Positions 1 to 64,000 of a stretch of 64,000 nucleotides of DNA are shown here, piece after piece (position 1 is the first letter of the stretch; every line of letters begins with the position of its first letter). The stretch comes from Paenibacillus donghaensis. GTDB lineage: Bacteria > Bacillota > Bacilli > Paenibacillales > Paenibacillaceae. The notes beneath the pieces are model-generated. The model ran no database searches and was not told the origin of the DNA. It saw nothing but the letters and a program-made list of their open reading frames with translations. The DNA lies in the NCBI RefSeq assembly GCF_002192415.1, contig NZ_CP021780.1, positions 5,518,001 through 5,582,000 on the forward strand, written 5' to 3'. The translations under genes and the position numbers were made by a program.

Positions 1-163
1 AACGGCCGTCTGTGAGGAAGAAAACTTCCTTTTGGGTAACCAGCAAAGCAGAATCTTCACCAGTAAAGCCACACAGATAACGAACATTTTTGGGATTGCT
101 GATGTACAAGGCCGGAAGGCTTTCCTCCTCCATTGTGCTCAACAGATTTTCAATTCGTCTCAT
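1..163 (-). CDS. Xaa-Pro peptidase (M24 family), N-terminal part only
   Basis: The minus-strand frame starts at the ATG at 161-163 behind AGAAGGT and runs off the left edge of the window. The 54 visible residues (MRRIENLLSTMEEESLPALY, then a stretch with NPKNVRYLCGFTGEDSALL and FLTDGR) match the start of the creatinase-type N-terminal domain of proline-specific aminopeptidases such as PepQ/YpdF/YqhT. These cytoplasmic metalloenzymes remove N-terminal residues before proline. The metal-binding catalytic half lies outside the window. It starts 36 bases after the GH127 stop on the same strand, so the two are probably cotranscribed, although no functional link is evident. The family call rests on N-terminal similarity only. 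Confidence 0.75.
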   Translation of the reverse strand, partial: MRRIENLLSTMEEESLPALYISNPKNVRYLCGFTGEDSALLVTQKEVFFLTDGR

Positions 164-199
164 TTACCTTCTCACACTCCTCCACGGATTTCATTCTCG

Positions 200-2479
200 T
201 CAAATGGTCTTGATATACAAATGATACGGCTCATGGTTTAATTCCGCCAAAGGGGCAAATTCAAGCTGCTTCTCCTTGAAGACAAAACGGTTGGTCCCCG
301 CGATTCGCTCTATGCTCTCCTGCACATTTCCTGTGCGGAGGGGCAACTCATAAAAGTCTTTGCGGTCGGATACAGCCGCCAGGATATAGGGACCAAAGGC
401 GAGAGAGGCGGTATCGTCCTTATCGGGAGCAAATTCCAACCGCAGCTCCGGTGCAAAATGAACGGTTACCTTATCTTGCTTGCGCCAGTCACGGGTTACG
501 GTGACATAACCGTTCTCTTCGGTAAAAGTAACCTGCTCACCGTTGAGTTCAACCTTGACAGCTCCTTGATGCCAGTAAGGCTTGCGGATCTTTAACCGGG
601 TTTTCTTCAAGGCCAGAATGGACAGCCCGATCTCTCCAGTAAAGATTTCAGGAACCGCTTGCACCACATGCAGTCCATTGTCTGCATCCAACAGCTCGGA
701 TGATACAAACAGGTTGACATATAAAGCGTCCGTGTCCTCGAAGTAGACCGCTTCCGTATATTTGAAATGGGCCTCCAGGCCTGTCCCGTGACAGCAGGAG
801 TTCTCCTCGTCATAGCCCTTTTGCCCGCCGGGGCTGGTGGGCATAAAGTAGGTGCTTGCTCCCAGGCATTCATGGTCGGTTGTCGCAAGAATATGGTTCA
901 GCATGGTTCTCTCGTAATAATCCATATAATGCACATCATTTTCATACGCATATAGGTGTTTGGTGAGCTTAAGCATGTTATAGGACGCACAGGTTTCGGC
1001 GGTATGCTCCGTCAGATGGGCGCCGATCTTGTTGGGCTGCTTGAACATCTCGCCCTCGCCGGTTCCGCCGATGGAGTAAATATGGGAATTCACAACCGAC
1101 TGCCAGAAGAACTGGGCGATATCATAATACTTCTTCTCTTGGGTTGCCTCAAATATCTTGAGTGCTCCAACCACCTGGGGAATATGCTGATTGGCATGCA
1201 AGGCTCCCAAGGCATCCACTTCTTGCTCCATTGGGAAGAACAGGCGATCATTGTCAAACAGCTTGGCCGCTTTCATATGATTTTCTTTGTCCGTATACGT
1301 ATAGAGCTCAGCCAGTGACTCATTGATCCCCCCAAACTCGCCCGCAATGTACATGCTCCACATCTTGATTAATTGTTCATGCGGCAATGCGCTCAAGCGG
1401 TTGTATACCCAGTCGCCGAGCTTGTCGGCAATGGTTAGTGCCAGTTGGATTCCCGCAATGTGATAGCTGTCCAGCAAGCCGGCAAAAATTTTGTGCAGCG
1501 TGTAATAAGGCGCCCAGATTTCCGGATAGCGCACATATGTTTGAAGCAAATCAAATTGCTCCTCCGAATACGCGCTGATAAAGCCGTACTGGTATCTGTG
1601 ATCTGCTTCAAAGGCCAATTGGACTTTGTTTAATTCTTCAATCAGGTAAGTCAATTTGCCGTAAATCTGCTCGTTGCCCGTTGACGCATAGCACAGAGCG
1701 AGAGCCGACAGATAGTGTCCAGTCGTGTGTCCCTTCAGCAAGCTGTCGGGCGAATCCCAGCCGATCATCTCAGGGGCTCCCAGGGTATGGATCCCGGCTG
1801 CTTTCCTGAAATTGTACAGCATTTGATCATCGTCAACCTTCAACAGGAAGGCCAGTCTTCGATCCTGCGCAGTTTTTAATCGCGATGGCCCACGCAGGTT
1901 TACCTTCTTCGCCGGAAAGGCATGCAGCAAGGCCTGTTTGACGTTCTTCTTCTCGACCGTTTCCTTGACGATGACGGTTGCATCTACCTCGTAAAGCGTG
2001 TCCGTCAGATGGCCAGCCGTTTTTTTCTCCCCAATCTCGGCGTATAGTCTTTCTGCTCCCCCATGCCAATGGACCTGATGGGCAATGACATCGCCGGTTA
2101 CAGTTTGAATAGACACAACGGAGGGCAAGCAAAATCTCGTATTCACTTGTTGCTCTATGCGAACGGGGAAGATTTTTTTAACCTGGATTTTGTTTTTTTC
2201 CTCAAGAATGTTCACCTCAAAAACCTTATCCATCCTTGCCTCACCGTACTGGAAGATTGCGGTTAGAGGAACGATCCGGTCCCCTTTGCCATATTCAGGC
2301 TGATGCACTTTCCCAGAGCCGTCAATCCAACGGTCATCTTTTGAAGACCAGGTAATGATGGAGCCATGCTTGCCCTCAGTCGGCAAGGCGATATCAAACT
2401 CTACGGTTTTCAAATTTCCCAGGTGCAAGGCCTCAATGTCTTGTTGGACCGTTTCCTGATCACTGGATTTAACCGACAT
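200..2479 (-). CDS. GH127 family beta-L-arabinofuranosidase-type glycoside hydrolase
   Basis: Predicted cytoplasmic glycosidase of the DUF1680/GH127 family, whose characterised member HypBA1 releases beta-L-arabinofuranose. The start is the ATG at 2477-2479 (MSVKSS), which has AAGGAGG six bases upstream; the longer frame from 2512 lacks this. The product is 759 residues. An N-terminal Ig-like domain of the atrophied bacterial type (about residues 25-90, ITWSSKD...VFEVNI) precedes an alpha/alpha-barrel catalytic domain. The zinc/thiolate centre of the family is present: E495 and C497 in AETC, and the adjacent pair C562-C563 in NSCCHGTG, where the first cysteine of the pair is the expected nucleophile. 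No signal peptide is seen. The gene is divergent from an AraC regulator that probably controls it. The substrate could differ from arabinofuranosides, since GH127 and relatives are diverse. Confidence 0.9.
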   Translation of the reverse strand: MSVKSSDQETVQQDIEALHLGNLKTVEFDIALPTEGKHGSIITWSSKDDRWIDGSGKVHQPEYGKGDRIVPLTAIFQYGEARMDKVFEVNILEEKNKIQVKKIFPVRIEQQVNTRFCLPSVVSIQTVTGDVIAHQVHWHGGAERLYAEIGEKKTAGHLTDTLYEVDATVIVKETVEKKNVKQALLHAFPAKKVNLRGPSRLKTAQDRRLAFLLKVDDDQMLYNFRKAAGIHTLGAPEMIGWDSPDSLLKGHTTGHYLSALALCYASTGNEQIYGKLTYLIEELNKVQLAFEADHRYQYGFISAYSEEQFDLLQTYVRYPEIWAPYYTLHKIFAGLLDSYHIAGIQLALTIADKLGDWVYNRLSALPHEQLIKMWSMYIAGEFGGINESLAELYTYTDKENHMKAAKLFDNDRLFFPMEQEVDALGALHANQHIPQVVGALKIFEATQEKKYYDIAQFFWQSVVNSHIYSIGGTGEGEMFKQPNKIGAHLTEHTAETCASYNMLKLTKHLYAYENDVHYMDYYERTMLNHILATTDHECLGASTYFMPTSPGGQKGYDEENSCCHGTGLEAHFKYTEAVYFEDTDALYVNLFVSSELLDADNGLHVVQAVPEIFTGEIGLSILALKKTRLKIRKPYWHQGAVKVELNGEQVTFTEENGYVTVTRDWRKQDKVTVHFAPELRLEFAPDKDDTASLAFGPYILAAVSDRKDFYELPLRTGNVQESIERIAGTNRFVFKEKQLEFAPLAELNHEPYHLYIKTI

Positions 2480-2664
2480 GTACTTTCCTCCTTGACATTT
2501 AATCACTTTCACAGGATTAATGGTACAGGAAATAAAAATCAGTGTCGGTAGTTGAAAAAAAGAATAGGTGGATTATATTTACTACTATCGGGATGTTGCC
2601 GAGACGTACTTGCCCGCTTATGGATTTCACGCAGCTATGTCTAATGTTGAGGGGAGTCACTGTC

Positions 2665-3522
2665 ATGTATTTTGTTGATAAGAAATATGCGGAGCATGCA
2701 ACCTTTTTATCCGCAGGCACTTTCATCACGAACCAGCCTTGGATTCACTCCGAACGGGTCATTGACAGCTATGAAATCATCAGTCCAATCGAGTCTACGC
2801 TTTACATCGAGTGCAACAATATTCCCTACGCCATAGAATCGGGTGAGATATTGGTCATTCCGCCGCATACTCCTCACAAGGGAATCAAATATTGTGAGGG
2901 CCGTATGAAATTCCACTGGCTTCATTTCTCATCGATAAATCTGAGTATCCACACGGAGACAGAGGTCATTCGGGAGCTCAATGACAACAACCCCGATGAA
3001 ATGATTATCTTGCCCGTGCACACCAACAAAATCGATTCCAGGCGTTTTCATGTCATGTTCAATCAATTGCTGGATTTATATCAGGAAAAGAAGCGGGAAA
3101 CTTACCTGAATGCTTATTTAAGCTGCCTTTTACATGAAGTGACCTCCGAAATCATGAGTGTACTGACCCAGAAAAATGTCAACGTCAACCGCCTGCAGCC
3201 GATCCAGGACTGGATTCGGATTCACGCTTTTGACGACGTAACGATTGATAAAATTGCCGACCATTTCAAATACAACAAAAACTATCTGTCGAGAATTTAC
3301 AAAGAGAATACCGGGATCGGAATTTCCGAGCAAATCATCACCTTCCGATTGAAGCATGCCAAGGAGTTGCTGACAGAGACGGATTTGAGCATTGTCCAAA
3401 TCGCCTCGGAGGTGGGTTACGAGGATTCAAAATATTTCATGCGTTTGTTTAAAAAATATGAAAGCATTACCCCGACCCAATACAGGAAAACATTTTTTAA
3501 CAAGCATTACAATAAAAAATGA
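2665..3522 (+). CDS. AraC family transcriptional regulator
   Basis: DNA-binding regulator of about 285 residues. The ATG at 2665 is chosen because TGAGGGGAG lies eight bases upstream; the frame is open further upstream (to 2542) but without a ribosome binding site. The N-terminal half has a cupin-type sugar-sensing fold, with IESGEILVIPPHTPHKG at about residues 58-74. The C-terminal 100 residues carry the two AraC helix-turn-helix motifs: TIDKIADHFKYNKNYLSRIYKE, split here only for description, and SIVQIASEVGYEDSKYFMRLF followed by the family PTQYR ending. It is transcribed divergently from the GH127 gene across about 185 bases, the usual layout for a local activator of a glycoside-utilisation gene. 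The inducer is unknown. Confidence 0.9.
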   Translation: MYFVDKKYAEHATFLSAGTFITNQPWIHSERVIDSYEIISPIESTLYIECNNIPYAIESGEILVIPPHTPHKGIKYCEGRMKFHWLHFSSINLSIHTETEVIRELNDNNPDEMIILPVHTNKIDSRRFHVMFNQLLDLYQEKKRETYLNAYLSCLLHEVTSEIMSVLTQKNVNVNRLQPIQDWIRIHAFDDVTIDKIADHFKYNKNYLSRIYKENTGIGISEQIITFRLKHAKELLTETDLSIVQIASEVGYEDSKYFMRLFKKYESITPTQYRKTFFNKHYNKK

Positions 3523-3650
3523 AGAGAGCCATCCTTGTGTTGCGTTATCCACTTAACCTATGGTTTGGGCTACCGTATTGAAAAAGAAATCATGTTATCA
3601 TAAAAAAAGAAAGCGATACCAATTATTTTTCTTGCGGGGGTGCACATGTA

Positions 3651-4715
3651 GTGGTGAACGGTGAATTGCACATAACGACTGCCCAATTTATTGATTCGCA
3701 CCGGATTGAATTGGTTTGGAATGATGAGGCGGAGGGGGCACAACATCCAAATGCTTTTTTGGTTGAGCTGGATGGGGTGAATGTGCCTATTTGCGGCAAT
3801 GAGGATGAGGAGGCTTGGGATACAAGGTGTGTGTATGAGGCGTCCAAGCGACGAACAACGCTTTACCTGCTGAATCCCATACAGCTGGGTGATTTGGGCA
3901 GGGTCAAGCTTACCGTGGTGGGACAAATTACGAACAGGCAGGGAAGCGCAGTGCCGGTCAACCAGCCCTATATAATCAAAAAATGGCAAGCCTACTATAC
4001 CAGATTTACCAGAACCTCTTCCGGCATTCTCATCAAATCCTCTTCCTGCGTCGGTTATCAGGTGCATGACCAAGCCTGTGAAATGATTGAGGTGATGTTG
4101 AGTAAAAGGCCGGAGGTCGCGCGGAAGCTGGAGGAACTTCATGCCTCTCTGGCTATTTACGGTCTGCAGGAGGACGCCTATGATATACCGGAGCATCGCG
4201 GCGGAGCGGACTTTTTAACCCGTCCTGTGGAAGGCTTCGGTGGAACGCCGCAAATTCCGACGACCTCTGTGTCGGAAAAAAACATCATGCGGTATAGGGA
4301 TAGGGAGATTCAAACCCGGTACCTCAATGAATCCATCCTGGCCCATGAATTTGGGCATGCCATTCATTTAATCGGGATCAACCATCTGGAGGATCAGACC
4401 TTAGCTAGACAACTGGTCAACGCCTATGAGCATGCCGTGGCCAGCGGCCTCTGGCTCCATACCTACGCGATTTCCAATTACGAGGAGTACTTTGCCACAC
4501 TAACCACAATCTGGTTTAATGTCATGGCCGAAAGCAAGGACGGTACCTGGGACGGGGTTAGAGGGCCAGTTAATACGCGGGAAGAGCTAAAGGTCTATGA
4601 TCCGCTGGGCTATGCCTTTTTTGAGTCAATCTATCCTGACCGGGCATTCCCGGAGCCCTGGAGCAGCACGGCCAATGAGTTTTCCGTTCAAGACCTGCTG
4701 CCTGCTGCGGAGTGA
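3651..4715 (+). CDS. putative zinc metallopeptidase, anthrax lethal-factor-like (gluzincin)
   Basis: A 354-residue protein of uncertain role. The start is GTG at 3651 or the adjacent GTG at 3654, behind a GGGGG run at 3636-3640. Residues 1-105 look like an Ig-like beta domain (IELVWNDE...FLVELDGVNVPI...GRVKLTVVG). The C-terminal half has the zincin signature HEFGHAIH at about residues 234-241 and, about 45 residues later, NYEEYFATLTTIWF, which fits the downstream glutamate ligand of lethal-factor-type (ATLF) gluzincins. No convincing signal peptide is seen. The gene stands alone, convergent with the alpha-galactosidase gene across a perfect terminator hairpin. Function, substrate and secretion are unknown; only the metal-site motif is secure. 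Confidence 0.7.
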   Translation: MVNGELHITTAQFIDSHRIELVWNDEAEGAQHPNAFLVELDGVNVPICGNEDEEAWDTRCVYEASKRRTTLYLLNPIQLGDLGRVKLTVVGQITNRQGSAVPVNQPYIIKKWQAYYTRFTRTSSGILIKSSSCVGYQVHDQACEMIEVMLSKRPEVARKLEELHASLAIYGLQEDAYDIPEHRGGADFLTRPVEGFGGTPQIPTTSVSEKNIMRYRDREIQTRYLNESILAHEFGHAIHLIGINHLEDQTLARQLVNAYEHAVASGLWLHTYAISNYEEYFATLTTIWFNVMAESKDGTWDGVRGPVNTREELKVYDPLGYAFFESIYPDRAFPEPWSSTANEFSVQDLLPAAE

Positions 4716-4738
4716 ATAGTTGAATATGGAAATGCACA

Positions 4739-4778
4739 GGAGGTCCCGGAAACCAGTGAAATGGTTTCCGGGACCTCC
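4739..4778. terminator. bidirectional Rho-independent terminator
   Basis: A perfect 16-bp inverted repeat (4739-4754 with 4763-4778, GGAGGTCCCGGAAACC and its complement) with an 8-base loop lies between the convergent zincin and GH36 genes. It can end transcription from both sides; the T-run is short. Confidence 0.85.
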
Positions 4779-4801
4779 TTATTGCAGAAGTGGGCCAAGG
4801 G

Positions 4802-7024
4802 CTAGTCTGCCTCCAAAATAAAAATGCGGGAAAGAAAATCGCCTCTTGGCACCTTGGAATGGTACTCGCCAGATGTATGGTCGTTTAAAACAATGCCGAT
4901 CTCCATCAATTCATCGCCGAAATAGCCGCGTTCGCCAAAATGGGCGATCCGGTATTTTTTGTGAGGGTCCAGGCCGGCAAGCTTCAATCGCCGATAGCCG
5001 TCATTAACCTTCGTAAGGATGCGATAATAGCCGACGATTGCCTGGTTTCTGTCCCTGGATCGAACCATCCATGCTGTTTCATTACCCTGGAAGGGACTGG
5101 CTAGCCGATAAAAAATCCCCCGCGCCATGAGCCCACGGTACTTCTTCATAAAGGTGATTTGTTCCTGAACCGTTGCTTTTTCTTCATCGGACAACAGGCT
5201 GATATCCAGCTCATAGCCAAAGGTACCAAAATAGGCGACATCGCCTCGGGTAGTCAGGGAAACGCTGCGGGATGTCTGGTGATTGGGCACAGCGGAAACA
5301 TGGGAGCCCATGCTGCTGAGCGGGTATACAAGCGAAGTGCCGTATTGTATTTTTAACCGTTCGACGGCGTCCGTATTATCGGAAATCCATCCTTGGGGCG
5401 AGTAATACAGCATCCCCGGATCAAATCGTCCGCCTCCGCTGGCGCATGACTCGAACAAGACCTCGGGAAATTTACCGGTCAGCCGTTCGTACAATTCATA
5501 TATCCCCAGGATGTATTGATGGTATACCCTTCCTTGAAAATCACATTCCCTTCCTTGGGAAAATACCTCGGACATCGAGCGGTTCATATCCCATTTCACA
5601 TAGGAGATATCAGAGCCGGCTAACAGATTGCTGAGGGTCTCATCCAAGTAATCAATGACCTCCGCCTTCGTCAAGTCCAGGACATATTGATTTCGACCCG
5701 GACTCATCGGACGGTAAGGGACGGATAAAACCCAGTCCGGGTGCTTCTCATAAAGCTTGCTCGCTTTGCTGATCATTTCCGGTTCAAACCAAAGGCCGAA
5801 TTTCAGCCCCAAAGCGGTAATCTTGGAGGCCAGGCCGGAGATGCCGTTGGGCAGCTTGGCCTTGTTGGGGAACCAGTCCCCGAGAGAGGTCGTGTCTGTA
5901 TTGCGTTCGCCGAACCAGCCATCATCCAGAACAAACCATTCGATTCCCAGCTCAGTGGCCGTACGGGCAATTCCGAGTATTTTGTCCTCATCAAAATTCA
6001 TGTAGGTGGCTTCCCAGTTGTTGATTAGGATGGGACGCTCCCTGTCTCTCCAGAAGCCCCGGACCAACCGTTGTTGATACAGCTCGTGGAACACTTGACT
6101 CATCCTGTTCATGCCTTTATCCGAATACACCAACACTGCCTCCGGCGTTTGAAAGCTATCTCCCGGTTCCAAAGCCCAACTGAAGCCATGCGGATGAATG
6201 CCCATCATTATACGTGTTACATCAAACGTATCCACCTCCGCCTGAGCCAGAAAATTGCCGCTGTACACTAAACTGAATCCGATCGCCTCACCGAGAAACT
6301 CCGTGGTATTCTTGCGCTTCAAACCGATGAAGGGGTTATAATTGTGGCTGCTGTGCCCCCGCAGGCTGTATATGCTTTGAATACCCTGGTGCAGAGGGAC
6401 AGTCTGAATATGCCGCTCCCTCCCCCAGGCACCAGTCAAGCTCAGTAGGTCATACTCCTTATCCGGAAGCTCGAGGTTGAAGCTCATGGCAGTTTCAAGG
6501 CGGATTCTCTCTGTGCCTGAATGGCTTATTCTCATAGATCGGGTTAATACAGGCAACTGGTTGAAGAGAGTATATTGCAGCTCCACCTGACAGGCGAGAG
6601 TCTTGTCGATTAAACAAACACGTACGGTATCGGCCTCGTTGTCCGCTTCGACATACGTTGCAGGCAGGCCTTCAAGCGAAGGCTTGCCCGGGAGGATCTG
6701 ATGACTCAAATACTCGAAACGGGTCGTGCTGCTGCCATCCTGCTGGACAACATGCAGCCCGCAGTTTCTTAAATCGCCTGCACCATAAACCGACACTTCC
6801 TGTTTGACCTGTTCCAGGGAGAACTTGGAGTTCCCTTCAAAAACGCAGGGAGACATATCGCGAAACCCCCATTCCAGCAGGTGGGAGAAATCCTCCTGGT
6901 CCTGAATCCTTTTGCCGTAATACAAATGGCCAAGCTGCTGATTCGGCATGACGCAAAAGATGTAACTGATTTCATCATTGTACAAGTGAAATTGCTTGGT
7001 GCTTTCATGGTAGATCACGGGCAC
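4802..7024 (-). CDS. GH36 alpha-galactosidase
   Basis: Hydrolyses terminal alpha-1,6-linked galactose from melibiose, raffinose-type sugars or galactomannan fragments. The start is GTG at 7022-7024 with AAAGGAG eight bases upstream, giving 740 residues, the normal length for bacterial GH36 subgroup I; the frame extends to 7072 without a ribosome binding site. An N-terminal beta-supersandwich (about 1-330) precedes the TIM barrel, which shows WFVLDDGWFGER, KWDMNRSMSE with nucleophile D479, and CASGGGRFDPGML followed by WISDNTDA with acid/base D549. These positions fit the characterised Geobacillus AgaA layout. There is no signal peptide, so the substrate must be imported. The transporter gene lies 57 bases upstream on the same strand and is presumably in the same operon. 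Confidence 0.95.
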   Translation of the reverse strand: MPVIYHESTKQFHLYNDEISYIFCVMPNQQLGHLYYGKRIQDQEDFSHLLEWGFRDMSPCVFEGNSKFSLEQVKQEVSVYGAGDLRNCGLHVVQQDGSSTTRFEYLSHQILPGKPSLEGLPATYVEADNEADTVRVCLIDKTLACQVELQYTLFNQLPVLTRSMRISHSGTERIRLETAMSFNLELPDKEYDLLSLTGAWGRERHIQTVPLHQGIQSIYSLRGHSSHNYNPFIGLKRKNTTEFLGEAIGFSLVYSGNFLAQAEVDTFDVTRIMMGIHPHGFSWALEPGDSFQTPEAVLVYSDKGMNRMSQVFHELYQQRLVRGFWRDRERPILINNWEATYMNFDEDKILGIARTATELGIEWFVLDDGWFGERNTDTTSLGDWFPNKAKLPNGISGLASKITALGLKFGLWFEPEMISKASKLYEKHPDWVLSVPYRPMSPGRNQYVLDLTKAEVIDYLDETLSNLLAGSDISYVKWDMNRSMSEVFSQGRECDFQGRVYHQYILGIYELYERLTGKFPEVLFESCASGGGRFDPGMLYYSPQGWISDNTDAVERLKIQYGTSLVYPLSSMGSHVSAVPNHQTSRSVSLTTRGDVAYFGTFGYELDISLLSDEEKATVQEQITFMKKYRGLMARGIFYRLASPFQGNETAWMVRSRDRNQAIVGYYRILTKVNDGYRRLKLAGLDPHKKYRIAHFGERGYFGDELMEIGIVLNDHTSGEYHSKVPRGDFLSRIFILEAD

Positions 7025-7081
7025 GGGAAAAACTCCTTTCAAAAAAGTGCTGACAAGTGAATTTGTCAACACTGTCGCTTA

Positions 7082-8596
7082 TTAGTCCATATCTTTTTCG
7101 ATATTTTTGGAAAAGAGGAAGATGAGCAGAGCCGTAATAAACAGAAGTCCTGTCATAATGGGGAACAAGTTGACCTGCTCGTCGGCCGTTTGATAGAAGG
7201 TGAACAGAATCAAGGCAATTCCGTTTCCAATCGTGCCTGCCTGGCCCCAAGCGGTTTGCATCTGGGTATCGTAAGCATCGGGCGACAATTTGGCTACAAG
7301 CGATGAACCGATGGGCCAAACCAGATTGTCGGAGAACGTAAGGAACAGATAATAGAATACCATCCAAAGCAGGTTGTAAGGGGCCTGGTCCTTAAACAGA
7401 ATAATCGGTATGGTCAGCAAGCCGAAGCCGCAAGCAGAGAACAATATACCCAGACCGTATTTATAAGTGGTGCGAATATGGGTGGCCCGTGTTTTGGTCC
7501 ACAGCCAGACAAAGACGGGGGACAAGGCCAGGCCAAAAATGGTATAAATGGTGCCCACCGATCCTGGAGCAATTTCAATTCCAAAAATATGGCGATTGAT
7601 TTTCTGATCGATAAAAATCGCCACAGTGGAAGTCAGCATGGTTCCGCAAAGCGCCATCACAATCTGGGCTGAGAATAATTTGAGGAAGGGCTTTAGCCGT
7701 CTTCTGTCCCGGTCGGTTAAATCATCTTTCCTCATGAGATTGGTCAGGAAAGCAATCGGAATAATAAAGGTGGCTGAAGTGATAATGTTTAATACTCCTT
7801 GGAAGGACATCACATCGTTGATGACCAACACCACAATGGTGCCTATAAAGATAATCATAACGATCAGGAACCGGGTAAATAATGTTTTGAATTTCCCTTT
7901 TTCAAGAGGCTTGATCGGTTTTTCGCCCAAGGGTCCAAAATATTTGTATTGTGTAAAGAAAATCACCGCACCATACAGGAAGGCAGCCACAGCCGCGATC
8001 AAGAAGCCCAGATGGAAATTTTTCATTCCGATTTGGCCGACCAAGAGCGGAGCAACAAGACCGGCAATATTGTTGGCAATCGTGTGAATGGTAAAGGCGG
8101 CGTCCCGTCTGCCGCTTTCGGATTTGCGGTAGAGCTGGCCGGTCAAGGAAGCGTTGCTTGCCCCCATAATGGGAAGCGCCATCAAAAACAATGCGATGAA
8201 TGCAAAAATCCTTCCTTGTGTCAGGGAGAATGCCGGAATGGCCAAAACGCCAAATGCTGTCCCTTTCACAATGTTGCCAATAATCAGAGCTTTGCGCATG
8301 CCCAATACCCGGTCAGCCAGCCAGCTTCCCAATATGCCAAATATGGAGTTGCAGGCGCCCATTGCTGTAATCATGGATGCAGCCTGACCCTGTGTGAAGC
8401 CTAACCCTTTCATGTATGGACTGTAGAGATAAAAAATTAAAATCGCGTACAAAGCTCCCCAAGCAAATGAATTAAAAAAGTTCCCTGCTGCCAAAGCGCC
8501 TACACCTCTTGGGTGGCCCAAAAATTTCTTGTCGTCCAGTACCTCCTCCAACGATATATTTCTGGGATTCAAATTCGTATGGCTTTCATCGCTCAT
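7082..8596 (-). CDS. POT/MFS-type transporter
   Basis: Integral membrane carrier of 504 residues with about 12-14 hydrophobic segments. The start is the ATG at 8594-8596 (MSDESHTN) behind AAGGAAG; the longer open frame to 8824 runs through a terminator and is not credible. The pattern resembles the proton-dependent oligopeptide transporter branch of the major facilitator superfamily: NFFNSFAWGALYAIL in the first helix, ILGSWLADRVLGMRKAL after helix 2-3, and FTIHTIANNIAGLVAPLLVG in helix 5. It sits directly upstream of the alpha-galactosidase, which suggests it brings in a galactoside or a glycoconjugate rather than a peptide, but that is inference from position. Substrate specificity cannot be read from the sequence. 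Confidence 0.8.
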   Translation of the reverse strand: MSDESHTNLNPRNISLEEVLDDKKFLGHPRGVGALAAGNFFNSFAWGALYAILIFYLYSPYMKGLGFTQGQAASMITAMGACNSIFGILGSWLADRVLGMRKALIIGNIVKGTAFGVLAIPAFSLTQGRIFAFIALFLMALPIMGASNASLTGQLYRKSESGRRDAAFTIHTIANNIAGLVAPLLVGQIGMKNFHLGFLIAAVAAFLYGAVIFFTQYKYFGPLGEKPIKPLEKGKFKTLFTRFLIVMIIFIGTIVVLVINDVMSFQGVLNIITSATFIIPIAFLTNLMRKDDLTDRDRRRLKPFLKLFSAQIVMALCGTMLTSTVAIFIDQKINRHIFGIEIAPGSVGTIYTIFGLALSPVFVWLWTKTRATHIRTTYKYGLGILFSACGFGLLTIPIILFKDQAPYNLLWMVFYYLFLTFSDNLVWPIGSSLVAKLSPDAYDTQMQTAWGQAGTIGNGIALILFTFYQTADEQVNLFPIMTGLLFITALLIFLFSKNIEKDMD

Positions 8597-8622
8597 GGTT
8601 CTTCCTTCTTTCTTCGTATTTC

Positions 8623-8636
8623 TGAGAACGCTTTCC
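8623..8636 (-). promoter_or_regulatory. cre-like CcpA operator
   Basis: TGAGAACGCTTTCC at 8623-8636 matches the catabolite-responsive-element consensus TGWAANCGNTNNCW at all but two positions. It lies 27 bases before the transporter start, a position where CcpA binding would repress the transporter-alpha-galactosidase operon on glucose. Inferred from pattern only. Confidence 0.5.
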
Positions 8637-8773
8637 CTTTTAAAATATAGCAGATTCATTTCTGTAAAACGGTAGCGGATAGTTGGGATAGGTGGACATT
8701 TATTACCTATCGAGGAGGCATCCGCTCCTCTCGCGTCATCAAGACTTCGATGAACGCACCGTGGCCGTCCATA

Positions 8774-8812
8774 CAAAAAAAAGAGGATGCACCCGAGCTT
8801 TCGCTTGGGGTG
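8774..8812 (-). terminator. Rho-independent terminator, minus strand
   Basis: GAGGATGCACCC at 8783-8794 pairs with the complementary arm ending at 8812. On the minus strand the stem is followed by a run of eight T. It would stop transcripts coming from the tnpB element before they enter the transporter operon. Confidence 0.8.
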
Positions 8813-8853
8813 CATCCTCCGCATTTAAATCGCTTGTACTACGCTTATAAATT

Positions 8854-9019
8854 CCTTACACTGATAAAGACGATCCGCTCGACAAACAATCTATCTTTGA
8901 TGTTTACGCCAGGACCTCTGAAGATGGGCTGATTGATATTGAGATTAAATCTTGATATTGCGACCATTTCTAAGGCCACTGGATTAACGGAGCAGGAAAT
9001 CAATACACTGAGGAAGTGA
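8854..9019 (+). pseudogene. remnant of Rpn-type PD-(D/E)XK nuclease / transposase gene
   Basis: Two short plus-strand stretches in different frames match separate parts of the Rpn/YhgA-type recombination-promoting nuclease family. At 8854-8949 the frame reads PYTDKDDPLDKQSIFDVYAR then TSEDGLIDIEIK, the catalytic PD-(D/E)XK core including D...D-EIK-type residues. At 8951-9019 another frame reads LDIATISKATGLTEQEINTL followed by RK and stop, which resembles the C-terminal helix of the family. The middle of the protein is missing and the 5' end is gone, so the gene was deleted internally. The TGA stop overlaps the right end of the adjacent IS200/IS605-type element, which suggests the element inserted at the tail of this gene. 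Confidence 0.7.
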
Positions 9020-9200
9020 ACTACACGCCACCTAAGAGGTGGGTGCTTCTTGGTCAATAGAGCTACTGCTCCAAGTTTACCCAAGCTTATAGGCTAGTTC
9101 CTAGCCCAATCGTTGCCATCTTATATGGCTAATTTTAGTAAGTTTTTAGCTGCGTTTACATCTCTATCGTGTTGGGCACCACATTCAGGACAAGTCCATT
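9019..9200 (-). ncRNA. candidate reRNA/omega-RNA at the tnpB 3' end
   Basis: In characterised IS200/IS605 elements the guide RNA of TnpB is made from the end of tnpB and its 3' untranslated region, with the guide at the element boundary. Here about 100 bases follow the tnpB stop before the boundary, containing a stable terminal hairpin (9028-9042) and complementary blocks around 9060-9105. If the same rule holds, the guide would begin at about 9019 and read into the nuclease remnant. This is inference by position. Confidence 0.35.
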
Positions 9201-10200
9201 CCCGTACAGCAAGGTTCTTCACTTCTGCGTTTTTGTAGCCGCAGCAGGAACATAGTTGGCTACTTGCAAAGTGTTTGGGTGCTATCATCAAGGTTCTCCC
9301 GTACCACTTTGCCTTATATTCGAGCATCGCTCGAAACAGGCTCCACGATACTTCTGAAATGGCTTTAGCTAATTTGTGATTCTGCATCATGTTCTTTACA
9401 CGCAAGTCTTCCATTACGATCACTTGGTTATCGCGTATCATTTGGGTTGACGTTTTGTGCAAGAAGTCTTTACGCTGATTCGTTATTTTTTCATGAAGCT
9501 TGGCAACCTTCAGCCTTGCCTTATTTCTGTTATGGCTTCCTTTCTTCTTTCTCGACAAGTTCTTTTGCAGCTTGGCTAATCGTTGTTCAGATGTACGAAG
9601 ATGCTTAGGATTAGCGATCACTTCACCATCTGAAGTCATCGCAAAGTTTTTCAGTCCTAGATCCACGCCAATCTTCTTGTCGGCTTTCGGCAAAGGCGTT
9701 CGTTCTGTTTCAACCAAAATGGAAGCAAAATAGGTACCCGATGGAGTCTTGGAGATGGTGCAGGATTTGATTCGCCCCGTGAATGGACGATGCACCTTGA
9801 TTCGGATTCTTGTCTTTAGTTTCGGAATTTTGATCGTTCCATCTTCAATGGCTATCGTACCGTTCTGATTGTTCGTTGTGAAGCTGTTGTTGTTCGTCTT
9901 CTTGCTTTTGAATGTAGGAAAACCAACCTTCTTATCCCGAAAAAAATGCGTATAGGCTTTCTCCAGGTTGAGCTGGACGTTCGCTAATGCAAGGCTGTCC
10001 ACTTCTTTCAGCCACGGGAATGCTTTCTTGTACCTGGCAGGTGTATTACGGAGCATTTTCTCCGTTTGTTGATAGTGTTCGATCTTATCCGCAAGCATTT
10101 TGTTGTAGATAAAACGGACACATCCGAACACCTTGGCTAGATATTGTTGTTGTTCAGGGTTTGGATAGATGCGGTACTTATACGCTTGGAGTACTAACAT
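9121..10200 (-). CDS. tnpB: TnpB, RNA-guided endonuclease of IS200/IS605 element
   Basis: TnpB proteins are compact RuvC nucleases guided by an RNA from their own element. The ATG at 10198-10200 has AAAGGAG nine bases upstream and gives 359 residues, a complete length for the family. The N-terminal [19 protein letters not shown] and YNKMLAD motifs are present. The RuvC residues are intact: D180 in [10 protein letters not shown]264 in VMEDLRVKN and the DRD at 345-347 before VNAAKN. A four-cysteine zinc ribbon (CSCCG and CPECG) lies between the last two motifs. No frameshift is seen, so the protein could be active. It stands alone without tnpA. Confidence 0.95.
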
Positions 10201-10389
10201 GCTACGCAACTCCTTTCCAGGAATTTACGAATCCATTATAGCACAAATGTTCGTATTCATGGAAGTTGATTTCCTTTGGATTAGAAAGATCGTTGACATT
10301 CATCCCACCACTTTAGAAGTGGGGGAATTCTGACAACTAGTGGTTAAATGATTAAGAAAGGGAGCATCCATTGCGTGGGCGACCATGTA

Positions 10390-10424
10390 TATACAAAAAA
10401 AGCAGAGCAGAATTTACTCTGCCC
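10390..10424 (-). terminator. Rho-independent terminator after the SLH protein gene
   Basis: On the minus strand GCAGAG and CTCTGC arms (10401-10422 region) around a short AT loop are followed by CTTTTTTTG. The hairpin lies about 40 bases after the stop of the SLH gene. Confidence 0.8.
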
Positions 10425-10461
10425 CGCCGTCTAACGATGACTTTTATTTATGGAACAAGAA

Positions 10462-12654
10462 CTACTCCTTCACCGGCTCTGGTGTATACACTACCGTCTT
10501 CTCCAGGGTAGTTACTTTGCCCAGGCTGTTCATCACCTTGAACACAAAGGTATTGCTGCCTGCTTGTAACGTAACGGTCTCGCGGAAGCTGCCATAGCTG
10601 CCCACCAGCTTATCGTTCAGATAGATTTTGGGATAGCTGTCATTGGCGTCCTTGGCACTGCCGCTGATGGTGATCTCCGCGCTGCTGGTGGTCTCTGGAA
10701 GGTAATCCAGGCTCAGCTCTGGTCCGCTAACGGTAAAAATAATCGTCTTGGTGATGACCTCCGAGCTTTTGCCGAGACTATTCACCGCCTTGAACACGAA
10801 CGGGTTCTCGCCTTCCTTCAGCGTAACCTCTTCCCGGAAGGAGCCGTAGCTGCCCACCAGCTTGTCATTCAGATAAATCTTCGGATAGCTGTCATTGGTG
10901 TCAGTAGCGCTACCGCTGAGCGTAACCGTCTTACTACTGCTGGTCTCCGGTACCAGATCGAGCTTCAGCTCAGGTCCGCCCACCGTGAAGGTAATCTTCT
11001 TCGTGATCACTTCCGAGCTTTTGCCGAGATTATTCACCGCCTTGAATACGAAAGTGTTCTCGCCTTCCTTCAGCGTAACCTCCTCATGGAAAGAGCCATA
11101 GCTGCCCACCAGCTTGTCATTCAGATAAATCTTAGGGTAGCCGTCGTTCTTGTCAGTGGCACTCCCGCTCAGCGTAACTGTCTTACTACTGCTGGTCTCA
11201 GGCACGAGGTCGAGCTTAAGCTCAGGTCCGCCCACCGTGAAGATAATTTTCTTGGTGATCAGCGCAGAGCTTTTGCCGAGGCTGTTGGTAGCTTTGAACA
11301 CAAAAACATTCTCGCCTTCCTTCAGCGTAACCTCCTCACGGAAAGAGCCGTAGCTGCCGACCAATTTGTCATTCATATAAACTTTCGGGTAGCTATCATT
11401 CTTGTCAGTGGCTTTGCCGCTCAGCGTGACCGTCTTGCTGCTGCTCGTCTCCGGCATATTGTCCAGGTTAAGGACGGGTCCGCCCAGAGTGACTACGATT
11501 TGCTTCTCGACTACCGCTTTTTTGTCATTCTTGTTGGTAGCCGTTACCACGATCCGGTTGATGCCTTCTTCCAGCGTCACTTCCAGGCTGAACTCCCCGT
11601 TATAGGACAGAGTGGCCGATTCATCGTTGATCTTCACCGTTGGGTATGGATCACTGCTGTCCGTCACTTTACCAGTAATCTTGGCTTTCAGCTGGTTCGC
11701 TGTTTCCGGAGCCTGCACCGTCAGCTGGGGACCTGTAGTCGCATACGTTACCTTCTTGGTAACCGTGCTGGAGCGCCCATTCGGCAATACGGCCTTGAAC
11801 ACATATTCATAGACCTTCTCCCCGCCATCCAGATCATAAGCTTCGGCAAAAGCGCCATCCACATTCTCGACTTCCTCGTCATTGATGTACACCTTGGCAT
11901 CGGCATTTACTTTGCCGGACACCTTCAGTGTTCTGTCAGCGACCTGCCCGGGAACCTGGACCTCCAGCTTCACATCCTGCGTAGCCGTAGCATAAGAAGA
12001 CTTCAGCACCCGGTACAGCAAGGTCGCTACAGACGCCCGATTAATCGGGCTGTTCGGCTGAAACGTTCCATCCGGGAACCCTTGAATCAGCTTCTGGTCC
12101 ACCGCCACGGCCACTTCCTTCGCCAGCTGCGGGGATACTTCATCATAGTCATCAAATTTATAGGCCAGGATATTCTCGGCATCTACATTATCGGTTTCAA
12201 GTCCCATAGCACGCACCAACGCTACCGCCACATCTTCACGCGTAGCATTCGCCTGCGGGTCAAAAAAAGGTTTTCCCTTCACAGGGAAATACCCCGTCAG
12301 GTACTCCTTCGCCGATTCTACATATTTATAAGCCCAAGAGGACGAATTCACATCCGCGAAGGTCTGCGTCCCGTCCGAGACCAGGTCGAGCCCAAAGGTC
12401 AGCGTAATCAGCTTCGCCAGCTGCTCGCGGGTAATCGCCGATTCCGGTTTAAACGAGCCGTCCGGGTTCCCCGTAATAATCCCCTGCTTGGCCATACTCA
12501 CAATCGCTTCATTCGCCCAATACGTGGTTTTGACATCTACAAACGCATAGGAGGTCGTCTGCTGCACAACCGTAGCCGCACTTGCCACTCCCCCAACCAG
12601 CATGCTAAACAGCATCAGCCATGCTGCCGCTAATCTAACTCTCATTCCCCTCAT
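10462..12654 (-). CDS. SLH-domain cell-surface protein with near-identical Ig-like repeats
   Basis: Secreted 730-residue protein expected to attach to pyruvylated secondary cell-wall polymer. ATG at 12652-12654 follows GGAGGGG by eight bases. A signal peptide (about 1-27, ending ASA) is followed by three SLH domains at about 35-90, 97-155 and 160-220 (FVDVKTTYWANEAI..., FADVNSSSWAYKYV..., and the degenerate KFDDYDEVSPQLAK...). Then come six repeats of about 84 residues, each of the form ETSSSKTVTLSGSATD...YPKIYLNDKLVGSYGSF...GENTFVFKAVNSLGKSS, resembling glucodextranase-B-type Ig-like modules. The last four copies are nearly identical. The repeats probably form a rod or adhesive stalk. It sits just downstream of the polysaccharide locus but has its own promoter-like box and terminator. 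Confidence 0.85.
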   Translation of the reverse strand: MRGMRVRLAAAWLMLFSMLVGGVASAATVVQQTTSYAFVDVKTTYWANEAIVSMAKQGIITGNPDGSFKPESAITREQLAKLITLTFGLDLVSDGTQTFADVNSSSWAYKYVESAKEYLTGYFPVKGKPFFDPQANATREDVAVALVRAMGLETDNVDAENILAYKFDDYDEVSPQLAKEVAVAVDQKLIQGFPDGTFQPNSPINRASVATLLYRVLKSSYATATQDVKLEVQVPGQVADRTLKVSGKVNADAKVYINDEEVENVDGAFAEAYDLDGGEKVYEYVFKAVLPNGRSSTVTKKVTYATTGPQLTVQAPETANQLKAKITGKVTDSSDPYPTVKINDESATLSYNGEFSLEVTLEEGINRIVVTATNKNDKKAVVEKQIVVTLGGPVLNLDNMPETSSSKTVTLSGKATDKNDSYPKVYMNDKLVGSYGSFREEVTLKEGENVFVFKATNSLGKSSALITKKIIFTVGGPELKLDLVPETSSSKTVTLSGSATDKNDGYPKIYLNDKLVGSYGSFHEEVTLKEGENTFVFKAVNNLGKSSEVITKKITFTVGGPELKLDLVPETSSSKTVTLSGSATDTNDSYPKIYLNDKLVGSYGSFREEVTLKEGENPFVFKAVNSLGKSSEVITKTIIFTVSGPELSLDYLPETTSSAEITISGSAKDANDSYPKIYLNDKLVGSYGSFRETVTLQAGSNTFVFKVMNSLGKVTTLEKTVVYTPEPVKE
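10470..11475 (-). repeat. four tandem 252-bp coding repeats
   Basis: Inside the SLH gene the DNA repeats with a period of about 252 bases. For example, the CTGCCCACCAGCTTGTCATT block recurs near 10853 and 11105, with slightly diverged copies near 10601 and 11357. Nucleotide identity between copies is high including silent sites, so duplication is recent or maintained by recombination. Confidence 0.85.
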
Positions 12655-12751
12655 CCCAATCGCCCCTCCAATAGGTTAAGCCGCCGCAACCCTCCCAATC
12701 TCTCTACGATTCCCATAAAAAGAGATGTAAGTGCAGCACTCCCAAGGGATA

Positions 12752-12779
12752 ATTATACAGCATGTTAGGAGGTTGTATA
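12752..12779 (-). promoter_or_regulatory. possible sigma-A promoter of the SLH gene
   Basis: On the minus strand TATACA (12774-12779) and a perfect TATAAT (12752-12757) are separated by 16 bases, about 100 bases before the SLH start. The -35 element is weak. Confidence 0.4.
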
Positions 12780-12794
12780 GGTGGTAATATAAAT

Positions 12795-12821
12795 AACCCC
12801 GCGGCAGATTTGCCGGGGGTT
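12795..12821 (-). terminator. terminator at the end of the rfb/ydcF operon
   Basis: AACCCC-GCGGCA and TGCCG-GGGGTT arms form a GC-rich hairpin at 12795-12821 that overlaps the stop codon of the ydcF-like gene and is followed on the minus strand by ATTTATATT. It closes the minus-strand operon coming from rfbA. Confidence 0.75.
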
Positions 12822-13464
12822 AATTGAACCAACGTTTGATTTTATCTAGAACCTTTTTAGCTTCAGGTCCATTGTAACCGAGAGCATTTCCAATCATCTT
12901 AATATACTCAGTATAGGTCTTCTCCCGATTATAAGCCCCTTTCCACCAAGCCTTTGAGTTATAACCAGAATCCGAACTTACATATGTCAGTTCAATCGCA
13001 GAATTTTTATATACATGATCAAAGATAAATTTAACCCGCCGCATATGAAAATCAGAGGAGACGACAATCGCTGATGTAAAACCCTTTTCCTTCATAATAG
13101 GCAAGGTAAGTGTCGCATTTTCATAAGTACTTGTAGCTGCCTCTTCAGTAAGTATTGCATTCTCATTAACTTTTAAAGCAAGTGCTGTCTGCAGCATATC
13201 ACCTTGTGAAGTATTAGCTTGTTTAGAATTTGATAGTATTAAAAATGGTGCATAACCAGTATTATATAGCTCAACCGCTTTCTCCACACGCTCAGCGCCC
13301 CCGCTAAGTACGATAATTACATCAGCTTGCTGTGGAGGCTGGGAGTAGGGGAGGAAGCGGCCAGCAGTAAATACGAATAGCAGCAGAGGCAACACAGGCA
13401 AGAGAAGCCATAGCTTCTTCTTGCCTGATCTGCTTGTAGATCGGGCAACAGGTCTCAACAACAT
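12820..13464 (-). CDS. YdcF/DUF218 family membrane-anchored protein
   Basis: A 214-residue protein with one N-terminal membrane segment (about 18-36, LWLLLPVLPLLLFVFTAG) and a DUF218 domain outside or facing the envelope. The family signatures ADVIIVLSGGAERVEKAVEL and SAIVVSSDFHMRRVKFIF are clear, followed by a YTEYIKMIGNAL tail. DUF218 proteins (SanA, YdcF, ElyC) act in envelope or undecaprenyl-lipid related processes, but their chemistry is not settled. Its ATG (13462-13464) lies only three bases after the rfbB stop, so it is translated with the dTDP-sugar genes; a role in polymer export or lipid carrier balance is plausible. Confidence 0.8.
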   Translation of the reverse strand: MLLRPVARSTSRSGKKKLWLLLPVLPLLLFVFTAGRFLPYSQPPQQADVIIVLSGGAERVEKAVELYNTGYAPFLILSNSKQANTSQGDMLQTALALKVNENAILTEEAATSTYENATLTLPIMKEKGFTSAIVVSSDFHMRRVKFIFDHVYKNSAIELTYVSSDSGYNSKAWWKGAYNREKTYTEYIKMIGNALGYNGPEAKKVLDKIKRWFN

Positions 13465-13467
13465 GAG

Positions 13468-14463
13468 TTACTTCCGGTATTCGCCACTAAGAATGGATTC
13501 CCACCAGTCCGAATGGTCCACATACCACTCAATTGTCTGGGCGATTCCAGTCTCGAATGTATAGGTCGGTTTCCAGCCGAGCTGCTCCAATTTGGATGGA
13601 TCGATAGCATATCTTTTGTCATGGCCCAAGCGGTCGGTTACATACTCAATCAAATCCTCCGATTTACCCAGGGCAGCAATAATCGTCTTCACCACTTCCA
13701 GGTTCGTTCGCTCATTATGGCCGCCGACATTATAGACTTCACCACTGACACCTTCATGCAGGACAAGGTCAATTGCTGCACAGTGATCCCATACATGTAG
13801 CCAATCGCGGATATTCTTGCCATCGCCGTACACAGGTACCTTCTGATTATTCAGCACCTTGGAGATCGTAAGCGGGATCAGCTTTTCTGGGAAATGATAC
13901 GGGCCATAGTTGTTGGAGCAGCGTGTAATGTTCATCGGGAATCCGTAAGTTTCGTGATAAGCGCGTACTAACAGATCCGAGGAAGCCTTGCTGGCACTAT
14001 ACGGGCTGTTCGGCTGAATTGGAGTTTCTTCCGTGAAGAACACCGTTGGATCGAAGTCCAGTTCACCATATACCTCATCCGTGGAGACATGTAGGAACTT
14101 AGTGATTCCACAAGCCTTCGATGCTTCCAGCAGAACCTGGGTACCCATCACATTGGTACGGACAAAGATTCCCGGGTCGGTAATGGAACGGTCTACATGA
14201 CTCTCCGCTGCAAAATGTACCACATACTTAAACTTCTCCGCCTCAAAAAGAGCATGGATCGCCGGTTGATCCGCAATATCCATCTGAACGAAACGATAGT
14301 TCTCTTTCGCTTCAATTCCCTTATGTTTCGTCAGGTCGCCTGCGTAGGTTAACAGGTCCAGATTCACAATCTCATAATTCGGATACCGATCAACCATATA
14401 TTGCACAAAGTTTCCGCCAATAAAACCGGCACCGCCAGTTACCAAAACCTTTTCTCTACTCAT
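13468..14463 (-). CDS. rfbB: dTDP-glucose 4,6-dehydratase
   Basis: Converts dTDP-glucose to dTDP-4-keto-6-deoxyglucose, the second step of dTDP-L-rhamnose and related sugar synthesis. The 331-residue extended SDR protein shows the NAD motif GGAGFIGGNFV, the catalytic triad region (STDEVYGEL with the family TDE, and YSASKASSD) and NNYGPYHFPEKLIPL. ATG at 14461-14463 follows AGAGGTG. It is the third gene of the rfbA-rfbC-rfbB-ydcF operon. Full length and no missing residues. Confidence 0.97.
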   Translation of the reverse strand: MSREKVLVTGGAGFIGGNFVQYMVDRYPNYEIVNLDLLTYAGDLTKHKGIEAKENYRFVQMDIADQPAIHALFEAEKFKYVVHFAAESHVDRSITDPGIFVRTNVMGTQVLLEASKACGITKFLHVSTDEVYGELDFDPTVFFTEETPIQPNSPYSASKASSDLLVRAYHETYGFPMNITRCSNNYGPYHFPEKLIPLTISKVLNNQKVPVYGDGKNIRDWLHVWDHCAAIDLVLHEGVSGEVYNVGGHNERTNLEVVKTIIAALGKSEDLIEYVTDRLGHDKRYAIDPSKLEQLGWKPTYTFETGIAQTIEWYVDHSDWWESILSGEYRK

Positions 14464-14504
14464 TCCCTACACCTCTTGATCTATTTAAAATACAGCTGCC
14501 GCTG

Positions 14505-15059
14505 TTACATTACAAAATTAAGCTTAGCATCCTTCAATAAAGGTGCCTTCTTGTCTTTCGCAGACAAAACAGGAGTTACATCGATCGGCCACTTTACGCC
14601 AATAGCCGGATCATTCCAGAGAATACCGCCATCACATTCAGGAGCATACAGCTCATCGCATTTATACTGTACTTCTACATCTTCAATGAGAGTCATGAAG
14701 CCGTGGGCGAATCCCTTAGGGATCAGCAGCTGCTTCTTATTCTCTGCAGTCAACTCAATGCCGAACCACTCACCATAAGTAGGGCTGCCTGCTCTAATAT
14801 CTACTGCCACATCATAAATCGCACCGCGCGTACAGCGGATAAGCTTGGTTTGCGCTTTAGGATTCAGTTGATAGTGCAGACCACGGAGCGTGCCTTTGGT
14901 GGCAGAATAGGATTGATTATCTTGCACGAATTCCATGTCGATGCCTTGCTCTTTGAACTTGGTCGCGCTATAGGTTTCCATGAACCATCCACGATGATCG
15001 CCGTGAACGGCCGGTTCTACGATTAGTACTCCCTCTAAATGGGTTTTCGTAATTTTCAT
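14505..15059 (-). CDS. rfbC: dTDP-4-dehydrorhamnose 3,5-epimerase
   Basis: Cupin enzyme of 184 residues that epimerises dTDP-4-keto-6-deoxyglucose at C3 and C5. The ATG at 15057-15059 is chosen because AAGGTG lies eight bases before it; a GTG nine bases upstream is not well spaced. The family motifs VQDNQSYSATKGTLRGLHYQ, with the catalytic histidine, and KGFAHGFMTL are present. It is cotranscribed between rfbA and rfbB. The fourth enzyme, the reductase RfbD, is not encoded next to it. Confidence 0.95.
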   Translation of the reverse strand: MKITKTHLEGVLIVEPAVHGDHRGWFMETYSATKFKEQGIDMEFVQDNQSYSATKGTLRGLHYQLNPKAQTKLIRCTRGAIYDVAVDIRAGSPTYGEWFGIELTAENKKQLLIPKGFAHGFMTLIEDVEVQYKCDELYAPECDGGILWNDPAIGVKWPIDVTPVLSAKDKKAPLLKDAKLNFVM

Positions 15060-15077
15060 CAATTCCACACCTTCTGC

Positions 15078-15956
15078 TTAGTATTGGATTTTGCCGGTGG
15101 CTACCTTCATCAGATACTGGCCATACCCATTCTTACTCATCTTATTCCCGCAGTCCCATAATTGCTCTTTCGTAATCCACCCATTAATGTAGGCAATCTC
15201 CTCAGGAGCCGCAATCTTGATGCCTTGATGATCCTCAATGGTTCTGACGAAATTGGAGGCATCTGCCAAGCTCTCGTGTGTCCCGGTATCCAGCCAGGTG
15301 AATCCACGTCCGAGCAGTTCAACATTAAGTTGACCCATATTCAGATAGGCTTCATTGACCGAAGTGATCTCCAATTCTCCCCGTTCCGAAGGTTGTACAC
15401 TCTTGGCAATCTCAACGACATGATTGTCATAGAAATACAAGCCGGTAATCGCATAATTGGATTTCGGCTGAGTCGGCTTCTCTTCCACACTTAACACCTT
15501 GCCATCCGCATCGAACTCCACCACGCCGAACCGCTCCGGATCTTGCACATGATAACCAAATACGGTAGCCCCTTCGCCCTTAGTAGACGCCCGCTGCAGC
15601 AGCTTGCGAATCCCATTGCCATAATAGATATTATCGCCAAGAATCATCGCTACCGAATCATCCCCAATGAACTCTTCACCCAGAATAAAAGCCTGCGCCA
15701 ACCCATCCGGACTAGGCTGCACTTTGTATTGCAAAGAAATCCCAAACTGCGACCCATCTCCAAGCAAGCTCTCGAATCTCGGAGTATCTTCAGGAGTAGA
15801 AATGATCAGAATCTCATTAATACCAGCCAGCATTAAGGTAGACAACGGATAATAGATCATCGGTTTGTCGTAAATCGGTAATAGCTGCTTACTGGTTACC
15901 ATCGTTAATGGATATAGGCGCGTGCCGGAGCCGCCTGCTAGGATTATGCCTTTCAT
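15078..15956 (-). CDS. rfbA: glucose-1-phosphate thymidylyltransferase
   Basis: Makes dTDP-glucose from glucose-1-phosphate and dTTP, the entry step to dTDP-rhamnose. The 292-residue protein opens with [16 protein letters not shown], the nucleotidyltransferase signature, and has [24 protein letters not shown] and the [10 protein letters not shown] substrate motif. AAGGAGG is six bases before the ATG at 15954-15956. It is the first gene of the operon; the IS630 remnant lies directly upstream, so its promoter lies within 15957-16060 or inside the remnant. Confidence 0.97.
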
Positions 15957-16059
15957 TAAAAAACCTCCTTCTATTGGATATATTATCTATTAGATTAAAC
16001 CTTCAAAATTAAAGCTTCTCAAATCGAGTTTATAAGTAGAAAAGACTTGAGAAGAGATG

Positions 16060-17050
16060 AATATCTACAGAACAGAAATCGAACAGCTCACGAGGCCATA
16101 AAATCGCACGAGAAGCACCCGGATATATAAAAACGTTAGGCTGGACGGCTACATTTGATAAGGCGATTAGTTTCTTACTGAGATTACAGGGATCCGGGTC
16201 GAACCCTTCCCGCTATCAGCGGGTACTCTAACAACCACAGCAAGCATCGGTTGCAGTGACTGGATTTATTCCGCGTCCTTCCCGCCCCAATGAAGCTAAG
16301 AGATAAGCAAGAAGGACAACGCCGGCACGTTGACGCAGAGAAGCACCCCAGAGATGTCGTCTTTGAGGCCAAGTATACCTGAACGCTGAGGCATATTCAG
16401 GGTCTAGAGTCTTCGGAAATTCAGCAAAAAATATACTACCAAAGGAGTGTCCAAAGTACCTACTCGACTCAAGTTTGGTTATACCAAGGTGACTTGCACC
16501 CTGGCCGAGCTAACATGGATGAACAGGAACAGTTCCGTAAATTCACGCTGCCCGAGCTCCAAGATCGGTTGGAGCAAAGCAAAATTGATCATCTACTCTG
16601 GGCAATTTAGAAATCCGAGCGTATTTGTCTGTGCAAAATAACAGGTTTCCCAAGAGACAAAAGCGAAAGATCGCCACCTATAGCTAGCATCAAGGAGCGA
16701 AGCTGTTTGCGTCACTTCATAATGAATCAGGACGAATTATCCACCGCGAAGAATAATTGCTGATCGCGTTTTGCGACCGATATTCTACGTACTCTGGCGA
16801 GTTTGTCGTCGTGCTGGACAACGCCCGTATACATAATGTCGAGGGAATTCAGCCTTTCTTAAGCAGCACTCGAGGCTTCGATTGATCTACCTTTACAGTC
16901 CCGAACTAAGCCCACGAAAAGCTTATGGAGCTGGTTCAGTGATGATTTGGTGAATATTATCTTCTTTCAGAAGTTCTATGTCATTCGCACTCATGCTTCA
17001 TCGTTTAAGATACGTTTAAATCATACCCCACTTAAAGTGATTACTAGTTG
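16060..17050 (+). pseudogene. decayed IS630-family transposase
   Basis: About 1 kb without an intact frame carries recognisable IS630 DDE-transposase pieces on the plus strand, scattered over three frames. Around 16430-16500 it reads YTTKGVSKVPTRLKFGYTK, then near 16512-16612 in another frame ADMDEQEQFRKFTLPELQDR and LEQSKIDHLLWA. At about 16670-16750 the order SIKE-type and SGRIIHREE pieces appear, and at about 16806-16870 VVVLDNARIHNVEGIQPFL, the second catalytic aspartate motif, followed by QHSRLRLIYLYSPELSP. Many frameshifts and stops show it has been dead for long. It separates the rfb operon from the AT-rich polysaccharide genes. Terminal inverted repeats were not identified. Confidence 0.85.
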
Positions 17051-17127
17051 AATTATATAATTTCTTAGTTCAATCACTATAGCTATCAATATTAAAGTAT
17101 AATAATATAGCATTCAGGTATGAAACA

Positions 17128-18474
17128 TTAATGTTTCATGATGGAGAAATGTCTTTTTAGCGCAATAAACTGGAAGAAACAATAAGGTAACAAAATTACA
17201 ATATCAGATAAAACAACAATTATCCAATCATTAAACAATGACATACCTATAACAATAAAAAAGAGTTTAAAAACAACACCAACTGAATAAAAAAATAATT
17301 GTAATTTAATTTCACCTATCCCACAAGCAAAAGTGGAAAGAACACTCTGATAGATGAACACACTACCAAATAAGGCAAAAATCAAAGATTTATTAATTTC
17401 CACTGTTATTGAATTATCCCCTAACCAAACATTTATTACCAATTGCAAAAATGGAATCATGATAAACTGAAGAAAAATTAATATAATAACGAATTTATGT
17501 AATAATTTAAAGTATTTATTAATCCACGCAACATCTCTTTCCTCGCATGCTCGAGTTATGGCGGACCATAGTGGAGTAAGAGCTAGCATAAAAAGCATAC
17601 CGGGAAGTGAAAATAATCTGTAATATATTTGATAATCAACAACGCTTTCTGGGACATTAAACTTCGTAATAAGTAGAGAATTAGTCCCAGTAATTAACAT
17701 GTACATAATTTGATTTAAAAAGAACATTCCTCCTAACTGTAAAATCCCGTTAGCGATACGTTTATTTAGATACTTGTAACTGGGAAATGCACCTTTTAAG
17801 CTTGTTGAGAAAATAATTATTGTGGTAACTATTAATGGTAAATTAACACAAAGAAGAAATACTACTGACAACATTTTGATATTAGTTTCTATATCAACTG
17901 ACTTGAAGAACAAAATAAATACAAATTGCGACGCACTCGTTATTAAAGTAATTAAATTATTAATTGCAGATTTTTGAAGTGCATAGAGAATTGAAGAAAT
18001 TAACCCAAAAAAAAGTTGAAGCATTATAGTATAAAAGACACATTTTAAAACAAATAGCATTGTTGAAGCCGAGATCAAGGTTTCCGATATGTTAAATATT
18101 GAATTCCAATTAATAAATTTAAAAAAAATGGATCCCACCAAGGTGATTGTCACAACTACAGCGCCGATAATAAAGTAAGCGGATGAGATATAACGCCTAA
18201 TTTCTAATTTATCATTTCTTACTAAGGCCGCTACCAAATTGTTTCGCAAACCATTGCCTATACCAAAATCAAAAGATAGTATCCAAGTTAAGACAGATAA
18301 AACTGTATACCAGACACCTAGAACATTTTGGTTATCAAAGTATTTAATATATGCGGGTAGACTAAAAAACGAAATTAAAAGTGCTGCTCCTTTTATTAAA
18401 AAGGAAGCAATGATATTATTCACCATAACTTTATCTTTTTCATTAGACAGAGTTTTCAAAAAATCAATTTTCAT
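17128..18474 (-). CDS. Wzx-type polysaccharide flippase
   Basis: Polytopic protein of 448 residues with about 12-14 membrane segments, resembling the MVF/MATE-like oligosaccharide flippases that turn undecaprenyl-linked repeat units across the membrane. The ATG at 18472-18474 (MKIDFLKTLSN) is preceded by GGAG at about eight bases; the GTG 18 bases upstream has no such site. The opening shows NNIIASFLIKGAALLISF and FDFGIGNGLRNNLVAAL, typical of the family. It is AT-rich like its neighbours and is the last gene of the AT-rich block. It pairs with the polymerase gene at 22937-24016 to make a Wzx/Wzy-dependent pathway. Confidence 0.85.
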   Translation of the reverse strand: MKIDFLKTLSNEKDKVMVNNIIASFLIKGAALLISFFSLPAYIKYFDNQNVLGVWYTVLSVLTWILSFDFGIGNGLRNNLVAALVRNDKLEIRRYISSAYFIIGAVVVTITLVGSIFFKFINWNSIFNISETLISASTMLFVLKCVFYTIMLQLFFGLISSILYALQKSAINNLITLITSASQFVFILFFKSVDIETNIKMLSVVFLLCVNLPLIVTTIIIFSTSLKGAFPSYKYLNKRIANGILQLGGMFFLNQIMYMLITGTNSLLITKFNVPESVVDYQIYYRLFSLPGMLFMLALTPLWSAITRACEERDVAWINKYFKLLHKFVIILIFLQFIMIPFLQLVINVWLGDNSITVEINKSLIFALFGSVFIYQSVLSTFACGIGEIKLQLFFYSVGVVFKLFFIVIGMSLFNDWIIVVLSDIVILLPYCFFQFIALKRHFSIMKH

Positions 18475-18608
18475 TTTAGATACTCCAATCACCTATTGAA
18501 GAGCTTTAACAAGATATTCCCCTTAAGTTTCATCCTAATCAAGTAAAATATTATTTCCTCTTTTAATTCCTTTTTGAAACAAACTTCCCGCTAAAATTAA
18601 TCTAAATT

Positions 18609-19838
18609 TCAATTTTTCATTTCATTATATTTAAGTTCCATTTCAGTGATAATACTTTCAACATTCAACCCTCCTATAGTTAAATAATTAGAAAATGCTT
18701 TTTCTGCTTGTATTATATCTCTAATATCATATAGCTTGATAAAATCCCCTCTTTTTCTTGTCAATCTATTTAACACCCGATTAATAAAGTCCCGAGTTGG
18801 AGCTTTAAGATATGCCAATATCAAATTTTTCTTTTGTTGATAGCTATATAATTGACGGCTATTATTAGTATAGTGACGCTTAATAATATCAGAAAATTCA
18901 TTATATTTTATTAAACAATAAATTGTAAGATATTCTAATTTGAATTCATCAAATAAATCTTTTTTTTTCATATCTCTTACTGCAGCAAGCGACGAATCCG
19001 CCCAAATAGTTTCAACACTATAAAAACGTGGTACTTCATCAGCCCAATTATACTCGAGATGACCTCTAAAATGAGGTGCATCTTTTAATTCTCCAGTATG
19101 TTTTCCTGTAGCTGAATCAGCCGATCCACTTTTTTTACAAATTCCTGATATGGTTAATGGATATTTAATACTGATAACTTCGGGAATAACTATTGATAAA
19201 GCAACTGCACTATAAATATCCGGAGATAACCCTCCAAAATAGACTCCAGTCTCGCTTTTCACTTCTTCCATACAACTTTTTTTCACCAAACCATGATATA
19301 ATTTCACTAAATCAAGTGCTAGGTATTTTTGACATCCATTATTCAGCAATTTAACCAATTCTGATTTCGTCTTTGAAATTTTCACATTCCCACTAATACT
19401 TGATATTGACATATATCCACTATTTTCATTTCCCCCTCTAAATGAAATTCCATTATCTGGCCAAAAATATATGGCCTGTACTTCCGGCTTTATTGCCTTT
19501 ACATCGTTTTTACTAGCCCAACGTGCTACTTTCACTATTTCTGGATTGATACCATCATCATCACCTATAATACATATATACTCACCATCTGCAAGAGAGA
19601 CACCTAGGCTGAAATTGTCAACAAAAGAAAGTACCTCGGAGGTATAATTGTATTTAAGCCTTGAATCAAATAAAAATGGTTTTAAAAATTCTTCCAGTTC
19701 ATTTGTATCGCTATTATCTTGAAGTACCAATTGAATATCCGTGTCTGAAATAGATAGTATTTGCTCTACAGTTTTGAGAGCATATTCAGTACGATTTTTA
19801 GTCGGTATGATTATAGAGATGATATATTTATCTTGCAT
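18609..19838 (-). CDS. glycosyltransferase family 2 protein
   Basis: A 409-residue GT-A glycosyltransferase, cytoplasmic or membrane-associated. The N-terminal domain has IISIIIPTKNRTEYALKTVE and the metal-binding ICIIGDDDG motif at about residues 86-94, then a long C-terminal part of unknown fold with low-complexity lysine-rich stretches. It should add one sugar to the repeat unit; donor and acceptor are unknown. GGAGG lies about 12 bases before the ATG at 19836-19838, a rather long spacing. It sits between the UDP-sugar 2-epimerase and flippase genes. Confidence 0.8.
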   Translation of the reverse strand: MQDKYIISIIIPTKNRTEYALKTVEQILSISDTDIQLVLQDNSDTNELEEFLKPFLFDSRLKYNYTSEVLSFVDNFSLGVSLADGEYICIIGDDDGINPEIVKVARWASKNDVKAIKPEVQAIYFWPDNGISFRGGNENSGYMSISSISGNVKISKTKSELVKLLNNGCQKYLALDLVKLYHGLVKKSCMEEVKSETGVYFGGLSPDIYSAVALSIVIPEVISIKYPLTISGICKKSGSADSATGKHTGELKDAPHFRGHLEYNWADEVPRFYSVETIWADSSLAAVRDMKKKDLFDEFKLEYLTIYCLIKYNEFSDIIKRHYTNNSRQLYSYQQKKNLILAYLKAPTRDFINRVLNRLTRKRGDFIKLYDIRDIIQAEKAFSNYLTIGGLNVESIITEMELKYNEMKN

Positions 19839-19862
19839 AATAATCTTAAGCCTCCAACTGAA

Positions 19863-20990
19863 TTATGATTTTCTCAGAACCATTTTATTAACTATTTCAG
19901 TATAGCTTTGGATAATCTTCACTACTTTCATACTAACATTTCTATCTGAATAAAAAGCAACATCAGCTCCCAAATCTCCATCAGCATTCATCTTTACTGC
20001 CATATCAACAGATTGTAGTACTTCTTCCGTTGAAATACCTCCAATAATTATATTCCCCTTATCTAATGCCTCAGGACGTTCTGTGCTTGTTCTTATCGAT
20101 ACTGCAGGGAATTTAAAAAAAGAAGCCTCTTCTGCAATCGTTCCACTATCAGATACTACACAGAATGCATTAAGCTGAAGGTTATTGTAATCAGAAAAAC
20201 AAAAGGGCTGCAAACTTCGAACATTTGGATGAAACTCCATTTTACGTTGTTCAATGAACTTCTTACTTCTTGGGTGAGTGCTGTAAATAACGGGCATATT
20301 ATATATTTCAGCCATTTCATTAATTGCATTCATAAGGTCTATGAAATTATTCTCATTATCAATATTCTCTTCTCGATGAGCAGATAACAAGATGTATTTA
20401 CCTCTCTCGAGTTCATGTGTCTGTAATACTTTGCTCCTTTTAATTTTGTCAATATTAGATTCTAATACCTCAGCCATAGGTGACCCAACAACATATGTTC
20501 TCTCTTTTGGTACTCCTTCATAGTTTAAATAACTTCTAGCATGTTCTGTATAACAGAGATTCACATCACTGGTGTGATCCACAATTCTCCTGTTTATTTC
20601 TTCTGGTAAATTTTCATCAAAGCATCTATTACCAGCCTCCATATGAAAAATTGGAATCTTTAATCTTTTAGCTGAAATCACACTTAGACATGAATTGGTA
20701 TCTCCAAGAACTAGTAATGCGTCTACATTTTGATCAACCATTAACTCATAAGATTTCGAAAGTACATTCCCCATAGTTTGACCTAGGTTCTCACCTACAA
20801 CTCCAAGGTAAAAATCAGGTGTTCTTAGTCCGAGCTCCTCAAAGAACACCTCGTTTAATGTATAGTCGTAGTTCTGACCAGTATGAACCAAAATATGTTC
20901 GAAATACTTATCACACTTTTTTATTATTTCTGATAATTTTATTATTTCTGGGCGTGTGCCCACAATTGTCATTAGTTTTAATTTACGCAC
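19863..20990 (-). CDS. UDP-N-acetylglucosamine 2-epimerase-family enzyme (WecB/CapG/QnlB type)
   Basis: Non-hydrolysing UDP-HexNAc 2-epimerase of 375 residues. The start is GTG (20988-20990) behind AAGG; the beginning MTIVGTRPEIIKLSEI follows at residue 7. Family motifs LVLGDTNSCLS, FHMEAGNRCFDENLPEEINR and VVSDSGTIAEEA are present. In the CapE-CapF-CapG or FnlA-QnlA-QnlB pathways this enzyme performs the last C2 epimerisation giving UDP-L-FucNAc or UDP-L-QuiNAc. It overlaps the upstream reductase gene by 13 bases, so translation is probably coupled and the three genes form one pathway unit. Confidence 0.9.
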   Translation of the reverse strand: MRKLKLMTIVGTRPEIIKLSEIIKKCDKYFEHILVHTGQNYDYTLNEVFFEELGLRTPDFYLGVVGENLGQTMGNVLSKSYELMVDQNVDALLVLGDTNSCLSVISAKRLKIPIFHMEAGNRCFDENLPEEINRRIVDHTSDVNLCYTEHARSYLNYEGVPKERTYVVGSPMAEVLESNIDKIKRSKVLQTHELERGKYILLSAHREENIDNENNFIDLMNAINEMAEIYNMPVIYSTHPRSKKFIEQRKMEFHPNVRSLQPFCFSDYNNLQLNAFCVVSDSGTIAEEASFFKFPAVSIRTSTERPEALDKGNIIIGGISTEEVLQSVDMAVKMNADGDLGADVAFYSDRNVSMKVVKIIQSYTEIVNKMVLRKS

Positions 20991-21862
20991 TTTAGACCTT
21001 CTCTCTTTTCATGAAAATAATGTGGATAAAGCTCTTTATGATCATCAATCCAAACTCTCATTTCAATAATCATATTTTCGTAGTCAGGTACTACGAATGA
21101 AAAATCCGTTCTATTATTAATAAGAGATTTATCAATCACTAGAACATCATTCGGAATAATTAATTCTATATCTTCATTCATGTACTTCTTGAATAAGTCA
21201 AGTAAATCAAATTTACTGATACTTATATTATTCACTAAGTTATACAAACCAGTTAAATTTTCTTCTACAGCTTTCTCTATAGCTTTCGCTAAAGTTAGTG
21301 TCGAAACACCTGTCCACATGGCCTTAGTAAATCCATTGATTTCTCCTTTTTGCTTCATAAACCAGTTGAACAGACCTATACCTTTTTCATTTATATCTGG
21401 ACCAATGATGGAGTTTCTAAAAGTTAAATCTTTTCCATTATTTATTTCTCCCAAAGCCTTAGATCTATCGTAGAAAGTTTCACCATCTCTAAAAGAAGTT
21501 TCAGAATATCCGCCAATTTTCCCTGAAAAAACACAGTCTGTACTCATATGAATGACTTTTGTTCTCATATCTTTTGTAATATAACTTAAGTAATTCGGTA
21601 GGTAGCTATTTAATAAAACAGCCAAAGGTTTATTATTATCTGCATCTTCATTTAAAATTCCAATTGCATTAATGACTACATCATAATCCCCGTTTGCTAC
21701 GATACTTTCCAAAAAACAGAAATCAGTTGCATCACCTGTTATATTATTGCAGTATTCAAACTTTTTTCTGCTAAATGAAGTCACATCATGTCCAGCATCT
21801 TTAAGATAGATCGAAATTGTATGTCCTGCCATACCAGTTGCCCCAAGCACCAGGATTTTCAT
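20978..21862 (-). CDS. RmlD-like NDP-sugar reductase (QnlA/CapF-type, no cupin domain)
   Basis: A 294-residue short-chain reductase with GATGMAGHTIS at the NAD(P) site, HMSTDCVFSGKIGGYSE and the catalytic YDRSKALGE. It belongs to the dTDP-4-dehydrorhamnose reductase superfamily. Its place between CapE- and WecB-like genes indicates reduction of the UDP-4-keto hexosamine made by CapE. CapF/FnlB for L-FucNAc carry an extra C-terminal cupin epimerase domain of about 100 residues, which is absent here; the short RmlD-like form is the one known from UDP-L-QuiNAc synthesis (QnlA/WbvR). The ATG directly follows the CapE stop codon, with GGAGTG upstream. It could alternatively serve as the missing RfbD, though its position argues against that. 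Confidence 0.8.
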   Translation of the reverse strand: MKILVLGATGMAGHTISIYLKDAGHDVTSFSRKKFEYCNNITGDATDFCFLESIVANGDYDVVINAIGILNEDADNNKPLAVLLNSYLPNYLSYITKDMRTKVIHMSTDCVFSGKIGGYSETSFRDGETFYDRSKALGEINNGKDLTFRNSIIGPDINEKGIGLFNWFMKQKGEINGFTKAMWTGVSTLTLAKAIEKAVEENLTGLYNLVNNISISKFDLLDLFKKYMNEDIELIIPNDVLVIDKSLINNRTDFSFVVPDYENMIIEMRVWIDDHKELYPHYFHEKREGLKCVN

Positions 21863-22885
21863 CTATTTCTCACTCCAATTTTTCAATTCTTCCTGTATGT
21901 AATCTAACTTAAGCAATTTTTCCTTTATTTCTTCCAAGCCAAGCCTTTCGGTATTGTGAGAATTATAATCTTCGATCTGCTGAAGTTGTTCGTTGCCCTC
22001 TACAAAGTACTTATCATAATTAAGATCACGTTTATCAGCTGGCACTCTATAAAACCCCCCTAAATCTTGAGCCACTACATGTTCTTCTTTTGTAAGAAGA
22101 GTTTCATATAGCTTTTCTCCATGGCGAGTACCAATAATTTTAATTTCGTTATCAACCTTGAATAATTCTTTTATCGACTGAGCTAAGTCACCTATAGTTG
22201 AAGCCGGGGCTTTTTGAACCATGATATCTCCAGCTTCTGCATTTTGGAATGCAAATACTACAAGTTCTACCGCTTCCTCAAGACTCATTAAAAATCTTGT
22301 CATATTAGGATCAGTAATAGTTAACGGTTGTCCGTTTTTAATTTGTTCAATGAAAAGTGGAATAACTGAGCCTCTAGAAGCCATCACATTTCCGTATCGA
22401 GTTCCACAAATTAAAGTTTTTTCTGGATTCACAGTATTTGATTTAGCTACAAATACCTTCTCCATCATGGCTTTAGAGATTCCCATAGCGTTGATGGGAT
22501 AAGCTGCTTTGTCTGTGGAAAGACAAATGACCTTTTTGACACCCATTTCAATAGCACCCGTCAGCACATTATCTGTCCCCAAAACATTGGTTTTCACAGA
22601 TTCTAAAGGAAAAAATTCACAGGAAGGCACTTGTTTAAGAGCTGCTGCATGAAAAATATAATCCACATCATGCATTGCATTTTTGACACTAGCCAAATCA
22701 CGTACATCCCCAATGTAGAATTTGATCTTATCGTTCTTATATAATCTACGCATATCATCTTGCTTTTTCTCATCTCTAGAAAAGATACGAATTTCAGCGA
22801 TATCCGTATTAAGAAAACGATCAAGCACGGCATTACCAAAACTACCAGTCCCACCAGTAATTAGAAGTTTAATATTTTTAAACAT
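21863..22885 (-). CDS. UDP-N-acetylglucosamine 4,6-dehydratase (inverting), CapE/FnlA type
   Basis: First enzyme of UDP-L-FucNAc/UDP-L-QuiNAc synthesis: it dehydrates UDP-GlcNAc and inverts C5. The 340-residue protein has GGTGSFGNAVLDRF at the nucleotide site, KQVPSCEFFPLESVKTN, and STDKAAYPINAMGISKAMME with the Met-Lys variant of the SDR active site that characterises this family. AGGAGG is five bases before the ATG at 22883-22885. The soluble size and motifs distinguish it from the membrane-bound PglF-like dehydratase at 31094-32926, so the locus encodes two different UDP-GlcNAc dehydratases. Confidence 0.92.
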   Translation of the reverse strand: MFKNIKLLITGGTGSFGNAVLDRFLNTDIAEIRIFSRDEKKQDDMRRLYKNDKIKFYIGDVRDLASVKNAMHDVDYIFHAAALKQVPSCEFFPLESVKTNVLGTDNVLTGAIEMGVKKVICLSTDKAAYPINAMGISKAMMEKVFVAKSNTVNPEKTLICGTRYGNVMASRGSVIPLFIEQIKNGQPLTITDPNMTRFLMSLEEAVELVVFAFQNAEAGDIMVQKAPASTIGDLAQSIKELFKVDNEIKIIGTRHGEKLYETLLTKEEHVVAQDLGGFYRVPADKRDLNYDKYFVEGNEQLQQIEDYNSHNTERLGLEEIKEKLLKLDYIQEELKNWSEK

Positions 22886-22936
22886 TGTTTCCTCCTGAAA
22901 ATTAATTTTTTCTTTTTGAATAAATACATAAATAAT

Positions 22937-24016
22937 TTAATAATTCCATTCCCAAAAAAAGTGATAATTATCTGTGCCAGCACCAGGACCAATAAGAATA
23001 TATTGTCCAAATACTAATAGTATAACAAATGCGTTTAATATATTACGCATTTTCTTGTCACCTATACTATTGATAGTCAATGGAAGTAATAAAATAATAG
23101 GAAATATAAAATAGTATCCAATTCTAAATAAATTTTCATAATCAATAGACAGCATCGTGATCGTTATACCTAATAGTGTTAAATTGTACATTAAGTAAAT
23201 GTTATCATTATTACTAATAACTTGTTTCCGGAAAATAAATGCAATGACATAAATACTTACATATATGAGTATTAGAGTAGAACCCGAATTGTTAGAATTC
23301 CCCAACAAATAGCCGCCATAATCCTCATATTGCTTGAAGAAAGGGATTTTCAAAACCAGTTGCATAACTCCATTGTTTGTTAAAACATTCAACAAATATA
23401 CAAAAGGTACAGAAATTGTTATAATTTCTAATTTTTTAATGCTTGCTAATGGATAAGCTAACAAGAATATCAATGCACTTTTGTGAAATAGCGCAGCCAG
23501 AATTATTAATAATATGAAGTTGACTGGCTTCTTTTCTTTGATGTAATTATACGAAAGCATTATTATTCCCCATGCCAATGCTTGGCGAAGACCCGATAAT
23601 GTAAATGAATAGTATCTTAATCCAACAAATAATGTACAGCTTAAAATGATATTAACAGAATTTTTATAAATGAATATGGTAATACATATTGTAATTAGAG
23701 CAGAAATTACAACCAACATAAATTGAGGATCTGAATTAATATACGTTAGAAGTTTTAAGAAAAAGTAAAAAAATGGGTCTCTCGAGATTATAGTATTCGA
23801 CATAAAAATCTCTTCAAAAGAAATATACTTTAATTGTAAATAGCTTAATGAATAGCTTTCTATATCAGTTCCAACACTAACAGAACGTAGAGCTGCATAA
23901 ATAAATAAAAGCGTTCCTGTCCATATAGCTAAGATTTTCTCTTTAGCTTTGCTTTGGACAGTATTATTAATAACAAATCCGCCTAGAAGAATGAATCCAA
24001 TTAATAAGATGTGCAC
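22937..24016 (-). CDS. EpsG/Wzy-type polysaccharide polymerase
   Basis: A 359-residue protein made almost wholly of hydrophobic segments (about 10-12), with the EpsG family pattern RSVSVGTDIESYSLSY near residue 45, SGLRQALAWGIIMLSY near 135 and HKSALIFLLAYPL near 170. It should polymerise flipped repeat units at the outer membrane face of the cytoplasmic membrane. GTG at 24014-24016 has AAGGAG seven bases upstream; the ATG two bases earlier is out of frame. Only one base separates it from the upstream glycosyltransferase. Confidence 0.85.
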   Translation of the reverse strand: MHILLIGFILLGGFVINNTVQSKAKEKILAIWTGTLLFIYAALRSVSVGTDIESYSLSYLQLKYISFEEIFMSNTIISRDPFFYFFLKLLTYINSDPQFMLVVISALITICITIFIYKNSVNIILSCTLFVGLRYYSFTLSGLRQALAWGIIMLSYNYIKEKKPVNFILLIILAALFHKSALIFLLAYPLASIKKLEIITISVPFVYLLNVLTNNGVMQLVLKIPFFKQYEDYGGYLLGNSNNSGSTLILIYVSIYVIAFIFRKQVISNNDNIYLMYNLTLLGITITMLSIDYENLFRIGYYFIFPIILLLPLTINSIGDKKMRNILNAFVILLVFGQYILIGPGAGTDNYHFFWEWNY

Positions 24017-24017
24017 A

Positions 24018-25256
24018 TTATGACTCCTTGATTATATTTTGATATAATTGTGTGTATATCTTTATATATTCTAAGTTCATTTTCTCTTTTGAATACGTTT
24101 GTTTAGCTAATGATGAAATGGCAGTGGATGTCAAATGAGATTTCACATGTATCCAGTCTCTGATAGTTTTATCGAGAGAATTGATATCCCCATAGTCAAC
24201 AAAAGCACTGTAACTTTTCAATGAAATTGTTTCAGGCGCACCTGCCTTAAAACCAACAATAGGTGTTCCACATGAGAGTGATTCTGCACAAACCATTGAA
24301 TAGGTTTCTCGTTTACTTGTCAAAACAGTTAAATCAGCCAAAGAATAGTATCTAGCCAATTCTATTTGATTATTAACACGTCCAACATTTATAATGTTTT
24401 CGGGAAGGGTTAGGTTTAAGTTATAACTTCCAACTATTATTATTTTTATATTTTCTCTTTTTAATTTTTCAGCTAGTTTAACAATATACCTTCCACCCTT
24501 AATATCATCTTCATCTAAACTGAATCCAGCTGTTACATGAAGTAATACTCTTTCATCTGATAATCCATATTTCGCTTTCAAATTTCGAAAATCATGTGGA
24601 TAAAAGGTTTTTTCAGTATCAATTCCATTCCCTATGACTTTAAAATCAAGATCTTTCATAATTGGAGACTTCTCTGCTCTTTGTTTTAACCATTCAGATA
24701 CCGCTACAACTTTCAATTTATTAAATCCTTCGAATGCACTCTCCATCATTCTCCACGCTCTACTAGTACGATCAAAAAAGTACGATTTTGTAGCATTCCA
24801 TAGCTGCGGACATTCCCCACATCCAACCATCCATTTGTTACATTCGTAGGCATGGCCACAACTACCCGTATGCATGAACTCAGCATGTAAACTTAAAACA
24901 GTGTTAATATTATTAATTTTTAAAAATTCAATCAACTTATATATATTCACAAAATAACCATTTATACAATGTAGATGTACGATATCTGGATTTTCTCTTT
25001 TTATAATATTTAATATCCTATGCGTTGCAATTGCTGAGCCGTTGTACTGCAGACCTGTAATACGGGATCTCAACGCATTGAGTTTAGCCATACCCTCACT
25101 AGATGTTTTATAAATATGAGGCTCATGGGTTTTAGGGCCTCGCCCGTAGCAAACAATCGATTCTATCTCAATTTCTTGTAAACCTTTATGGATATCATTG
25201 ACGATCTTACCTGTGCTACCTCTATTATAGACGCAATTAACTTGTAATATTTTCAT
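24018..25256 (-). CDS. glycosyltransferase family 4 protein
   Basis: GT-B glycosyltransferase of about 412 residues. The ATG at 25254-25256 is preferred because AGGGG lies seven bases upstream; an ATG two codons earlier would almost touch it. The N-terminal VNCVYNRGSTGKIVNDIHKG and PDIVHLHCINGYFVN motifs and the C-terminal ESLSCGTPIVGFKAGAPE donor-binding motif are family hallmarks. A cysteine-rich patch (CGHAYECNKWMVGCGECPQL, about 133-152) is found in a WcaC/colanic-acid-type subset. The donor sugar is unknown. It overlaps the upstream glycosyltransferase gene by 20 bases. Confidence 0.88.
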   Translation of the reverse strand: MKILQVNCVYNRGSTGKIVNDIHKGLQEIEIESIVCYGRGPKTHEPHIYKTSSEGMAKLNALRSRITGLQYNGSAIATHRILNIIKRENPDIVHLHCINGYFVNIYKLIEFLKINNINTVLSLHAEFMHTGSCGHAYECNKWMVGCGECPQLWNATKSYFFDRTSRAWRMMESAFEGFNKLKVVAVSEWLKQRAEKSPIMKDLDFKVIGNGIDTEKTFYPHDFRNLKAKYGLSDERVLLHVTAGFSLDEDDIKGGRYIVKLAEKLKRENIKIIIVGSYNLNLTLPENIINVGRVNNQIELARYYSLADLTVLTSKRETYSMVCAESLSCGTPIVGFKAGAPETISLKSYSAFVDYGDINSLDKTIRDWIHVKSHLTSTAISSLAKQTYSKEKMNLEYIKIYTQLYQNIIKES

Positions 25257-26562
25257 TTTCATGCCCCTTTTTTTCTCTTATACTCTCAGTTATAATTTTA
25301 TAGAACAACTCTGAATTTTCCATAAAATTATGACGGTTTACAGCTAAACGAAGGGCATTACTGATATATTCATCTCTTAATTCCTTACAATTAATAATCT
25401 CCATTAATTTCGCTTCTAAATTTTGCTTGTCAGTAACAACACATGCAGCTTTATTCTCAATTAAATATTCCATTGAAGATACATCTTTAGGACCATAAGC
25501 GAATATACATACACCACTTCCTAAAGACTCGGCAATTTTTGTTGACATCGAGTATTGAGTTCTTTCTATGTTAATATTGTCCATTGATTCTACATGAATA
25601 ACAATAGTACTCGACTTTATGATATCGTTGACTTTATTAGCTGGAATAGATCCGTGGAATAAAATTCCATTTTCTTCATTTAATTCTTTTAGGATACTAT
25701 TTCTGTTCTCTCCAGAATAAACATTCAATGATATTCCCATCCTCTTCAAACACTCACTTATTTCTCTCAAGGATTTCCATCTACCTCCTCCCAGGTTACC
25801 TATATAAGATATCTTTATCTCATTTGTCTTATTGTGAGAAATCTCTTCTGCTCTAATTTCTGTTGAAGTCATAATTGCATAACCGGCTTTATGAAAGACA
25901 CTATTATATTCTCTCAACATTTTATCACTTGCGGCAATAAAAGAGCTTAAGTATGAAAATAAATTCATAAATTCATTTCTGAATTTATTTTTATTATACA
26001 TGTTCAGCATCCAACCCTTATGAATATTATTAAAATAATAATCATCACCGAAAAAAACCACAAGTGGAATATTTTTCATTTCACAAATTGAAATGGCTAT
26101 TTTCATAGAAAACATATAATCTCCTGCAGCATAAAATACTACTTCAGGGTTGAAAACATCTATCCAATCTATAAACTCTTGTGTTTTCCATTTTCCCGAA
26201 TCCCAAATTAAATTCCGAAAAGAATACATATACGACTTTTTCTTTTTTCCCATCTTGTATATATCAGACTTAATTCCGGTAGCAAGATTATTAGAGGATG
26301 TATCCAGTTTAATTTCATTTTCACCTAATACTCCACCAGGCTTTTTAAATTTTATAATTGAATCAATCATTTCAAAATCAGTAACTCTGAAATAATTCTC
26401 ACATATATCTGAATCAGGAAATTCCATGTGGAAATACATTTGCGCAATATTTTCTTTTTCCCATCCATAAAAAAAAGCTGCCATAGTCTTCCCCATATTA
26501 GAGGTTGTACTAAATGCATTATGGCTAACCACTAAAACTTTTGGGTATATCTTATTCTCCAC
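25237..26562 (-). CDS. putative GT-B glycosyltransferase
   Basis: Protein of 441 residues with a weakly recognisable GT-B fold. GTG at 26560-26562 is chosen because AAAGGAG lies seven bases upstream; the longer frame to 26580 would include that site. The N-terminal half shows FNPEVVFYAAGDYMFSMKIA, and the C-terminal half shows KISYIGNLGGGRWKSLREIS, NGILFHGSIPANKVNDII and STKIAESLGSGVCIFAYGP, the last corresponding to the donor-site loop of family 1/4 enzymes. It is the first gene after a gap of nearly 400 bases inside the cluster. Family assignment is moderate and no substrate is inferred. Confidence 0.7.
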   Translation of the reverse strand: MENKIYPKVLVVSHNAFSTTSNMGKTMAAFFYGWEKENIAQMYFHMEFPDSDICENYFRVTDFEMIDSIIKFKKPGGVLGENEIKLDTSSNNLATGIKSDIYKMGKKKKSYMYSFRNLIWDSGKWKTQEFIDWIDVFNPEVVFYAAGDYMFSMKIAISICEMKNIPLVVFFGDDYYFNNIHKGWMLNMYNKNKFRNEFMNLFSYLSSFIAASDKMLREYNSVFHKAGYAIMTSTEIRAEEISHNKTNEIKISYIGNLGGGRWKSLREISECLKRMGISLNVYSGENRNSILKELNEENGILFHGSIPANKVNDIIKSSTIVIHVESMDNINIERTQYSMSTKIAESLGSGVCIFAYGPKDVSSMEYLIENKAACVVTDKQNLEAKLMEIINCKELRDEYISNALRLAVNRHNFMENSELFYKIITESIREKKGHENENITS

Positions 26563-26946
26563 TAACAAGCTCCTTTCCACATCCTAAATTCAACTTCATT
26601 TCAAAAAAGTCTCCCTCATTAAATAAAGAAAGACACTTAAAACTAGCTAACACACAGTGGCGTTATAGAATAAACAAAATTAGAACTTCAGCAGTTTCTT
26701 TCGAACGTCAATTAAAGTCCCCCGACAGATAGATGTTATGTTATGCGAAAAACTGAGTTATCTGTCTTTCAAAATTTGAAGTACGGCTCGAACATCAATA
26801 CTGGGCGAATATCAGCTAAATCTGGCAGCTTTGACCCTGTCACAAGAAAAATACAAATAGGCATTAAGAGCAATATAATAAACTGACCAATTATATTTCG
26901 AAATCAAAATAAATATATGCGTTCTCTCTTTAAAAAGAATTAATGA
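26563..26946. other. gene-free gap inside the AT-rich glycan block
   Basis: These 384 bases contain only short frames on both strands and no clear family similarity. The base composition between about 26690 and 26840 is less AT-rich than the neighbours, which would fit a very decayed insertion, but no transposase motif could be recognised. A promoter for the downstream genes may lie here; none is certain. Confidence 0.5.
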
Positions 26947-27711
26947 TCATAATATTCTTTTTTTCAAAGCATTGAACATATATCCTGACTGAAAGTAGAC
27001 GCTTTTCATGACAGATAATCCCTGCCTCTTTCTTAAGCAATTGTAATATCTAGTTGCATTCTGAAGTTTATTACTAGACACTGAATTTTCAACAACTCTA
27101 TACTCAGCTAAATTAATATCCAAGCCATAAGCAAAATGACCTTGTTTTAGATACTTCATCCAGGTTAAAACATCTTCTAAATAGCCAGTTTCAAATTCTA
27201 TTTCACCTAAAATTTCTTTATCCATAATCACAGTTAAACATCCAATAATTGTATTCCCCAGATATTCTCTATATCCGATTTTCTCAGGCACATGAAATAT
27301 TTTCACTTTATCGCTCTTCTTTTCACTTATTATTTCGTAAGCAGTAAATGTAAAACTATAATTATTAATTAACATGAAATTTATCTGTTTTTCTAGTTTT
27401 TCACTTTTCCAAGCATCATCCGAATCCAAAAAAGCAATAAATCTTCCGCTTGAATTTTTAATCCCATAATTCCTAGCAGCTGCGGCTCCCATATTTGTTT
27501 CTAGATTTAGTAGTTTGATTTTACTATCAGTTTTACAGTATTCTATAATTTTTTTTTCTGTAAGATCAGTAGATTTATCATTAATTATTATTAATTCCCA
27601 GTTTTCATATGTTTGTTTTCTAACACTTTCTATACACTCTTCTATATATTTCTCGCAATTATATGCTGGTGTAATAATCGAAACAAGGTTATTATCTACT
27701 ATTCTATTCAT
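26947..27711 (-). CDS. glycosyltransferase family 2 protein
   Basis: A 254-residue GT-A enzyme. LVSIITPAYNCEKYIEECIE opens the fold, WELIIINDKSTDLTEK follows, and the DXD-type FIAFLDSDDAWKSEKL metal site is at about residues 93-108. A later EDVLTWMKYLKQG provides the usual catalytic-base region (ED). This architecture is typical for TuaG/WcaA-like transferases that add the second or a later sugar to an undecaprenyl-linked acceptor. GGAG lies seven bases before its ATG, and the start overlaps the stop of the epimerase-like gene by four bases. Confidence 0.88.
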   Translation of the reverse strand: MNRIVDNNLVSIITPAYNCEKYIEECIESVRKQTYENWELIIINDKSTDLTEKKIIEYCKTDSKIKLLNLETNMGAAAARNYGIKNSSGRFIAFLDSDDAWKSEKLEKQINFMLINNYSFTFTAYEIISEKKSDKVKIFHVPEKIGYREYLGNTIIGCLTVIMDKEILGEIEFETGYLEDVLTWMKYLKQGHFAYGLDINLAEYRVVENSVSSNKLQNATRYYNCLRKRQGLSVMKSVYFQSGYMFNALKKRIL

Positions 27712-28592
27712 TTATTATCTCCATTATCTTCATTTTCCGTTATCAGAATTGATTCACTCAAACCTTTGATTTGATATTTTGTTTTATATTCGCTAATATT
27801 CATTTTGTAAACCAAATTTCCAAATATCTTATTTATTAGCTTTATTCTCTTGCTCAAGATTAGTAGTATAATATTAAACCCTCTTATCAATCTAATATTT
27901 CGTCCATTACACTTTGCTATCAGAGAAACAAGATGACTAGTATTTACATATTCGCCATTTTGCGGAAAGTAAATTCCGCCATCCCTATTAATAATCAATA
28001 ATCTCAACAACTCACAAAGATTGTCAATGTATAACATACTTCGTTGATTTTCAACTCTGGGGAAAAAAGGCAATTTCCGTGCTAACTTAGCTAGTTTAAT
28101 ATAGTTTCCTTTAGAACCCTTGCCATATATCATTGGTGGTCTGATGATAACTATCTTAAAGTTGCCATCTTCTAAGGACATTATTCCTTTCTCTGCCTGA
28201 AGTTTACTGTGCCCATAGAAGTTACTAGGTTTAGGAATCGTTTCTCTATCTATAACTTTTAGTTCACGACTGCTATCCCCATATACGATAATACTACTCA
28301 TAAAAATAAACTGCTTTACACCCTCTTTTTTTGCTTTCTTTGCAACTTCAATAGTCAAATCACGATTCACCTTATAATACTGTTCTTCCATCTTAGGATC
28401 AGTAGAAACATGCGCTATTCCGGCAACATGCAGCACTACATCATATTGGGAGAAGTCATGGTTATTCCATTCCTCGCCTCTGACTGAGATTTCTACCGTT
28501 TCATAATCATCAGGCCACTGTTCAAGCCATTTGATAAAACTCGTGCCCACGTAACTTCCTTTGCCGGTAATTAGTATCTTACGCTTCTCCAT
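27708..28592 (-). CDS. NAD-dependent epimerase/4-ketoreductase of the extended SDR family
   Basis: A 294-residue SDR protein with a somewhat altered nucleotide motif ITGKGSYVGTSFIKWL, HVAGIAHVSTDPKMEEQYYKVN, and the catalytic YGHSKLQAEKG. Relatives next to short phosphoglycosyltransferases (for example the WreQ/WbpV type) reduce UDP-4-keto-6-deoxy-GlcNAc to UDP-D-QuiNAc or the Fuc epimer. Here the gene is immediately downstream of the initiating transferase and near the PglF-like dehydratase, so a 4-ketoreductase making the first sugar of the repeat is the best guess. GalE-like epimerase activity cannot be excluded. Confidence 0.7.
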   Translation of the reverse strand: MEKRKILITGKGSYVGTSFIKWLEQWPDDYETVEISVRGEEWNNHDFSQYDVVLHVAGIAHVSTDPKMEEQYYKVNRDLTIEVAKKAKKEGVKQFIFMSSIIVYGDSSRELKVIDRETIPKPSNFYGHSKLQAEKGIMSLEDGNFKIVIIRPPMIYGKGSKGNYIKLAKLARKLPFFPRVENQRSMLYIDNLCELLRLLIINRDGGIYFPQNGEYVNTSHLVSLIAKCNGRNIRLIRGFNIILLILSKRIKLINKIFGNLVYKMNISEYKTKYQIKGLSESILITENEDNGDNK

Positions 28593-28593
28593 G

Positions 28594-29235
28594 TTATAAG
28601 CTTACTCCTTCAGTTCCTGTTGATGTTCCCTGATCAGAAGCTCCTTCTCTTACACCGTCCGACTTAATCACACTCAGGATAGTCATCAGGAATACACGGA
28701 AGTCCATCCGGAATGAAATCTTATCTGTATAGTCTCCGTCCAGCTTCGCCTTCACATCAACCGGTAACTCATCCCGCCCATTAATCTGCGCCCACCCCGT
28801 TAGTCCAGGCTTGATATCATTTGCTCTATACTTGTCGCGCTCTGCAATCAGATCATATTGATTCCAGAGTGCCGGGCGCGGTCCTACAATGCTCATCTCG
28901 CCTTTGAGAATATTGATGATTTGCGGTAGCTCATCCAGACTTGTTTTGCGGAGAAATTTGCCTACCTTGGTAATGAAGAAATCAGGGTCCTGCAGCAAAT
29001 GAGTAGGCATATCACTGGGGGTATCGGTTCGCATCGTTCTGAATTTCAGAATATAGAATTCAGCTTTGTTCTTGCCTAGCCGTTTCTGTCTGAACAATAC
29101 CGGTCCCTTGGAAGTTAACTTGATAATCAGCGAAATAATCAAGAAAAAAGGCCATAACAGGAGCATTCCAATTAAAGCCAAGGTCCAATCCAGCATCTGC
29201 TTCACTACAATATAGGGTCTCATCGATAGGTTCAC
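28594..29235 (-). CDS. undecaprenyl-phosphate sugar phosphotransferase (PglC-like, initiating)
   Basis: Transfers a sugar-1-phosphate to undecaprenyl phosphate and so starts repeat-unit assembly. It is the minimal, 213-residue form of the family, with one re-entrant hydrophobic segment (about 14-38), the [14 protein letters not shown] and FYILKFRTM motifs, [16 protein letters not shown], and [14 protein letters not shown] followed by [16 protein letters not shown] at 29233-29235 has AAAGGA close upstream; an ATG four codons later is also possible. Its first sugar may be the product of the adjacent dehydratase/reductase pair. Confidence 0.93.
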
Positions 29236-29323
29236 CTGATCCTTTGGGTACTTGTAATAGTTATGTATAGCTTCTCGTTGAATGTACGATTCCCGTCATT
29301 CAAGAGAAGCCTGTTCTTATCTG

Positions 29324-30361
29324 TTAATCTACTAATCCGGCAGCCGAATTCAAACCATTCTGCAGTTCATTCTCAAATGCACTTCTGTATTCACTGATAA
29401 TAGCCGTGCTATGTCCATTGTTGTTCAGTTTTTGTTCAGCGTCAGAGATTATACTATTGAAGCTGGCTGTAAATGAAGCGAGCTGCTGCTTGCCTTTGGC
29501 CTTGATGCTGGCTTTCGCAGCATCGTCTTCCGCTGCAACATATTGCAGCGCTGTATCGAACAGGGTGGCGGCACTCTGGGACCGCAGCGCCGTCAGCTTG
29601 GCTTCCGTTTCGCTGGTAATGGTCTCATAGGACAGCTTGTCTGTACCACCGCTTCCTCCGCCTGCGGCAGCTCCACCTGTTGCAGGTGACGGGGCTGGAG
29701 TGGCTGAAGGTGCTTGTGTAGCTACTGGTTTAGCGGTAGCATCCGGCTTAACTTCAGGGGTACTGGAAGGCAACGCCTGATAAGCTTCAGAATTCGCTGT
29801 AATCGTTTTATTTTGCTGATTCCAACTAATCGAATGGCCTACAGCTTCCGATAAGTAACGTAGGGGCACATATACCGTTCCATTTAAGATATAGCTGGAA
29901 TATCCTAGCGGCAAAGTCTTAGTTACCCCATTAAATACATATTTGGCCGGGATCTCATTAAGCTTAACCTTGTTGGTAACAGCTGCAATATTATTATCCG
30001 CTGCATTCGTCAGGTATTCCTTGATCTGCACCAGTTCTGCAGCACTTGGTTCACTAACAGTTACCTTCAGGTTCTTGGCATCCCAGGCTACACTCTTCTG
30101 CAAGGCGTAGGACATAAATCTCAGCGGTACATAAGTTGTATTCTTGTGCATGAATACGTATTGACCAGTCGGTGGCTGTAAGCTAACCCCATCAAACAGC
30201 ATGTTGACCTTCATGCTCTGTACTTCAACTGCCTTGGCTGGTGTTACAACGACTTTGGCTACAGCTGCCGAAGCAGATAGCGGTGCAGATGCCGTTAACG
30301 GTGCGGCACCAATTAAGGCTACGGCCAGCAATGCTGCCGCCGGAATCTGAGCTTTGAACAT
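29324..30361 (-). CDS. secreted copper-amine-oxidase stalk-domain protein
   Basis: A 345-residue exported protein with a signal peptide (MFKAQIPAAALLAVALIGAA...) and two stalk-type copper-amine-oxidase N-terminal domains (about 45-105 with YVPLRFMSYALQKSVAWD and 120-185 with YVPLRYLSEAVGHSISWN). A proline/threonine/glycine-rich linker (about 190-240) leads to a C-terminal helical region rich in alanine. ATG at 30359-30361 is chosen from AAGGAAG eight bases upstream. No catalytic oxidase domain is present; in Bacillota these domains probably bind cell-wall or matrix. It is embedded in the polysaccharide operon, one base after the preceding gene, so it may help anchor or assemble the polymer. 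Confidence 0.8.
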   Translation of the reverse strand: MFKAQIPAAALLAVALIGAAPLTASAPLSASAAVAKVVVTPAKAVEVQSMKVNMLFDGVSLQPPTGQYVFMHKNTTYVPLRFMSYALQKSVAWDAKNLKVTVSEPSAAELVQIKEYLTNAADNNIAAVTNKVKLNEIPAKYVFNGVTKTLPLGYSSYILNGTVYVPLRYLSEAVGHSISWNQQNKTITANSEAYQALPSSTPEVKPDATAKPVATQAPSATPAPSPATGGAAAGGGSGGTDKLSYETITSETEAKLTALRSQSAATLFDTALQYVAAEDDAAKASIKAKGKQQLASFTASFNSIISDAEQKLNNNGHSTAIISEYRSAFENELQNGLNSAAGLVD

Positions 30362-30362
30362 G

Positions 30363-31067
30363 TTATTCACTTCCTTTGTTAGATTCTTGTTGTTCTTCTA
30401 CCAAAACTTGATCTTTCGTCTTCCCTTGACTCACGCCGTATTTCTTGGCAATCTGTGACAGCTCATTATATTGTTCATCGGATAATTTACCCAGCAGAAT
30501 ACTGCGGGCTTCCCGTTTCTCATCAATGGATAAACCACCGCTGGCCAGATCCTGAAGCCGCTTGATATCGGAGACACTTAATTGACCAAGTACAATGGAT
30601 GCTACATCAGCTTTCTCTTTCACGCTTACGTTCTCTTTAATATCCTTGGCTTTGTCTGTGGAAACCTCTGCGCTATATCCATCTTGCGCGGCTGTCGGTT
30701 TAGCTGTGGCCGACGGACTTCCTGGTTTAGCAGTCGCTGCTGTTGTAGGTTCAACACCCGTTTCAGCTTCTCCGTCATTCTGGCTATTTGCTACTGCTTT
30801 GTCTTCATCTTTAGGGGGAGCCGATGCTGAGGCAGCAGGGTCAGCGGAAGCCGCTGGCTCACTGGTTGTTTCTGTCCCAGGCGCTTCGGTTGGGGCAGTT
30901 CCAGTTTCGTCAATGACAACGTCTGGTTCATCCGTCTCCAGATCGAAACCTTCGGCCATCGAATTCATCAGGCGATCTACGGCATAGTTGGCGGCGAACA
31001 GTCCGCCGATACCCAGCACTACAACAATGGATATGATCCAGATTAATATTTTCTTCCATCTCTTCAC
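30363..31067 (-). CDS. single-pass membrane protein with S/T/P/A-rich linker, unknown function
   Basis: A 234-residue protein starting with GTG behind GGAGG at eight bases. Residues 7-28 form a membrane anchor with a basic N-terminus. Residues 45-130 are a low-complexity linker rich in A, T, P, S and E, likely a wall-spanning spacer. The C-terminal 90 residues (KADVASIVLGQLSVSDIKRL and ARSILLGKLSDEQYNELSQI) are two similar helical segments of about 45 residues each, which look like an internal duplication. No known family is recognised. It lies between the PglF-like dehydratase and the stalk protein in one operon and probably works with them at the envelope. Confidence 0.7.
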   Translation of the reverse strand: MKRWKKILIWIISIVVVLGIGGLFAANYAVDRLMNSMAEGFDLETDEPDVVIDETGTAPTEAPGTETTSEPAASADPAASASAPPKDEDKAVANSQNDGEAETGVEPTTAATAKPGSPSATAKPTAAQDGYSAEVSTDKAKDIKENVSVKEKADVASIVLGQLSVSDIKRLQDLASGGLSIDEKREARSILLGKLSDEQYNELSQIAKKYGVSQGKTKDQVLVEEQQESNKGSE

Positions 31068-31093
31068 GGTTCTTACCTCCGGTATTGGATTCC

Positions 31094-32926
31094 TTAGCTA
31101 ATAGCGGCTTGAACAACGGGCATCATCGGTACAATCTGGTTAATGACTTCACGAATCGCTTCTCCGTCTTCACTGAGCACGCGTTCCAGGCGTTTGAACT
31201 CCAATTCCAGCTGGTGCTGGGAAATGACATTGGGTCTGCCAATAAAGATTCGGTCATGCTGTGTGGCCCCTAGACTCTCCTCGTCGGTCAGCAACTCTTC
31301 ATACAGCTTCTCACCTTCGCGTATACCGGAGAACTGAATCTGGATGTCTGTATACGGGGTATAGCCCGACAAGGTGATTAAGTCTTCGGCCAGTGTCAGA
31401 ATCTTGACCGGCTCTCCCATATCCAGTACGAACACCTCGCCTCCCTTGGCGAAGGAACCGGACTGGATGACCAACTGCACAGCTTCCGGGATGGTCATGA
31501 AATAACGCACCATCTCAGGGTGGGTTACAGTGACTGGACCACCGGCAGCGATCTGTTGCTTGAAGGCCGGAATCACACTGCCTCTGCTGCCCAGCACGTT
31601 CCCGAACCGCACCGCAGAGAACTTCGTATGGCTGGCGGCATCCAGACTCTGCACATACATCTCAGCAATCCGTTTGGTGGCGCCCATGATGCTGGTAGGG
31701 TTAACCGCCTTGTCGGAGGAGATCATCACGAACCGCTCGATGCCATATTTGTCGGCGCAATCGGCTACGTTGCGGGTACCGAAGACATTGTTCTTGATTG
31801 CTTCCGACGGATTACGCTCCATCAGAGGAACGTGCTTATGTGCTGCCGCGTGAAAGACTACCTGCGGCTTGTGGCCAGCGAATACATCCATCATCCGGCT
31901 GCGGTCCTGCACATCTGCTATAACCGTAACCAGGTTCAGCTCAGGGAACGTCTGGCGCAGCTCCATCTCAATGGTGTAGATGCTGTTCTCGCCATGCCCC
32001 AGCAGCATCAGCTTCTCTGGTGCAAAGGGAGCAATCTGGCGGCACAGCTCAGAACCAATCGATCCCCCCGCACCTGTTATCAGTACGATCTTGTTATGCA
32101 CATAGCCAAGAATCCCGTTCATGTCGGCTACTACTGGTTCACGTCCCAGCAGATCCTCAACACTGACATCACGCAGCTTCTTGACTGATATTTTGCCGGC
32201 AATCAGATCATTCAAGGCTGGGATAATCTTCAGCTTCGCGCCTGTCTTCTTGGACAGATTAATAATCTCGGAGATCTCCGTACGGGAGACGGAAGGCATC
32301 GCAATAATGATCTCGTGGACTTCCCGTTCCTTCACGATCCGCGGAATATCATAACGGTTGCCCAGAACAGGAATTCCCAGGATCGACATATGATATTTGT
32401 TCATGCTGTCATCGATGAATCCTACCAGCTTGGTATGGGCGAACGTCGGACCCATCATTTCCCTGGCAATCAGTGTGCCACAATCGCCCGCGCCAATAAT
32501 CAGCGTATGGGTCTGTGTATCTTTGTAGCGGCTGCGTTCGTTGCGAAATACTCTCCACAAGAAGCGCACCCCTCCCACCAGCACTAGGATCGTCTCCATC
32601 ACTCGCACCTCTATACCAAAGGGCACACGCTGCGGCAGCACAATATAAGCGATCGCATACGAGAGAACTGCTCCTACTACAATCGCTTTAAGTACCGATA
32701 CTATCTCCCCAATACTGGCATACTGCCACATTCTGCGGTAGAGACCGAAGTAGATTAAACTTCCGCCGAAGGTTATCGTTGAGATCAATCCAAAGAGCAG
32801 CATCTGGGACATATATTCCTGAGAGATTCCATCATAGAACCTGAACATATACGAGGTAACAATACTGAACCAGATAATAGCTATATCGATCAGGAACAAC
32901 AATAACACTCTAGTTCTCGCTGTCAT
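31094..32926 (-). CDS. membrane-bound UDP-GlcNAc 4,6-dehydratase-type protein (PglF/WbpM/CapD family)
   Basis: A 610-residue enzyme with four N-terminal membrane helices (about 1-125), a nucleotide-binding CoA-like middle domain (about 130-255, LIIGAGDCGTLIAREM) and a C-terminal SDR dehydratase domain (ITGAGGSIGSELCRQI, AAAHKHVPLMERNPSEAIK, SSDKAVNPTSIMGATKR with the Met-Lys active site). It produces UDP-4-keto-6-deoxy-HexNAc for di-N-acetylbacillosamine, QuiNAc or FucNAc. The ATG at 32924-32926 has GGAGG eight bases upstream; an ATG eight codons earlier precedes that site and is rejected. It heads the biosynthetic part of the operon after cpsD. Confidence 0.92.
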   Translation of the reverse strand: MTARTRVLLLFLIDIAIIWFSIVTSYMFRFYDGISQEYMSQMLLFGLISTITFGGSLIYFGLYRRMWQYASIGEIVSVLKAIVVGAVLSYAIAYIVLPQRVPFGIEVRVMETILVLVGGVRFLWRVFRNERSRYKDTQTHTLIIGAGDCGTLIAREMMGPTFAHTKLVGFIDDSMNKYHMSILGIPVLGNRYDIPRIVKEREVHEIIIAMPSVSRTEISEIINLSKKTGAKLKIIPALNDLIAGKISVKKLRDVSVEDLLGREPVVADMNGILGYVHNKIVLITGAGGSIGSELCRQIAPFAPEKLMLLGHGENSIYTIEMELRQTFPELNLVTVIADVQDRSRMMDVFAGHKPQVVFHAAAHKHVPLMERNPSEAIKNNVFGTRNVADCADKYGIERFVMISSDKAVNPTSIMGATKRIAEMYVQSLDAASHTKFSAVRFGNVLGSRGSVIPAFKQQIAAGGPVTVTHPEMVRYFMTIPEAVQLVIQSGSFAKGGEVFVLDMGEPVKILTLAEDLITLSGYTPYTDIQIQFSGIREGEKLYEELLTDEESLGATQHDRIFIGRPNVISQHQLELEFKRLERVLSEDGEAIREVINQIVPMMPVVQAAIS

Positions 32927-32970
32927 TTTCAGTGCCTCCAAAAATAACATTTTTGTCTGCTGCTATGAAA

Positions 32971-33657
32971 TTAGTTGCCATAATAGTAATAATAATAGCC
33001 TTCACTGGCTTTGCGTTTGACGTTGTTCAATACCACACCCAGCATCTTGGCACCTACACGGTCGAGGTTGGCTTTGGCCTTGACAGCAATATCCCGCTTC
33101 ACTTTGCCGTAACTCACGACCATAATTACACCGTCGCTCTTGGAAGCAACAATCTGGGCATCGGTAACGGCTAACAGTGGCGGGGTATCAATCAAAATCA
33201 TATCAAAGCGTTGGCGCAGCTCCTGCAGCACCATGCTCATCCGGTTGGAGGCCATCATCTCTGCCGGATTGGGCGGAATCGGACCAGAGGTCATAATGGA
33301 GAGGTTAGGCACTCCCGAGTCCTGAATTACATCGGTCTGATCGGCCTGCTGAGAGAGCAAGGATGACAACCCATAGCGGTTGCTGAGCGTGAACGTCTTA
33401 TGAGCTGTTGGCTTACGCAAGTCACCGTCAATCAAGAGCACCTTCTTGTCTGCCTGTGCATAGGCTGCCGCCAGATTGGCGGAGACTGTAGACTTGCCTT
33501 CTTCTGGACCGGAGGAGGTTACCATAATGACCTGAATCCGCTCATCGATCGAGGAGAAATCAATATTGGTGCGCAACGCGCGGAACGCTTCCGAGACTGG
33601 AGAGCGCGGATTGGTAACGGTGATCAGATGGCGTTGTTTATTTGGCTGCTGTGACAT
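32971..33657 (-). CDS. CpsD/YwqD-type bacterial tyrosine kinase
   Basis: Autophosphorylating BY-kinase of 228 residues controlling chain length and export. Walker A (SGPEEGKSTVSANLAAAYAQ), Walker A' (VLLIDGDLRKP) and Walker B (MILIDTPPLLAVTDAQI) motifs are present. The C-terminus ends in a run of six tyrosines followed by GN, the phosphorylation cluster. ATG at 33655-33657 follows GGGAG and overlaps the end of the adaptor gene by 20 bases. Phosphorylation would be reversed by the PHP phosphatase at 36680-37462. Confidence 0.95.
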   Translation of the reverse strand: MSQQPNKQRHLITVTNPRSPVSEAFRALRTNIDFSSIDERIQVIMVTSSGPEEGKSTVSANLAAAYAQADKKVLLIDGDLRKPTAHKTFTLSNRYGLSSLLSQQADQTDVIQDSGVPNLSIMTSGPIPPNPAEMMASNRMSMVLQELRQRFDMILIDTPPLLAVTDAQIVASKSDGVIMVVSYGKVKRDIAVKAKANLDRVGAKMLGVVLNNVKRKASEGYYYYYYGN

Positions 33658-34417
33658 GATCTAATTCTCCCGCCTTTCTGGCTTGCTGTACATGGCTGTC
33701 GGCCGGACTCGTCTTGCCTTCATCTTGACCCAGGCGGGTAATCATCGCGATCGTTGGCAGACCCAGATACCGCTCAATATCGGCTTCGGTCTTCAGTGTA
33801 TCGTCCAGATACTCCAGCAGGAAAGCAATCCCGAGTCCAATCATTAATGAAACGATAAAAGCAATCGCCAGGTTCATAATCACATTAGGTTCTACCGGTC
33901 CAGGCTGTATAGGCGGGTCTACCTTGGCTTCATTCAGGATCGATACATTCTGCACATTGAACAGGGAGGGGATCCGTTCCTTGAACACTTGCGAAATGGC
34001 ATTTACAATCTCGGCAGCCTTCGGGTAGGAATTATCTCGAACGACAAGTGTCATCACCTGCGTATTATTGACAGAGCTTACATTAACCTTCTTCAACAGC
34101 TCTTCCGTAGTGATGTTGAATTGCGGGTAATCTTGCGTTACAGCATCCAGTATTGCGGGTGTCTTAATGATTTCCTTGTACGTATTAATCAGTTGAATAT
34201 TGGTATTGATCTGGTTCAGGTCCAGCTGTCCCACCGTTGACTGCGTCGGAGTCTGGTTGACAATAATCTTCGTCGACGCTTCATATACCGGATTCTTGAT
34301 ATAAAGACTGTATACTCCAGCAATTACACATGCCACGATAACAATGCTAATAATCATCCACATTCTCTTCCTGACAATCCGGAAATAATCGCGAAGATCT
34401 AATTCTTGTGCTGACAA
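33638..34417 (-). CDS. Wzz/CpsC-type chain-length determinant, kinase-activating adaptor
   Basis: A 259-residue membrane protein with two membrane helices (about 18-38 and 180-203) flanking an extracellular Wzz domain. The end of the second helix region has the proline-rich PIQPGPVEPNVIMN entry and a cytoplasmic tail that contacts and activates the kinase. The start codon is TTG at 34415-34417 with GGAGGG eight bases upstream. Together with the next gene it forms the split adaptor/kinase pair typical of gram-positive capsules. Confidence 0.93.
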   Translation of the reverse strand: MSAQELDLRDYFRIVRKRMWMIISIVIVACVIAGVYSLYIKNPVYEASTKIIVNQTPTQSTVGQLDLNQINTNIQLINTYKEIIKTPAILDAVTQDYPQFNITTEELLKKVNVSSVNNTQVMTLVVRDNSYPKAAEIVNAISQVFKERIPSLFNVQNVSILNEAKVDPPIQPGPVEPNVIMNLAIAFIVSLMIGLGIAFLLEYLDDTLKTEADIERYLGLPTIAMITRLGQDEGKTSPADSHVQQARKAGELDHVTAAK

Positions 34418-34463
34418 GTGTATTTCCCTCCAAGTGGTTTCTGTAATCTTTCAACTCTTGACT

Positions 34464-34500
34464 AAAAAAGCGCCTCCTCTCAACTACCACGAGAGGAGGC
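34464..34500 (-). terminator. Rho-independent terminator after the second SLH gene
   Basis: GCCTCCTCTC (34472-34481) pairs perfectly with GAGAGGAGGC (34491-34500); on the minus strand the stem is followed by GCTTTTTTAG. It separates the SLH gene from the wzz gene, which must then have its own promoter in 34418-34463 or depend on readthrough. Confidence 0.9.
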
Positions 34501-34521
34501 TCTCCAAAACCTTATAAGTGC

Positions 34522-36534
34522 TTACTTGAAGTTAATTGTACGGTAGATAATTACAGCTGCTTCAGCACGTGTTGCCGTGTTATTAGGGTTGAACTTGCCA
34601 GCATTGCCGATAACCAGCTTGTTGCTTGCTGCAAATGCTACGCCATCTTTCAGTGATGCTGCAATCTTGTTAGCATCGGAGAACTGGCTGAGCGAAGAGC
34701 TGCTTGTTGCCGCATCAGGCTTGATCGATTTCAGTGCACGGGAGATCATGGTAGCCATCTCAGCACGAGTGATGGTAGCGTTAGGATCGAATTTGGAATC
34801 CCCACGGCCGTTGATGATACCCTTCTCAGCAGCTACAGCTACATAAGGAGCATACCAAGCGGACGAGCTTACATCTGTGAATTTCTGTACAGCGGAGTTA
34901 TTCTCCAGGTTCAATGCACGGATCAGCATCTTGGAGAATTCAGCACGGGTTACATTGCTCTTCGGTGCGAATTTGCCTTGACCAATGCCTTCGATGGCAC
35001 CTTTGGCAGCTACAACTTCAATTTCTCTGCCCGCCCATTTCTGTACAGCTGTAATATCGCTGAAGGATACTTTGTTCTCTACTACAGCGTAGGAAGAGAA
35101 GGTATCGCGTGGTTCGATGATGAATTCACCATTAACTACACCGCCCTGGAATTGCAGTGCGCCGTATACCAGCTTAGCAACGGACAACAATTCTTTGTCC
35201 AGGCCAGTTGTGTTCTTCAGCGGCAATTTGATCGTGATTGGCTGTTTGAAGGTAGTTGTAGGCACTCCACCAACCGTCAGGTCAAGTTCATATACGCTGG
35301 AAGCCAGCTTCAGGCTGCTTACTGATGTGAATACAGTATCAGCAAGAGTGGATACAGTCAGCGTTACAGCTTCAGTGAACTGTGCTACTGGAATAGTAAT
35401 CGTTACACCATTGAAAGTAATCGCGATATTGGCAATACCTCTAGCTTTGGCTGCTTCAATGATGGCTTTGGACAATGGAACTTCTACAGTCTTCGCATTA
35501 ATTGTTCCCAGGTTCAGGGTAAGCGTAAGACCTGTCTTGCCTGCATTAGCTGCTACCAGAGCATCAAATGCCTTGATCATGTCAGCGTCAACCAATTTCA
35601 AGGTTGCTTTGTCGCCAACTACGGAAACCAGCTTGGACACATCCAGGCTTCCATCTGCTGTAAAGACTGGAGTAGCTGGAGTAGTAACTACGCCGCCGCC
35701 ACCGCCACCGCCGCCGCTATTACCAGGGTTAGTGCCGCCATCAACAGTCAGCGGATAAGCACTTAAGTAAGCGAGTGCAAGCTGCTTAGCAGCAGGCTTA
35801 GCGGATTTAATTGTAGCGTTCAGGTTCTGCAGGGAAAGCTTCACGTCTCCCGGAGTAATTCCAAGTCCGTATACCACTTTGCTGACAGTTAATGCATTAT
35901 CACCAGTTCTCCGATTGAGCACATTGGTGATGGCTTCATCCAAGAAAGAGTCCACATCAATGTTCTTAAGATCTCCGGACGAAATCTTGCTTGCCACAAG
36001 TCTGCGCAGTTCCGCTTCCACACCGTTAGTTCCAAAGCTGAATTCCAGCAGATCATCGAAAGTGAAGTTGCCTGCTTCAGCAGCGGTACCCAGCTTCTTG
36101 AGCAAATCTACGTTCTTGGTGTTAACACGAATATCATTGAATCCGCTATAGTCGTTTGCATATACATCATAAACTACGCTCGAAACACTTTTGAACAGGT
36201 TTAAGGATGTTTCTACTTCTTCATCACTAAGTTTTGCCTTATCAATCATCTTATCGAGTACAGGCTTGAACATCGTTTTGTAAGTATTCATGTCAATTGC
36301 GTTAACTTCTTGTTTGTACTTATTGAGATATACCAGATCTGTTACAGAAAGCTTGGAGTAGATTGCTTTAATTTTTTCTTTCACTGTCGCATTACTCACT
36401 GTTGCCGCCGATGCTGTGCTTACCAATCCCAATTGCTGAGCCAAACCTGTGCTGCTGAACGGAAAGCTTGCTACTGATGCTGCTGCCATACTTACTGCCA
36501 ACGTTGACACTACTAACTTCTTCTTCATTGTCAC
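34522..36534 (-). CDS. SLH-domain surface protein
   Basis: Secreted protein of about 670 residues. GTG at 36532-36534 is preferred because AGGTGG lies eight bases upstream; an in-frame ATG four codons earlier abuts that site and another lies two codons later. A signal peptide (MKKKLVVSTLAVSMAAASVAS...) is followed by a helical region (about 45-245), a glycine linker with a run of G near 270-280, an Ig/beta-type region (about 285-490), and three C-terminal SLH domains (FSDITAVQKWAGREIEVVAA, FTDVSSSAWYAPYVAVAAEK and FSDANKIAASLKDGVAFAAS). It should anchor to secondary cell-wall polymer. Placement between the phosphatase and wzz genes suggests linkage to the polymer made by the locus. Confidence 0.85.
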   Translation of the reverse strand: MTMKKKLVVSTLAVSMAAASVASFPFSSTGLAQQLGLVSTASAATVSNATVKEKIKAIYSKLSVTDLVYLNKYKQEVNAIDMNTYKTMFKPVLDKMIDKAKLSDEEVETSLNLFKSVSSVVYDVYANDYSGFNDIRVNTKNVDLLKKLGTAAEAGNFTFDDLLEFSFGTNGVEAELRRLVASKISSGDLKNIDVDSFLDEAITNVLNRRTGDNALTVSKVVYGLGITPGDVKLSLQNLNATIKSAKPAAKQLALAYLSAYPLTVDGGTNPGNSGGGGGGGGVVTTPATPVFTADGSLDVSKLVSVVGDKATLKLVDADMIKAFDALVAANAGKTGLTLTLNLGTINAKTVEVPLSKAIIEAAKARGIANIAITFNGVTITIPVAQFTEAVTLTVSTLADTVFTSVSSLKLASSVYELDLTVGGVPTTTFKQPITIKLPLKNTTGLDKELLSVAKLVYGALQFQGGVVNGEFIIEPRDTFSSYAVVENKVSFSDITAVQKWAGREIEVVAAKGAIEGIGQGKFAPKSNVTRAEFSKMLIRALNLENNSAVQKFTDVSSSAWYAPYVAVAAEKGIINGRGDSKFDPNATITRAEMATMISRALKSIKPDAATSSSSLSQFSDANKIAASLKDGVAFAASNKLVIGNAGKFNPNNTATRAEAAVIIYRTINFK

Positions 36535-36679
36535 TGTCTCATCCACCTCTTATTATGTAATTTAATGTTGGTATTGCGCTTACTTGATAGTGAATCTAGC
36601 AAACATTTTACTATCTCACTATACAGAATAAATAAAAATACCCCAATAAAACCCATTCTACCACCAATTTGCCGAAAGG

Positions 36680-37462
36680 TCACCTTTTACGAGAAAAAAA
36701 TGAGAACAATTTACTAACTTTTGTATTGGCATTTACATTATCCACTATAATAATCTCTTGATCAACAAGAATCTGCTGCGCATTTCTGCGAAAATAGTGA
36801 CAAAAATCTGTCCCTATCTCTTTCTCCAGCACTCGGTAAGCTTCGCTAAGCCCAAACGGACGGTGGCCGCTATTATGGGCATCCGAGGCAATTAGCTGCG
36901 CGCTGCCACGGCGGCATAATTCCAGCGAAAGCTTCTGCAGCTTCCCCCCGAATACCCCTGCCACGCTCTGCGCCGTCAACTGTCCAATTGCTCCCAGCTC
37001 AATCATTCTCTGCAGTCTTGCAGGATCGGCAGCGATTTCAGCATTGCGCTCCGGGTGGGCAATCACTGGCACATAACCTTGGATCACCAGTTCATGGCAG
37101 ACCTCTTCCATGTTGCGGGGCACCCGTGAAGAAGGCATCTCCAGCAGAATGTAACGGGAGTTCGCCAGCGTCAGCAATTCTCCCCGGTCAAGATCATCGA
37201 GCAGATCAGCATATACGCGGATTTCCTGTCCCGCCAGCACCTGCAGTGGAATCCCGCTGCCTTGAAGCCGCTCATTCAGCAACCTCACTGATTCCCGGAT
37301 CTCGGCAGCCGGATTCATATATTGTCCATTGGCATGATGTGGCGTAGCAATAACCGTCTTGATTCCATCCCGGCAGGCGTCTTCCGCCATAGTCAGAGCC
37401 GCCTGCCAGTCCGCAGCTCCATCGTCCATAAATGGCAGAATGTGATTGTGAGTATCTATCAT
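36680..37462 (-). CDS. CpsB/YwqE-type protein-tyrosine phosphatase (PHP family)
   Basis: Manganese-dependent tyrosine phosphatase of 260 residues that dephosphorylates the CpsD-type kinase. The PHP metal motifs are all visible: MIDTHNHILPFMDDGAADW at the start, TVIATPHHANGQYMNP, GQEIRVYADLLDDL, YVPVIAHPERNAEI and LIASDAHNSGHRPFGL. It is transcribed ahead of the SLH gene and the wzz-kinase pair, completing the phosphoregulatory module. The ribosome binding site before the ATG at 37460-37462 is weak (AAAGGA at 12 bases). Confidence 0.93.
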   Translation of the reverse strand: MIDTHNHILPFMDDGAADWQAALTMAEDACRDGIKTVIATPHHANGQYMNPAAEIRESVRLLNERLQGSGIPLQVLAGQEIRVYADLLDDLDRGELLTLANSRYILLEMPSSRVPRNMEEVCHELVIQGYVPVIAHPERNAEIAADPARLQRMIELGAIGQLTAQSVAGVFGGKLQKLSLELCRRGSAQLIASDAHNSGHRPFGLSEAYRVLEKEIGTDFCHYFRRNAQQILVDQEIIIVDNVNANTKVSKLFSFFSRKR

Positions 37463-37628
37463 ATTCTTTTTATCGGTCCTTTTCTATGGATTAATGATAC
37501 ATTAAGCAAAAAAATACAACCATTTCACTAGGAAATGATTGACAAAAATCAATTCTATTAAAATCCGCAAGCGCTACAGGCGGCAAGTCCCGCTCTACAT
37601 GTGACGGCTCCGCCTGATTTCGCCTGAT

Positions 37629-38282
37629 TTATTCTGGTAGTCTATCCGCTGTTTCAGCGGCATCGTTCGCTTCTCCCGCCACATTCTCTTCACTGGCACG
37701 CTGCAGATATCCACCGATCAGCTCCCACAGTACTTCCTTGCCCAGCCCTTCCTCCGAAGAGAAAGGAATAAAGTTATCGCCCGGCAATAAGCCAAGGCCT
37801 TGCTTCATAATCTTGATATGCTTCGCCTGCCGTGTCTTCGGAATCTTGTCTGCTTTGGTGGCTACGACACACATAGGCAGATCATAATGCTTCAGCCAGT
37901 CGAACATCATCTTGTCGTTGGCACTTGGCTCATGGCGCAGATCGACGATCAGCAGCACAAGCTTCAGCGTATCACGATCAGAGAGATATCTCTCGACCAT
38001 TTTGCCCCAGACGGCCCGTTGTGTCTTGGACACCTTCGCATACCCGTAACCAGGGAAATCGACGAAATACATCATCTCGTTAATCAAATAATAGTTCATA
38101 TGCTGCGTCTTACCGGGGGTGGAGCTGGTGCGGGCCAGGTTCTTGCGGCTGATCATCCGGTTGATCAGAGAAGACTTGCCTACATTGGAGCGGCCTGCCA
38201 GAGCAATCTCCGGCAAGCCATCATCTGGATATTGATCAGGGCCGACGGCGCTGATAATGAAATCGGAACTGGTAACTTTCAT
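37629..38282 (-). CDS. ysxC: ribosome biogenesis GTPase YsxC/EngB
   Basis: Essential GTPase acting in assembly of the large ribosomal subunit. The 217-residue protein shows G1 [15 protein letters not shown]2 region [14 protein letters not shown]3 DFPGYGYA, G4 VATKADKI and G5 FSSEEG. GGGAG lies just before the ATG. It is downstream of lonA on the same strand, the same gene order as in Bacillus subtilis, so both are probably cotranscribed. The C-terminal acidic alanine-rich tail of about 20 residues is longer than in B. subtilis. Confidence 0.96.
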
Positions 38283-38381
38283 AGGACTCCCTTTCTAATA
38301 CACTACTTGCTGGTACGCGTACAACTTTAGAAGCTTAACCTCATCCTGTCAAGAGACTGCCTGCAAATTACGCTGCTCTGA

Positions 38382-40754
38382 TCAGTGATTAAGCGTTGCT
38401 GGCGAACCCGGTGGCTCACTGCTGATTTCGATATGTTCTACAAGCGCATGCTGCAGAACCTGATCCATATGGGAGACGGGCACGAACTCCACGTCCTTGC
38501 GCACACTTTCGGGAATTTCCTTCAGATCGCGCTCGTTGTCTTTGGGAAGCAGAATCTTCTTATAGCCTGCCCGGTGGGCGGCCAGCGATTTCTCCTTCAG
38601 CCCCCCGATCGGCAGCACCCGCCCGCGCAGCGTAATCTCACCGGTCATCGCCACATCCTTGGAGACATAACGTTTGGTGAGTGCAGAGATCAGCGCTGTA
38701 GCAATGGTAATGCCTGCCGACGGGCCATCCTTCGGAATCGCACCTTCAGGAATGTGAATATGAATATCGATTTTCTCGTAGAAATCGGGCGCCAATCCAA
38801 GCTCCTCCGCTTTCGAGCGGGTATAGCTGAAGGCGGCTTGGGCCGACTCCTTCATGACATCGCCCAGCTGTCCGGTCAGTGTCAGCTTCCCGGTGCCCTG
38901 CACGACCGTAACCTCGATTAGCAGCGTGTCGCCGCCGACTTCGGTCCAGGCCAGTCCAGTCACCGTGCCGATCTGATCCTCCAGTTCGGCCATCCCGTAA
39001 CGGTATTTCGACGCTCCGAGATAATCCTTGATGTCACCGGGCAGAATCGTCACCTGCTCCTGCTTCGCCGAGACAATCGCCTTGGCGGCCTTGCGGCATA
39101 AGGCGGCGATCTGCTGCTCCAGATTCCGCACGCCGGATTCGCGGGTGTACTCGCGGACAATCTGCAGCAGTGTCTCTTCGCTGATCGTCAGTTGCTCCTC
39201 CGTGAGGCCGTGGTTCTTCTTCTGCTTCGGCAGCAGATAGCGGCTGGCAATCTGCAGCTTCTCCAGCTCCGTGTAGCCGGGAATGAACAGCATCTCCATC
39301 CGGTCCAGCAGCGGACGCGGGATGTTATGCACCACGTTCGCCGTTGTCACGAACATGACATTCGAGAGGTCAAACGGCAGCTCCACAAAATGGTCGCTGA
39401 ACGTGTTGTTCTGCTCCGGGTCCAGCACCTCCAGCAGCGCCGCTGACGGGTCACCGCGGAAATCGGCGGCCATCTTGTCGATCTCATCCAGCAGAATGAC
39501 CGGATTCATGGTTCCGGCACTCTTCATGCCCTGGATGATCCGCCCTGGCATTGCACCGACATAGGTGCGGCGGTGTCCGCGAACCTCCGCTTCGTCACGC
39601 ACACCGCCGAGCGAGATGCGGACGAACTTGCGGTTCAGCGAACGCGCGATGGAACGCGCCAGTGAGGTTTTGCCTACACCGGGAGGGCCTACCAGACAAA
39701 GAATCGGACCCTTCAGCTTCTTGACCAGCTGTTGTACAGCGAGATATTCGAGCACCCGCTCCTTCGGCTTCTCCAGTCCGTAATGATCCTCATCCAGCAC
39801 CTGCTCGGCCTTGACGATATCGAGGTCATCCTCGGTCTGTTCGCTCCAGGGCAGACTAAGCAGCCAATCCACATAGTTGCGGATCACGCCGCCTTCGGCA
39901 GAGCTTGCGGGCATCTTTTCCAGACGGTCGATTTCCTTCTCCATCTTCTCCTGCACACGCTCCGGCAGCTTCTTCTCCAGCATCTGGGTGCGCAGCTCCT
40001 CAGCTTCTCCGGCCCGGCCTTCCTTCTCGCCAAGCTCCTTCTGGATCGCCTTCATCTGCTCGCGCAAATAATATTCCTTCTGCGTCTTCTCCATCTGCTT
40101 CTTGACCCGCTGGTTGATCTTGCGCTCCAGCTCCAGGACCTCGCGTTCATTGTTCAGGATATCAAGCAGCTTCTCCAGCCGTTTGCTGACGTCAATGGTC
40201 TCCAGGATCTCCTGCTTCTCCTTGATCTTCAGCGACAGATGGCTTGTAATCACATCCGCAAGGCGGCCTGGCTCTTCAATATCGGAGACGGCAGCCAGCG
40301 TTTCTGGGGTGACTTTCTTGGACAGAGAAATGTAGTGCTCGAACTGGGTCAGCACCGTGCGCATCAGCGCATCGCTCTCCTGGTCCACATCCAGCTGCTC
40401 CGGCAGCTCGCGCGCCATCACCTCATAGAATTCCTCATTATCGGTGTAATGCAGGATTTCAGCCCGTTCTACGCCTTCCACAAGCACACGGATCGTGCCA
40501 TTGGGCAGCTTGAGCATCTGGCGCACATTGGCGACCGTTCCCACGCGAAAAATATCTTCCTGACCCGGATCCTCAATATTCACTTCCGATTGGGAGCACA
40601 GGAGAATTAAATTATCTTCAACCATAGCTTTTTCCAGCGCTCGAACGGATTTCTCGCGCCCCACATCCAAATGCAGAACCATGCTGGGGTACACAAGTAG
40701 TCCTCGAAGCGGCAATAAAGGAAAACGACGACCTTTCGATTTGTTAGGTATCAT
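38382..40754 (-). CDS. lon: ATP-dependent protease LonA
   Basis: Cytosolic AAA+ serine protease for damaged and regulatory proteins. ATG at 40752-40754 is chosen because GGAGGTG lies eight bases upstream, giving 790 residues, near the usual Bacillus LonA size; the open frame to 40802 has no site. The N-terminal LON substrate domain (about 10-205), coiled region, AAA+ module with [18 protein letters not shown] and [10 protein letters not shown], and the protease domain with the catalytic serine in [14 protein letters not shown] and catalytic lysine in [15 protein letters not shown] are complete. It follows lonB on the same strand after about 1 kb of non-coding DNA. Confidence 0.97.
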
Positions 40755-40962
40755 CGCTTTCGCACCTCCCATGGCTCTCAAGTAGTAATCATATGTTCTC
40801 ATTCTAACAAAAGCGACATCAAAACACCAACCAACCCCATCACGATGCGGATTCGTGCCAGTGAGGCACGGAGGCTCAGCCGGATATACAGCTGCAAGGG
40901 ATAGGATGCCCTGATGAGCGGGTTTTCAATAGTCCTCCTATTAACCAATATCCGCGATTTAA

Positions 40963-41229
40963 CGAGCTGGCAACGAACAGGCTGGGTATCGACCTGCAAT
41001 CGTACTTTCTGATACCAAGAGAAATGATCCATTTGAAGTTTCTGTTCCTGATGGCATTCCGATTTCCGGTTCAAATGTGACACAAGAGCATCTAAGCGGA
41101 GTTGTTTTAACCGAACAAGCCAAGTCTCTTGACCTCAGCGCCAGAAATGCAGAAGTTATTGGACAGGTTGATCTGGATTCTGTTTTCTTTTCAAGCATCA
41201 TTACGAATGTACGATCCATTCTCGCCTAA
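40963..41229 (+). pseudogene. truncated MazF/PemK-type toxin remnant
   Basis: The plus-strand frame after a stop at 40960-40962 reads RAGNEQAGYRPAIVLSDTKR, then NDPFEVSVPDGIPISGSNV, and later LSGVVLTEQAKSLDLSARNA followed by EVIGQVDLDSVFF. This is the characteristic MazF/PemK order: GxEQAGxRPxxVLS, PFEV, GVVLxDQxKSLDxxxR and the final IGxV helix. The N-terminal beta strand is missing, and the segment between DTKRN and PFEV is too short for the family, so part of the core is deleted. No antitoxin gene lies upstream. It is almost certainly non-functional. Confidence 0.75.
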
Positions 41230-41271
41230 CAGCGTGATACGGCTTTTTGATTCCCCTCCTTATGGCCAACA

Positions 41272-41304
41272 AAAAGACACAGTTTAAAGAACTGTGTCTT
41301 TTGG
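41272..41304. terminator. bidirectional terminator-like hairpin
   Basis: AAAAGACACAGTT and AACTGTGTCTTTT form a near-perfect 13-bp inverted repeat around AAAG, with A-rich and T-rich flanks. It would end the mazF-like remnant on the plus strand and could also act on the minus strand. Confidence 0.75.
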
Positions 41305-41432
41305 GCCAGCTGCGGGAAGGAACTCTATACTCTGGAGCTAGAAGAGCGCTTTATAAGTTTCTTCGCCGTTTCCCAGTTTCCAAGATCAAAACTTATCTGA
41401 CGAAGAGTCAGGATACTCACCCGGAGAGAACA

Positions 41433-41612
41433 TTCCTGTAAAAGTACAGGAATTTCTTCTCTTCTTCCTCTTGTTAGCTGAATTCCTGCAAATATACAGG
41501 CTTTCCGGCGGTTGGGTCTGGCGACCAGCGCAGGGGATGTAAATACCTGCACTTTTGCAGGCTTTAGGCCCCAAAGGCCGTTTTCGCACGAAAAAAGCTG
41601 TATTATTGCAGG
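41433..41612. repeat. cluster of CCTGYA dyad repeats between lonB and lonA
   Basis: Four dyads of the same plan lie within 180 bases: TTCCTGTAAAAGTACAGGAA (41433-41452), CCTGCAAATATACAGG (41485-41500), CCTGCACTTTTGCAGG (41546-41561) and CTGTATTATTGCAGG (41598-41612). They are related to the dyads in the large arrays near 50.7-51.9 kb and 63.5-63.8 kb. Confidence 0.7.
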
Positions 41613-41731
41613 AATTCTGGACACAAGGAGCATAGCATGCTGGGTAAGAAATTCTGAACCTCTATAATAGCCCAGCGCGACGGGTATAGGCGTGTCAAGC
41701 CGCCGTGCGGGCTGGCGCAGGCGCGGCGCGG

Positions 41732-43441
41732 TTAGGCTTGGGGTGACTCGCTCGAGGCGTCGGCCTTCAACAGCGAAGATGCTGCCGAGAACAGCTCGCC
41801 GGAGACGGCGGGCAGCCGCACATCGGCGGTGTCGGCTCCGAAGAGGTGGAGGAACACTTCCTCCACCGTCTCCATCGGCAGCACCCGCAGTGGCGCGAGG
41901 TCGGCGAAGAGCGACTGCCAGTTCTCTTTGGGGATCAGCACCGTGGTCGCGCCCGCCTGGAAAGCGGCCTCCACCTTGGCGATCACCCCGCCCACTGGCT
42001 TCACGCGGCCATGGATACCGATCTCGCCGGTGATGGCCACCGTGTTGTCGACCGGCAGGCCGCGAATCGCGGACACGATGGCCACCGCCATCGCCACGCC
42101 GGCAGACGGACCGTCAATCGGCGTACCGCCGGGAAAATTGACGTGCAGGTCGTAATGGTCCGGCTCCAGGTTCATCCGGCGCAGCACGGTCAGGACATTC
42201 TCCACGGACCCTCTGGCCATGCTCTTGCGGCGGATGGTGCGCGAACCGCCGCCGATCTCTTCTTCTTCGACTACGCCCGTAACGCTCAGGCGGCCCTTGC
42301 CCTCCAGTGCAGGCGCGGCTGAGACTTCAATCTCCAGCAGTGTGCCCATGCCCGGGCCGTACACGGCAAGGCCGTTGACCAGCCCAACCTGCGGCGCGGA
42401 TGGGATTCTGCGCTCTGTCCGCAGCGGCAGCTGGCTGCTGCCTGCCACCCACTCCACATCGGCAGCGGTCAGTGTATCGCGCTGCTCGGTGAGCGCCAGT
42501 CCGGCGGCCAGCTGGATCATATTGACCGCTTCCCGCCCATTCGTGGCGTATTGCCGCACGATATTCACAGCATCGGGGCTAGGCTGCAGCCCAATCTTCT
42601 GGATCGCATCCCGTGTAATCACGGCGATCTCATCAGGCAGCAGCGGCCGGAAATAAATTTCCATGCAACGCGAACGCAGCGCAGGTGAGATCTCGTCCGG
42701 GGAACGCGTGGTGGCTCCGACCAGGCGGAAATCGGCCGGCAGGCCATTTTGAAAAATATCATGAATATAAGCCGGCGTATTGCTGTCCTCCGAGTTATAA
42801 TAGGCGCTCTCCAGGAGCACCTTACGGTCCTCCAGCACCTTCAGCAGCTTGTTCATCTGGATCGGATGCAGCTCTCCGATCTCATCCAGGAACAGGATGC
42901 CGCCATGCGCCTTCGTTACCGCTCCCGGTTTGGGCTGCGGCACACCGGCCACACCCATCGCTCCGGCCCCTTGGTAAATCGGATCATGCACCGACCCGAT
43001 CAGCGGATCGGCAATCCCGCGTTCGTCAAACCGCGCCGTAGTCGCATCAATCTCCGTGAACTTGGCATCATTTTTGAACGGGGACAGCACATTCTTCTTG
43101 GCTTCCTCCATCACGACACGTGCCGCTGCCGTCTTACCGACGCCTGGCGGTCCATAAATAATCACATGCTGCGGATTAGCGCTGCACAGCGCCGCTTTGA
43201 GGGCACGCAGCCCATCCTTTTGCCCAACAATATCTCCAATCGATGCAGGACGTGTCTTCTCCGACAGTGGTTTGGTGAGCGAGATCATCCGCATTTTGCG
43301 CAGCTTGTCCAGCTCCTTGCGCGACTCCCGGTCGACCGCCGTTTTGTTGGTCTTCTGGCCCCGCAGCAAATTCCAAAAATAAACGCCGATAACCAGCGCA
43401 AAAAAGAGCTGCACGACCATCAGCAATATACCTAGTTGCAT
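41732..43441 (-). CDS. lonB: ATP-dependent protease LonB (membrane-anchored)
   Basis: A 569-residue Lon-like protease lacking the LON substrate domain. A membrane segment at about 5-24 (LLMVVQLFFALVIGVYFW) anchors it; in Bacillus LonB sits at the forespore membrane. The AAA+ module has [18 protein letters not shown] and GGILFLDEIGELHPIQMNKL, and the protease domain has TPIDGPSAGVAMAVAIVSAI with the catalytic serine and the GGVIAKVEAAFQAGATTVLIPKENW lysine region. GGAGG is seven bases before the ATG. The order lonB-lonA matches other Bacillota. Confidence 0.95.
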   Translation of the reverse strand: MQLGILLMVVQLFFALVIGVYFWNLLRGQKTNKTAVDRESRKELDKLRKMRMISLTKPLSEKTRPASIGDIVGQKDGLRALKAALCSANPQHVIIYGPPGVGKTAAARVVMEEAKKNVLSPFKNDAKFTEIDATTARFDERGIADPLIGSVHDPIYQGAGAMGVAGVPQPKPGAVTKAHGGILFLDEIGELHPIQMNKLLKVLEDRKVLLESAYYNSEDSNTPAYIHDIFQNGLPADFRLVGATTRSPDEISPALRSRCMEIYFRPLLPDEIAVITRDAIQKIGLQPSPDAVNIVRQYATNGREAVNMIQLAAGLALTEQRDTLTAADVEWVAGSSQLPLRTERRIPSAPQVGLVNGLAVYGPGMGTLLEIEVSAAPALEGKGRLSVTGVVEEEEIGGGSRTIRRKSMARGSVENVLTVLRRMNLEPDHYDLHVNFPGGTPIDGPSAGVAMAVAIVSAIRGLPVDNTVAITGEIGIHGRVKPVGGVIAKVEAAFQAGATTVLIPKENWQSLFADLAPLRVLPMETVEEVFLHLFGADTADVRLPAVSGELFSAASSLLKADASSESPQA

Positions 43442-43555
43442 GTTTCATCCTCCATTCGTTCGGCCTACCTTTTACAGCCTTGGCTACTATTAGGTAGTAT
43501 AGCCTTTTCGGTAATTAGTAAACGCCGATGCGAGGATTTCTCTGCAAAAACAGTC

Positions 43556-43830
43556 TTACTCCCAATCATGCAAAATATCATAACCTGCCGAGCAGTGCTC
43601 TTGCGGTTTTGGGGCTAATGGCGAAGCTGTGACATCATCATAAGCAAAACAGATGACCTGGTATCCCATTCCACTCAAAAAAGTCTCACGGTTCAGCTCG
43701 TTGCAGAATTTCTGCCTATCCATTTCTTTCACAAGCAAAGTCTGCAAAATATGAACGTCCACGCCAATCCAGCACCTCGTATTCGGGATGCAGCTGATCC
43801 AAGTCTCCGAGTGGGCAGTGAATTACGGAA
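43556..43830 (-). pseudogene. endonuclease-like protein remnant (DUF559-like), frameshifted
   Basis: Two minus-strand pieces in different frames look like parts of one small PD-(D/E)XK-type protein. From about 43823 one frame reads VIHCPLGDLDQLHPEYEVLD then WRGRSYFADFACERNG and a stop. Starting at about 43729 another frame reads VKEMDRQKFCNELNRETFLS then GMGYQVICFAYDDV before an unrelated tail ending at 43556. The order ADFA...MDRQKFCNELNRE...GYQVI-FAYDD suggests a core with its middle deleted. Family assignment is tentative; decay is clear. Confidence 0.5.
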
Positions 43831-43862
43831 GAGAAGTATCCTTGGTTACATCACCACACAAA

Positions 43863-43905
43863 AACGCCCCATTCCACCCGGATTCCCGGGACGTCATGGG
43901 GCGTT
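43863..43905. terminator. strong hairpin terminator downstream of ispG
   Basis: AACGCCCCAT (43863-43872) pairs with ATGGGGCGTT (43896-43905), with an inner CCCGG/CCGGG stem. On the minus strand it is followed by TTTTTG. It lies after ispG in the direction of transcription. Confidence 0.75.
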
Positions 43906-43989
43906 CTTCGCCACACCTGACAGCAGATTGCTGAGCGCATATTAGCTCGCACAACTGAAGCTTGTCAGTATATATATTCGTATAATAGA

Positions 43990-44083
43990 ACGTGAACTTA
44001 AGAATGTTACATTCGGAGTTGCCAGGAAGCCCTAAGCATCAGGCTTTCTGGCAACTCCACTACTCCATTCTTAAGTTCATCTT
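43990..44083. repeat. 94-bp palindromic element with GAACTTAAGAAT termini
   Basis: GTGAACTTAAGAATG at 43991-44005 is mirrored by CATTCTTAAGTTCAT at the other end, and inside it GGAGTTGCCAG pairs with CTGGCAACTCC around AAGCC/GGCTT. The nested inverted repeats resemble a small MITE-like element. Its right end almost touches the ispG stop codon. Confidence 0.65.
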
Positions 44084-44094
44084 AGATAGCTGGA

Positions 44095-45237
44095 TTAAAC
44101 GTTATCCGGCGTGCCCACCTGCACCGGCGGGGCCAGGTTGGCATGGCTGCGGCCGGGGATCTCGCCGGTCGCCTCGTAGGCGACCACGATGGCGTCGATC
44201 TCCTTCTTCAGCTCATTGACCAGTTCCGCTTCAGGCACCTTGCGGATCATCTTGCCGTAGCGGAACAACAGGCCTTCGCCTCGCGCACCGGCAATACCAA
44301 TGTCTGCCTCACGCGCCTCGCCGGGACCGTTCACGGCACAGCCGAGCACGGAGACCTTGATCGGCACCTTCAGCTTCGAGATGTATTCCTCCACCTCGTT
44401 GGCAATGGAGAACAGATCAATGTCCAGCCGTCCGCAGGTCGGGCAGGAGATCAGGGTAGCCGCGTTGGAGATCAGACCGAAGGTCTTCAGCAGCTCGCGG
44501 GCTACCTTCACTTCTTCTACCGGATCGGCGCTCAGCGAGATCCGCAGTGTGCTGCCGATGCCCATCGACAGCAGGGCACCGATGCCCGCCGAGCTCTTGA
44601 CGGTACCGGCGAACAGCGTGCCGGATTCCGTAATGCCCAGATGCAGCGGGTAAGGAATAACCTCAGCAGCCTTACGGTACGCTTCGATCGCCATCGGCAC
44701 ATCAGAGGCCTTCAACGATACGATAATATCGTGGAAATCCAGCTCCTCCAGGATACCGATATGATACAGCGCACTTTCGACCATTGCTTCCGGGGTCGGG
44801 TAGCCGTATTTCTCCAGCAGGTGATTCTCCAAAGACCCGGCATTTACGCCGATTCGGATCGGAATCCCTTTCTCCTTACAGGCCTTGACAACAGCCTCTA
44901 CCTTCTCACGGCGGCCGATATTGCCGGGATTGATCCGCACCTTGTCAATGCCGTTCTCAATAGCCATCAGCGCCAGCTTATAGTTGAAATGAATATCCGC
45001 TACAAGCGGGATATGAATCTGTTTCTTGATTTCCTTAATCGCAGCCGCTGCTTCTTCATTGTTGACCGTTACACGGACCAGTTGACAGCCCGCTTCCTCC
45101 AGCCGGAGAATTTCAGCGACCGTGGCCTCAACATCAGCGGTTTTGGTTGTGCACATGCTTTGGATCGCAACCTCGTTGTTTCCCCCAATAATGAGCCCGC
45201 CTACATTAACCGGTCGGGTCTGGTGTCTCAAGAACAT
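44095..45237 (-). CDS. ispG: 4-hydroxy-3-methylbut-2-enyl diphosphate synthase IspG (GcpE)
   Basis: Iron-sulfur enzyme of the non-mevalonate isoprenoid pathway, converting MEcPP to HMBPP. ATG at 45235-45237 ([14 protein letters not shown]) has GGGGGAG seven bases upstream; the longer frame to 45306 is not supported. The 380-residue protein has the N-terminal TIM barrel ([28 protein letters not shown]) and the C-terminal cluster domain with the 4Fe-4S cysteines in [13 protein letters not shown] and [12 protein letters not shown]. It is the short bacterial two-domain form. It is placed alone between clpX and lonB. Confidence 0.96.
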
Positions 45238-45350
45238 GCTTCTTCTCCCCCATAACGCCAAAGCTCCACCTGCTTCGCCCCACCCGCAGCAATGCGGGAC
45301 AAGCAAAAAGCAAGGTGGAGACCGAGGCTTGTATTGTTAAGGCAAGCGGC

Positions 45351-46604
45351 TTACGCGCTTTCCTCTTTTTTGTCCTTCTTCACGCTCAGCTCCGGCAGCG
45401 CCTTCTCCTGAACGACCTTCTCTGTAATCACACAATCCTTGATATCATCGCGCGAAGGTACTTCGTACATTACATCAAGCATGATGCTCTCAATAATCGC
45501 ACGCAGTCCACGGGCACCGGTATTACGTTTGATCGCTTCCTTGGCAATAGCTTCCAGGGCCAGCGGCTCAAACTTAAGTGCTACGTTGTCCATCTCCAGC
45601 AGCTTGATATATTGCTTGGTGAGTGCATTCTTAGGTTCGGACAGAATCCGTACCAGCGTGTTCTCATCCAGCGGCTCCAGCGTGGAGATGACCGGCAGAC
45701 GTCCGACAAACTCGGGAATTAGACCGAACTTCAGCAGATCCTCAGGCAATACCATCGACAGGTATTCGCCTGTCTTCAGTTCCTTCTGGCCATCGGCTCC
45801 GGCGTTGAAGCCGATTACTTTTTTGCCGATCCGGCGTTTGATCATCTGTTCCAGGCCGTCAAAAGCTCCGCCCACGATAAACAGAATGTTCGTAGTATCG
45901 ATCTGGATGAACTCCTGGTGAGGATGCTTGCGTCCGCCTTGCGGTGGAACAGAAGCAACGGTTCCTTCCAGAATCTTCAGCAGCGCCTGCTGTACGCCCT
46001 CACCGGAAACGTCGCGGGTAATCGACGGGTTCTCGGATTTGCGGGCTACCTTATCAATTTCATCAATATAGATAATGCCGCGTTCGGCTTTTTCCACATC
46101 ATAATCTGCCGCCTGGATCAGCTTCAGCAGAATGTTCTCCACGTCCTCACCGACATAACCGGCTTCCGTCAGGGAAGTGGCATCGGCAATCGCAAACGGC
46201 ACGTTGATAATCTTGGCCATGGTCTGCGCCAGCAGCGTCTTACCGGAACCGGTAGGTCCGAGCAGCAGAATGTTGCTCTTGGTCAGCTCCACGTCTTCAA
46301 TCTTGCTCTGGCTGTTCACACGTTTATAGTGGTTATAGACCGCTACAGACAGGGATTTCTTGGCTTGGTCCTGGCCAATGACATATTGGTCCAGAATGTT
46401 GCGGATCTCCATGGGTTTCGGAATATCCTTCAGGTCCAACTCTTCCTCGGCCCCAAGCTCCTCTTCCACGATCTCCGTGCACAGCTCGATACACTCGTCA
46501 CATATATAAACACCGGGTCCGGCTACAAGCTTGCGAACCTGTTCCTGCGATTTGCCGCAAAAAGAACATTTCAGCTGTCCTTTTTCATCATTAAATTTAA
46601 ACAT
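45351..46604 (-). CDS. clpX: ClpX, ATPase subunit of ClpXP
   Basis: AAA+ unfoldase that feeds proteins to ClpP. The 417-residue protein has the N-terminal C4 zinc-binding domain ([11 protein letters not shown] and [10 protein letters not shown]), Walker [18 protein letters not shown], Walker [16 protein letters not shown], the pore loop GYVGEDVE, and the [10 protein letters not shown] segment that carries the IGF loop docking to ClpP. AAAGGGGTGG lies before the ATG. It starts 12 bases after the clpP stop, so clpP and clpX form an operon here, unlike in Bacillus subtilis where clpX follows tig. Confidence 0.98.
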
Positions 46605-46616
46605 CTTACCACCCCT

Positions 46617-47207
46617 TTAAGATTTGATCGGTGAAGAAAGAATCTGGTCAATTAACCCGTAATCCTTCGCTTCTTCCGCGCTCATGAAGTTATCGCGGTC
46701 TGTGTCCCGTTCGATTTTGCCAAGGGGCTGACCTGTGCGATCTACATATATCTGATTCAGTTTCGCCTTCGTCTTGAGAATCCAATCCGTGTGAATCCAG
46801 ATGTCAGATGCCTGACCCTGAACGCCACCCAGCGGCTGGTGAATCATAACCTCGCTGTTGGTCAGCGCGAATCTCTTGCCTGGTGCTCCGGCTGTTAGCA
46901 GCAAAGATCCCATGCTTGCCGCCATCCCTACACAAATCGTGGATACGTCCGGTTTAATGTATTGCATTGTATCATATATACCCATGCCGGCTGTGACAGA
47001 ACCACCGGGAGAGTTGAGGTACAAGTGAATATCCTTTTCGGGATCATCCGCCGCCAGGAACAGCAGCTGGGCGATAACCAGATTGGCGACATCATCGTTA
47101 ATCGCACTGCTCAGGAAGATGATGCGATCCTTCAGTAATCTGGAATAGATATCGTATGAGCGTTCACCGCGACTTGTCGTTTCTACAACCATTGGTACCA
47201 GACTCAT
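46617..47207 (-). CDS. clpP: ClpP, proteolytic subunit of Clp proteases
   Basis: Serine protease forming a 14-mer chamber. The 196-residue protein has the catalytic serine in [11 protein letters not shown], histidine in [14 protein letters not shown] and aspartate in [24 protein letters not shown] is upstream of the ATG at 47205-47207. The mature N-terminus [20 protein letters not shown] agrees with the family. It is cotranscribed with clpX. No CtsR operator (tandem GGTCAAA) is visible upstream. Confidence 0.98.
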
Positions 47208-47256
47208 GCCACCAACCTCTTTTCTCTGTATAGATTAGTCTTTCCGTTTCAAAAAT

Positions 47257-47284
47257 ATTTTAACACGTTCAAAGCGTCATGTCA
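47257..47284 (-). promoter_or_regulatory. candidate sigma-A promoter of clpP-clpX
   Basis: On the minus strand TGACAT (47279-47284) and TAAAAT (47257-47262) are separated by 16 bases, 50 bases before the clpP start. Confidence 0.45.
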
Positions 47285-47299
47285 TTTTTTCACTGTCAT

Positions 47300-47400
47300 A
47301 TTAGATGAACATAAGAATAAAGCCGTAGCGTTGAGAGGAAGCCTGGTGCACAGACTTCACGCCAACTCCGCAGGTAAAATTCTTAAGTTCACGTTCTGCG
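47300..47400. repeat. second element with AACTTAAGAAT-type inverted ends
   Basis: The block begins with AGATGAACATAAGAAT and ends with ATTCTTAAGTTCACGTTCT, an imperfect inverted pair matching the termini of the 43990-44083 element. The interior is unrelated except for AGGAAGCC and GCCAACTCC. It lies between clpP and tig. Confidence 0.55.
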
Positions 47401-47497
47401 GGCGCCTTCTTCGTTCCTTGGAGTCCGTAAGTGGCAGCAGGTAGCCATGGCCAAGTAGAAACGGCATCGCCGTGCTCTGAAAGAGGCGGCATCCATT

Positions 47498-47556
47498 TCT
47501 GCGAGAAATATAAGGATAATTTATGGCGTGAAACCTATAAATTCTTATATTTCCAA
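47498..47556. repeat. 55-bp AT-rich imperfect palindrome
   Basis: GAGAAATATAAGGATAATTT at 47498-47517 is mirrored by AAATTCTTATATTTCC at 47538-47553 around GGCGTGAAACC. It is placed just before the tig terminator in the tig-clpP gap; its role is unknown. Confidence 0.5.
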
Positions 47557-47600
47557 GAAACCGCTCTATGTATCACTATTCTGCGCAGCCGCCGATAAAA

Positions 47601-47631
47601 ATAAGGCACGTAACAAAACTACGTGCCTTAT
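47601..47631 (-). terminator. Rho-independent terminator of tig
   Basis: ATAAGGCACGTA (47601-47612) and TACGTGCCTTAT (47620-47631) form a perfect 12-bp stem; on the minus strand TTTTTAT follows. It lies 60 bases after the tig stop. Confidence 0.9.
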
Positions 47632-47690
47632 CACAAACTGTATGGAGGCCGCTGTTGCCGGCCGTTCTGTTAAATGTGCGGGTACGCGTA

Positions 47691-49040
47691 CTACTCAGCT
47701 TTTGTTTCTTCGGCTTCAGCCGCAGGAGCTTCTTCAACCACTTCAGCCGCTTCAACTTCTACACTGCTGCTAACGAGCAGTTCAATTGTCTTGCGGAGCG
47801 AAATCTCTTCATTCAGGCTGCCCAGCGAACCGTTGCTTGCCAGAATGTTGCGGATTTCTTCTGTGCTGCGTTTGTAAGATTCAGCCATGGAAGCAAGCTC
47901 TTGTTCTACTTCTTCAGCAGAAACTTCGATCTTCTCTTCCTTCGCGATCACTTCAAGCACCAGGTTGTTGCGGACGCGCTTCTCAGCATCGCCTCTCATC
48001 TGATTCTGCAGATCTTCGCGGGTCTGGCCGGAGAAGCTGAGGAACATATCCATGTTCATGCCCTGCTGGCGGAGACGGTTGTCGAAATCACGAACCATAG
48101 TCTCCACTTCAGTGTCGATCATGGCCGATGGAATTTCAACTTCTGCATTAGCTGCTGCCTTATCGACAACGGCGTTCTCGCGTGCGCCCTTCAGCTCTTC
48201 CTGTTTGCTGGATTCAAGCTGTGCTTTCAGGTCGGCTTTGTATTCTTCCAGCGTTTCGAACTCGCTGACGTCTTTGGCGAACTCATCGTCCAGCTCAGGA
48301 AGCTGTTTGCGTTTGATTTCGTGCAGTTTCACTTTGAAGATAGCGGCTTTGCCGGCCAGGTTCTCTGCATGGTAAGTTTCAGGGAAGGTTACTTCAACAT
48401 CCTTGAAATCTCCGGTTGCCATTCCTACTACCTGCTCTTCGAAGCCAGGGATGAAGGAGTTGCTGCCCAGTTCCAGGGAATGACGTTCTGCTTGTCCGCC
48501 TTCGAACTGCACACCGTCTACCGTTCCGTCAAAATCAATCACAGCGATGTCGCCGTTAGCTGCTGCAGATTCTTCAACCACAACCAGCTCAGCGTGACGC
48601 TCCTGCAGACGGGCAAGCTCAGCACTCAGCTCTTCTTCAGTAACTTCAGCCTTCACTACTGGAACTTCCAGACCTTTGTACTCACCCAGTTTCACTTCAG
48701 GTTTAACCGTGATCTTCGCTTTGAAGACGAAGGGTTGGCCTTTGGCGAATTGCTCGATATCTACTTCAGGACGGTCTACCGGGAAAATTCCTGTTTCTTC
48801 AACTGCTTCACCGTAAACATCAGGAAGAAGGATGTCAATAGCGTCCTGATACAGGCTTTCTACACCAAAACGGGATTCAAAGATCGGACGGGGCACTTTG
48901 CCTTTACGGAAGCCAGGTACGATTGCTTTCTTAACGACTTTATTAAAAGCTTTGTCGAGTGCTGCGGTTACGCGTTCAGCTTCTACTTCGACTTCAAGAA
49001 CTCCAAGGTTCTTCTCTATTTTTTCCCAGGTTGCCTTCAT
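47691..49040 (-). CDS. tig: trigger factor chaperone
   Basis: Ribosome-associated chaperone and peptidyl-prolyl isomerase. The 449-residue protein has the ribosome-binding signature VPGFRKGKVPRPIFESRFG in its N-terminal domain, the FKBP-type PPIase domain (about 160-245, NGDIAVIDFDGTVDG), and a helical C-terminal arm domain. The C-terminal tail of about 20 residues is rich in E, A and V (EVEAAEVVEEAPAAEAEET). GGAGGG lies 11 bases before the ATG. It has its own terminator, so it is separate from clpP-clpX. Confidence 0.97.
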   Translation of the reverse strand: MKATWEKIEKNLGVLEVEVEAERVTAALDKAFNKVVKKAIVPGFRKGKVPRPIFESRFGVESLYQDAIDILLPDVYGEAVEETGIFPVDRPEVDIEQFAKGQPFVFKAKITVKPEVKLGEYKGLEVPVVKAEVTEEELSAELARLQERHAELVVVEESAAANGDIAVIDFDGTVDGVQFEGGQAERHSLELGSNSFIPGFEEQVVGMATGDFKDVEVTFPETYHAENLAGKAAIFKVKLHEIKRKQLPELDDEFAKDVSEFETLEEYKADLKAQLESSKQEELKGARENAVVDKAAANAEVEIPSAMIDTEVETMVRDFDNRLRQQGMNMDMFLSFSGQTREDLQNQMRGDAEKRVRNNLVLEVIAKEEKIEVSAEEVEQELASMAESYKRSTEEIRNILASNGSLGSLNEEISLRKTIELLVSSSVEVEAAEVVEEAPAAEAEETKAE

Positions 49041-49138
49041 ATTATACTTTTCCCTCCAAAATATAGGTTCACATGTGTACTAAAAATAATCACGCAATTC
49101 ACGCACAGAATAACCATTATATTATATACAACATTATA

Positions 49139-50107
49139 TTATTTATCAAGTAGAGAAGTCTTCACGAACCCTTTCAGCGATCGGTAGGCGGCTTCAAATT
49201 GAAAGCGCATGCCACCCGTTATCCCGTACATTCCACGCGTCTCTTCTTCAAGTCGGGTACCGTTCAGGCTCTCCGAGACCATCTGGTGCAGCGCCCCTGC
49301 CCAGATGTCCAGCAGCGCATATTCCCCATCCAGCAATTCCCGGTATTCCGCCGACCCGTAGATTGACATGATGAACTGCCCCCACAGCTCCTGGGCAAAA
49401 TAATACAACGTAGGCTCATGCACCTCCGCCTGCTCGGCTACCCGCTCCAGTACCTGGCTCACCTGTACCGGGAATTCCTCACTCTTCAGCGGAACACTTT
49501 CGATTTCGATCTCCGCAGGCTGGCTGCCTCGATTCAGCTGCAGTGTTCCCTGCATGCCGCGGCGGCGCAGCGTCTGCAGCGCGCGGAACTGCAGCAGCGG
49601 ATGTACCTGCGCCTCCTGCAGCCAGGTGGCCAGGGCTTCGTCAATGTCCGCGCCCTCTAGATACGCCAGCTGCTCAAGCGCGAGGATCGTTGCCTCGGAC
49701 AGCGGCTCAGTCTGGATACGCTGCAGCAGCTTGTACGGATACTGTGCGTCCTCCTCCTGCTTGGACTTGGCCAGAATGCGGGCCATGTCCTCTTCGCGCA
49801 GGTCTTCATCTTCGCGCGGCGCGGCCCCTTCCGCATCCCCGTTGCGGGATACATAAGGGAAGGCGGTCTCCAGCCATTCCAGCAGGGACTGCCATTCGTC
49901 GTAGTTGCGTTGCTCCTGCCCTTGGCATTGCAGCAGGAAGCGCAGCAGCTCCATCGCCTCCCCGTAACGCTCGCTTTCGAGCATCACGGTCAGCTGAATC
50001 TGGTAATAATCCAGTGTCTTCGGGAACAGTACAATATTCTCTTTGGCCGGGGAACTCGAATTCTTGATAGGGGCACCTCCTTCATGCTTACTAGTTATGT
50101 AGTTCAT
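49139..50107 (-). CDS. conserved protein upstream of tig, unknown function (YsoA-like position)
   Basis: A 322-residue soluble protein. The first part (DYYQIQLTVMLESERYGEAM then ELLRFLLQCQGQEQRNYDEW) looks like a TPR-type helical hairpin, followed by an acidic linker (about 85-105), an ALEQLAYLEG helical region and a C-terminal conserved helical block. In Bacillus subtilis a TPR protein gene, ysoA, occupies the same place upstream of tig. The ATG at 50105-50107 has AAGGCGA nearby, but a much better site (AAGGAGG) stands seven bases before an in-frame ATC at codon 14, so the true start is uncertain. No enzymatic motif is recognised. Confidence 0.7.
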   Translation of the reverse strand: MNYITSKHEGGAPIKNSSSPAKENIVLFPKTLDYYQIQLTVMLESERYGEAMELLRFLLQCQGQEQRNYDEWQSLLEWLETAFPYVSRNGDAEGAAPREDEDLREEDMARILAKSKQEEDAQYPYKLLQRIQTEPLSEATILALEQLAYLEGADIDEALATWLQEAQVHPLLQFRALQTLRRRGMQGTLQLNRGSQPAEIEIESVPLKSEEFPVQVSQVLERVAEQAEVHEPTLYYFAQELWGQFIMSIYGSAEYRELLDGEYALLDIWAGALHQMVSESLNGTRLEEETRGMYGITGGMRFQFEAAYRSLKGFVKTSLLDK

Positions 50108-50296
50108 GCTCGCCTTCGCAGGCTATCTTCCACTTCATCTGTTTACAGTTTTCCTTAAGTTATTAAAGTTTAAAAGGCTATCCGAAACGAATCAGAACTA
50201 AATTATAGCATACCCACTCGGTAACAAAAAAATAGTTTGAATTATCCCATTCTATATGATATGATAATTTTTGCTTGCTTTTGAGTCATTGAATAT

Positions 50297-50370
50297 GTCC
50301 CGGTAGCTCAGCCGGATAGAGCATGCGCCTTCTAAGCGCACGGTCGGGGGTTCGAATCCCTCCCGGGACG
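50297..50370 (+). tRNA. tRNA-Arg (anticodon TCT)
   Basis: Complete 74-base cloverleaf without encoded CCA. Acceptor GTCCCGG (50297-50303) pairs with CCGGGAC (50363-50369), discriminator G. The anticodon stem TGCGC/GCGCA (50324-50328, 50336-50340) encloses the loop CTTCTAA with anticodon TCT at 50331-50333, reading AGA/AGG. The T-arm GGGGGTTCGAATCCCTC is standard. It is the only plus-strand gene in this stretch and directly borders the large repeat arrays. Confidence 0.97.
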
Positions 50371-50375
50371 TCACG

Positions 50376-50403
50376 AAACAGCCTTCCTTCGGGAAGGCTG
50401 TTT
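50376..50403 (+). terminator. UUCG-loop terminator after tRNA-Arg
   Basis: AAACAGCCTTCC and GGAAGGCTGTTT form a 12-bp stem closed by a TTCG tetraloop, starting six bases after the tRNA end. The same hairpin recurs at 50510-50533 and, in reverse orientation, at 63867-63890, so it is also part of the repeat module. Confidence 0.85.
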
Positions 50404-50640
50404 GTGCGTCTGGGGGATCAGAACCCCCGTGGTTCGTTGATGCATTCGCTTCGTTAGCTCTACTTCGCAATCTGCCCTTTGGGGCGGTATCCCGTTCCGG
50501 GACTTGGTGACAGCCTTCCTTCGGGAAGGCTGTTTGTGCGTCTGGAGGCGAGAACCCCCGTGCTTCGTTGATGCATCTCCTTCGTTAGCTCCACTTCGCA
50601 ATCCGCCCTTTGGGGCGGTATCCCGTTCCGGGATGGGACG
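50378..50640. repeat. two 132-bp direct repeats downstream of tRNA-Arg
   Basis: The stretch from the UUCG hairpin through GCGTCTGG..., GAACCCCCGTG..., TTCGTTGATGCAT and CCCTTTGGGGCGGTATCCCG occurs twice (50378-50509 and 50510-50640) with few differences. Parts of it reappear inverted at 63860-63960. Confidence 0.8.
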
Positions 50641-51865
50641 AGAACCCGTACACCAAAGTATCGATACGCTGCTCTCTCGCTCGAACCAAAGTAACAAAAG
50701 CCTGCAAAAGTGCAGGCTTTTCGCAGAAATTCTACGGATTAAGAAGAATACCTGCAATTGTGCAGGTATTTCAGACTTATTTTACTCCAAAGACGGTTTA
50801 GCCCGGATAAAGATGTACTTTTGCAGGTATTTGAGCATTGGCGGCGCTGGTGGCTACAAAAGATGTATTATCGCAGGTATTTCGCACCTGCCCCCTTACA
50901 CCCCAGTTTCATCTGCCCTCGTACTTGCGGGTTTATAGTGCTGATGGGGGCGCGGTCGGGGACGAGAACCCGTACACCAAAGTATCGATACGCTGCTCTC
51001 TCGCTCGAACCAAAGTAACAAAAACCTGCAAATGTGCAGGCTTTTCGCAGAAATTCTACGGATTAAGAAGAATACCTGCGATTGTGCAGGTATTTCAGAC
51101 AAATTTTACTCCAAAGATCGCTTTAGCCCGAATAAAGATGTACTTTTGCAGGTATTTGAGCATTGGCGGCGCTGGTGGCTACAAAAGATGTATTATCGCA
51201 GGTATTTCGCACCTGCCCCCTTACACCCCAGTTTCATCTGCCCTCGTACTTGCGGGTTTATAGTGCTGATGGGGGCGCGGTCGGGGACGAGAACCCGTAC
51301 ACCAAAGTATCGATACGCTGCCCTCTCGCTCGAACCAAAGTAACAAAAACCTGCAAAAGTGCAGGCTTTTCGCAGAAATTCTACGGATTAAGAAGAATAC
51401 CTGCGATTGTGCAGGTATTTCAGACTTATTTTACTCCAAAGACGCTTTAGCCCGAATAAAGATGTACTTTTGCAGGTATTTGAGCATTTGTGGCGCTGGT
51501 GGCTACAAAAGATGTATTATCGCAGGTATTTCGCACACGCCCCCTTACACCCCAGTTTCATCTGCCCTCGTACTTGCGGGTTTATAGTGCTGATGGGGGC
51601 GGGTCTGGGGATGATAACCCGTACACCAAAGTATCGATACGCTGCCCTCTCGCTCGAACCAAAGTAACAAAAACCTGCAAAAGTGCAGGCTTTTCGCAGA
51701 AATTCTACGGATTAAGAAGAATACCTGCAATTGTGCAGGTATTTCAGACTTATTTTACTCCAAAGACGGTTTAGCCCGGATAAAGATGTACTTTTGCAGG
51801 TATTTGAGCATTGGCGGCGCTGGTGGCTACAAAAGATGTATTATCGCAGGTATTTCGCACACGGC
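50641..51865. repeat. array of 324-bp tandem repeats rich in CCTGCA dyads
   Basis: A unit of 324-325 bases is repeated: copies begin with the AGAACCCGTACACC block at 50641, 50965, 51290 and (as ATAACCC) 51614, the last being about 250 bases long. Each full unit contains CCTGCA-N4-TGCAGG dyads (for example 50701-50716 and 50751-50766, the latter extendable to a 10-bp stem AATACCTGCA/TGCAGGTATT), and two 50-base submotifs ending GCAGGTATTT. Copy-to-copy differences often fall in the loops or keep pairing (A to G giving G-U). The long reading frames over it are by-products of the periodicity. Confidence 0.9.
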
Positions 51866-51894
51866 CTACGCGTACACGTAGATTTGAAGTGCTG

Positions 51895-52090
51895 ACGTGT
51901 GTGGGTGGGGCGTATGTATGTGTGTGTTGTGTGTGTTATGTGTGTAAGGGTGTTGCGTGTTGCGTGTTGCGTGTTGCGTGTTGCGTGTTGGGTGTTGGGT
52001 GATGGGTGATGTGTGATGTGTGTCTTGTGTCTTGTGTCTTGTGTCTTGTGTCTTGTGTCTTGTGTGTCTTGTGTGTGTGTATTGGTAGAT
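51895..52090. repeat. G/T-rich tract with 16 heptamer units
   Basis: From 51953 to 52064 the plus strand is an unbroken series of 7-base units: TTGCGTG five times, TTGGGTG twice, ATGGGTG once, ATGTGTG twice and TCTTGTG six times. The flanks (51895-51952 and 52065-52090) are also almost only G and T. Strand asymmetry is extreme. It follows directly on the 324-bp array. Confidence 0.95.
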
Positions 52091-52227
52091 GCGTTTATTC
52101 GTGCATACGTATATGTGTGCGTGTAGCTAGGCTGCTGAATGAACAGCTTTCAAGAAAGAATGGTCTGCTGCAACGGAAAATGCCTAGCTGCGGCAAGCCA
52201 TCGCCCGGTTATAGCCTACTGTACAAC

Positions 52228-52259
52228 TCAGGCAGCCTCTCCGAAGGAAGGCTGCCTGA
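52228..52259 (-). terminator. hairpin downstream of pstA
   Basis: TCAGGCAGCCT (52228-52238) pairs with AGGCTGCCTGA (52249-52259). It lies 40 bases after the pstA stop; the T-run is poor, so termination may be partial. Confidence 0.6.
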
Positions 52260-52299
52260 ACCAACAGTTAATCACAGCACAGTGAACTCACTTCGCTAG

Positions 52300-53181
52300 C
52301 TAATGCCCGCGCCGCCGGTTGCCCAGCCAGAGCGGGAAACGGAAAGCCGCGTTGATTAGCAGCACCACAAACACCAGCACGGCAGCTGACTTGTCGGCAA
52401 TCTGGCGCGCGTCCTCCACAATCGCCTCGGACTGGACGTACCATAAATGTACGGCCAGCGTCTCGCCCGGCGAGAACAGGTTGAAATCCCACATTTCGCC
52501 CGAAGTGCTGAGTCCAGCGGTAAGTATAATAACCGCCGATTCCCCGAACGCACGTCCGGCCACCAGGCAGATCCCCGTAACAATGGCCGGCATGGCCACC
52601 GGAAGCACCACCTTACGGATCACATGGAACTTGGTCATGCCCAGCGCATAACCCGCTTCGCGAATATCGCCCGGAACGGCGCGGATCGACTCCTCGGTAA
52701 CCCGGGCCAGCATCGGCAGATTAAGCAGCGCCAGACTGACGCCGCCGCCGAGGATTGTCAGCCCGACATCAAAATACTCGGCGAAAATCGCCAGTCCCAG
52801 CAATCCGAACACGATGGAAGGCACGGAAGACAAGGATTCCACACAAATCCGCAACGCGCCCGTGAATTTATTGTCCGGCGCATATTCAGCCATGTAAATC
52901 CCGGCACCGAGCCCAATCGGAATCGAAATCAGCAGTGAGATAAACAGAATATAGAAGGAATTGAACAATACCGGACCAATTCCGCCACCCGCATCGATCT
53001 CCTCAGGCTGCTTGATCAGAAAGTCCGGGCGCAAGGCAGGCAGGCCTTTGCTGAGGATGGTGAACAGCAGCCAGAAGATCAGCAGCATCACCAGCACGCC
53101 AAGTGTATAGAAGGCTGCCGTTGCGATGCGGTTGTTCCGCTGCGCGCGTGCCGTATATTTGGTACGTGAGAAGTTGCTCAT
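52300..53181 (-). CDS. pstA: phosphate ABC transporter permease PstA
   Basis: Second membrane subunit of the high-affinity phosphate importer. The 293-residue protein has six predicted helices, with the permease EAA-loop motif EAGYALGMTKFHVIRKVVLP (about 178-197) and GESAVIILTAG near the end. The ATG overlaps the pstC stop by four bases with GGGGGAAG upstream. It is the last gene of pstS-pstC-pstA; a pstB ATPase gene, normally next, is absent and repeats follow instead. Confidence 0.96.
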   Translation of the reverse strand: MSNFSRTKYTARAQRNNRIATAAFYTLGVLVMLLIFWLLFTILSKGLPALRPDFLIKQPEEIDAGGGIGPVLFNSFYILFISLLISIPIGLGAGIYMAEYAPDNKFTGALRICVESLSSVPSIVFGLLGLAIFAEYFDVGLTILGGGVSLALLNLPMLARVTEESIRAVPGDIREAGYALGMTKFHVIRKVVLPVAMPAIVTGICLVAGRAFGESAVIILTAGLSTSGEMWDFNLFSPGETLAVHLWYVQSEAIVEDARQIADKSAAVLVFVVLLINAAFRFPLWLGNRRRGH

Positions 53182-54137
53182 GCGTTCTTCCCCCTTGTTC
53201 TGCCGAGAATGCGGATCACCAGGATCATCACAAAGGAAATCAGCAGCAGCAGGAAAGCCATCATATGCAGGGCATAGTTCCAGGTGGAATCAAACTCCAC
53301 GTTGGAGATCTGCATTACGATATTGCTTGTGAGCACCGAGGTAGGCGCAAACAGCGATTTCGCCAACTGCGGCGTGTTGCCGATCACCATCACCACGGCC
53401 ATCGTCTCGCCGACTGCACGCGTCATGCCAAGGATAACAGCCGAGAGGATACCTCTGCTGGACGCAGGCAGCACGACACGCATAATCACCTGCAGCCGGG
53501 TTGAGCCGAGCGCGTAGGCGGCATCGCGGTATTTGCGCGGCACGGAGACAATCGCATCGTCGCTGATCCGGCAAATCGTCGGCAGCACCATGATCGCCAG
53601 CACCAGCGCAGCGGCCAGCAGCCCGTCGCCCAGACTCTCGCCGCTGATCCGGCGCAGGAACGGCAGCAGCACGGTCAAGCCCAGATAGCCGTATACAATC
53701 GAGGGTATGCCTACGAGCAGATCTAGAACCGGGCGGATGAAGGTCTTCATCCAGCGCGGGGCAATTTCGGCGCAGAGCACCGCCATGCCCACCGATACCG
53801 GCACCGCAATCAGCAGGGTCAACGCTGTAAGCGAAAGTGTATTTACAATAAAGGCTGCCGCACCGAACGCATCCTCTTCCGGAGTCCAATTGAAGGAGAA
53901 GAAGAAATCCGCAGGCGAGATTTGTCCGAAGAGCAGCAGCGCCGTTTTGCCAATGAATAGAATGACCAGCCCCAGCACCAGACAAAGCGCTAGAATGCTG
54001 AAGGTAGAATAAATTGTAAACAGATTATTGCTCAGCAGATGTCTGCCATGACGTTTCGGGTCTGCATTGACTGCCGGGCCGTTGCCCTTGCCGTTCAGTG
54101 TGGCCGGCTCTTGGACTGGTGTCACCGATGTTCCCAT
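53178..54137 (-). CDS. pstC: phosphate ABC transporter permease PstC
   Basis: First membrane subunit of the PstSCAB importer, 319 residues with six helices and an N-terminal cytoplasmic extension of about 35 residues (NGKGNGPAVNADPKRHGRHL). RDAAYALGSTRLQVIMRVVLP is the ATPase-contact loop and TRAVGETMAVVMVIGN the conserved C-terminal helix. AGGAGGG lies five bases before the ATG. It is separated from pstS by a 12-bp hairpin. Confidence 0.96.
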   Translation of the reverse strand: MGTSVTPVQEPATLNGKGNGPAVNADPKRHGRHLLSNNLFTIYSTFSILALCLVLGLVILFIGKTALLLFGQISPADFFFSFNWTPEEDAFGAAAFIVNTLSLTALTLLIAVPVSVGMAVLCAEIAPRWMKTFIRPVLDLLVGIPSIVYGYLGLTVLLPFLRRISGESLGDGLLAAALVLAIMVLPTICRISDDAIVSVPRKYRDAAYALGSTRLQVIMRVVLPASSRGILSAVILGMTRAVGETMAVVMVIGNTPQLAKSLFAPTSVLTSNIVMQISNVEFDSTWNYALHMMAFLLLLISFVMILVIRILGRTRGKNA

Positions 54138-54152
54138 ACTTTCCCTCCTGTA

Positions 54153-54188
54153 AGCGGCCAGCCCGCGTGACTTCCGGGGCTGGCCGCT
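54153..54188 (-). promoter_or_regulatory. intercistronic hairpin between pstS and pstC
   Basis: AGCGGCCAGCCC (54153-54164) pairs perfectly with GGGCTGGCCGCT (54177-54188). It has no T-run, so it more likely stabilises the pstS message end or attenuates expression, giving more binding protein than permease, as in other pst operons. Confidence 0.65.
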
Positions 54189-54222
54189 GTTGCCGTTCCT
54201 TGGTACTGTTAGTTGGAGAAGC

Positions 54223-55080
54223 CTAGTTCATTGCAGAGATTGGAATAAACTTCAGCTTTTTAAGTGAACCTTGCTGGAATTTCTTGCTCTGTACGTACTC
54301 GATGAAGGCTTTGGTAGCACCAGTTGGCTGGCCTTTAGTCATGTAATAACCGTATGCCCAAATCTTGTAGGAACCGTTGATTACATTCTCGGTAGTTGCT
54401 GCCACACCGTTAAATTTCACAGCCTTCACATCGCCGCTCACATATACCAGATCGATATAACCAATGGCGTTAGGCGTAGTGCCTACAGCTGTTTTCATGT
54501 CACCGCTTGATCCGGTTTCCTTGTAGTTCTTCTCTTTCTTGACAATGTCGCCGCCATCCAGAGCCTTAGCCTGGTAGTTAACCCGTGTACCGGAACCAAA
54601 AGCGCGGGTAATCACGACGATATCGGCGTCAGCACCGCCAACTTCCTTCCAGTTGCTGATTTTGCCGGAGTAGATTCCCTTCAGCTGCTCGGTGGTCAGA
54701 TTGTCCACACCCACATTTTTATTGACGATGGTCGCAAAAGGAATTACTGCCACCTTATTGGCGACCTGTCCGTCAAAAGCCTTGAAGCCCGGCACATCCA
54801 TGCTGGCATCCCAGTCACAGGCGCCGATATCGGCGATGCCTTTTTTGACGGCTTGCGGTCCGGTTACGGAGCCTTTGCCGGAGGCAGCGATCTTGACCTT
54901 GGGATTCATCTTCTGGAACTCCTTGGCTGCCTGCAGGGTCAGCGGGAGCAGCGCGGTAGAACCGTTTACTGTAATTTTGCCTTTCAGGGAACCGGCTGCA
55001 GCTGCGCCTCCGGCAAAAGCTGCGGATACCGCGATAACCGCGGTAAGCGCTGTGACTGTCATTTTTCTCAATAATTTCAT
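54223..55080 (-). CDS. pstS: phosphate-binding protein PstS
   Basis: Extracellular phosphate receptor of 285 residues with a signal peptide (about 1-28). It lacks the lipobox cysteine usual for gram-positive PstS: the signal region ends AAFAGGAAAAGS, so it may be released or held otherwise. The phosphate-site motifs NGSTALLPLTLQAAKEF, AASGKGSVTGPQAVKKGIAD, TRAFGSGTR and GYIDLVYVSGDVK are intact. GGGAGGAG lies before the ATG. It is the first gene of the pst operon. It lies 85 bases downstream of the stalk-domain gene. Confidence 0.94.
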   Translation of the reverse strand: MKLLRKMTVTALTAVIAVSAAFAGGAAAAGSLKGKITVNGSTALLPLTLQAAKEFQKMNPKVKIAASGKGSVTGPQAVKKGIADIGACDWDASMDVPGFKAFDGQVANKVAVIPFATIVNKNVGVDNLTTEQLKGIYSGKISNWKEVGGADADIVVITRAFGSGTRVNYQAKALDGGDIVKKEKNYKETGSSGDMKTAVGTTPNAIGYIDLVYVSGDVKAVKFNGVAATTENVINGSYKIWAYGYYMTKGQPTGATKAFIEYVQSKKFQQGSLKKLKFIPISAMN

Positions 55081-55165
55081 GATAAATATCTCCTCCCGGC
55101 TCTATGCCGATAAATGTGGTTGAGGGCTGTTAGCCATCCTGTCGATGATCTGTGATCGCTTGCTG

Positions 55166-56593
55166 TTACTTCGTAAGCTGAGTAGCCTTGCCGTTCTCAA
55201 CTGTCCACACAAGGCCGCCGCTGACCACTGCAAGCTTGCTGCCGTCCTGAGATACTGCTGCTTCAGATACATCTTCGGCTGTGCGGAACAGCTCGGTACG
55301 TGCGCCATTAGTGATCGAATAGATTATGGTACCGCCATCTGCCGTCAAACCCGAAACGACCAGACCGCCATTAACTCCAGTAGACCAGGTAGCTTCTGCA
55401 TCCAGAGCAAAGTCCACGATTGTGCCGTCCGCTTGGATCGTCTTCAGTGTGTTGGCGGTGTTGCCTTCCGGGTCAGCGCTCAGGTATACGATGCTGCCAT
55501 CGGCGAGAATTTCCGGGTACAGCTTGTTGTCCGGTGTGGTGGTCAGCGCAGCCGGCTTCGCATCCTTGGCAGTCAGGTCCAGCTTGAACAGCTGCTCCCC
55601 GGCCTTGCTGAAGTCTACCGTGAGAGAATCCTCTGTGCTGTCAGCATCATTCTTGGCCACACCGGTTACATTTACGATATAAACAGCAGCCTTGCCATCA
55701 GCGGAAATGCGCAGCTCGGATTTATTCTCTACCTTGTCGGCTAATACGGACTTGACCTCACCCGTCTCTACAGAGATGGAAGCAATCTTCTCCTGCTTGT
55801 CACCCTGGATGAACAAGATCTTCGTGCCGTCCTGCGACCACACCAGATCCGTCTTCACGCTGTTGTCTGTTCCCAGTGTGCGGATGACCCCGTTGTTCAG
55901 ATTCATCAGATTCAAGATCCCGGTTCCGTCGTTAAAAGCGCCCCATTGCCCATCCTTCGATACGGCAAAATCCGCTGCGCTCTCATTGGAGGAGAACACC
56001 TCGTAATTGCCCGGCTGCGTGCTGAATCTGAACAGTGTTGCCGCTTCGGCATCACTGCTGTTCGCAATCAGGTAGCCTGCGGCGGTCCATCTCAGCCCAT
56101 CAAACCCGCCTTCCGGACGCGCAAAGCTCATCAGGCTCTTCTCATCCGCCTGCAGCTCGCCACCAAGCGCCTCTACTACTCTGGTCAGCTCAACATAGGT
56201 TTTATTATTGAATGTTACAGGCGCGACAGTGAATTCCTGTGCAGCACCGTCTACCTGATAACTTTTGGAACCAAGTTGGATGTGTACGTTATGTAACCCC
56301 TTGCTGTCATTCAGTTCGAAGCTGTTTGCTCCCATGATTAAATTGGCTCCAAGCTCATCCGCAAGCTCGCTCAGCGAATACAGCTTGTAACCGCCGCTGT
56401 CGATGGTACTCAGCACCACTGGTGTGCCGTTCACAGTCCATGCACCCGTTCCTGCCTTCACTGCCGGCTGAACGGCAACCTTGACTGCTGCACCATTCCC
56501 GCTGTTCACACCGGAAGCGGCTGAAACACTGCCTGCACCCGCTGTTACGAGAAGTGCTGATACCAAGCCAACGCTTAACCATTTACTATTCAT
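55166..56593 (-). CDS. secreted stalk-domain / beta-propeller protein
   Basis: A 475-residue exported protein. ATG at 56591-56593 is used; a TTG one codon earlier is also well spaced from AAGGGTG. A signal peptide (about 1-27, ending VSA) is followed by a copper-amine-oxidase-type stalk domain (about 45-150, YKLYSLSELADELGANLIMG and VTFNNKTYVELTRVVEALGG). The rest (160-475) has repeated TolB/WD-like blades such as LVWSQDGTKILFIQG, LRISADGKAAVYIVN and AVSQDGSKLAVVSGGLVWTV. It probably binds matrix or wall. It is upstream of pstS on the same strand, so may be phosphate-regulated, but no Pho box could be confirmed. Confidence 0.75.
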   Translation of the reverse strand: MNSKWLSVGLVSALLVTAGAGSVSAASGVNSGNGAAVKVAVQPAVKAGTGAWTVNGTPVVLSTIDSGGYKLYSLSELADELGANLIMGANSFELNDSKGLHNVHIQLGSKSYQVDGAAQEFTVAPVTFNNKTYVELTRVVEALGGELQADEKSLMSFARPEGGFDGLRWTAAGYLIANSSDAEAATLFRFSTQPGNYEVFSSNESAADFAVSKDGQWGAFNDGTGILNLMNLNNGVIRTLGTDNSVKTDLVWSQDGTKILFIQGDKQEKIASISVETGEVKSVLADKVENKSELRISADGKAAVYIVNVTGVAKNDADSTEDSLTVDFSKAGEQLFKLDLTAKDAKPAALTTTPDNKLYPEILADGSIVYLSADPEGNTANTLKTIQADGTIVDFALDAEATWSTGVNGGLVVSGLTADGGTIIYSITNGARTELFRTAEDVSEAAVSQDGSKLAVVSGGLVWTVENGKATQLTK

Positions 56594-56759
56594 CAATTAG
56601 ATTCACCCTTTTCCTCTAGGTAACTGCTACTGTAATTTTCGTCTACAATTGTGAAATCTGTTACGGAGGAATGTTTTGGTAATATTAACTGACAAGCTTT
56701 TTTTCGCGGGCTTAATAAAGTGATTTACATTGCATCTTATAATCTAATTAATTACAATA

Positions 56760-56906
56760 ATGGTAATTTTAACATGCCCAGCACCAAGGTCAGGGAATAC
56801 CCGGGGCTGGAGCGCTATCGCGCTGAACGTATATGTGCTGACCGGCTTCTCACTCCTGTTTATGCTGCTGAATGTACTGGCCCTGCGCAAGCACCGCCAA
56901 ATGTAA
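56760..56906 (+). CDS. possible 48-residue membrane peptide or gene remnant
   Basis: A plus-strand frame from ATG 56760 to TAA 56904-56906 ends in a clear membrane helix with a basic tail: SAIALNVYVLTGFSLLFMLL then NVLALRKHRQM. The first 20 residues look non-coding and no ribosome binding site precedes the ATG, so this may be the last exon-like remnant of a larger membrane protein. The rest of 56594-57021 shows no other gene. Confidence 0.3.
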   Translation: MVILTCPAPRSGNTRGWSAIALNVYVLTGFSLLFMLLNVLALRKHRQM

Positions 56907-57021
56907 CTTTAAACTTGCTATGGTACTATATACTGGAATGACGAGGAAGAGATTGAGCTGACGATTCAATTCATCATGCATGGAATCGGCGCCCCTCTCC
57001 GGGAAAAGGAGCGAAGCTAAA

Positions 57022-60000
57022 GTGGGCAACAGTGTACCGGAACGCATCATCAGGCTGCTCTGCGGCGACTCCTTCTATAAACAGGGACTGTCGTATTATC
57101 AGTCAGGCTGGGTGGAATTGTCCGAAGCGTACGACATAGAGCTAGAGGATAGCTACGGGGAGAATTACATCACTTCCCAATATTCTGCCATCGTTCAGGG
57201 CGAAGGGGAGAACTATCAGCTTGAAGCCTATATCCGCAGCGATAATGATGTGGATGCAGAATGTACCTGTCCTGACTTTCAGGCATCCGCATCAGGCCGT
57301 TACTGCGAGCACATTGCCGCCATGCTGATTGCTATCCTTAACCAGGAGCAGAAAGAAGGCAGAAAGGGCGCGGGGCGGGTGCCGCAAGGGCCTGCCCCGC
57401 ATAGCACAAGCTCCGCCAGTCCCAGAGCAGCAGACGGACACAGCAGAGACCAACAGATTGTGAACAGTATGCTGGGGCTGTTCGAGCGCAGCAAGGTTCG
57501 TCCCGGCAGCACCGGAAGATTCGTCGATCTGCGTACGCCGCTGCGCCTGGAGATCATCTGCAAGCCATATCAATACAGGCATGGCGGCAGTATGCTGGGC
57601 GTCGAGCTTAAGGTGGGACCGGGGCGGATGTATATTGTACAGCAGGCCCGAGTGTTCCTGGAACATGTGCAGCGGGGGGAGCCTTACACCTTCTCCAGGC
57701 ATTTCAGCTATGATCCTGCCCTGCACAGCTTCGGCAGGGAGGATCATGCTATACTGCTTAAGCTTATAGAGGCCTGGCAGCAGGAGCAGCTATACCGCGA
57801 TGGGATCAGCTCTTATGCGTCAACCCGTGCGGACCAAGGCGGGGATCGGCTGCTGCCGGTCCCTCCTCTGCTCTGGAACAGCCTTGCGCCGCTGCTTATT
57901 GCAGCTCCGAGTGTCTATCTGCAGCAAGGCCATCTGCTGGTGGAGACACTTCAGTTCTCAGACGATATTCCTCCACTGCGCTTCGGGTTCGAGCCGGATG
58001 GGGAAGGGTACCGACTGCAGATCGAGGGCTTGGAGCAGCTGACCGTGCTGCAGGATTACGGACTGGTGTTATCCGAAGGCAGACTGCTGAAGGTAGCAGA
58101 GGCAGGCTGCAGGCAGCTGGCCGAGATGAATGTCCTGCTCGGCTCCTCCCGCAGAAACGGGATTGGAATCTCGCCGGAGCAAATGGAGCCTTTTATGGAC
58201 AAGGTCATACCCGGACTGCAGAAGCTCGGTCAAGTACAGATCGCTGACAGTATTGCCAGCCGGATTGTGCAAACCCAGCTGTCTGCCAGGCTCTATCTCG
58301 ACCGGGTCAAAGACCGCCTGCTCGCCGGGCTGGAGTTTCAATACGGCGACATTATTCTTAATCCACTGGAAGAACAGGCGCGCGGCACTAAGGTGATTCT
58401 AATTCGTGATACCGAAGCCGAACGCCGCATTCTTGAGCTGATGGAACAGGGCTCCTTCGCAGCTACAGAGAGCGGTTATATGCTGCATGAGGAAGAAGCG
58501 GAATATGATTTCCTCTATCATACCGTGCCTTTGCTGGAAGAACTGCTGGAAATCTACGCAACCTCAGCGGTTAAAGCACGGCTGGTGACCGGAGCGTCAA
58601 CACCCAAAGCGAGCCTGAGCTGGAATGAGAAGACGGACTGGCTGGACTTCAAATTCGATATGGCGGGTATCCCGGAAACGGAAATTGTCCAGATTCTGCA
58701 TTCGCTTCAGGATAAACGCAAATATTACCGCTTGCCGAACGGGGCGCTGCTGCCGCTGGAGAGCGCGGAGTTCCAGGAGATTATCAGCTTCATGAATGAG
58801 CTGGGTCTCCATCAGGTTGACCTTCAGAGCGCGACCATGTCACTGCCCGTTCTGCACGGCCTGAATCTTAAATCTCCCTATGACAAAAGCGATGCTGTCA
58901 AAATCGGCAAATCATTCCGGCAATTGCTGGCCGACATGCAGAACCCGGACCATCTGGATTTCCCGGTGCCGGAGAGTCTGATCCCAGTGCTGCGTGATTA
59001 CCAGCAGCATGGTTTCCAGTGGCTGAAGACCCTGGCCCACTACCGTTTCGGGGGCATATTGGCCGACGATATGGGCCTTGGCAAAACGCTGCAGAGTATC
59101 GCCTTTCTGCTCTCTGAGCTGGACTCCATCCGTGAGAGCGGTCAACCGGCGCTGATTGTCGCTCCCGCCTCGCTGGTCTATAACTGGCTGAATGAGCTTA
59201 AGAAGTTCACGCCGCAGCTGCGTGCGGTCATTGCTGACGGGAACCTAACGGAGCGCAGCCGCATCTTGCAGAGTCCTGCCGGAGCAGATGTGATCATCAC
59301 CTCCTACCCACTGCTGCGCAGAGATGTCAAGCTGTATAAGGGTAGGAGCTTCCATACCCTGATTCTAGACGAGGCGCAGACGATCAAGAACCATGCCACC
59401 CAGACCGCACAGGCCGTTCAGGTGCTTCAAGCCCGGCACCGGTTCGCCCTAACCGGAACACCGGTAGAGAATACGCTGGAGGATCTGTGGTCGATCTTCA
59501 GCACCGTGCTGCCGGGACTGTTCCCGGGCAAAAAAGCTTTTCATGATCTGCCCCGGGAAACCGTTGCCCAGCGGGCACGCCCTTTTCTGCTGCGCCGTTT
59601 GAAGCGTGATGTACTGAAGGAGCTGCCTGACAAGATTGAATCGCTGCAGGCTTCAGAGCTGCTGCCAGAGCAGAAGAAGCTGTATGTCGCCTATCTCGCC
59701 CAGCTCCAGAAGGAGGCGCTTAAGCATCTGAACAAGGACAGCTTCTTCGGCCAGAGCAGGATCAAGATTCTAGCCGGACTGACGCGGCTGCGTCAGCTGT
59801 GCTGTCACCCTGCTCTGTTCGTGGAAGGGTATACCGGAGGGTCCGCGAAGTTCGAGCAGCTGTTGGAGATTATCGAGGAGTGCCGCAGCTCGGGCAAGCG
59901 GATGCTGGTATTCTCGCAGTTCACCGAGATGCTGGGCCTGATCGGGCGGGAGCTTGGAGTGCAGGGGGTGCCATACTTCTACCTGGATGGCCAGACTCCC

Positions 60001-60354
60001 GCTTCGCAGCGGGTGGAGCTGTGCGACCGGTTCAATCAAGGCAACCGCGACCTGTTCCTGATCTCCTTGAAGGCAGGCGGCACCGGCCTCAACCTGACCG
60101 GTGCCGACACCGTTATTCTCTACGACCTGTGGTGGAACCCGGCGGTGGAGCAGCAAGCCGCCGACCGCGCCCACCGGATGGGACAGAAGAACGTGGTCCA
60201 AGTCATCCGCCTGGTTGCCCAGGGCACCGTCGAGGACAAGATGTACGAGCTGCAGCAGAAGAAAAAAAATCTGATCGACGAAGTCATCCAGCCCGGACAG
60301 GAGGGCTTGTCCACCTTGACGGAGCAGGATATCCGCTCGCTGCTGCTGCTTTGA
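57022..60354 (+). CDS. SWIM-domain SNF2-family helicase
   Basis: A 1110-residue Swi2/Snf2 DNA translocase of the bacterial type. GTG at 57022 is chosen since AAAGGAG lies ten bases upstream; the ATG at 56980 has no site. The N-terminus carries a SWIM zinc finger (CTCPDFQASASGRYCEHIAA, about residues 79-98), followed by a long bacterial SNF2-associated region and the helicase core from about residue 650. Motif I is DDMGLGKTLQSI with K688, Ia APASLVYNW, II LDEAQTIKNH, III ALTGTPVENTLEDLW, then the C-terminal lobe VFSQFTEMLGLIGREL, SLKAGGTGLNLTGAD and DRAHRMGQ. Such proteins remodel protein-DNA complexes, perhaps RNA polymerase in the manner of RapA. No partner genes adjoin it. Confidence 0.93.
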   Translation: MGNSVPERIIRLLCGDSFYKQGLSYYQSGWVELSEAYDIELEDSYGENYITSQYSAIVQGEGENYQLEAYIRSDNDVDAECTCPDFQASASGRYCEHIAAMLIAILNQEQKEGRKGAGRVPQGPAPHSTSSASPRAADGHSRDQQIVNSMLGLFERSKVRPGSTGRFVDLRTPLRLEIICKPYQYRHGGSMLGVELKVGPGRMYIVQQARVFLEHVQRGEPYTFSRHFSYDPALHSFGREDHAILLKLIEAWQQEQLYRDGISSYASTRADQGGDRLLPVPPLLWNSLAPLLIAAPSVYLQQGHLLVETLQFSDDIPPLRFGFEPDGEGYRLQIEGLEQLTVLQDYGLVLSEGRLLKVAEAGCRQLAEMNVLLGSSRRNGIGISPEQMEPFMDKVIPGLQKLGQVQIADSIASRIVQTQLSARLYLDRVKDRLLAGLEFQYGDIILNPLEEQARGTKVILIRDTEAERRILELMEQGSFAATESGYMLHEEEAEYDFLYHTVPLLEELLEIYATSAVKARLVTGASTPKASLSWNEKTDWLDFKFDMAGIPETEIVQILHSLQDKRKYYRLPNGALLPLESAEFQEIISFMNELGLHQVDLQSATMSLPVLHGLNLKSPYDKSDAVKIGKSFRQLLADMQNPDHLDFPVPESLIPVLRDYQQHGFQWLKTLAHYRFGGILADDMGLGKTLQSIAFLLSELDSIRESGQPALIVAPASLVYNWLNELKKFTPQLRAVIADGNLTERSRILQSPAGADVIITSYPLLRRDVKLYKGRSFHTLILDEAQTIKNHATQTAQAVQVLQARHRFALTGTPVENTLEDLWSIFSTVLPGLFPGKKAFHDLPRETVAQRARPFLLRRLKRDVLKELPDKIESLQASELLPEQKKLYVAYLAQLQKEALKHLNKDSFFGQSRIKILAGLTRLRQLCCHPALFVEGYTGGSAKFEQLLEIIEECRSSGKRMLVFSQFTEMLGLIGRELGVQGVPYFYLDGQTPASQRVELCDRFNQGNRDLFLISLKAGGTGLNLTGADTVILYDLWWNPAVEQQAADRAHRMGQKNVVQVIRLVAQGTVEDKMYELQQKKKNLIDEVIQPGQEGLSTLTEQDIRSLLLL

Positions 60355-60424
60355 TTGCAGAGCGGCTGGGGATCGGGGGATTTTGACCACTAGATTTCAA
60401 CTCGGAATGTTACCTGGAGCGTTC

Positions 60425-60640
60425 GGAGTAAATAGATGCGAAACTGCAACTAATTTCAGTCGTATCGTGCGCTATCGGGTGATTAAGTGCGAATCTGCAA
60501 TTAATTTCGATTAAAATGGTTCACTGACGATCAAACCCCTGAATTAGATGCTAATTCGCATCTATTTCCCCAAAAACGGAAAAAACCCTATATTTAGATG
60601 CAGTTTCGCAACTAATTCAGGGTTCGATCTTATGGAACCA
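60425..60640. repeat. four imperfect GATGCGAA/TTCGCAAC repeats
   Basis: After the SNF2 gene, related short blocks recur about every 50-60 bases: TAGATGCGAAACTGCAACTA, AAGTGCGAATCTGCAATTAA, TAGATGCTAATTCGCATCTA and TAGATGCAGTTTCGCAACTA. The third is a near-perfect palindrome and the first and fourth are mutual inverse forms. This family differs from the CCTGCA dyads. Confidence 0.65.
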
Positions 60641-60696
60641 CCACGGAGCAAGTCTTCGAGATCTAGAAATTCTCCACTTACTAAAACACATAAAAC

Positions 60697-60740
60697 AGGG
60701 AAGCTCCCGCAGTCATTTAAGCGGCTGCGGAGTCTTCCCT
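60697..60740. terminator. hairpin at the end of the small pseudogene
   Basis: AGGGAAGCTCCCGCAG (60697-60712) pairs with CTGCGGAGTCTTCCCT (60725-60740) with two mismatches. T-rich sequence follows on the plus strand and GTTTTA on the minus strand, so it may serve the SNF2 gene, the pseudogene or both. Confidence 0.6.
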
Positions 60741-60969
60741 TTTATGCCCGTCTATATCGGCAAAATAATTTCTGGTCAACACCTCATTGCCCATAAGCAC
60801 AACCACTTCGCTCACATAGAGGATTCTGGTGCCGCCGAGCACATACCCTTCAATGGTTACAGCACCGGATTGACAGCAGCCTGGTTGACGATCTTTACTG
60901 TAATCAATTGTGTTGGACGAACGCCAGAGCCGGACTGTTCTCCAAAGGTCCCGTTGAGACTATAGCCAT
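60717..60969 (-). pseudogene. small beta-rich protein gene with two frameshifts
   Basis: A strong AGGAGGG site precedes ATG at 60967-60969, opening MAIVSTGPLENS. The sense then continues in a second frame as GSGVRPTQLITVKIVNQAAV and NPVL before a stop, and in a third as VTIEGYVLGGTRILYVSEVV then VLMGNEVLTRNYFADIDGHK ending at 60717. Joined, these give a coherent protein of about 80 residues of a type common in Paenibacillus-like genomes (exported beta proteins of unknown role, STGP...NxxxxTVKIVN...GYVL.GTR). Two frameshifts in an otherwise well-kept sequence suggest recent inactivation or a sequencing error. Confidence 0.65.
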
Positions 60970-61194
60970 CCTTTCTCCCTCCTCCCTTTTATGGCTGGCC
61001 TCTATTAAACTAGCAGACAGCTTCGTATTGATGGATCGATATAGTAATATTTCAGCAAACCGCGTACGGGGTGGACAATATGGAGACATCGGGTAAAGCA
61101 ACTCGGATGCTTCGAACCCTTTTGCTTCATCCGTTATATAGTTGTTGCATTTTTCGCTAAATTCGTTATACTTGTAAAAAATTAATACATATAA

Positions 61195-61425
61195 TCGATG
61201 ATCGGGAGAGTAATTACGTTTGTTCTAGTCTACAGCGAGCCGGAAGAGTGAAAGCCGGTACAGGACAGCTAATGAAGCGCACCCGTGAGATGGACCTCTG
61301 AAGCCAGTAGGAGGTTCCGGCAGAAGGCCGTTAACCTGTAAGGTGGCTAAACAGCTTGTTTAGCAACAAGAGTGGTACCGCGAGCGCTGAAGCCCTCGTC
61401 TCTTATGGAGATGAGGGCTTTTGTG
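61195..61425 (+). promoter_or_regulatory. T-box riboswitch, arginine (specifier CGC)
   Basis: Leader of argS. The T-box sequence AAGAGTGGTACCGCGAG is at about 61368-61384, and it can form the antiterminator with upstream sequence. The terminator hairpin AGCCCTCGTCTC...GAGATGAGGGCT followed by TTTTG is at 61391-61423. Stem I contains the usual GAA-specifier-A pattern, GAAGCGCACC, putting the Arg codon CGC at 61278-61280 in the specifier loop. Uncharged tRNA-Arg would bind and prevent termination, raising argS expression when arginine is short. Confidence 0.92.
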
Positions 61426-61453
61426 TGTGCATTTATCGAAGGAGGTTATTTCT

Positions 61454-63331
61454 GTGATCAGCGAAGTCATTAGAGCAAGTCTGCAAAAAAGCATATCCAG
61501 CGTATGCAGTAGCTTGGGCATGGAGTGGGACGGAGAGTGGAGTGGGGTTATTCCTCTGGAGCAGCCTGCCCACGCGGAGCATGGGGATTATTCCAGCAGT
61601 CTGGCTATGCAGCTGGCCAAACGCCTGCGCAAGCCGCCTATAGTGATAGCCGGGCTGGTGAAGGCTGAAATGGAGCAGCAAGGCTGCTGCGGCGGTCTGC
61701 TGAGCAGGGTCGAGGTTGCGGCCCCGGGTTTCGTGAACCTATACGTGGACTGGCGGGAGTGGGCGGTGCGCTCTTTTGATTATCCGGCAGTGGCACAGGG
61801 CAAAATCGCCATAGAACATACTTCGGTCAACCCCAATAAGTCCATGCATGTAGGCCACCTGAGAAACGCCTGCATCGGGGATGCCTTGGCCAGGCTGCTC
61901 AGAACAACAGGCAACGAGGTAGAGGTCCATAACTATGTCGATGATTTGGGGAATCAGCTGGCAGATACGGTCGTTGGATTACTGCATGTCCCCCTGGAAG
62001 GCGAGCATATCCGTTTCGGCGACTACTGCTGGGATGTGTATGCCAGTGTCAATCGGGAGTATGCGCAGCAGCCTGAAATGACAGCCAAACGTACAGAGAT
62101 GCTGCATGCGCTGGAGCAAGGCAAGGGCAACGAAGCCTGGCTTGGCAATCTGACAGCAGAGCGGATTGTCCGGGAGCATGTCGAGGAGATGCACAGCTTC
62201 GGCATAGACTACGATCTGCTGGTCTGGGAGAGCAGTATTGTAAGAGGCGGATTCTGGAATGCTACCTTCCAGCTGCTGCAGCAGACACCCGTGTTTGTGA
62301 AGGAAACAGCCGGCAAGCTTGCCGGGTGCTGGGTGCTGAAGGTTTCCGGCGGTGACGGGGAGCAGACGGAAGAACAATCGGAGGAGCATCACCAGGATAA
62401 GGTGCTGGTGCGTTCGAACGGGATTTTGACTTATACGGCCAAGGATATTGCCTATCATCTGTGGAAATTTGGCCTGCTCGAGCAGGACTTTCTGTACAAA
62501 CCGTTTACAAGCGGCGTTTCAACTACAAGCCCTGCCGGGCAGCAGCAGCCCTATGGACAGGCGCGCAGCGTTATTAACGTCATTGACTACAGACAGGAGT
62601 ATCCGCAAGCGATGGTCAAGCAGGCACTGGAGGTGCTGGGATATGCCGAACAGGCGGATCAGCTTCATCATGTGAGCTATGGCGTGGTTTCACTCAGTCC
62701 CGCTTCAGCGGATGAGTTGGGCCTGGACACCTCCGATCTTAGAAGCTCCTACGCCATGTCTGGCCGTCAGGGGATCGGGGTCAAGGTGTCAGAACTGCTG
62801 CAGCGGATGGAAACAGTGATTGAGAACGCCCGGCCTGACAGCAGCGGGCTTACCAGCCGCGAGATAGCCACCGCAGCGATCCGTTATTACTTGCTGCGCT
62901 TCAATCTGGGGACGGAGATCGTGTTTGATTTCAAACAGGCGACGGAAATCTCCGGCAACACCGGCGTATACCTGATGTATACTTTTGCCCGTGCCAGCAG
63001 TGTATTGAGCAAAGCACAGCTCCCTATCCCAGCAGATGCGGCACTGCTTGCCTTCCCTGCACTGCCCGAGCCTGCAGAGAATGGACTGCTGAGACAGCTG
63101 GCAGCGTGGCAGGACACGTTGTATACGGCAAGCCAGGAGCTGACACCCAATACCATCTGCAGCTACGCCCATACGCTGGCTACGTTGTTCAACAACTTTT
63201 ACGGTGCCTGCCCCATCCTCAAAGGGGAACCTGCCACGATTCTCTTCCGGCTCTGGTTGACCTCCCGGTTCAGGGATACCTTTGGCGAGGTGCTTGAGGT
63301 GCTGGGACTGCCGGCGCCTGAGCGTTTGTAA
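61454..63331 (+). CDS. argS: arginyl-tRNA synthetase (divergent, T-box controlled)
   Basis: Class I synthetase of 625 residues. GTG at 61454 has AAGGAGG eight bases upstream; the frame open to 61421 lies in the T-box terminator. An N-terminal Add-1-like tRNA D-loop binding domain (PAHAEHGDYSSSLAMQLAKR) precedes the catalytic domain with EHTSVNPNKSMHVGHLRNAC (HVGH at 132-135), YVDDLGNQLAD and the signature loop MSGRQGIGVK at 435-444 in place of KMSKS. A DALR anticodon domain ends the protein. It is longer than the usual Bacillus ArgS (about 556 residues) and its signature loop is of the MSGRxG type, so it is probably a second, alternative ArgRS. Confidence 0.93.
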   Translation: MISEVIRASLQKSISSVCSSLGMEWDGEWSGVIPLEQPAHAEHGDYSSSLAMQLAKRLRKPPIVIAGLVKAEMEQQGCCGGLLSRVEVAAPGFVNLYVDWREWAVRSFDYPAVAQGKIAIEHTSVNPNKSMHVGHLRNACIGDALARLLRTTGNEVEVHNYVDDLGNQLADTVVGLLHVPLEGEHIRFGDYCWDVYASVNREYAQQPEMTAKRTEMLHALEQGKGNEAWLGNLTAERIVREHVEEMHSFGIDYDLLVWESSIVRGGFWNATFQLLQQTPVFVKETAGKLAGCWVLKVSGGDGEQTEEQSEEHHQDKVLVRSNGILTYTAKDIAYHLWKFGLLEQDFLYKPFTSGVSTTSPAGQQQPYGQARSVINVIDYRQEYPQAMVKQALEVLGYAEQADQLHHVSYGVVSLSPASADELGLDTSDLRSSYAMSGRQGIGVKVSELLQRMETVIENARPDSSGLTSREIATAAIRYYLLRFNLGTEIVFDFKQATEISGNTGVYLMYTFARASSVLSKAQLPIPADAALLAFPALPEPAENGLLRQLAAWQDTLYTASQELTPNTICSYAHTLATLFNNFYGACPILKGEPATILFRLWLTSRFRDTFGEVLEVLGLPAPERL

Positions 63332-63465
63332 CTGAGGCAGCTAAGGAATACGCGATTCCGCTAAAGGAAGCCAGAACGTGCCGAACGTACCTTGCGAAGT
63401 AGTGCTAACGTGTGTGAGCGGTTGGGCGTACGTGTATATGCTCGGGGGGCGTGTGCGATGTGCGA

Positions 63466-63715
63466 AATACCTGCAATAATACATCTTTTATAGCTACCAG
63501 CGCCGCCAATGCTCAAATACCTGCGAAAGTACATCTTTTCTAGCCGCCAGCACCACCAATGCTCAAATACCTGCAATAATACATCTTTTCTGGCCGCCAG
63601 CGCCGCCAATGCTCAAATACCTGCAATAGTACATCTTTTCTAGCCGCCAGCACCACCAATGCTCAAATACCTGCAATAGTACATCTTTTTTCGCGCTAAA
63701 CCGCCTTTGGAGTAA
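63466..63715. repeat. five exact 50-bp tandem repeats
   Basis: AATACCTGCAATA.TACATCTTTTCT..CCGCCAGC.CC.CCAATGCTCA is repeated with an exact 50-base period starting at 63466, 63516, 63566, 63616 and 63666. Differences are single bases; the A/C-rich positions alternate GCCGCC and ACCACC between copies. It is the reverse complement of the two 50-base submotifs inside the 324-bp units at 50641-51865. Confidence 0.92.
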
Positions 63716-63990
63716 ATTTAGTCTGAAATGCCTGCACTATCGCAGGTATTCTTCTTAATATGTAGGCTTTCTGCGAAAAGCCTGCACATTTGCAGGTTTT
63801 CGCCGGTTCCCAAAGCGATGGCACATTCGTGCGGTGGCGGTGAGCGTTCTCCCCCCGAACGCACAAACAGCCTTCCCGAAGGAAGGCTGTCATCACCGTC
63901 CCGGCACGGGATACCGCCCCAAAGGGCGAATTGCGAAGTAGCGTTAATGTGTGTGGGCGGATCGGCATACAGGGGCGGATAAATGTAAGT
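63716..63990. repeat. inverted, rearranged copy of the 50.4-51.9 kb repeat module
   Basis: Read on the minus strand this stretch gives, in order, GCGAAGTAGCG-type, CCCTTTGGGGCGGTATCCCG, the UUCG-loop hairpin (63867-63890), the dyad CCTGCAAATGTGCAGG (63781-63796), AAGAAGAATACCTGCGATAGTGCAGGC (split: dyad at 63733-63748) and ACTCCAAAGGCGGTTTAG, i.e. the same blocks and order as at 50510-50820. It ends near the window edge; more may lie beyond. Confidence 0.85.
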
Positions 63991-64000
63991 GTGGAGAGCG

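Follow-up and report, generated by a model that had tools for sequence, protein, structure and literature searches.

The described systems closest to the element reported here are dispersed palindromic repeats, miniature transposons, phased sequences of the nucleosome-positioning kind, and the platforms of DNA-wrapping regulators. REP sequences and BIMEs, as the available portions of two accounts describe them, are high-copy, intergenic, built of inverted palindromic units, gathered in clusters and targeted by insertion sequences (PMC2817692; PMC1525189), and the element likewise consists of imperfect palindromes in inverted orientation, lies between genes and is present in high copy number. 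In the BIMEs of Stenotrophomonas, however, the segments between REPs vary substantially in length, according to the same partly available source (PMC2817692), whereas the spacers of the element are fixed to ~1 bp and phased. Nucleosome-positioning sequences and the gyrase motif, which the available part of one paper itself compares, have A/T and G/C phased at about one helical turn, as here (PMC6379681), but the element is discrete, repeated and sequence-defined, with four dyads and a period of ~10.0 bp over ~18 turns. RemA and LrpC form octameric assemblies that have been proposed to wrap DNA, and the accessible text of that paper describes RemA sites as weakly conserved and upstream of promoters (PMC8481266), whereas the element is a dispersed module that avoids divergent promoters. 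IS66-type MITEs are matched by one class of the element (class II, below) in its units of 308-333 bp, the terminal inverted repeat GGTTACTACTTAGGNCC, 6-bp duplications and a related IS66-family element, but the four-dyad core, unlike such MITEs, also occurs without IS66 ends and with other flanks. The MITE vehicles are ordinary in kind, and it is the core module that has no counterpart among the families compared. The TGCA-N4-TGCA core of the dyads is similar to the tra box of LuxR/TraR-type regulators and to the 6-4-6 arrangement of helix-turn-helix sites of the NarL/LuxR type; this is a likeness only, and no protein of that kind was linked to the element. A preliminary description had called the tandem array treated below an undescribed element, and this holds within the Paenibacillus literature searched, which took in few subscription journals and contained no description of such an element.

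Bacterial repeats are usually explained by mobility alone; here, geometry and helical phase outlive the letters. We consider it probable that the element, which is scattered among many soil-living members of one family, is a dispersed module in which four dyads bind protein dimers and ~180 bp of phased DNA is wrapped round them, and that MITE-like vehicles have spread it.

The array and the four-dyad element

The window, by which we mean the whole 64-kb stretch of the Paenibacillus donghaensis genome that was analysed, contains a forward-strand tandem array at 50635..51860 that TRF resolves into 3.8 copies of a 324-bp unit with 97% matches, the units starting 324, 325 and 324 bp apart; the preliminary description had rightly recognised nearly four head-to-tail copies of 324-325 bp. 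The array lies, as had also been stated, beside a tRNA-Arg gene (50296-50372), and begins 263 bp after it. Between gene and array stand two copies of a 131-bp unit (50378..50633, forward strand), and related sequence, read by eye, adjoins an element at 63.86-63.96 kb. The array holds four forward-strand elements of four dyads each: copy 1 at 50696..50882 (dyads at 50701, 50751, 50812 and 50862; spacing 50, 61, 50), copy 2 at 51020..51207 (51025, 51075, 51137 and 51187; 50, 62, 50), copy 3 at 51345..51531 (51350, 51400, 51461 and 51511; 50, 61, 50) and copy 4 at 51669..51855 (51674, 51724, 51785 and 51835; 50, 61, 50). The submotif of ~50 bp described earlier corresponds to the step from dyad to dyad; what had been overlooked were dyads 3 and 4, the 50-61-50 geometry and the other copies in the window (41435-41612, 63470-63796 and 60433-60614). 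These comprise a further class I element (41430..41617, forward strand; dyads at 41435, 41485, 41546 and 41597; spacing 50, 61, 51), an extended class I element with seven dyads (63465..63801, reverse strand; five at 50-bp steps, then 61, then 50), whose array extends past the window to genome position ~5582953, and a class II core without assigned strand (60433..60614; 20-mer dyads at 60433, 60484, 60545 and 60595; spacing 51, 61, 50), at which transposon ends are not recognisable within 4 mismatches. The window contains 19 CCTGCA-N4-TGCAGG sites with at most two mismatches, compared to a mean of 3.0 and a largest value of 8 in shuffles.

The genome-wide search for CCTGCA-N4-TGCAGG that had been proposed as a check gave 105 exact sites in the single contig of 8,542,333 bp and none for a control in which the pattern was read backwards. 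When the flanking A/T letters were included and one mismatch was allowed, the dyad matched 184 and 186 times on the two strands and the control again not at all. These counts make the array a single local representative of a family that is scattered through the genome. Among 47 stretches fetched from this genome, 45 contain complete elements (L150 and L157 lack class I), and the ~187-bp element is present in 59 complete copies at 46 places in 8.54 Mb. By raw count, 28 of these places are in the origin half of the chromosome and 18 in the other half, dnaA being at 7.06 Mb.

Each element consists of four 16-bp dyads, with the class I consensus AAAWN-CCTGCR-AWWR-TRCA-KN-NWTTT including flanks, and the last two dyads as a rule point the opposite way to the first two. 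In a scan that allowed steps of 48-53, 58-65 and 48-53 bp and took dyads in either orientation, the start-to-start spacing was 50/51, 60-62 and 50/51 in 59/59 elements, distributed as (50,61,50) in 29, (51,61,50) in 17 and (50,61,51) in 6, with the middle step off by 1 bp in the remaining 7. Judged by half-site match, the order > > < < has no contrary dyad in 51/59 elements, with many symmetric ties, and one contrary dyad in 8/59. Most loops of dyads 1 and 2 are AAAG-like, and most of those of dyads 3 and 4 are CTTT-like, the reverse complement. Of the loops listed previously, AAAG, AATG and ATTG are present, whereas "TTTT" corresponds in this array to CTTT, as found in half-degenerate dyads such as GATGTACTTTTGCAGG. 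Also present, at 51075 and 51400, are the CCTGCG...TGCAGG variants, which had been taken for pairing rescued through G-U; the variant base is at one of two purine-tolerant positions of the motif. Conservation sets in sharply 5 bp before dyad 1 and ends 5 bp after dyad 4; beyond these limits there is almost none, except for flanks common to members of subfamilies. Five- and seven-dyad variants occur in one array, and a strictly four-site particle is therefore not obligatory.

Occurrence, gene context and transposon vehicles

A scan of named genomes with a two-dyad pattern returned at least 110 stretches. Among the matches listed, 66 of 80 stretches hold 72 four-dyad elements, all 66 from Paenibacillaceae and with none in the reversed control, and the hosts of these are 17 Paenibacillus taxa, three Cohnella, one Fontibacillus and one MAG; the other 14 of these 80 comprise ten from Paenibacillaceae and all four from other groups. 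With steps of 46-55, 54-69 and 46-55 bp allowed and the order > > < < required, these 72 elements, again among the matches listed, are spaced at 50/51, 60-62 and 49-51. Thirty further stretches from the same scan added 25 elements in 25 stretches, with a middle step of 61-64 and a last step of 50-52. A three-dyad pattern matched 83 of 394 genomes of the family, in 12 of its 19 genera, with 4 control matches in all, and the spread is patchy: there are 277 matches in P. donghaensis, 160 in G143 and 156 in G271, and none with this pattern in 311/394 genomes, including 75 genomes of one genus. Loci taken from 27 of the matching genomes, some of which are the same species as the named ones, show the 50/51-61-50/51 spacing in 23 cases (2 in the reversed control); of the other four, one is a tandem repeat and three lack a four-dyad element. 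Since the patterns of the two-dyad, three-dyad and 27-locus scans all derive from the P. donghaensis genome, other dyad types are undercounted. The outer dyad bases vary between genera, with CCTGCA, ACTGCA and TAGNTGC types, as expected if the binding proteins differ.

In 29/29 relatives, the 1.5 kb on either side of the pst gene are free of elements, and these empty loci, together with the 311 genomes without a match, show that the element is not essential. Comparison of a P. alba locus with 11 genomes of genus g9 gave partial matches but no ortholog set. A phage or plasmid origin was rejected, as there was one match in viral contigs, none in phages and only weak matches in plasmids (E=0.6, three records, one of them a 2.7-Mb Paenibacillus replicon). 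RAYT transposases have a characteristic size, and a REP/RAYT system was set aside as well: the genome encodes no Y1 transposase of that size, the PF01797 matches being four proteins of 133 aa and a fifth copy broken by stops.

None of the 46 element places in P. donghaensis falls inside a called gene, and two have no called gene on one side. In a second round of gene calling, 51/66 class I and class II places fall between two called genes, and only 2 of these 51 gene pairs are divergent, compared to 9/52 control pairs and to 8/20 controls with spacers >150 bp (Fisher P=0.0004). A search of shared neighbours for a binding protein or an autonomous partner returned recurring clusters that belong mainly to large multi-copy families. 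Solitary dyads, which may serve as a clue to the binding protein, were read at two places, and four sites were scanned for transposon ends.

The second class of dyad, TARNTGC-N6-GCANYTA, has the same spacing as class I and forms 232 pairs in the P. donghaensis genome, with none in the control. Of 20 class II loci fetched from among the ~100 matches listed, 16 have four dyads at 50, 61 (63 once) and 50/51; in the remaining four, one or two dyads are missing, in most cases because something else has inserted there. Eight of the 20 lie in units of 308-333 bp with ends like GGTTACTACTTAGGNCC on both sides, and these terminal inverted repeats are common to the class II units and an IS66-family element of 1,605 bp, which encodes a protein of 501 aa (PF03050, E=1.9e-49). 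Among 27 end pairs with repeats of this type, read by eye and taken as units to the exclusion of other combinations of the same ends, 8 have exact 6-bp duplications, which include GAAAAT (in a class I dyad at 429.6-430 kb), TTTTTT, CTATTT, TAAATC and AAATAT. The IS66-family element itself (L314:255-1859; genome 1400154-1401758) interrupts a class II dyad at its 6-nt loop and is flanked by a 6-bp duplication, GATATC. Several related MITEs are also inserted in dyad loops, and insertion sequences that target palindromic repeats are already known, as the available part of one account sets out (PMC1525189). Internal dyads are absent from the IS66-family element and likewise from a 300-bp MITE that has these ends, and the dyads are therefore not needed for IS66-type transposition.

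Across 18 class II copies, deviation from the consensus is 8-15% in dyads, 18-26% in spacers and 38-39% in outer flanks. Dyads 1 and 2 served as the search key, and the bias-free values are those of dyads 3 and 4, at 8% and 15%, with dyad 4 destroyed in two copies. L295 and L296 have kept their class II dyads unbroken although their ends have 5-7 mismatches of 17, and two other copies with decayed ends (L307 and L311) have 2-3 dyad mismatches. Subfamily B of class I has other, TIR-like ends (by eye), no terminal inverted repeats were recognised for the class I type of the window array, and there is no target duplication round the 187-bp class I core in 117 elements. The near-identical copies dispersed in G118, and similar ones in G143, have yet other flanks. 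With ends and flanks differing in this way between classes, subfamilies and these two genomes, one core travels in several vehicles. In addition, L315 contains an insertion sequence with a DDE_Tnp_1 transposase of 405 aa, and the class II element in L308 is interrupted by apparently the same sequence (by eye).

Helical phase and its interpretation

Between the A/T flanks of the dyads, spacer columns contain little letter information, mostly <0.3 bit, and A/T content nevertheless oscillates every ~10 bp across spacers and dyads alike. For 59 elements <70% identical, the best period is 9.95 bp in spacers only and 10.05 bp over the whole element, with a power of 0.113 compared to at most 0.024 in 300 shuffles, and the 27 elements of P. 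donghaensis and the 32 from named species agree. Each spacer type exceeded all 500 shuffles, both in P. donghaensis and in the set from P. alba and P. ferrarius, except for one weaker subset (P=0.006), and the spacers of 24 family-scan loci exceeded all 2000. Outer flanks are periodic too, but more weakly by a factor of four to five, with a power of 0.02 that is above all 300 shuffles (n=228). When 29 elements are pooled, the profile has 19 strong maxima from -2 to 179, ~10.06 bp apart; this profile merges both orientations and is hence symmetric by construction, while the 59-element analysis does not merge them. The sites are thus helically phased, with an A/T phase independent of the letters, as in a platform for DNA wrapping. 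A ~10-bp A/T periodicity points to DNA that is bent or wrapped and not to an RNA, and what it indicates is bendability, not wrapping itself. Of the two readings that the preliminary description had favoured over random duplication, the target of a dimeric protein fits the oriented dyads, the rigid phased spacing and the outer dyad bases that differ between genera, and the structured transcript does not.

The latter, whether as a structured RNA or as a bidirectional terminator built of hairpins, is very improbable. The array does contain 11 terminator-like sites where 2.2 are expected, and single dyads are often pairable (101/184 on the forward and 94/184 on the reverse strand), but the 8 terminator-like sites that are dyads are all on one strand, the scan of the array for promoter-like sites returned none, and all four dyads are pairable in only 2/46 P. 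donghaensis elements on the forward strand, none on the reverse strand and 0/72 named-species elements on either. The covariation check that had been suggested went against RNA. Over ten flanking base pairs per dyad in 184 P. donghaensis dyads, complementarity equals that of shuffled partners in all but 4/40 tests, where the excess is weak (-1/+1 of dyads 1 and 4, P=0.009 and 0.03; two positions of dyad 3, P=0.01 and 0.001), which is no consistent covariation. Non-Watson-Crick core pairs number 57 G.U and 55 A.C on one strand, with the numbers reversed on the other, and 85 and 71 in named species; as the two kinds are equally frequent on either strand, wobble does not preserve pairing on one strand or the other. 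Over the array, all Rfam families stayed under their gathering scores, the two matches being far below, and the inverted placing of dyads 3 and 4 with respect to dyads 1 and 2, understandable in DNA, also counts against a structured transcript. Among the DNA readings, a strong gyrase-binding site like BIME-2, at which gyrase would wrap the phased DNA and the dyads would be secondary, is quite unlikely. The E. coli gyrase motif has periodic G+C flanks and BIME-2 repeats are cleaved by gyrase, yet its period is 10.75 bp over ~130 bp, and nothing mentioned in the available part of the report corresponds to four conserved dyads set at fixed distances (PMC6379681). Our elements, at 9.95-10.05 bp over ~180 bp, do not have that periodicity, for which the reference value is that of E. 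coli. Somewhat less unlikely, but still doubtful, is a platform for a regulator that forms rings and wraps DNA and has already been described from Bacilli, for example RemA or an octamer of the Lrp/LrpC type. The proposed wrapping by RemA octamers involves at least six protected AT-rich 7-bp stretches at 3-bp intervals, according to the accessible part of the source, which also describes these repeats as only modestly conserved in sequence, unlike the dyads (PMC8481266). The variation of the outer dyad bases between genera and the patchiness of the element argue against RemA and Lrp as well.

A purely selfish explanation deserves more weight, although we would still bet against it: the elements could be non-autonomous transposons without host function, in which dyads, spacing and phased A/T form a MITE interior required by the transposase or for the folding of its synaptic complex. 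The class II ends GGTTACTACTTAGGNCC, the 6-bp duplications, the IS66-family element with the same ends, the near-identical copies in G118, the similar ones in G143 and the very patchy distribution all fit, and the available text of one study puts forward the proposal that transposons benefit from phased A/T tracts when the transpososome assembles (PMC4132750). However, ends of this type transpose without internal dyads in the IS66-family element and the 300-bp MITE, L295 and L296 retain whole class II dyads despite 5-7 end mismatches of 17, class I ends are different or not recognisable, and the class I core lacks target duplications. The preferred reading is still the wrapped module. A geometry and a helical phase that stay fixed across many genera, with several dyad specificities, speak strongly for a large and ordered complex of protein and DNA. 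In this complex, four predicted dimers would bind one face of the DNA, and ~180 bp of smoothly bent DNA would wrap round them into a compact, two-fold symmetric, superhelical structure in which dyads 1 and 3, and likewise 2 and 4, are perhaps one superhelical turn (111 bp) apart. On nucleosomes, where DNA is wrapped in the left-handed sense, the repeat is shorter than 10.5 bp, and the period found here would suggest the same handedness. MITE-like vehicles may have spread the module between genes, and local tandem duplication could then have produced arrays such as 50635-51860. Because the dyads can outlast the transposon ends, we prefer a host role, most likely as a chromosome-organising or insulating node between transcription units, possibly by holding supercoils. 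More tentatively, as one possibility that we rate below an even chance, the ~187-bp module may be a bacterial counterpart of nucleosome-positioning sequences, with four family-specific dimers and ~1.5 left-handed turns, delivered by transposons and kept by the host. If so, retention as a supercoil-holding or insulating node would explain how dyads and phase outlive the transposon ends, and transposons would distribute sites of chromosome architecture.

Satellites and other features near the elements

In P. donghaensis, the share of micro- and minisatellites in non-coding sequence is 7.5-10% up to 300 bp from an element and 0-2% farther away, and in named species it is 2.8-5.6% near elements compared to <0.4%; the figure at element-free pst loci is 1.7%. 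In the window, no satellite is found near elements after open-frame masking, which removes the window's own satellite. The enrichment is a lead only, because intergenic length confounds the comparison. Long satellites (for example, 9 bp x 40 and 7 bp x 34) occur within ~100 bp of elements at L151, L165, L167, L179, L182, L152 and window 51921-52080, the last being a forward-strand 7-bp microsatellite immediately 3' of the array. In G118 (L269-L278), ~42-bp units of the GTGCAGCGACGGAAG...GCGAACCCCCG type stand in tandem directly after many of the near-identical element copies.

Dyad positions are near-identical in L027 (8526850-8529919) and L028 (6079-9148), at the two contig ends, as if these ends overlapped by ~21.5 kb in an untrimmed circular assembly, judging from the coordinates. 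Elsewhere in the window, a tandem repeat of 252 bp in 3.4 copies at 10591-11454 may correspond to a repeated protein domain, and a T-box leader (RF00230, 116.5 bits) lies at 61189-61406.
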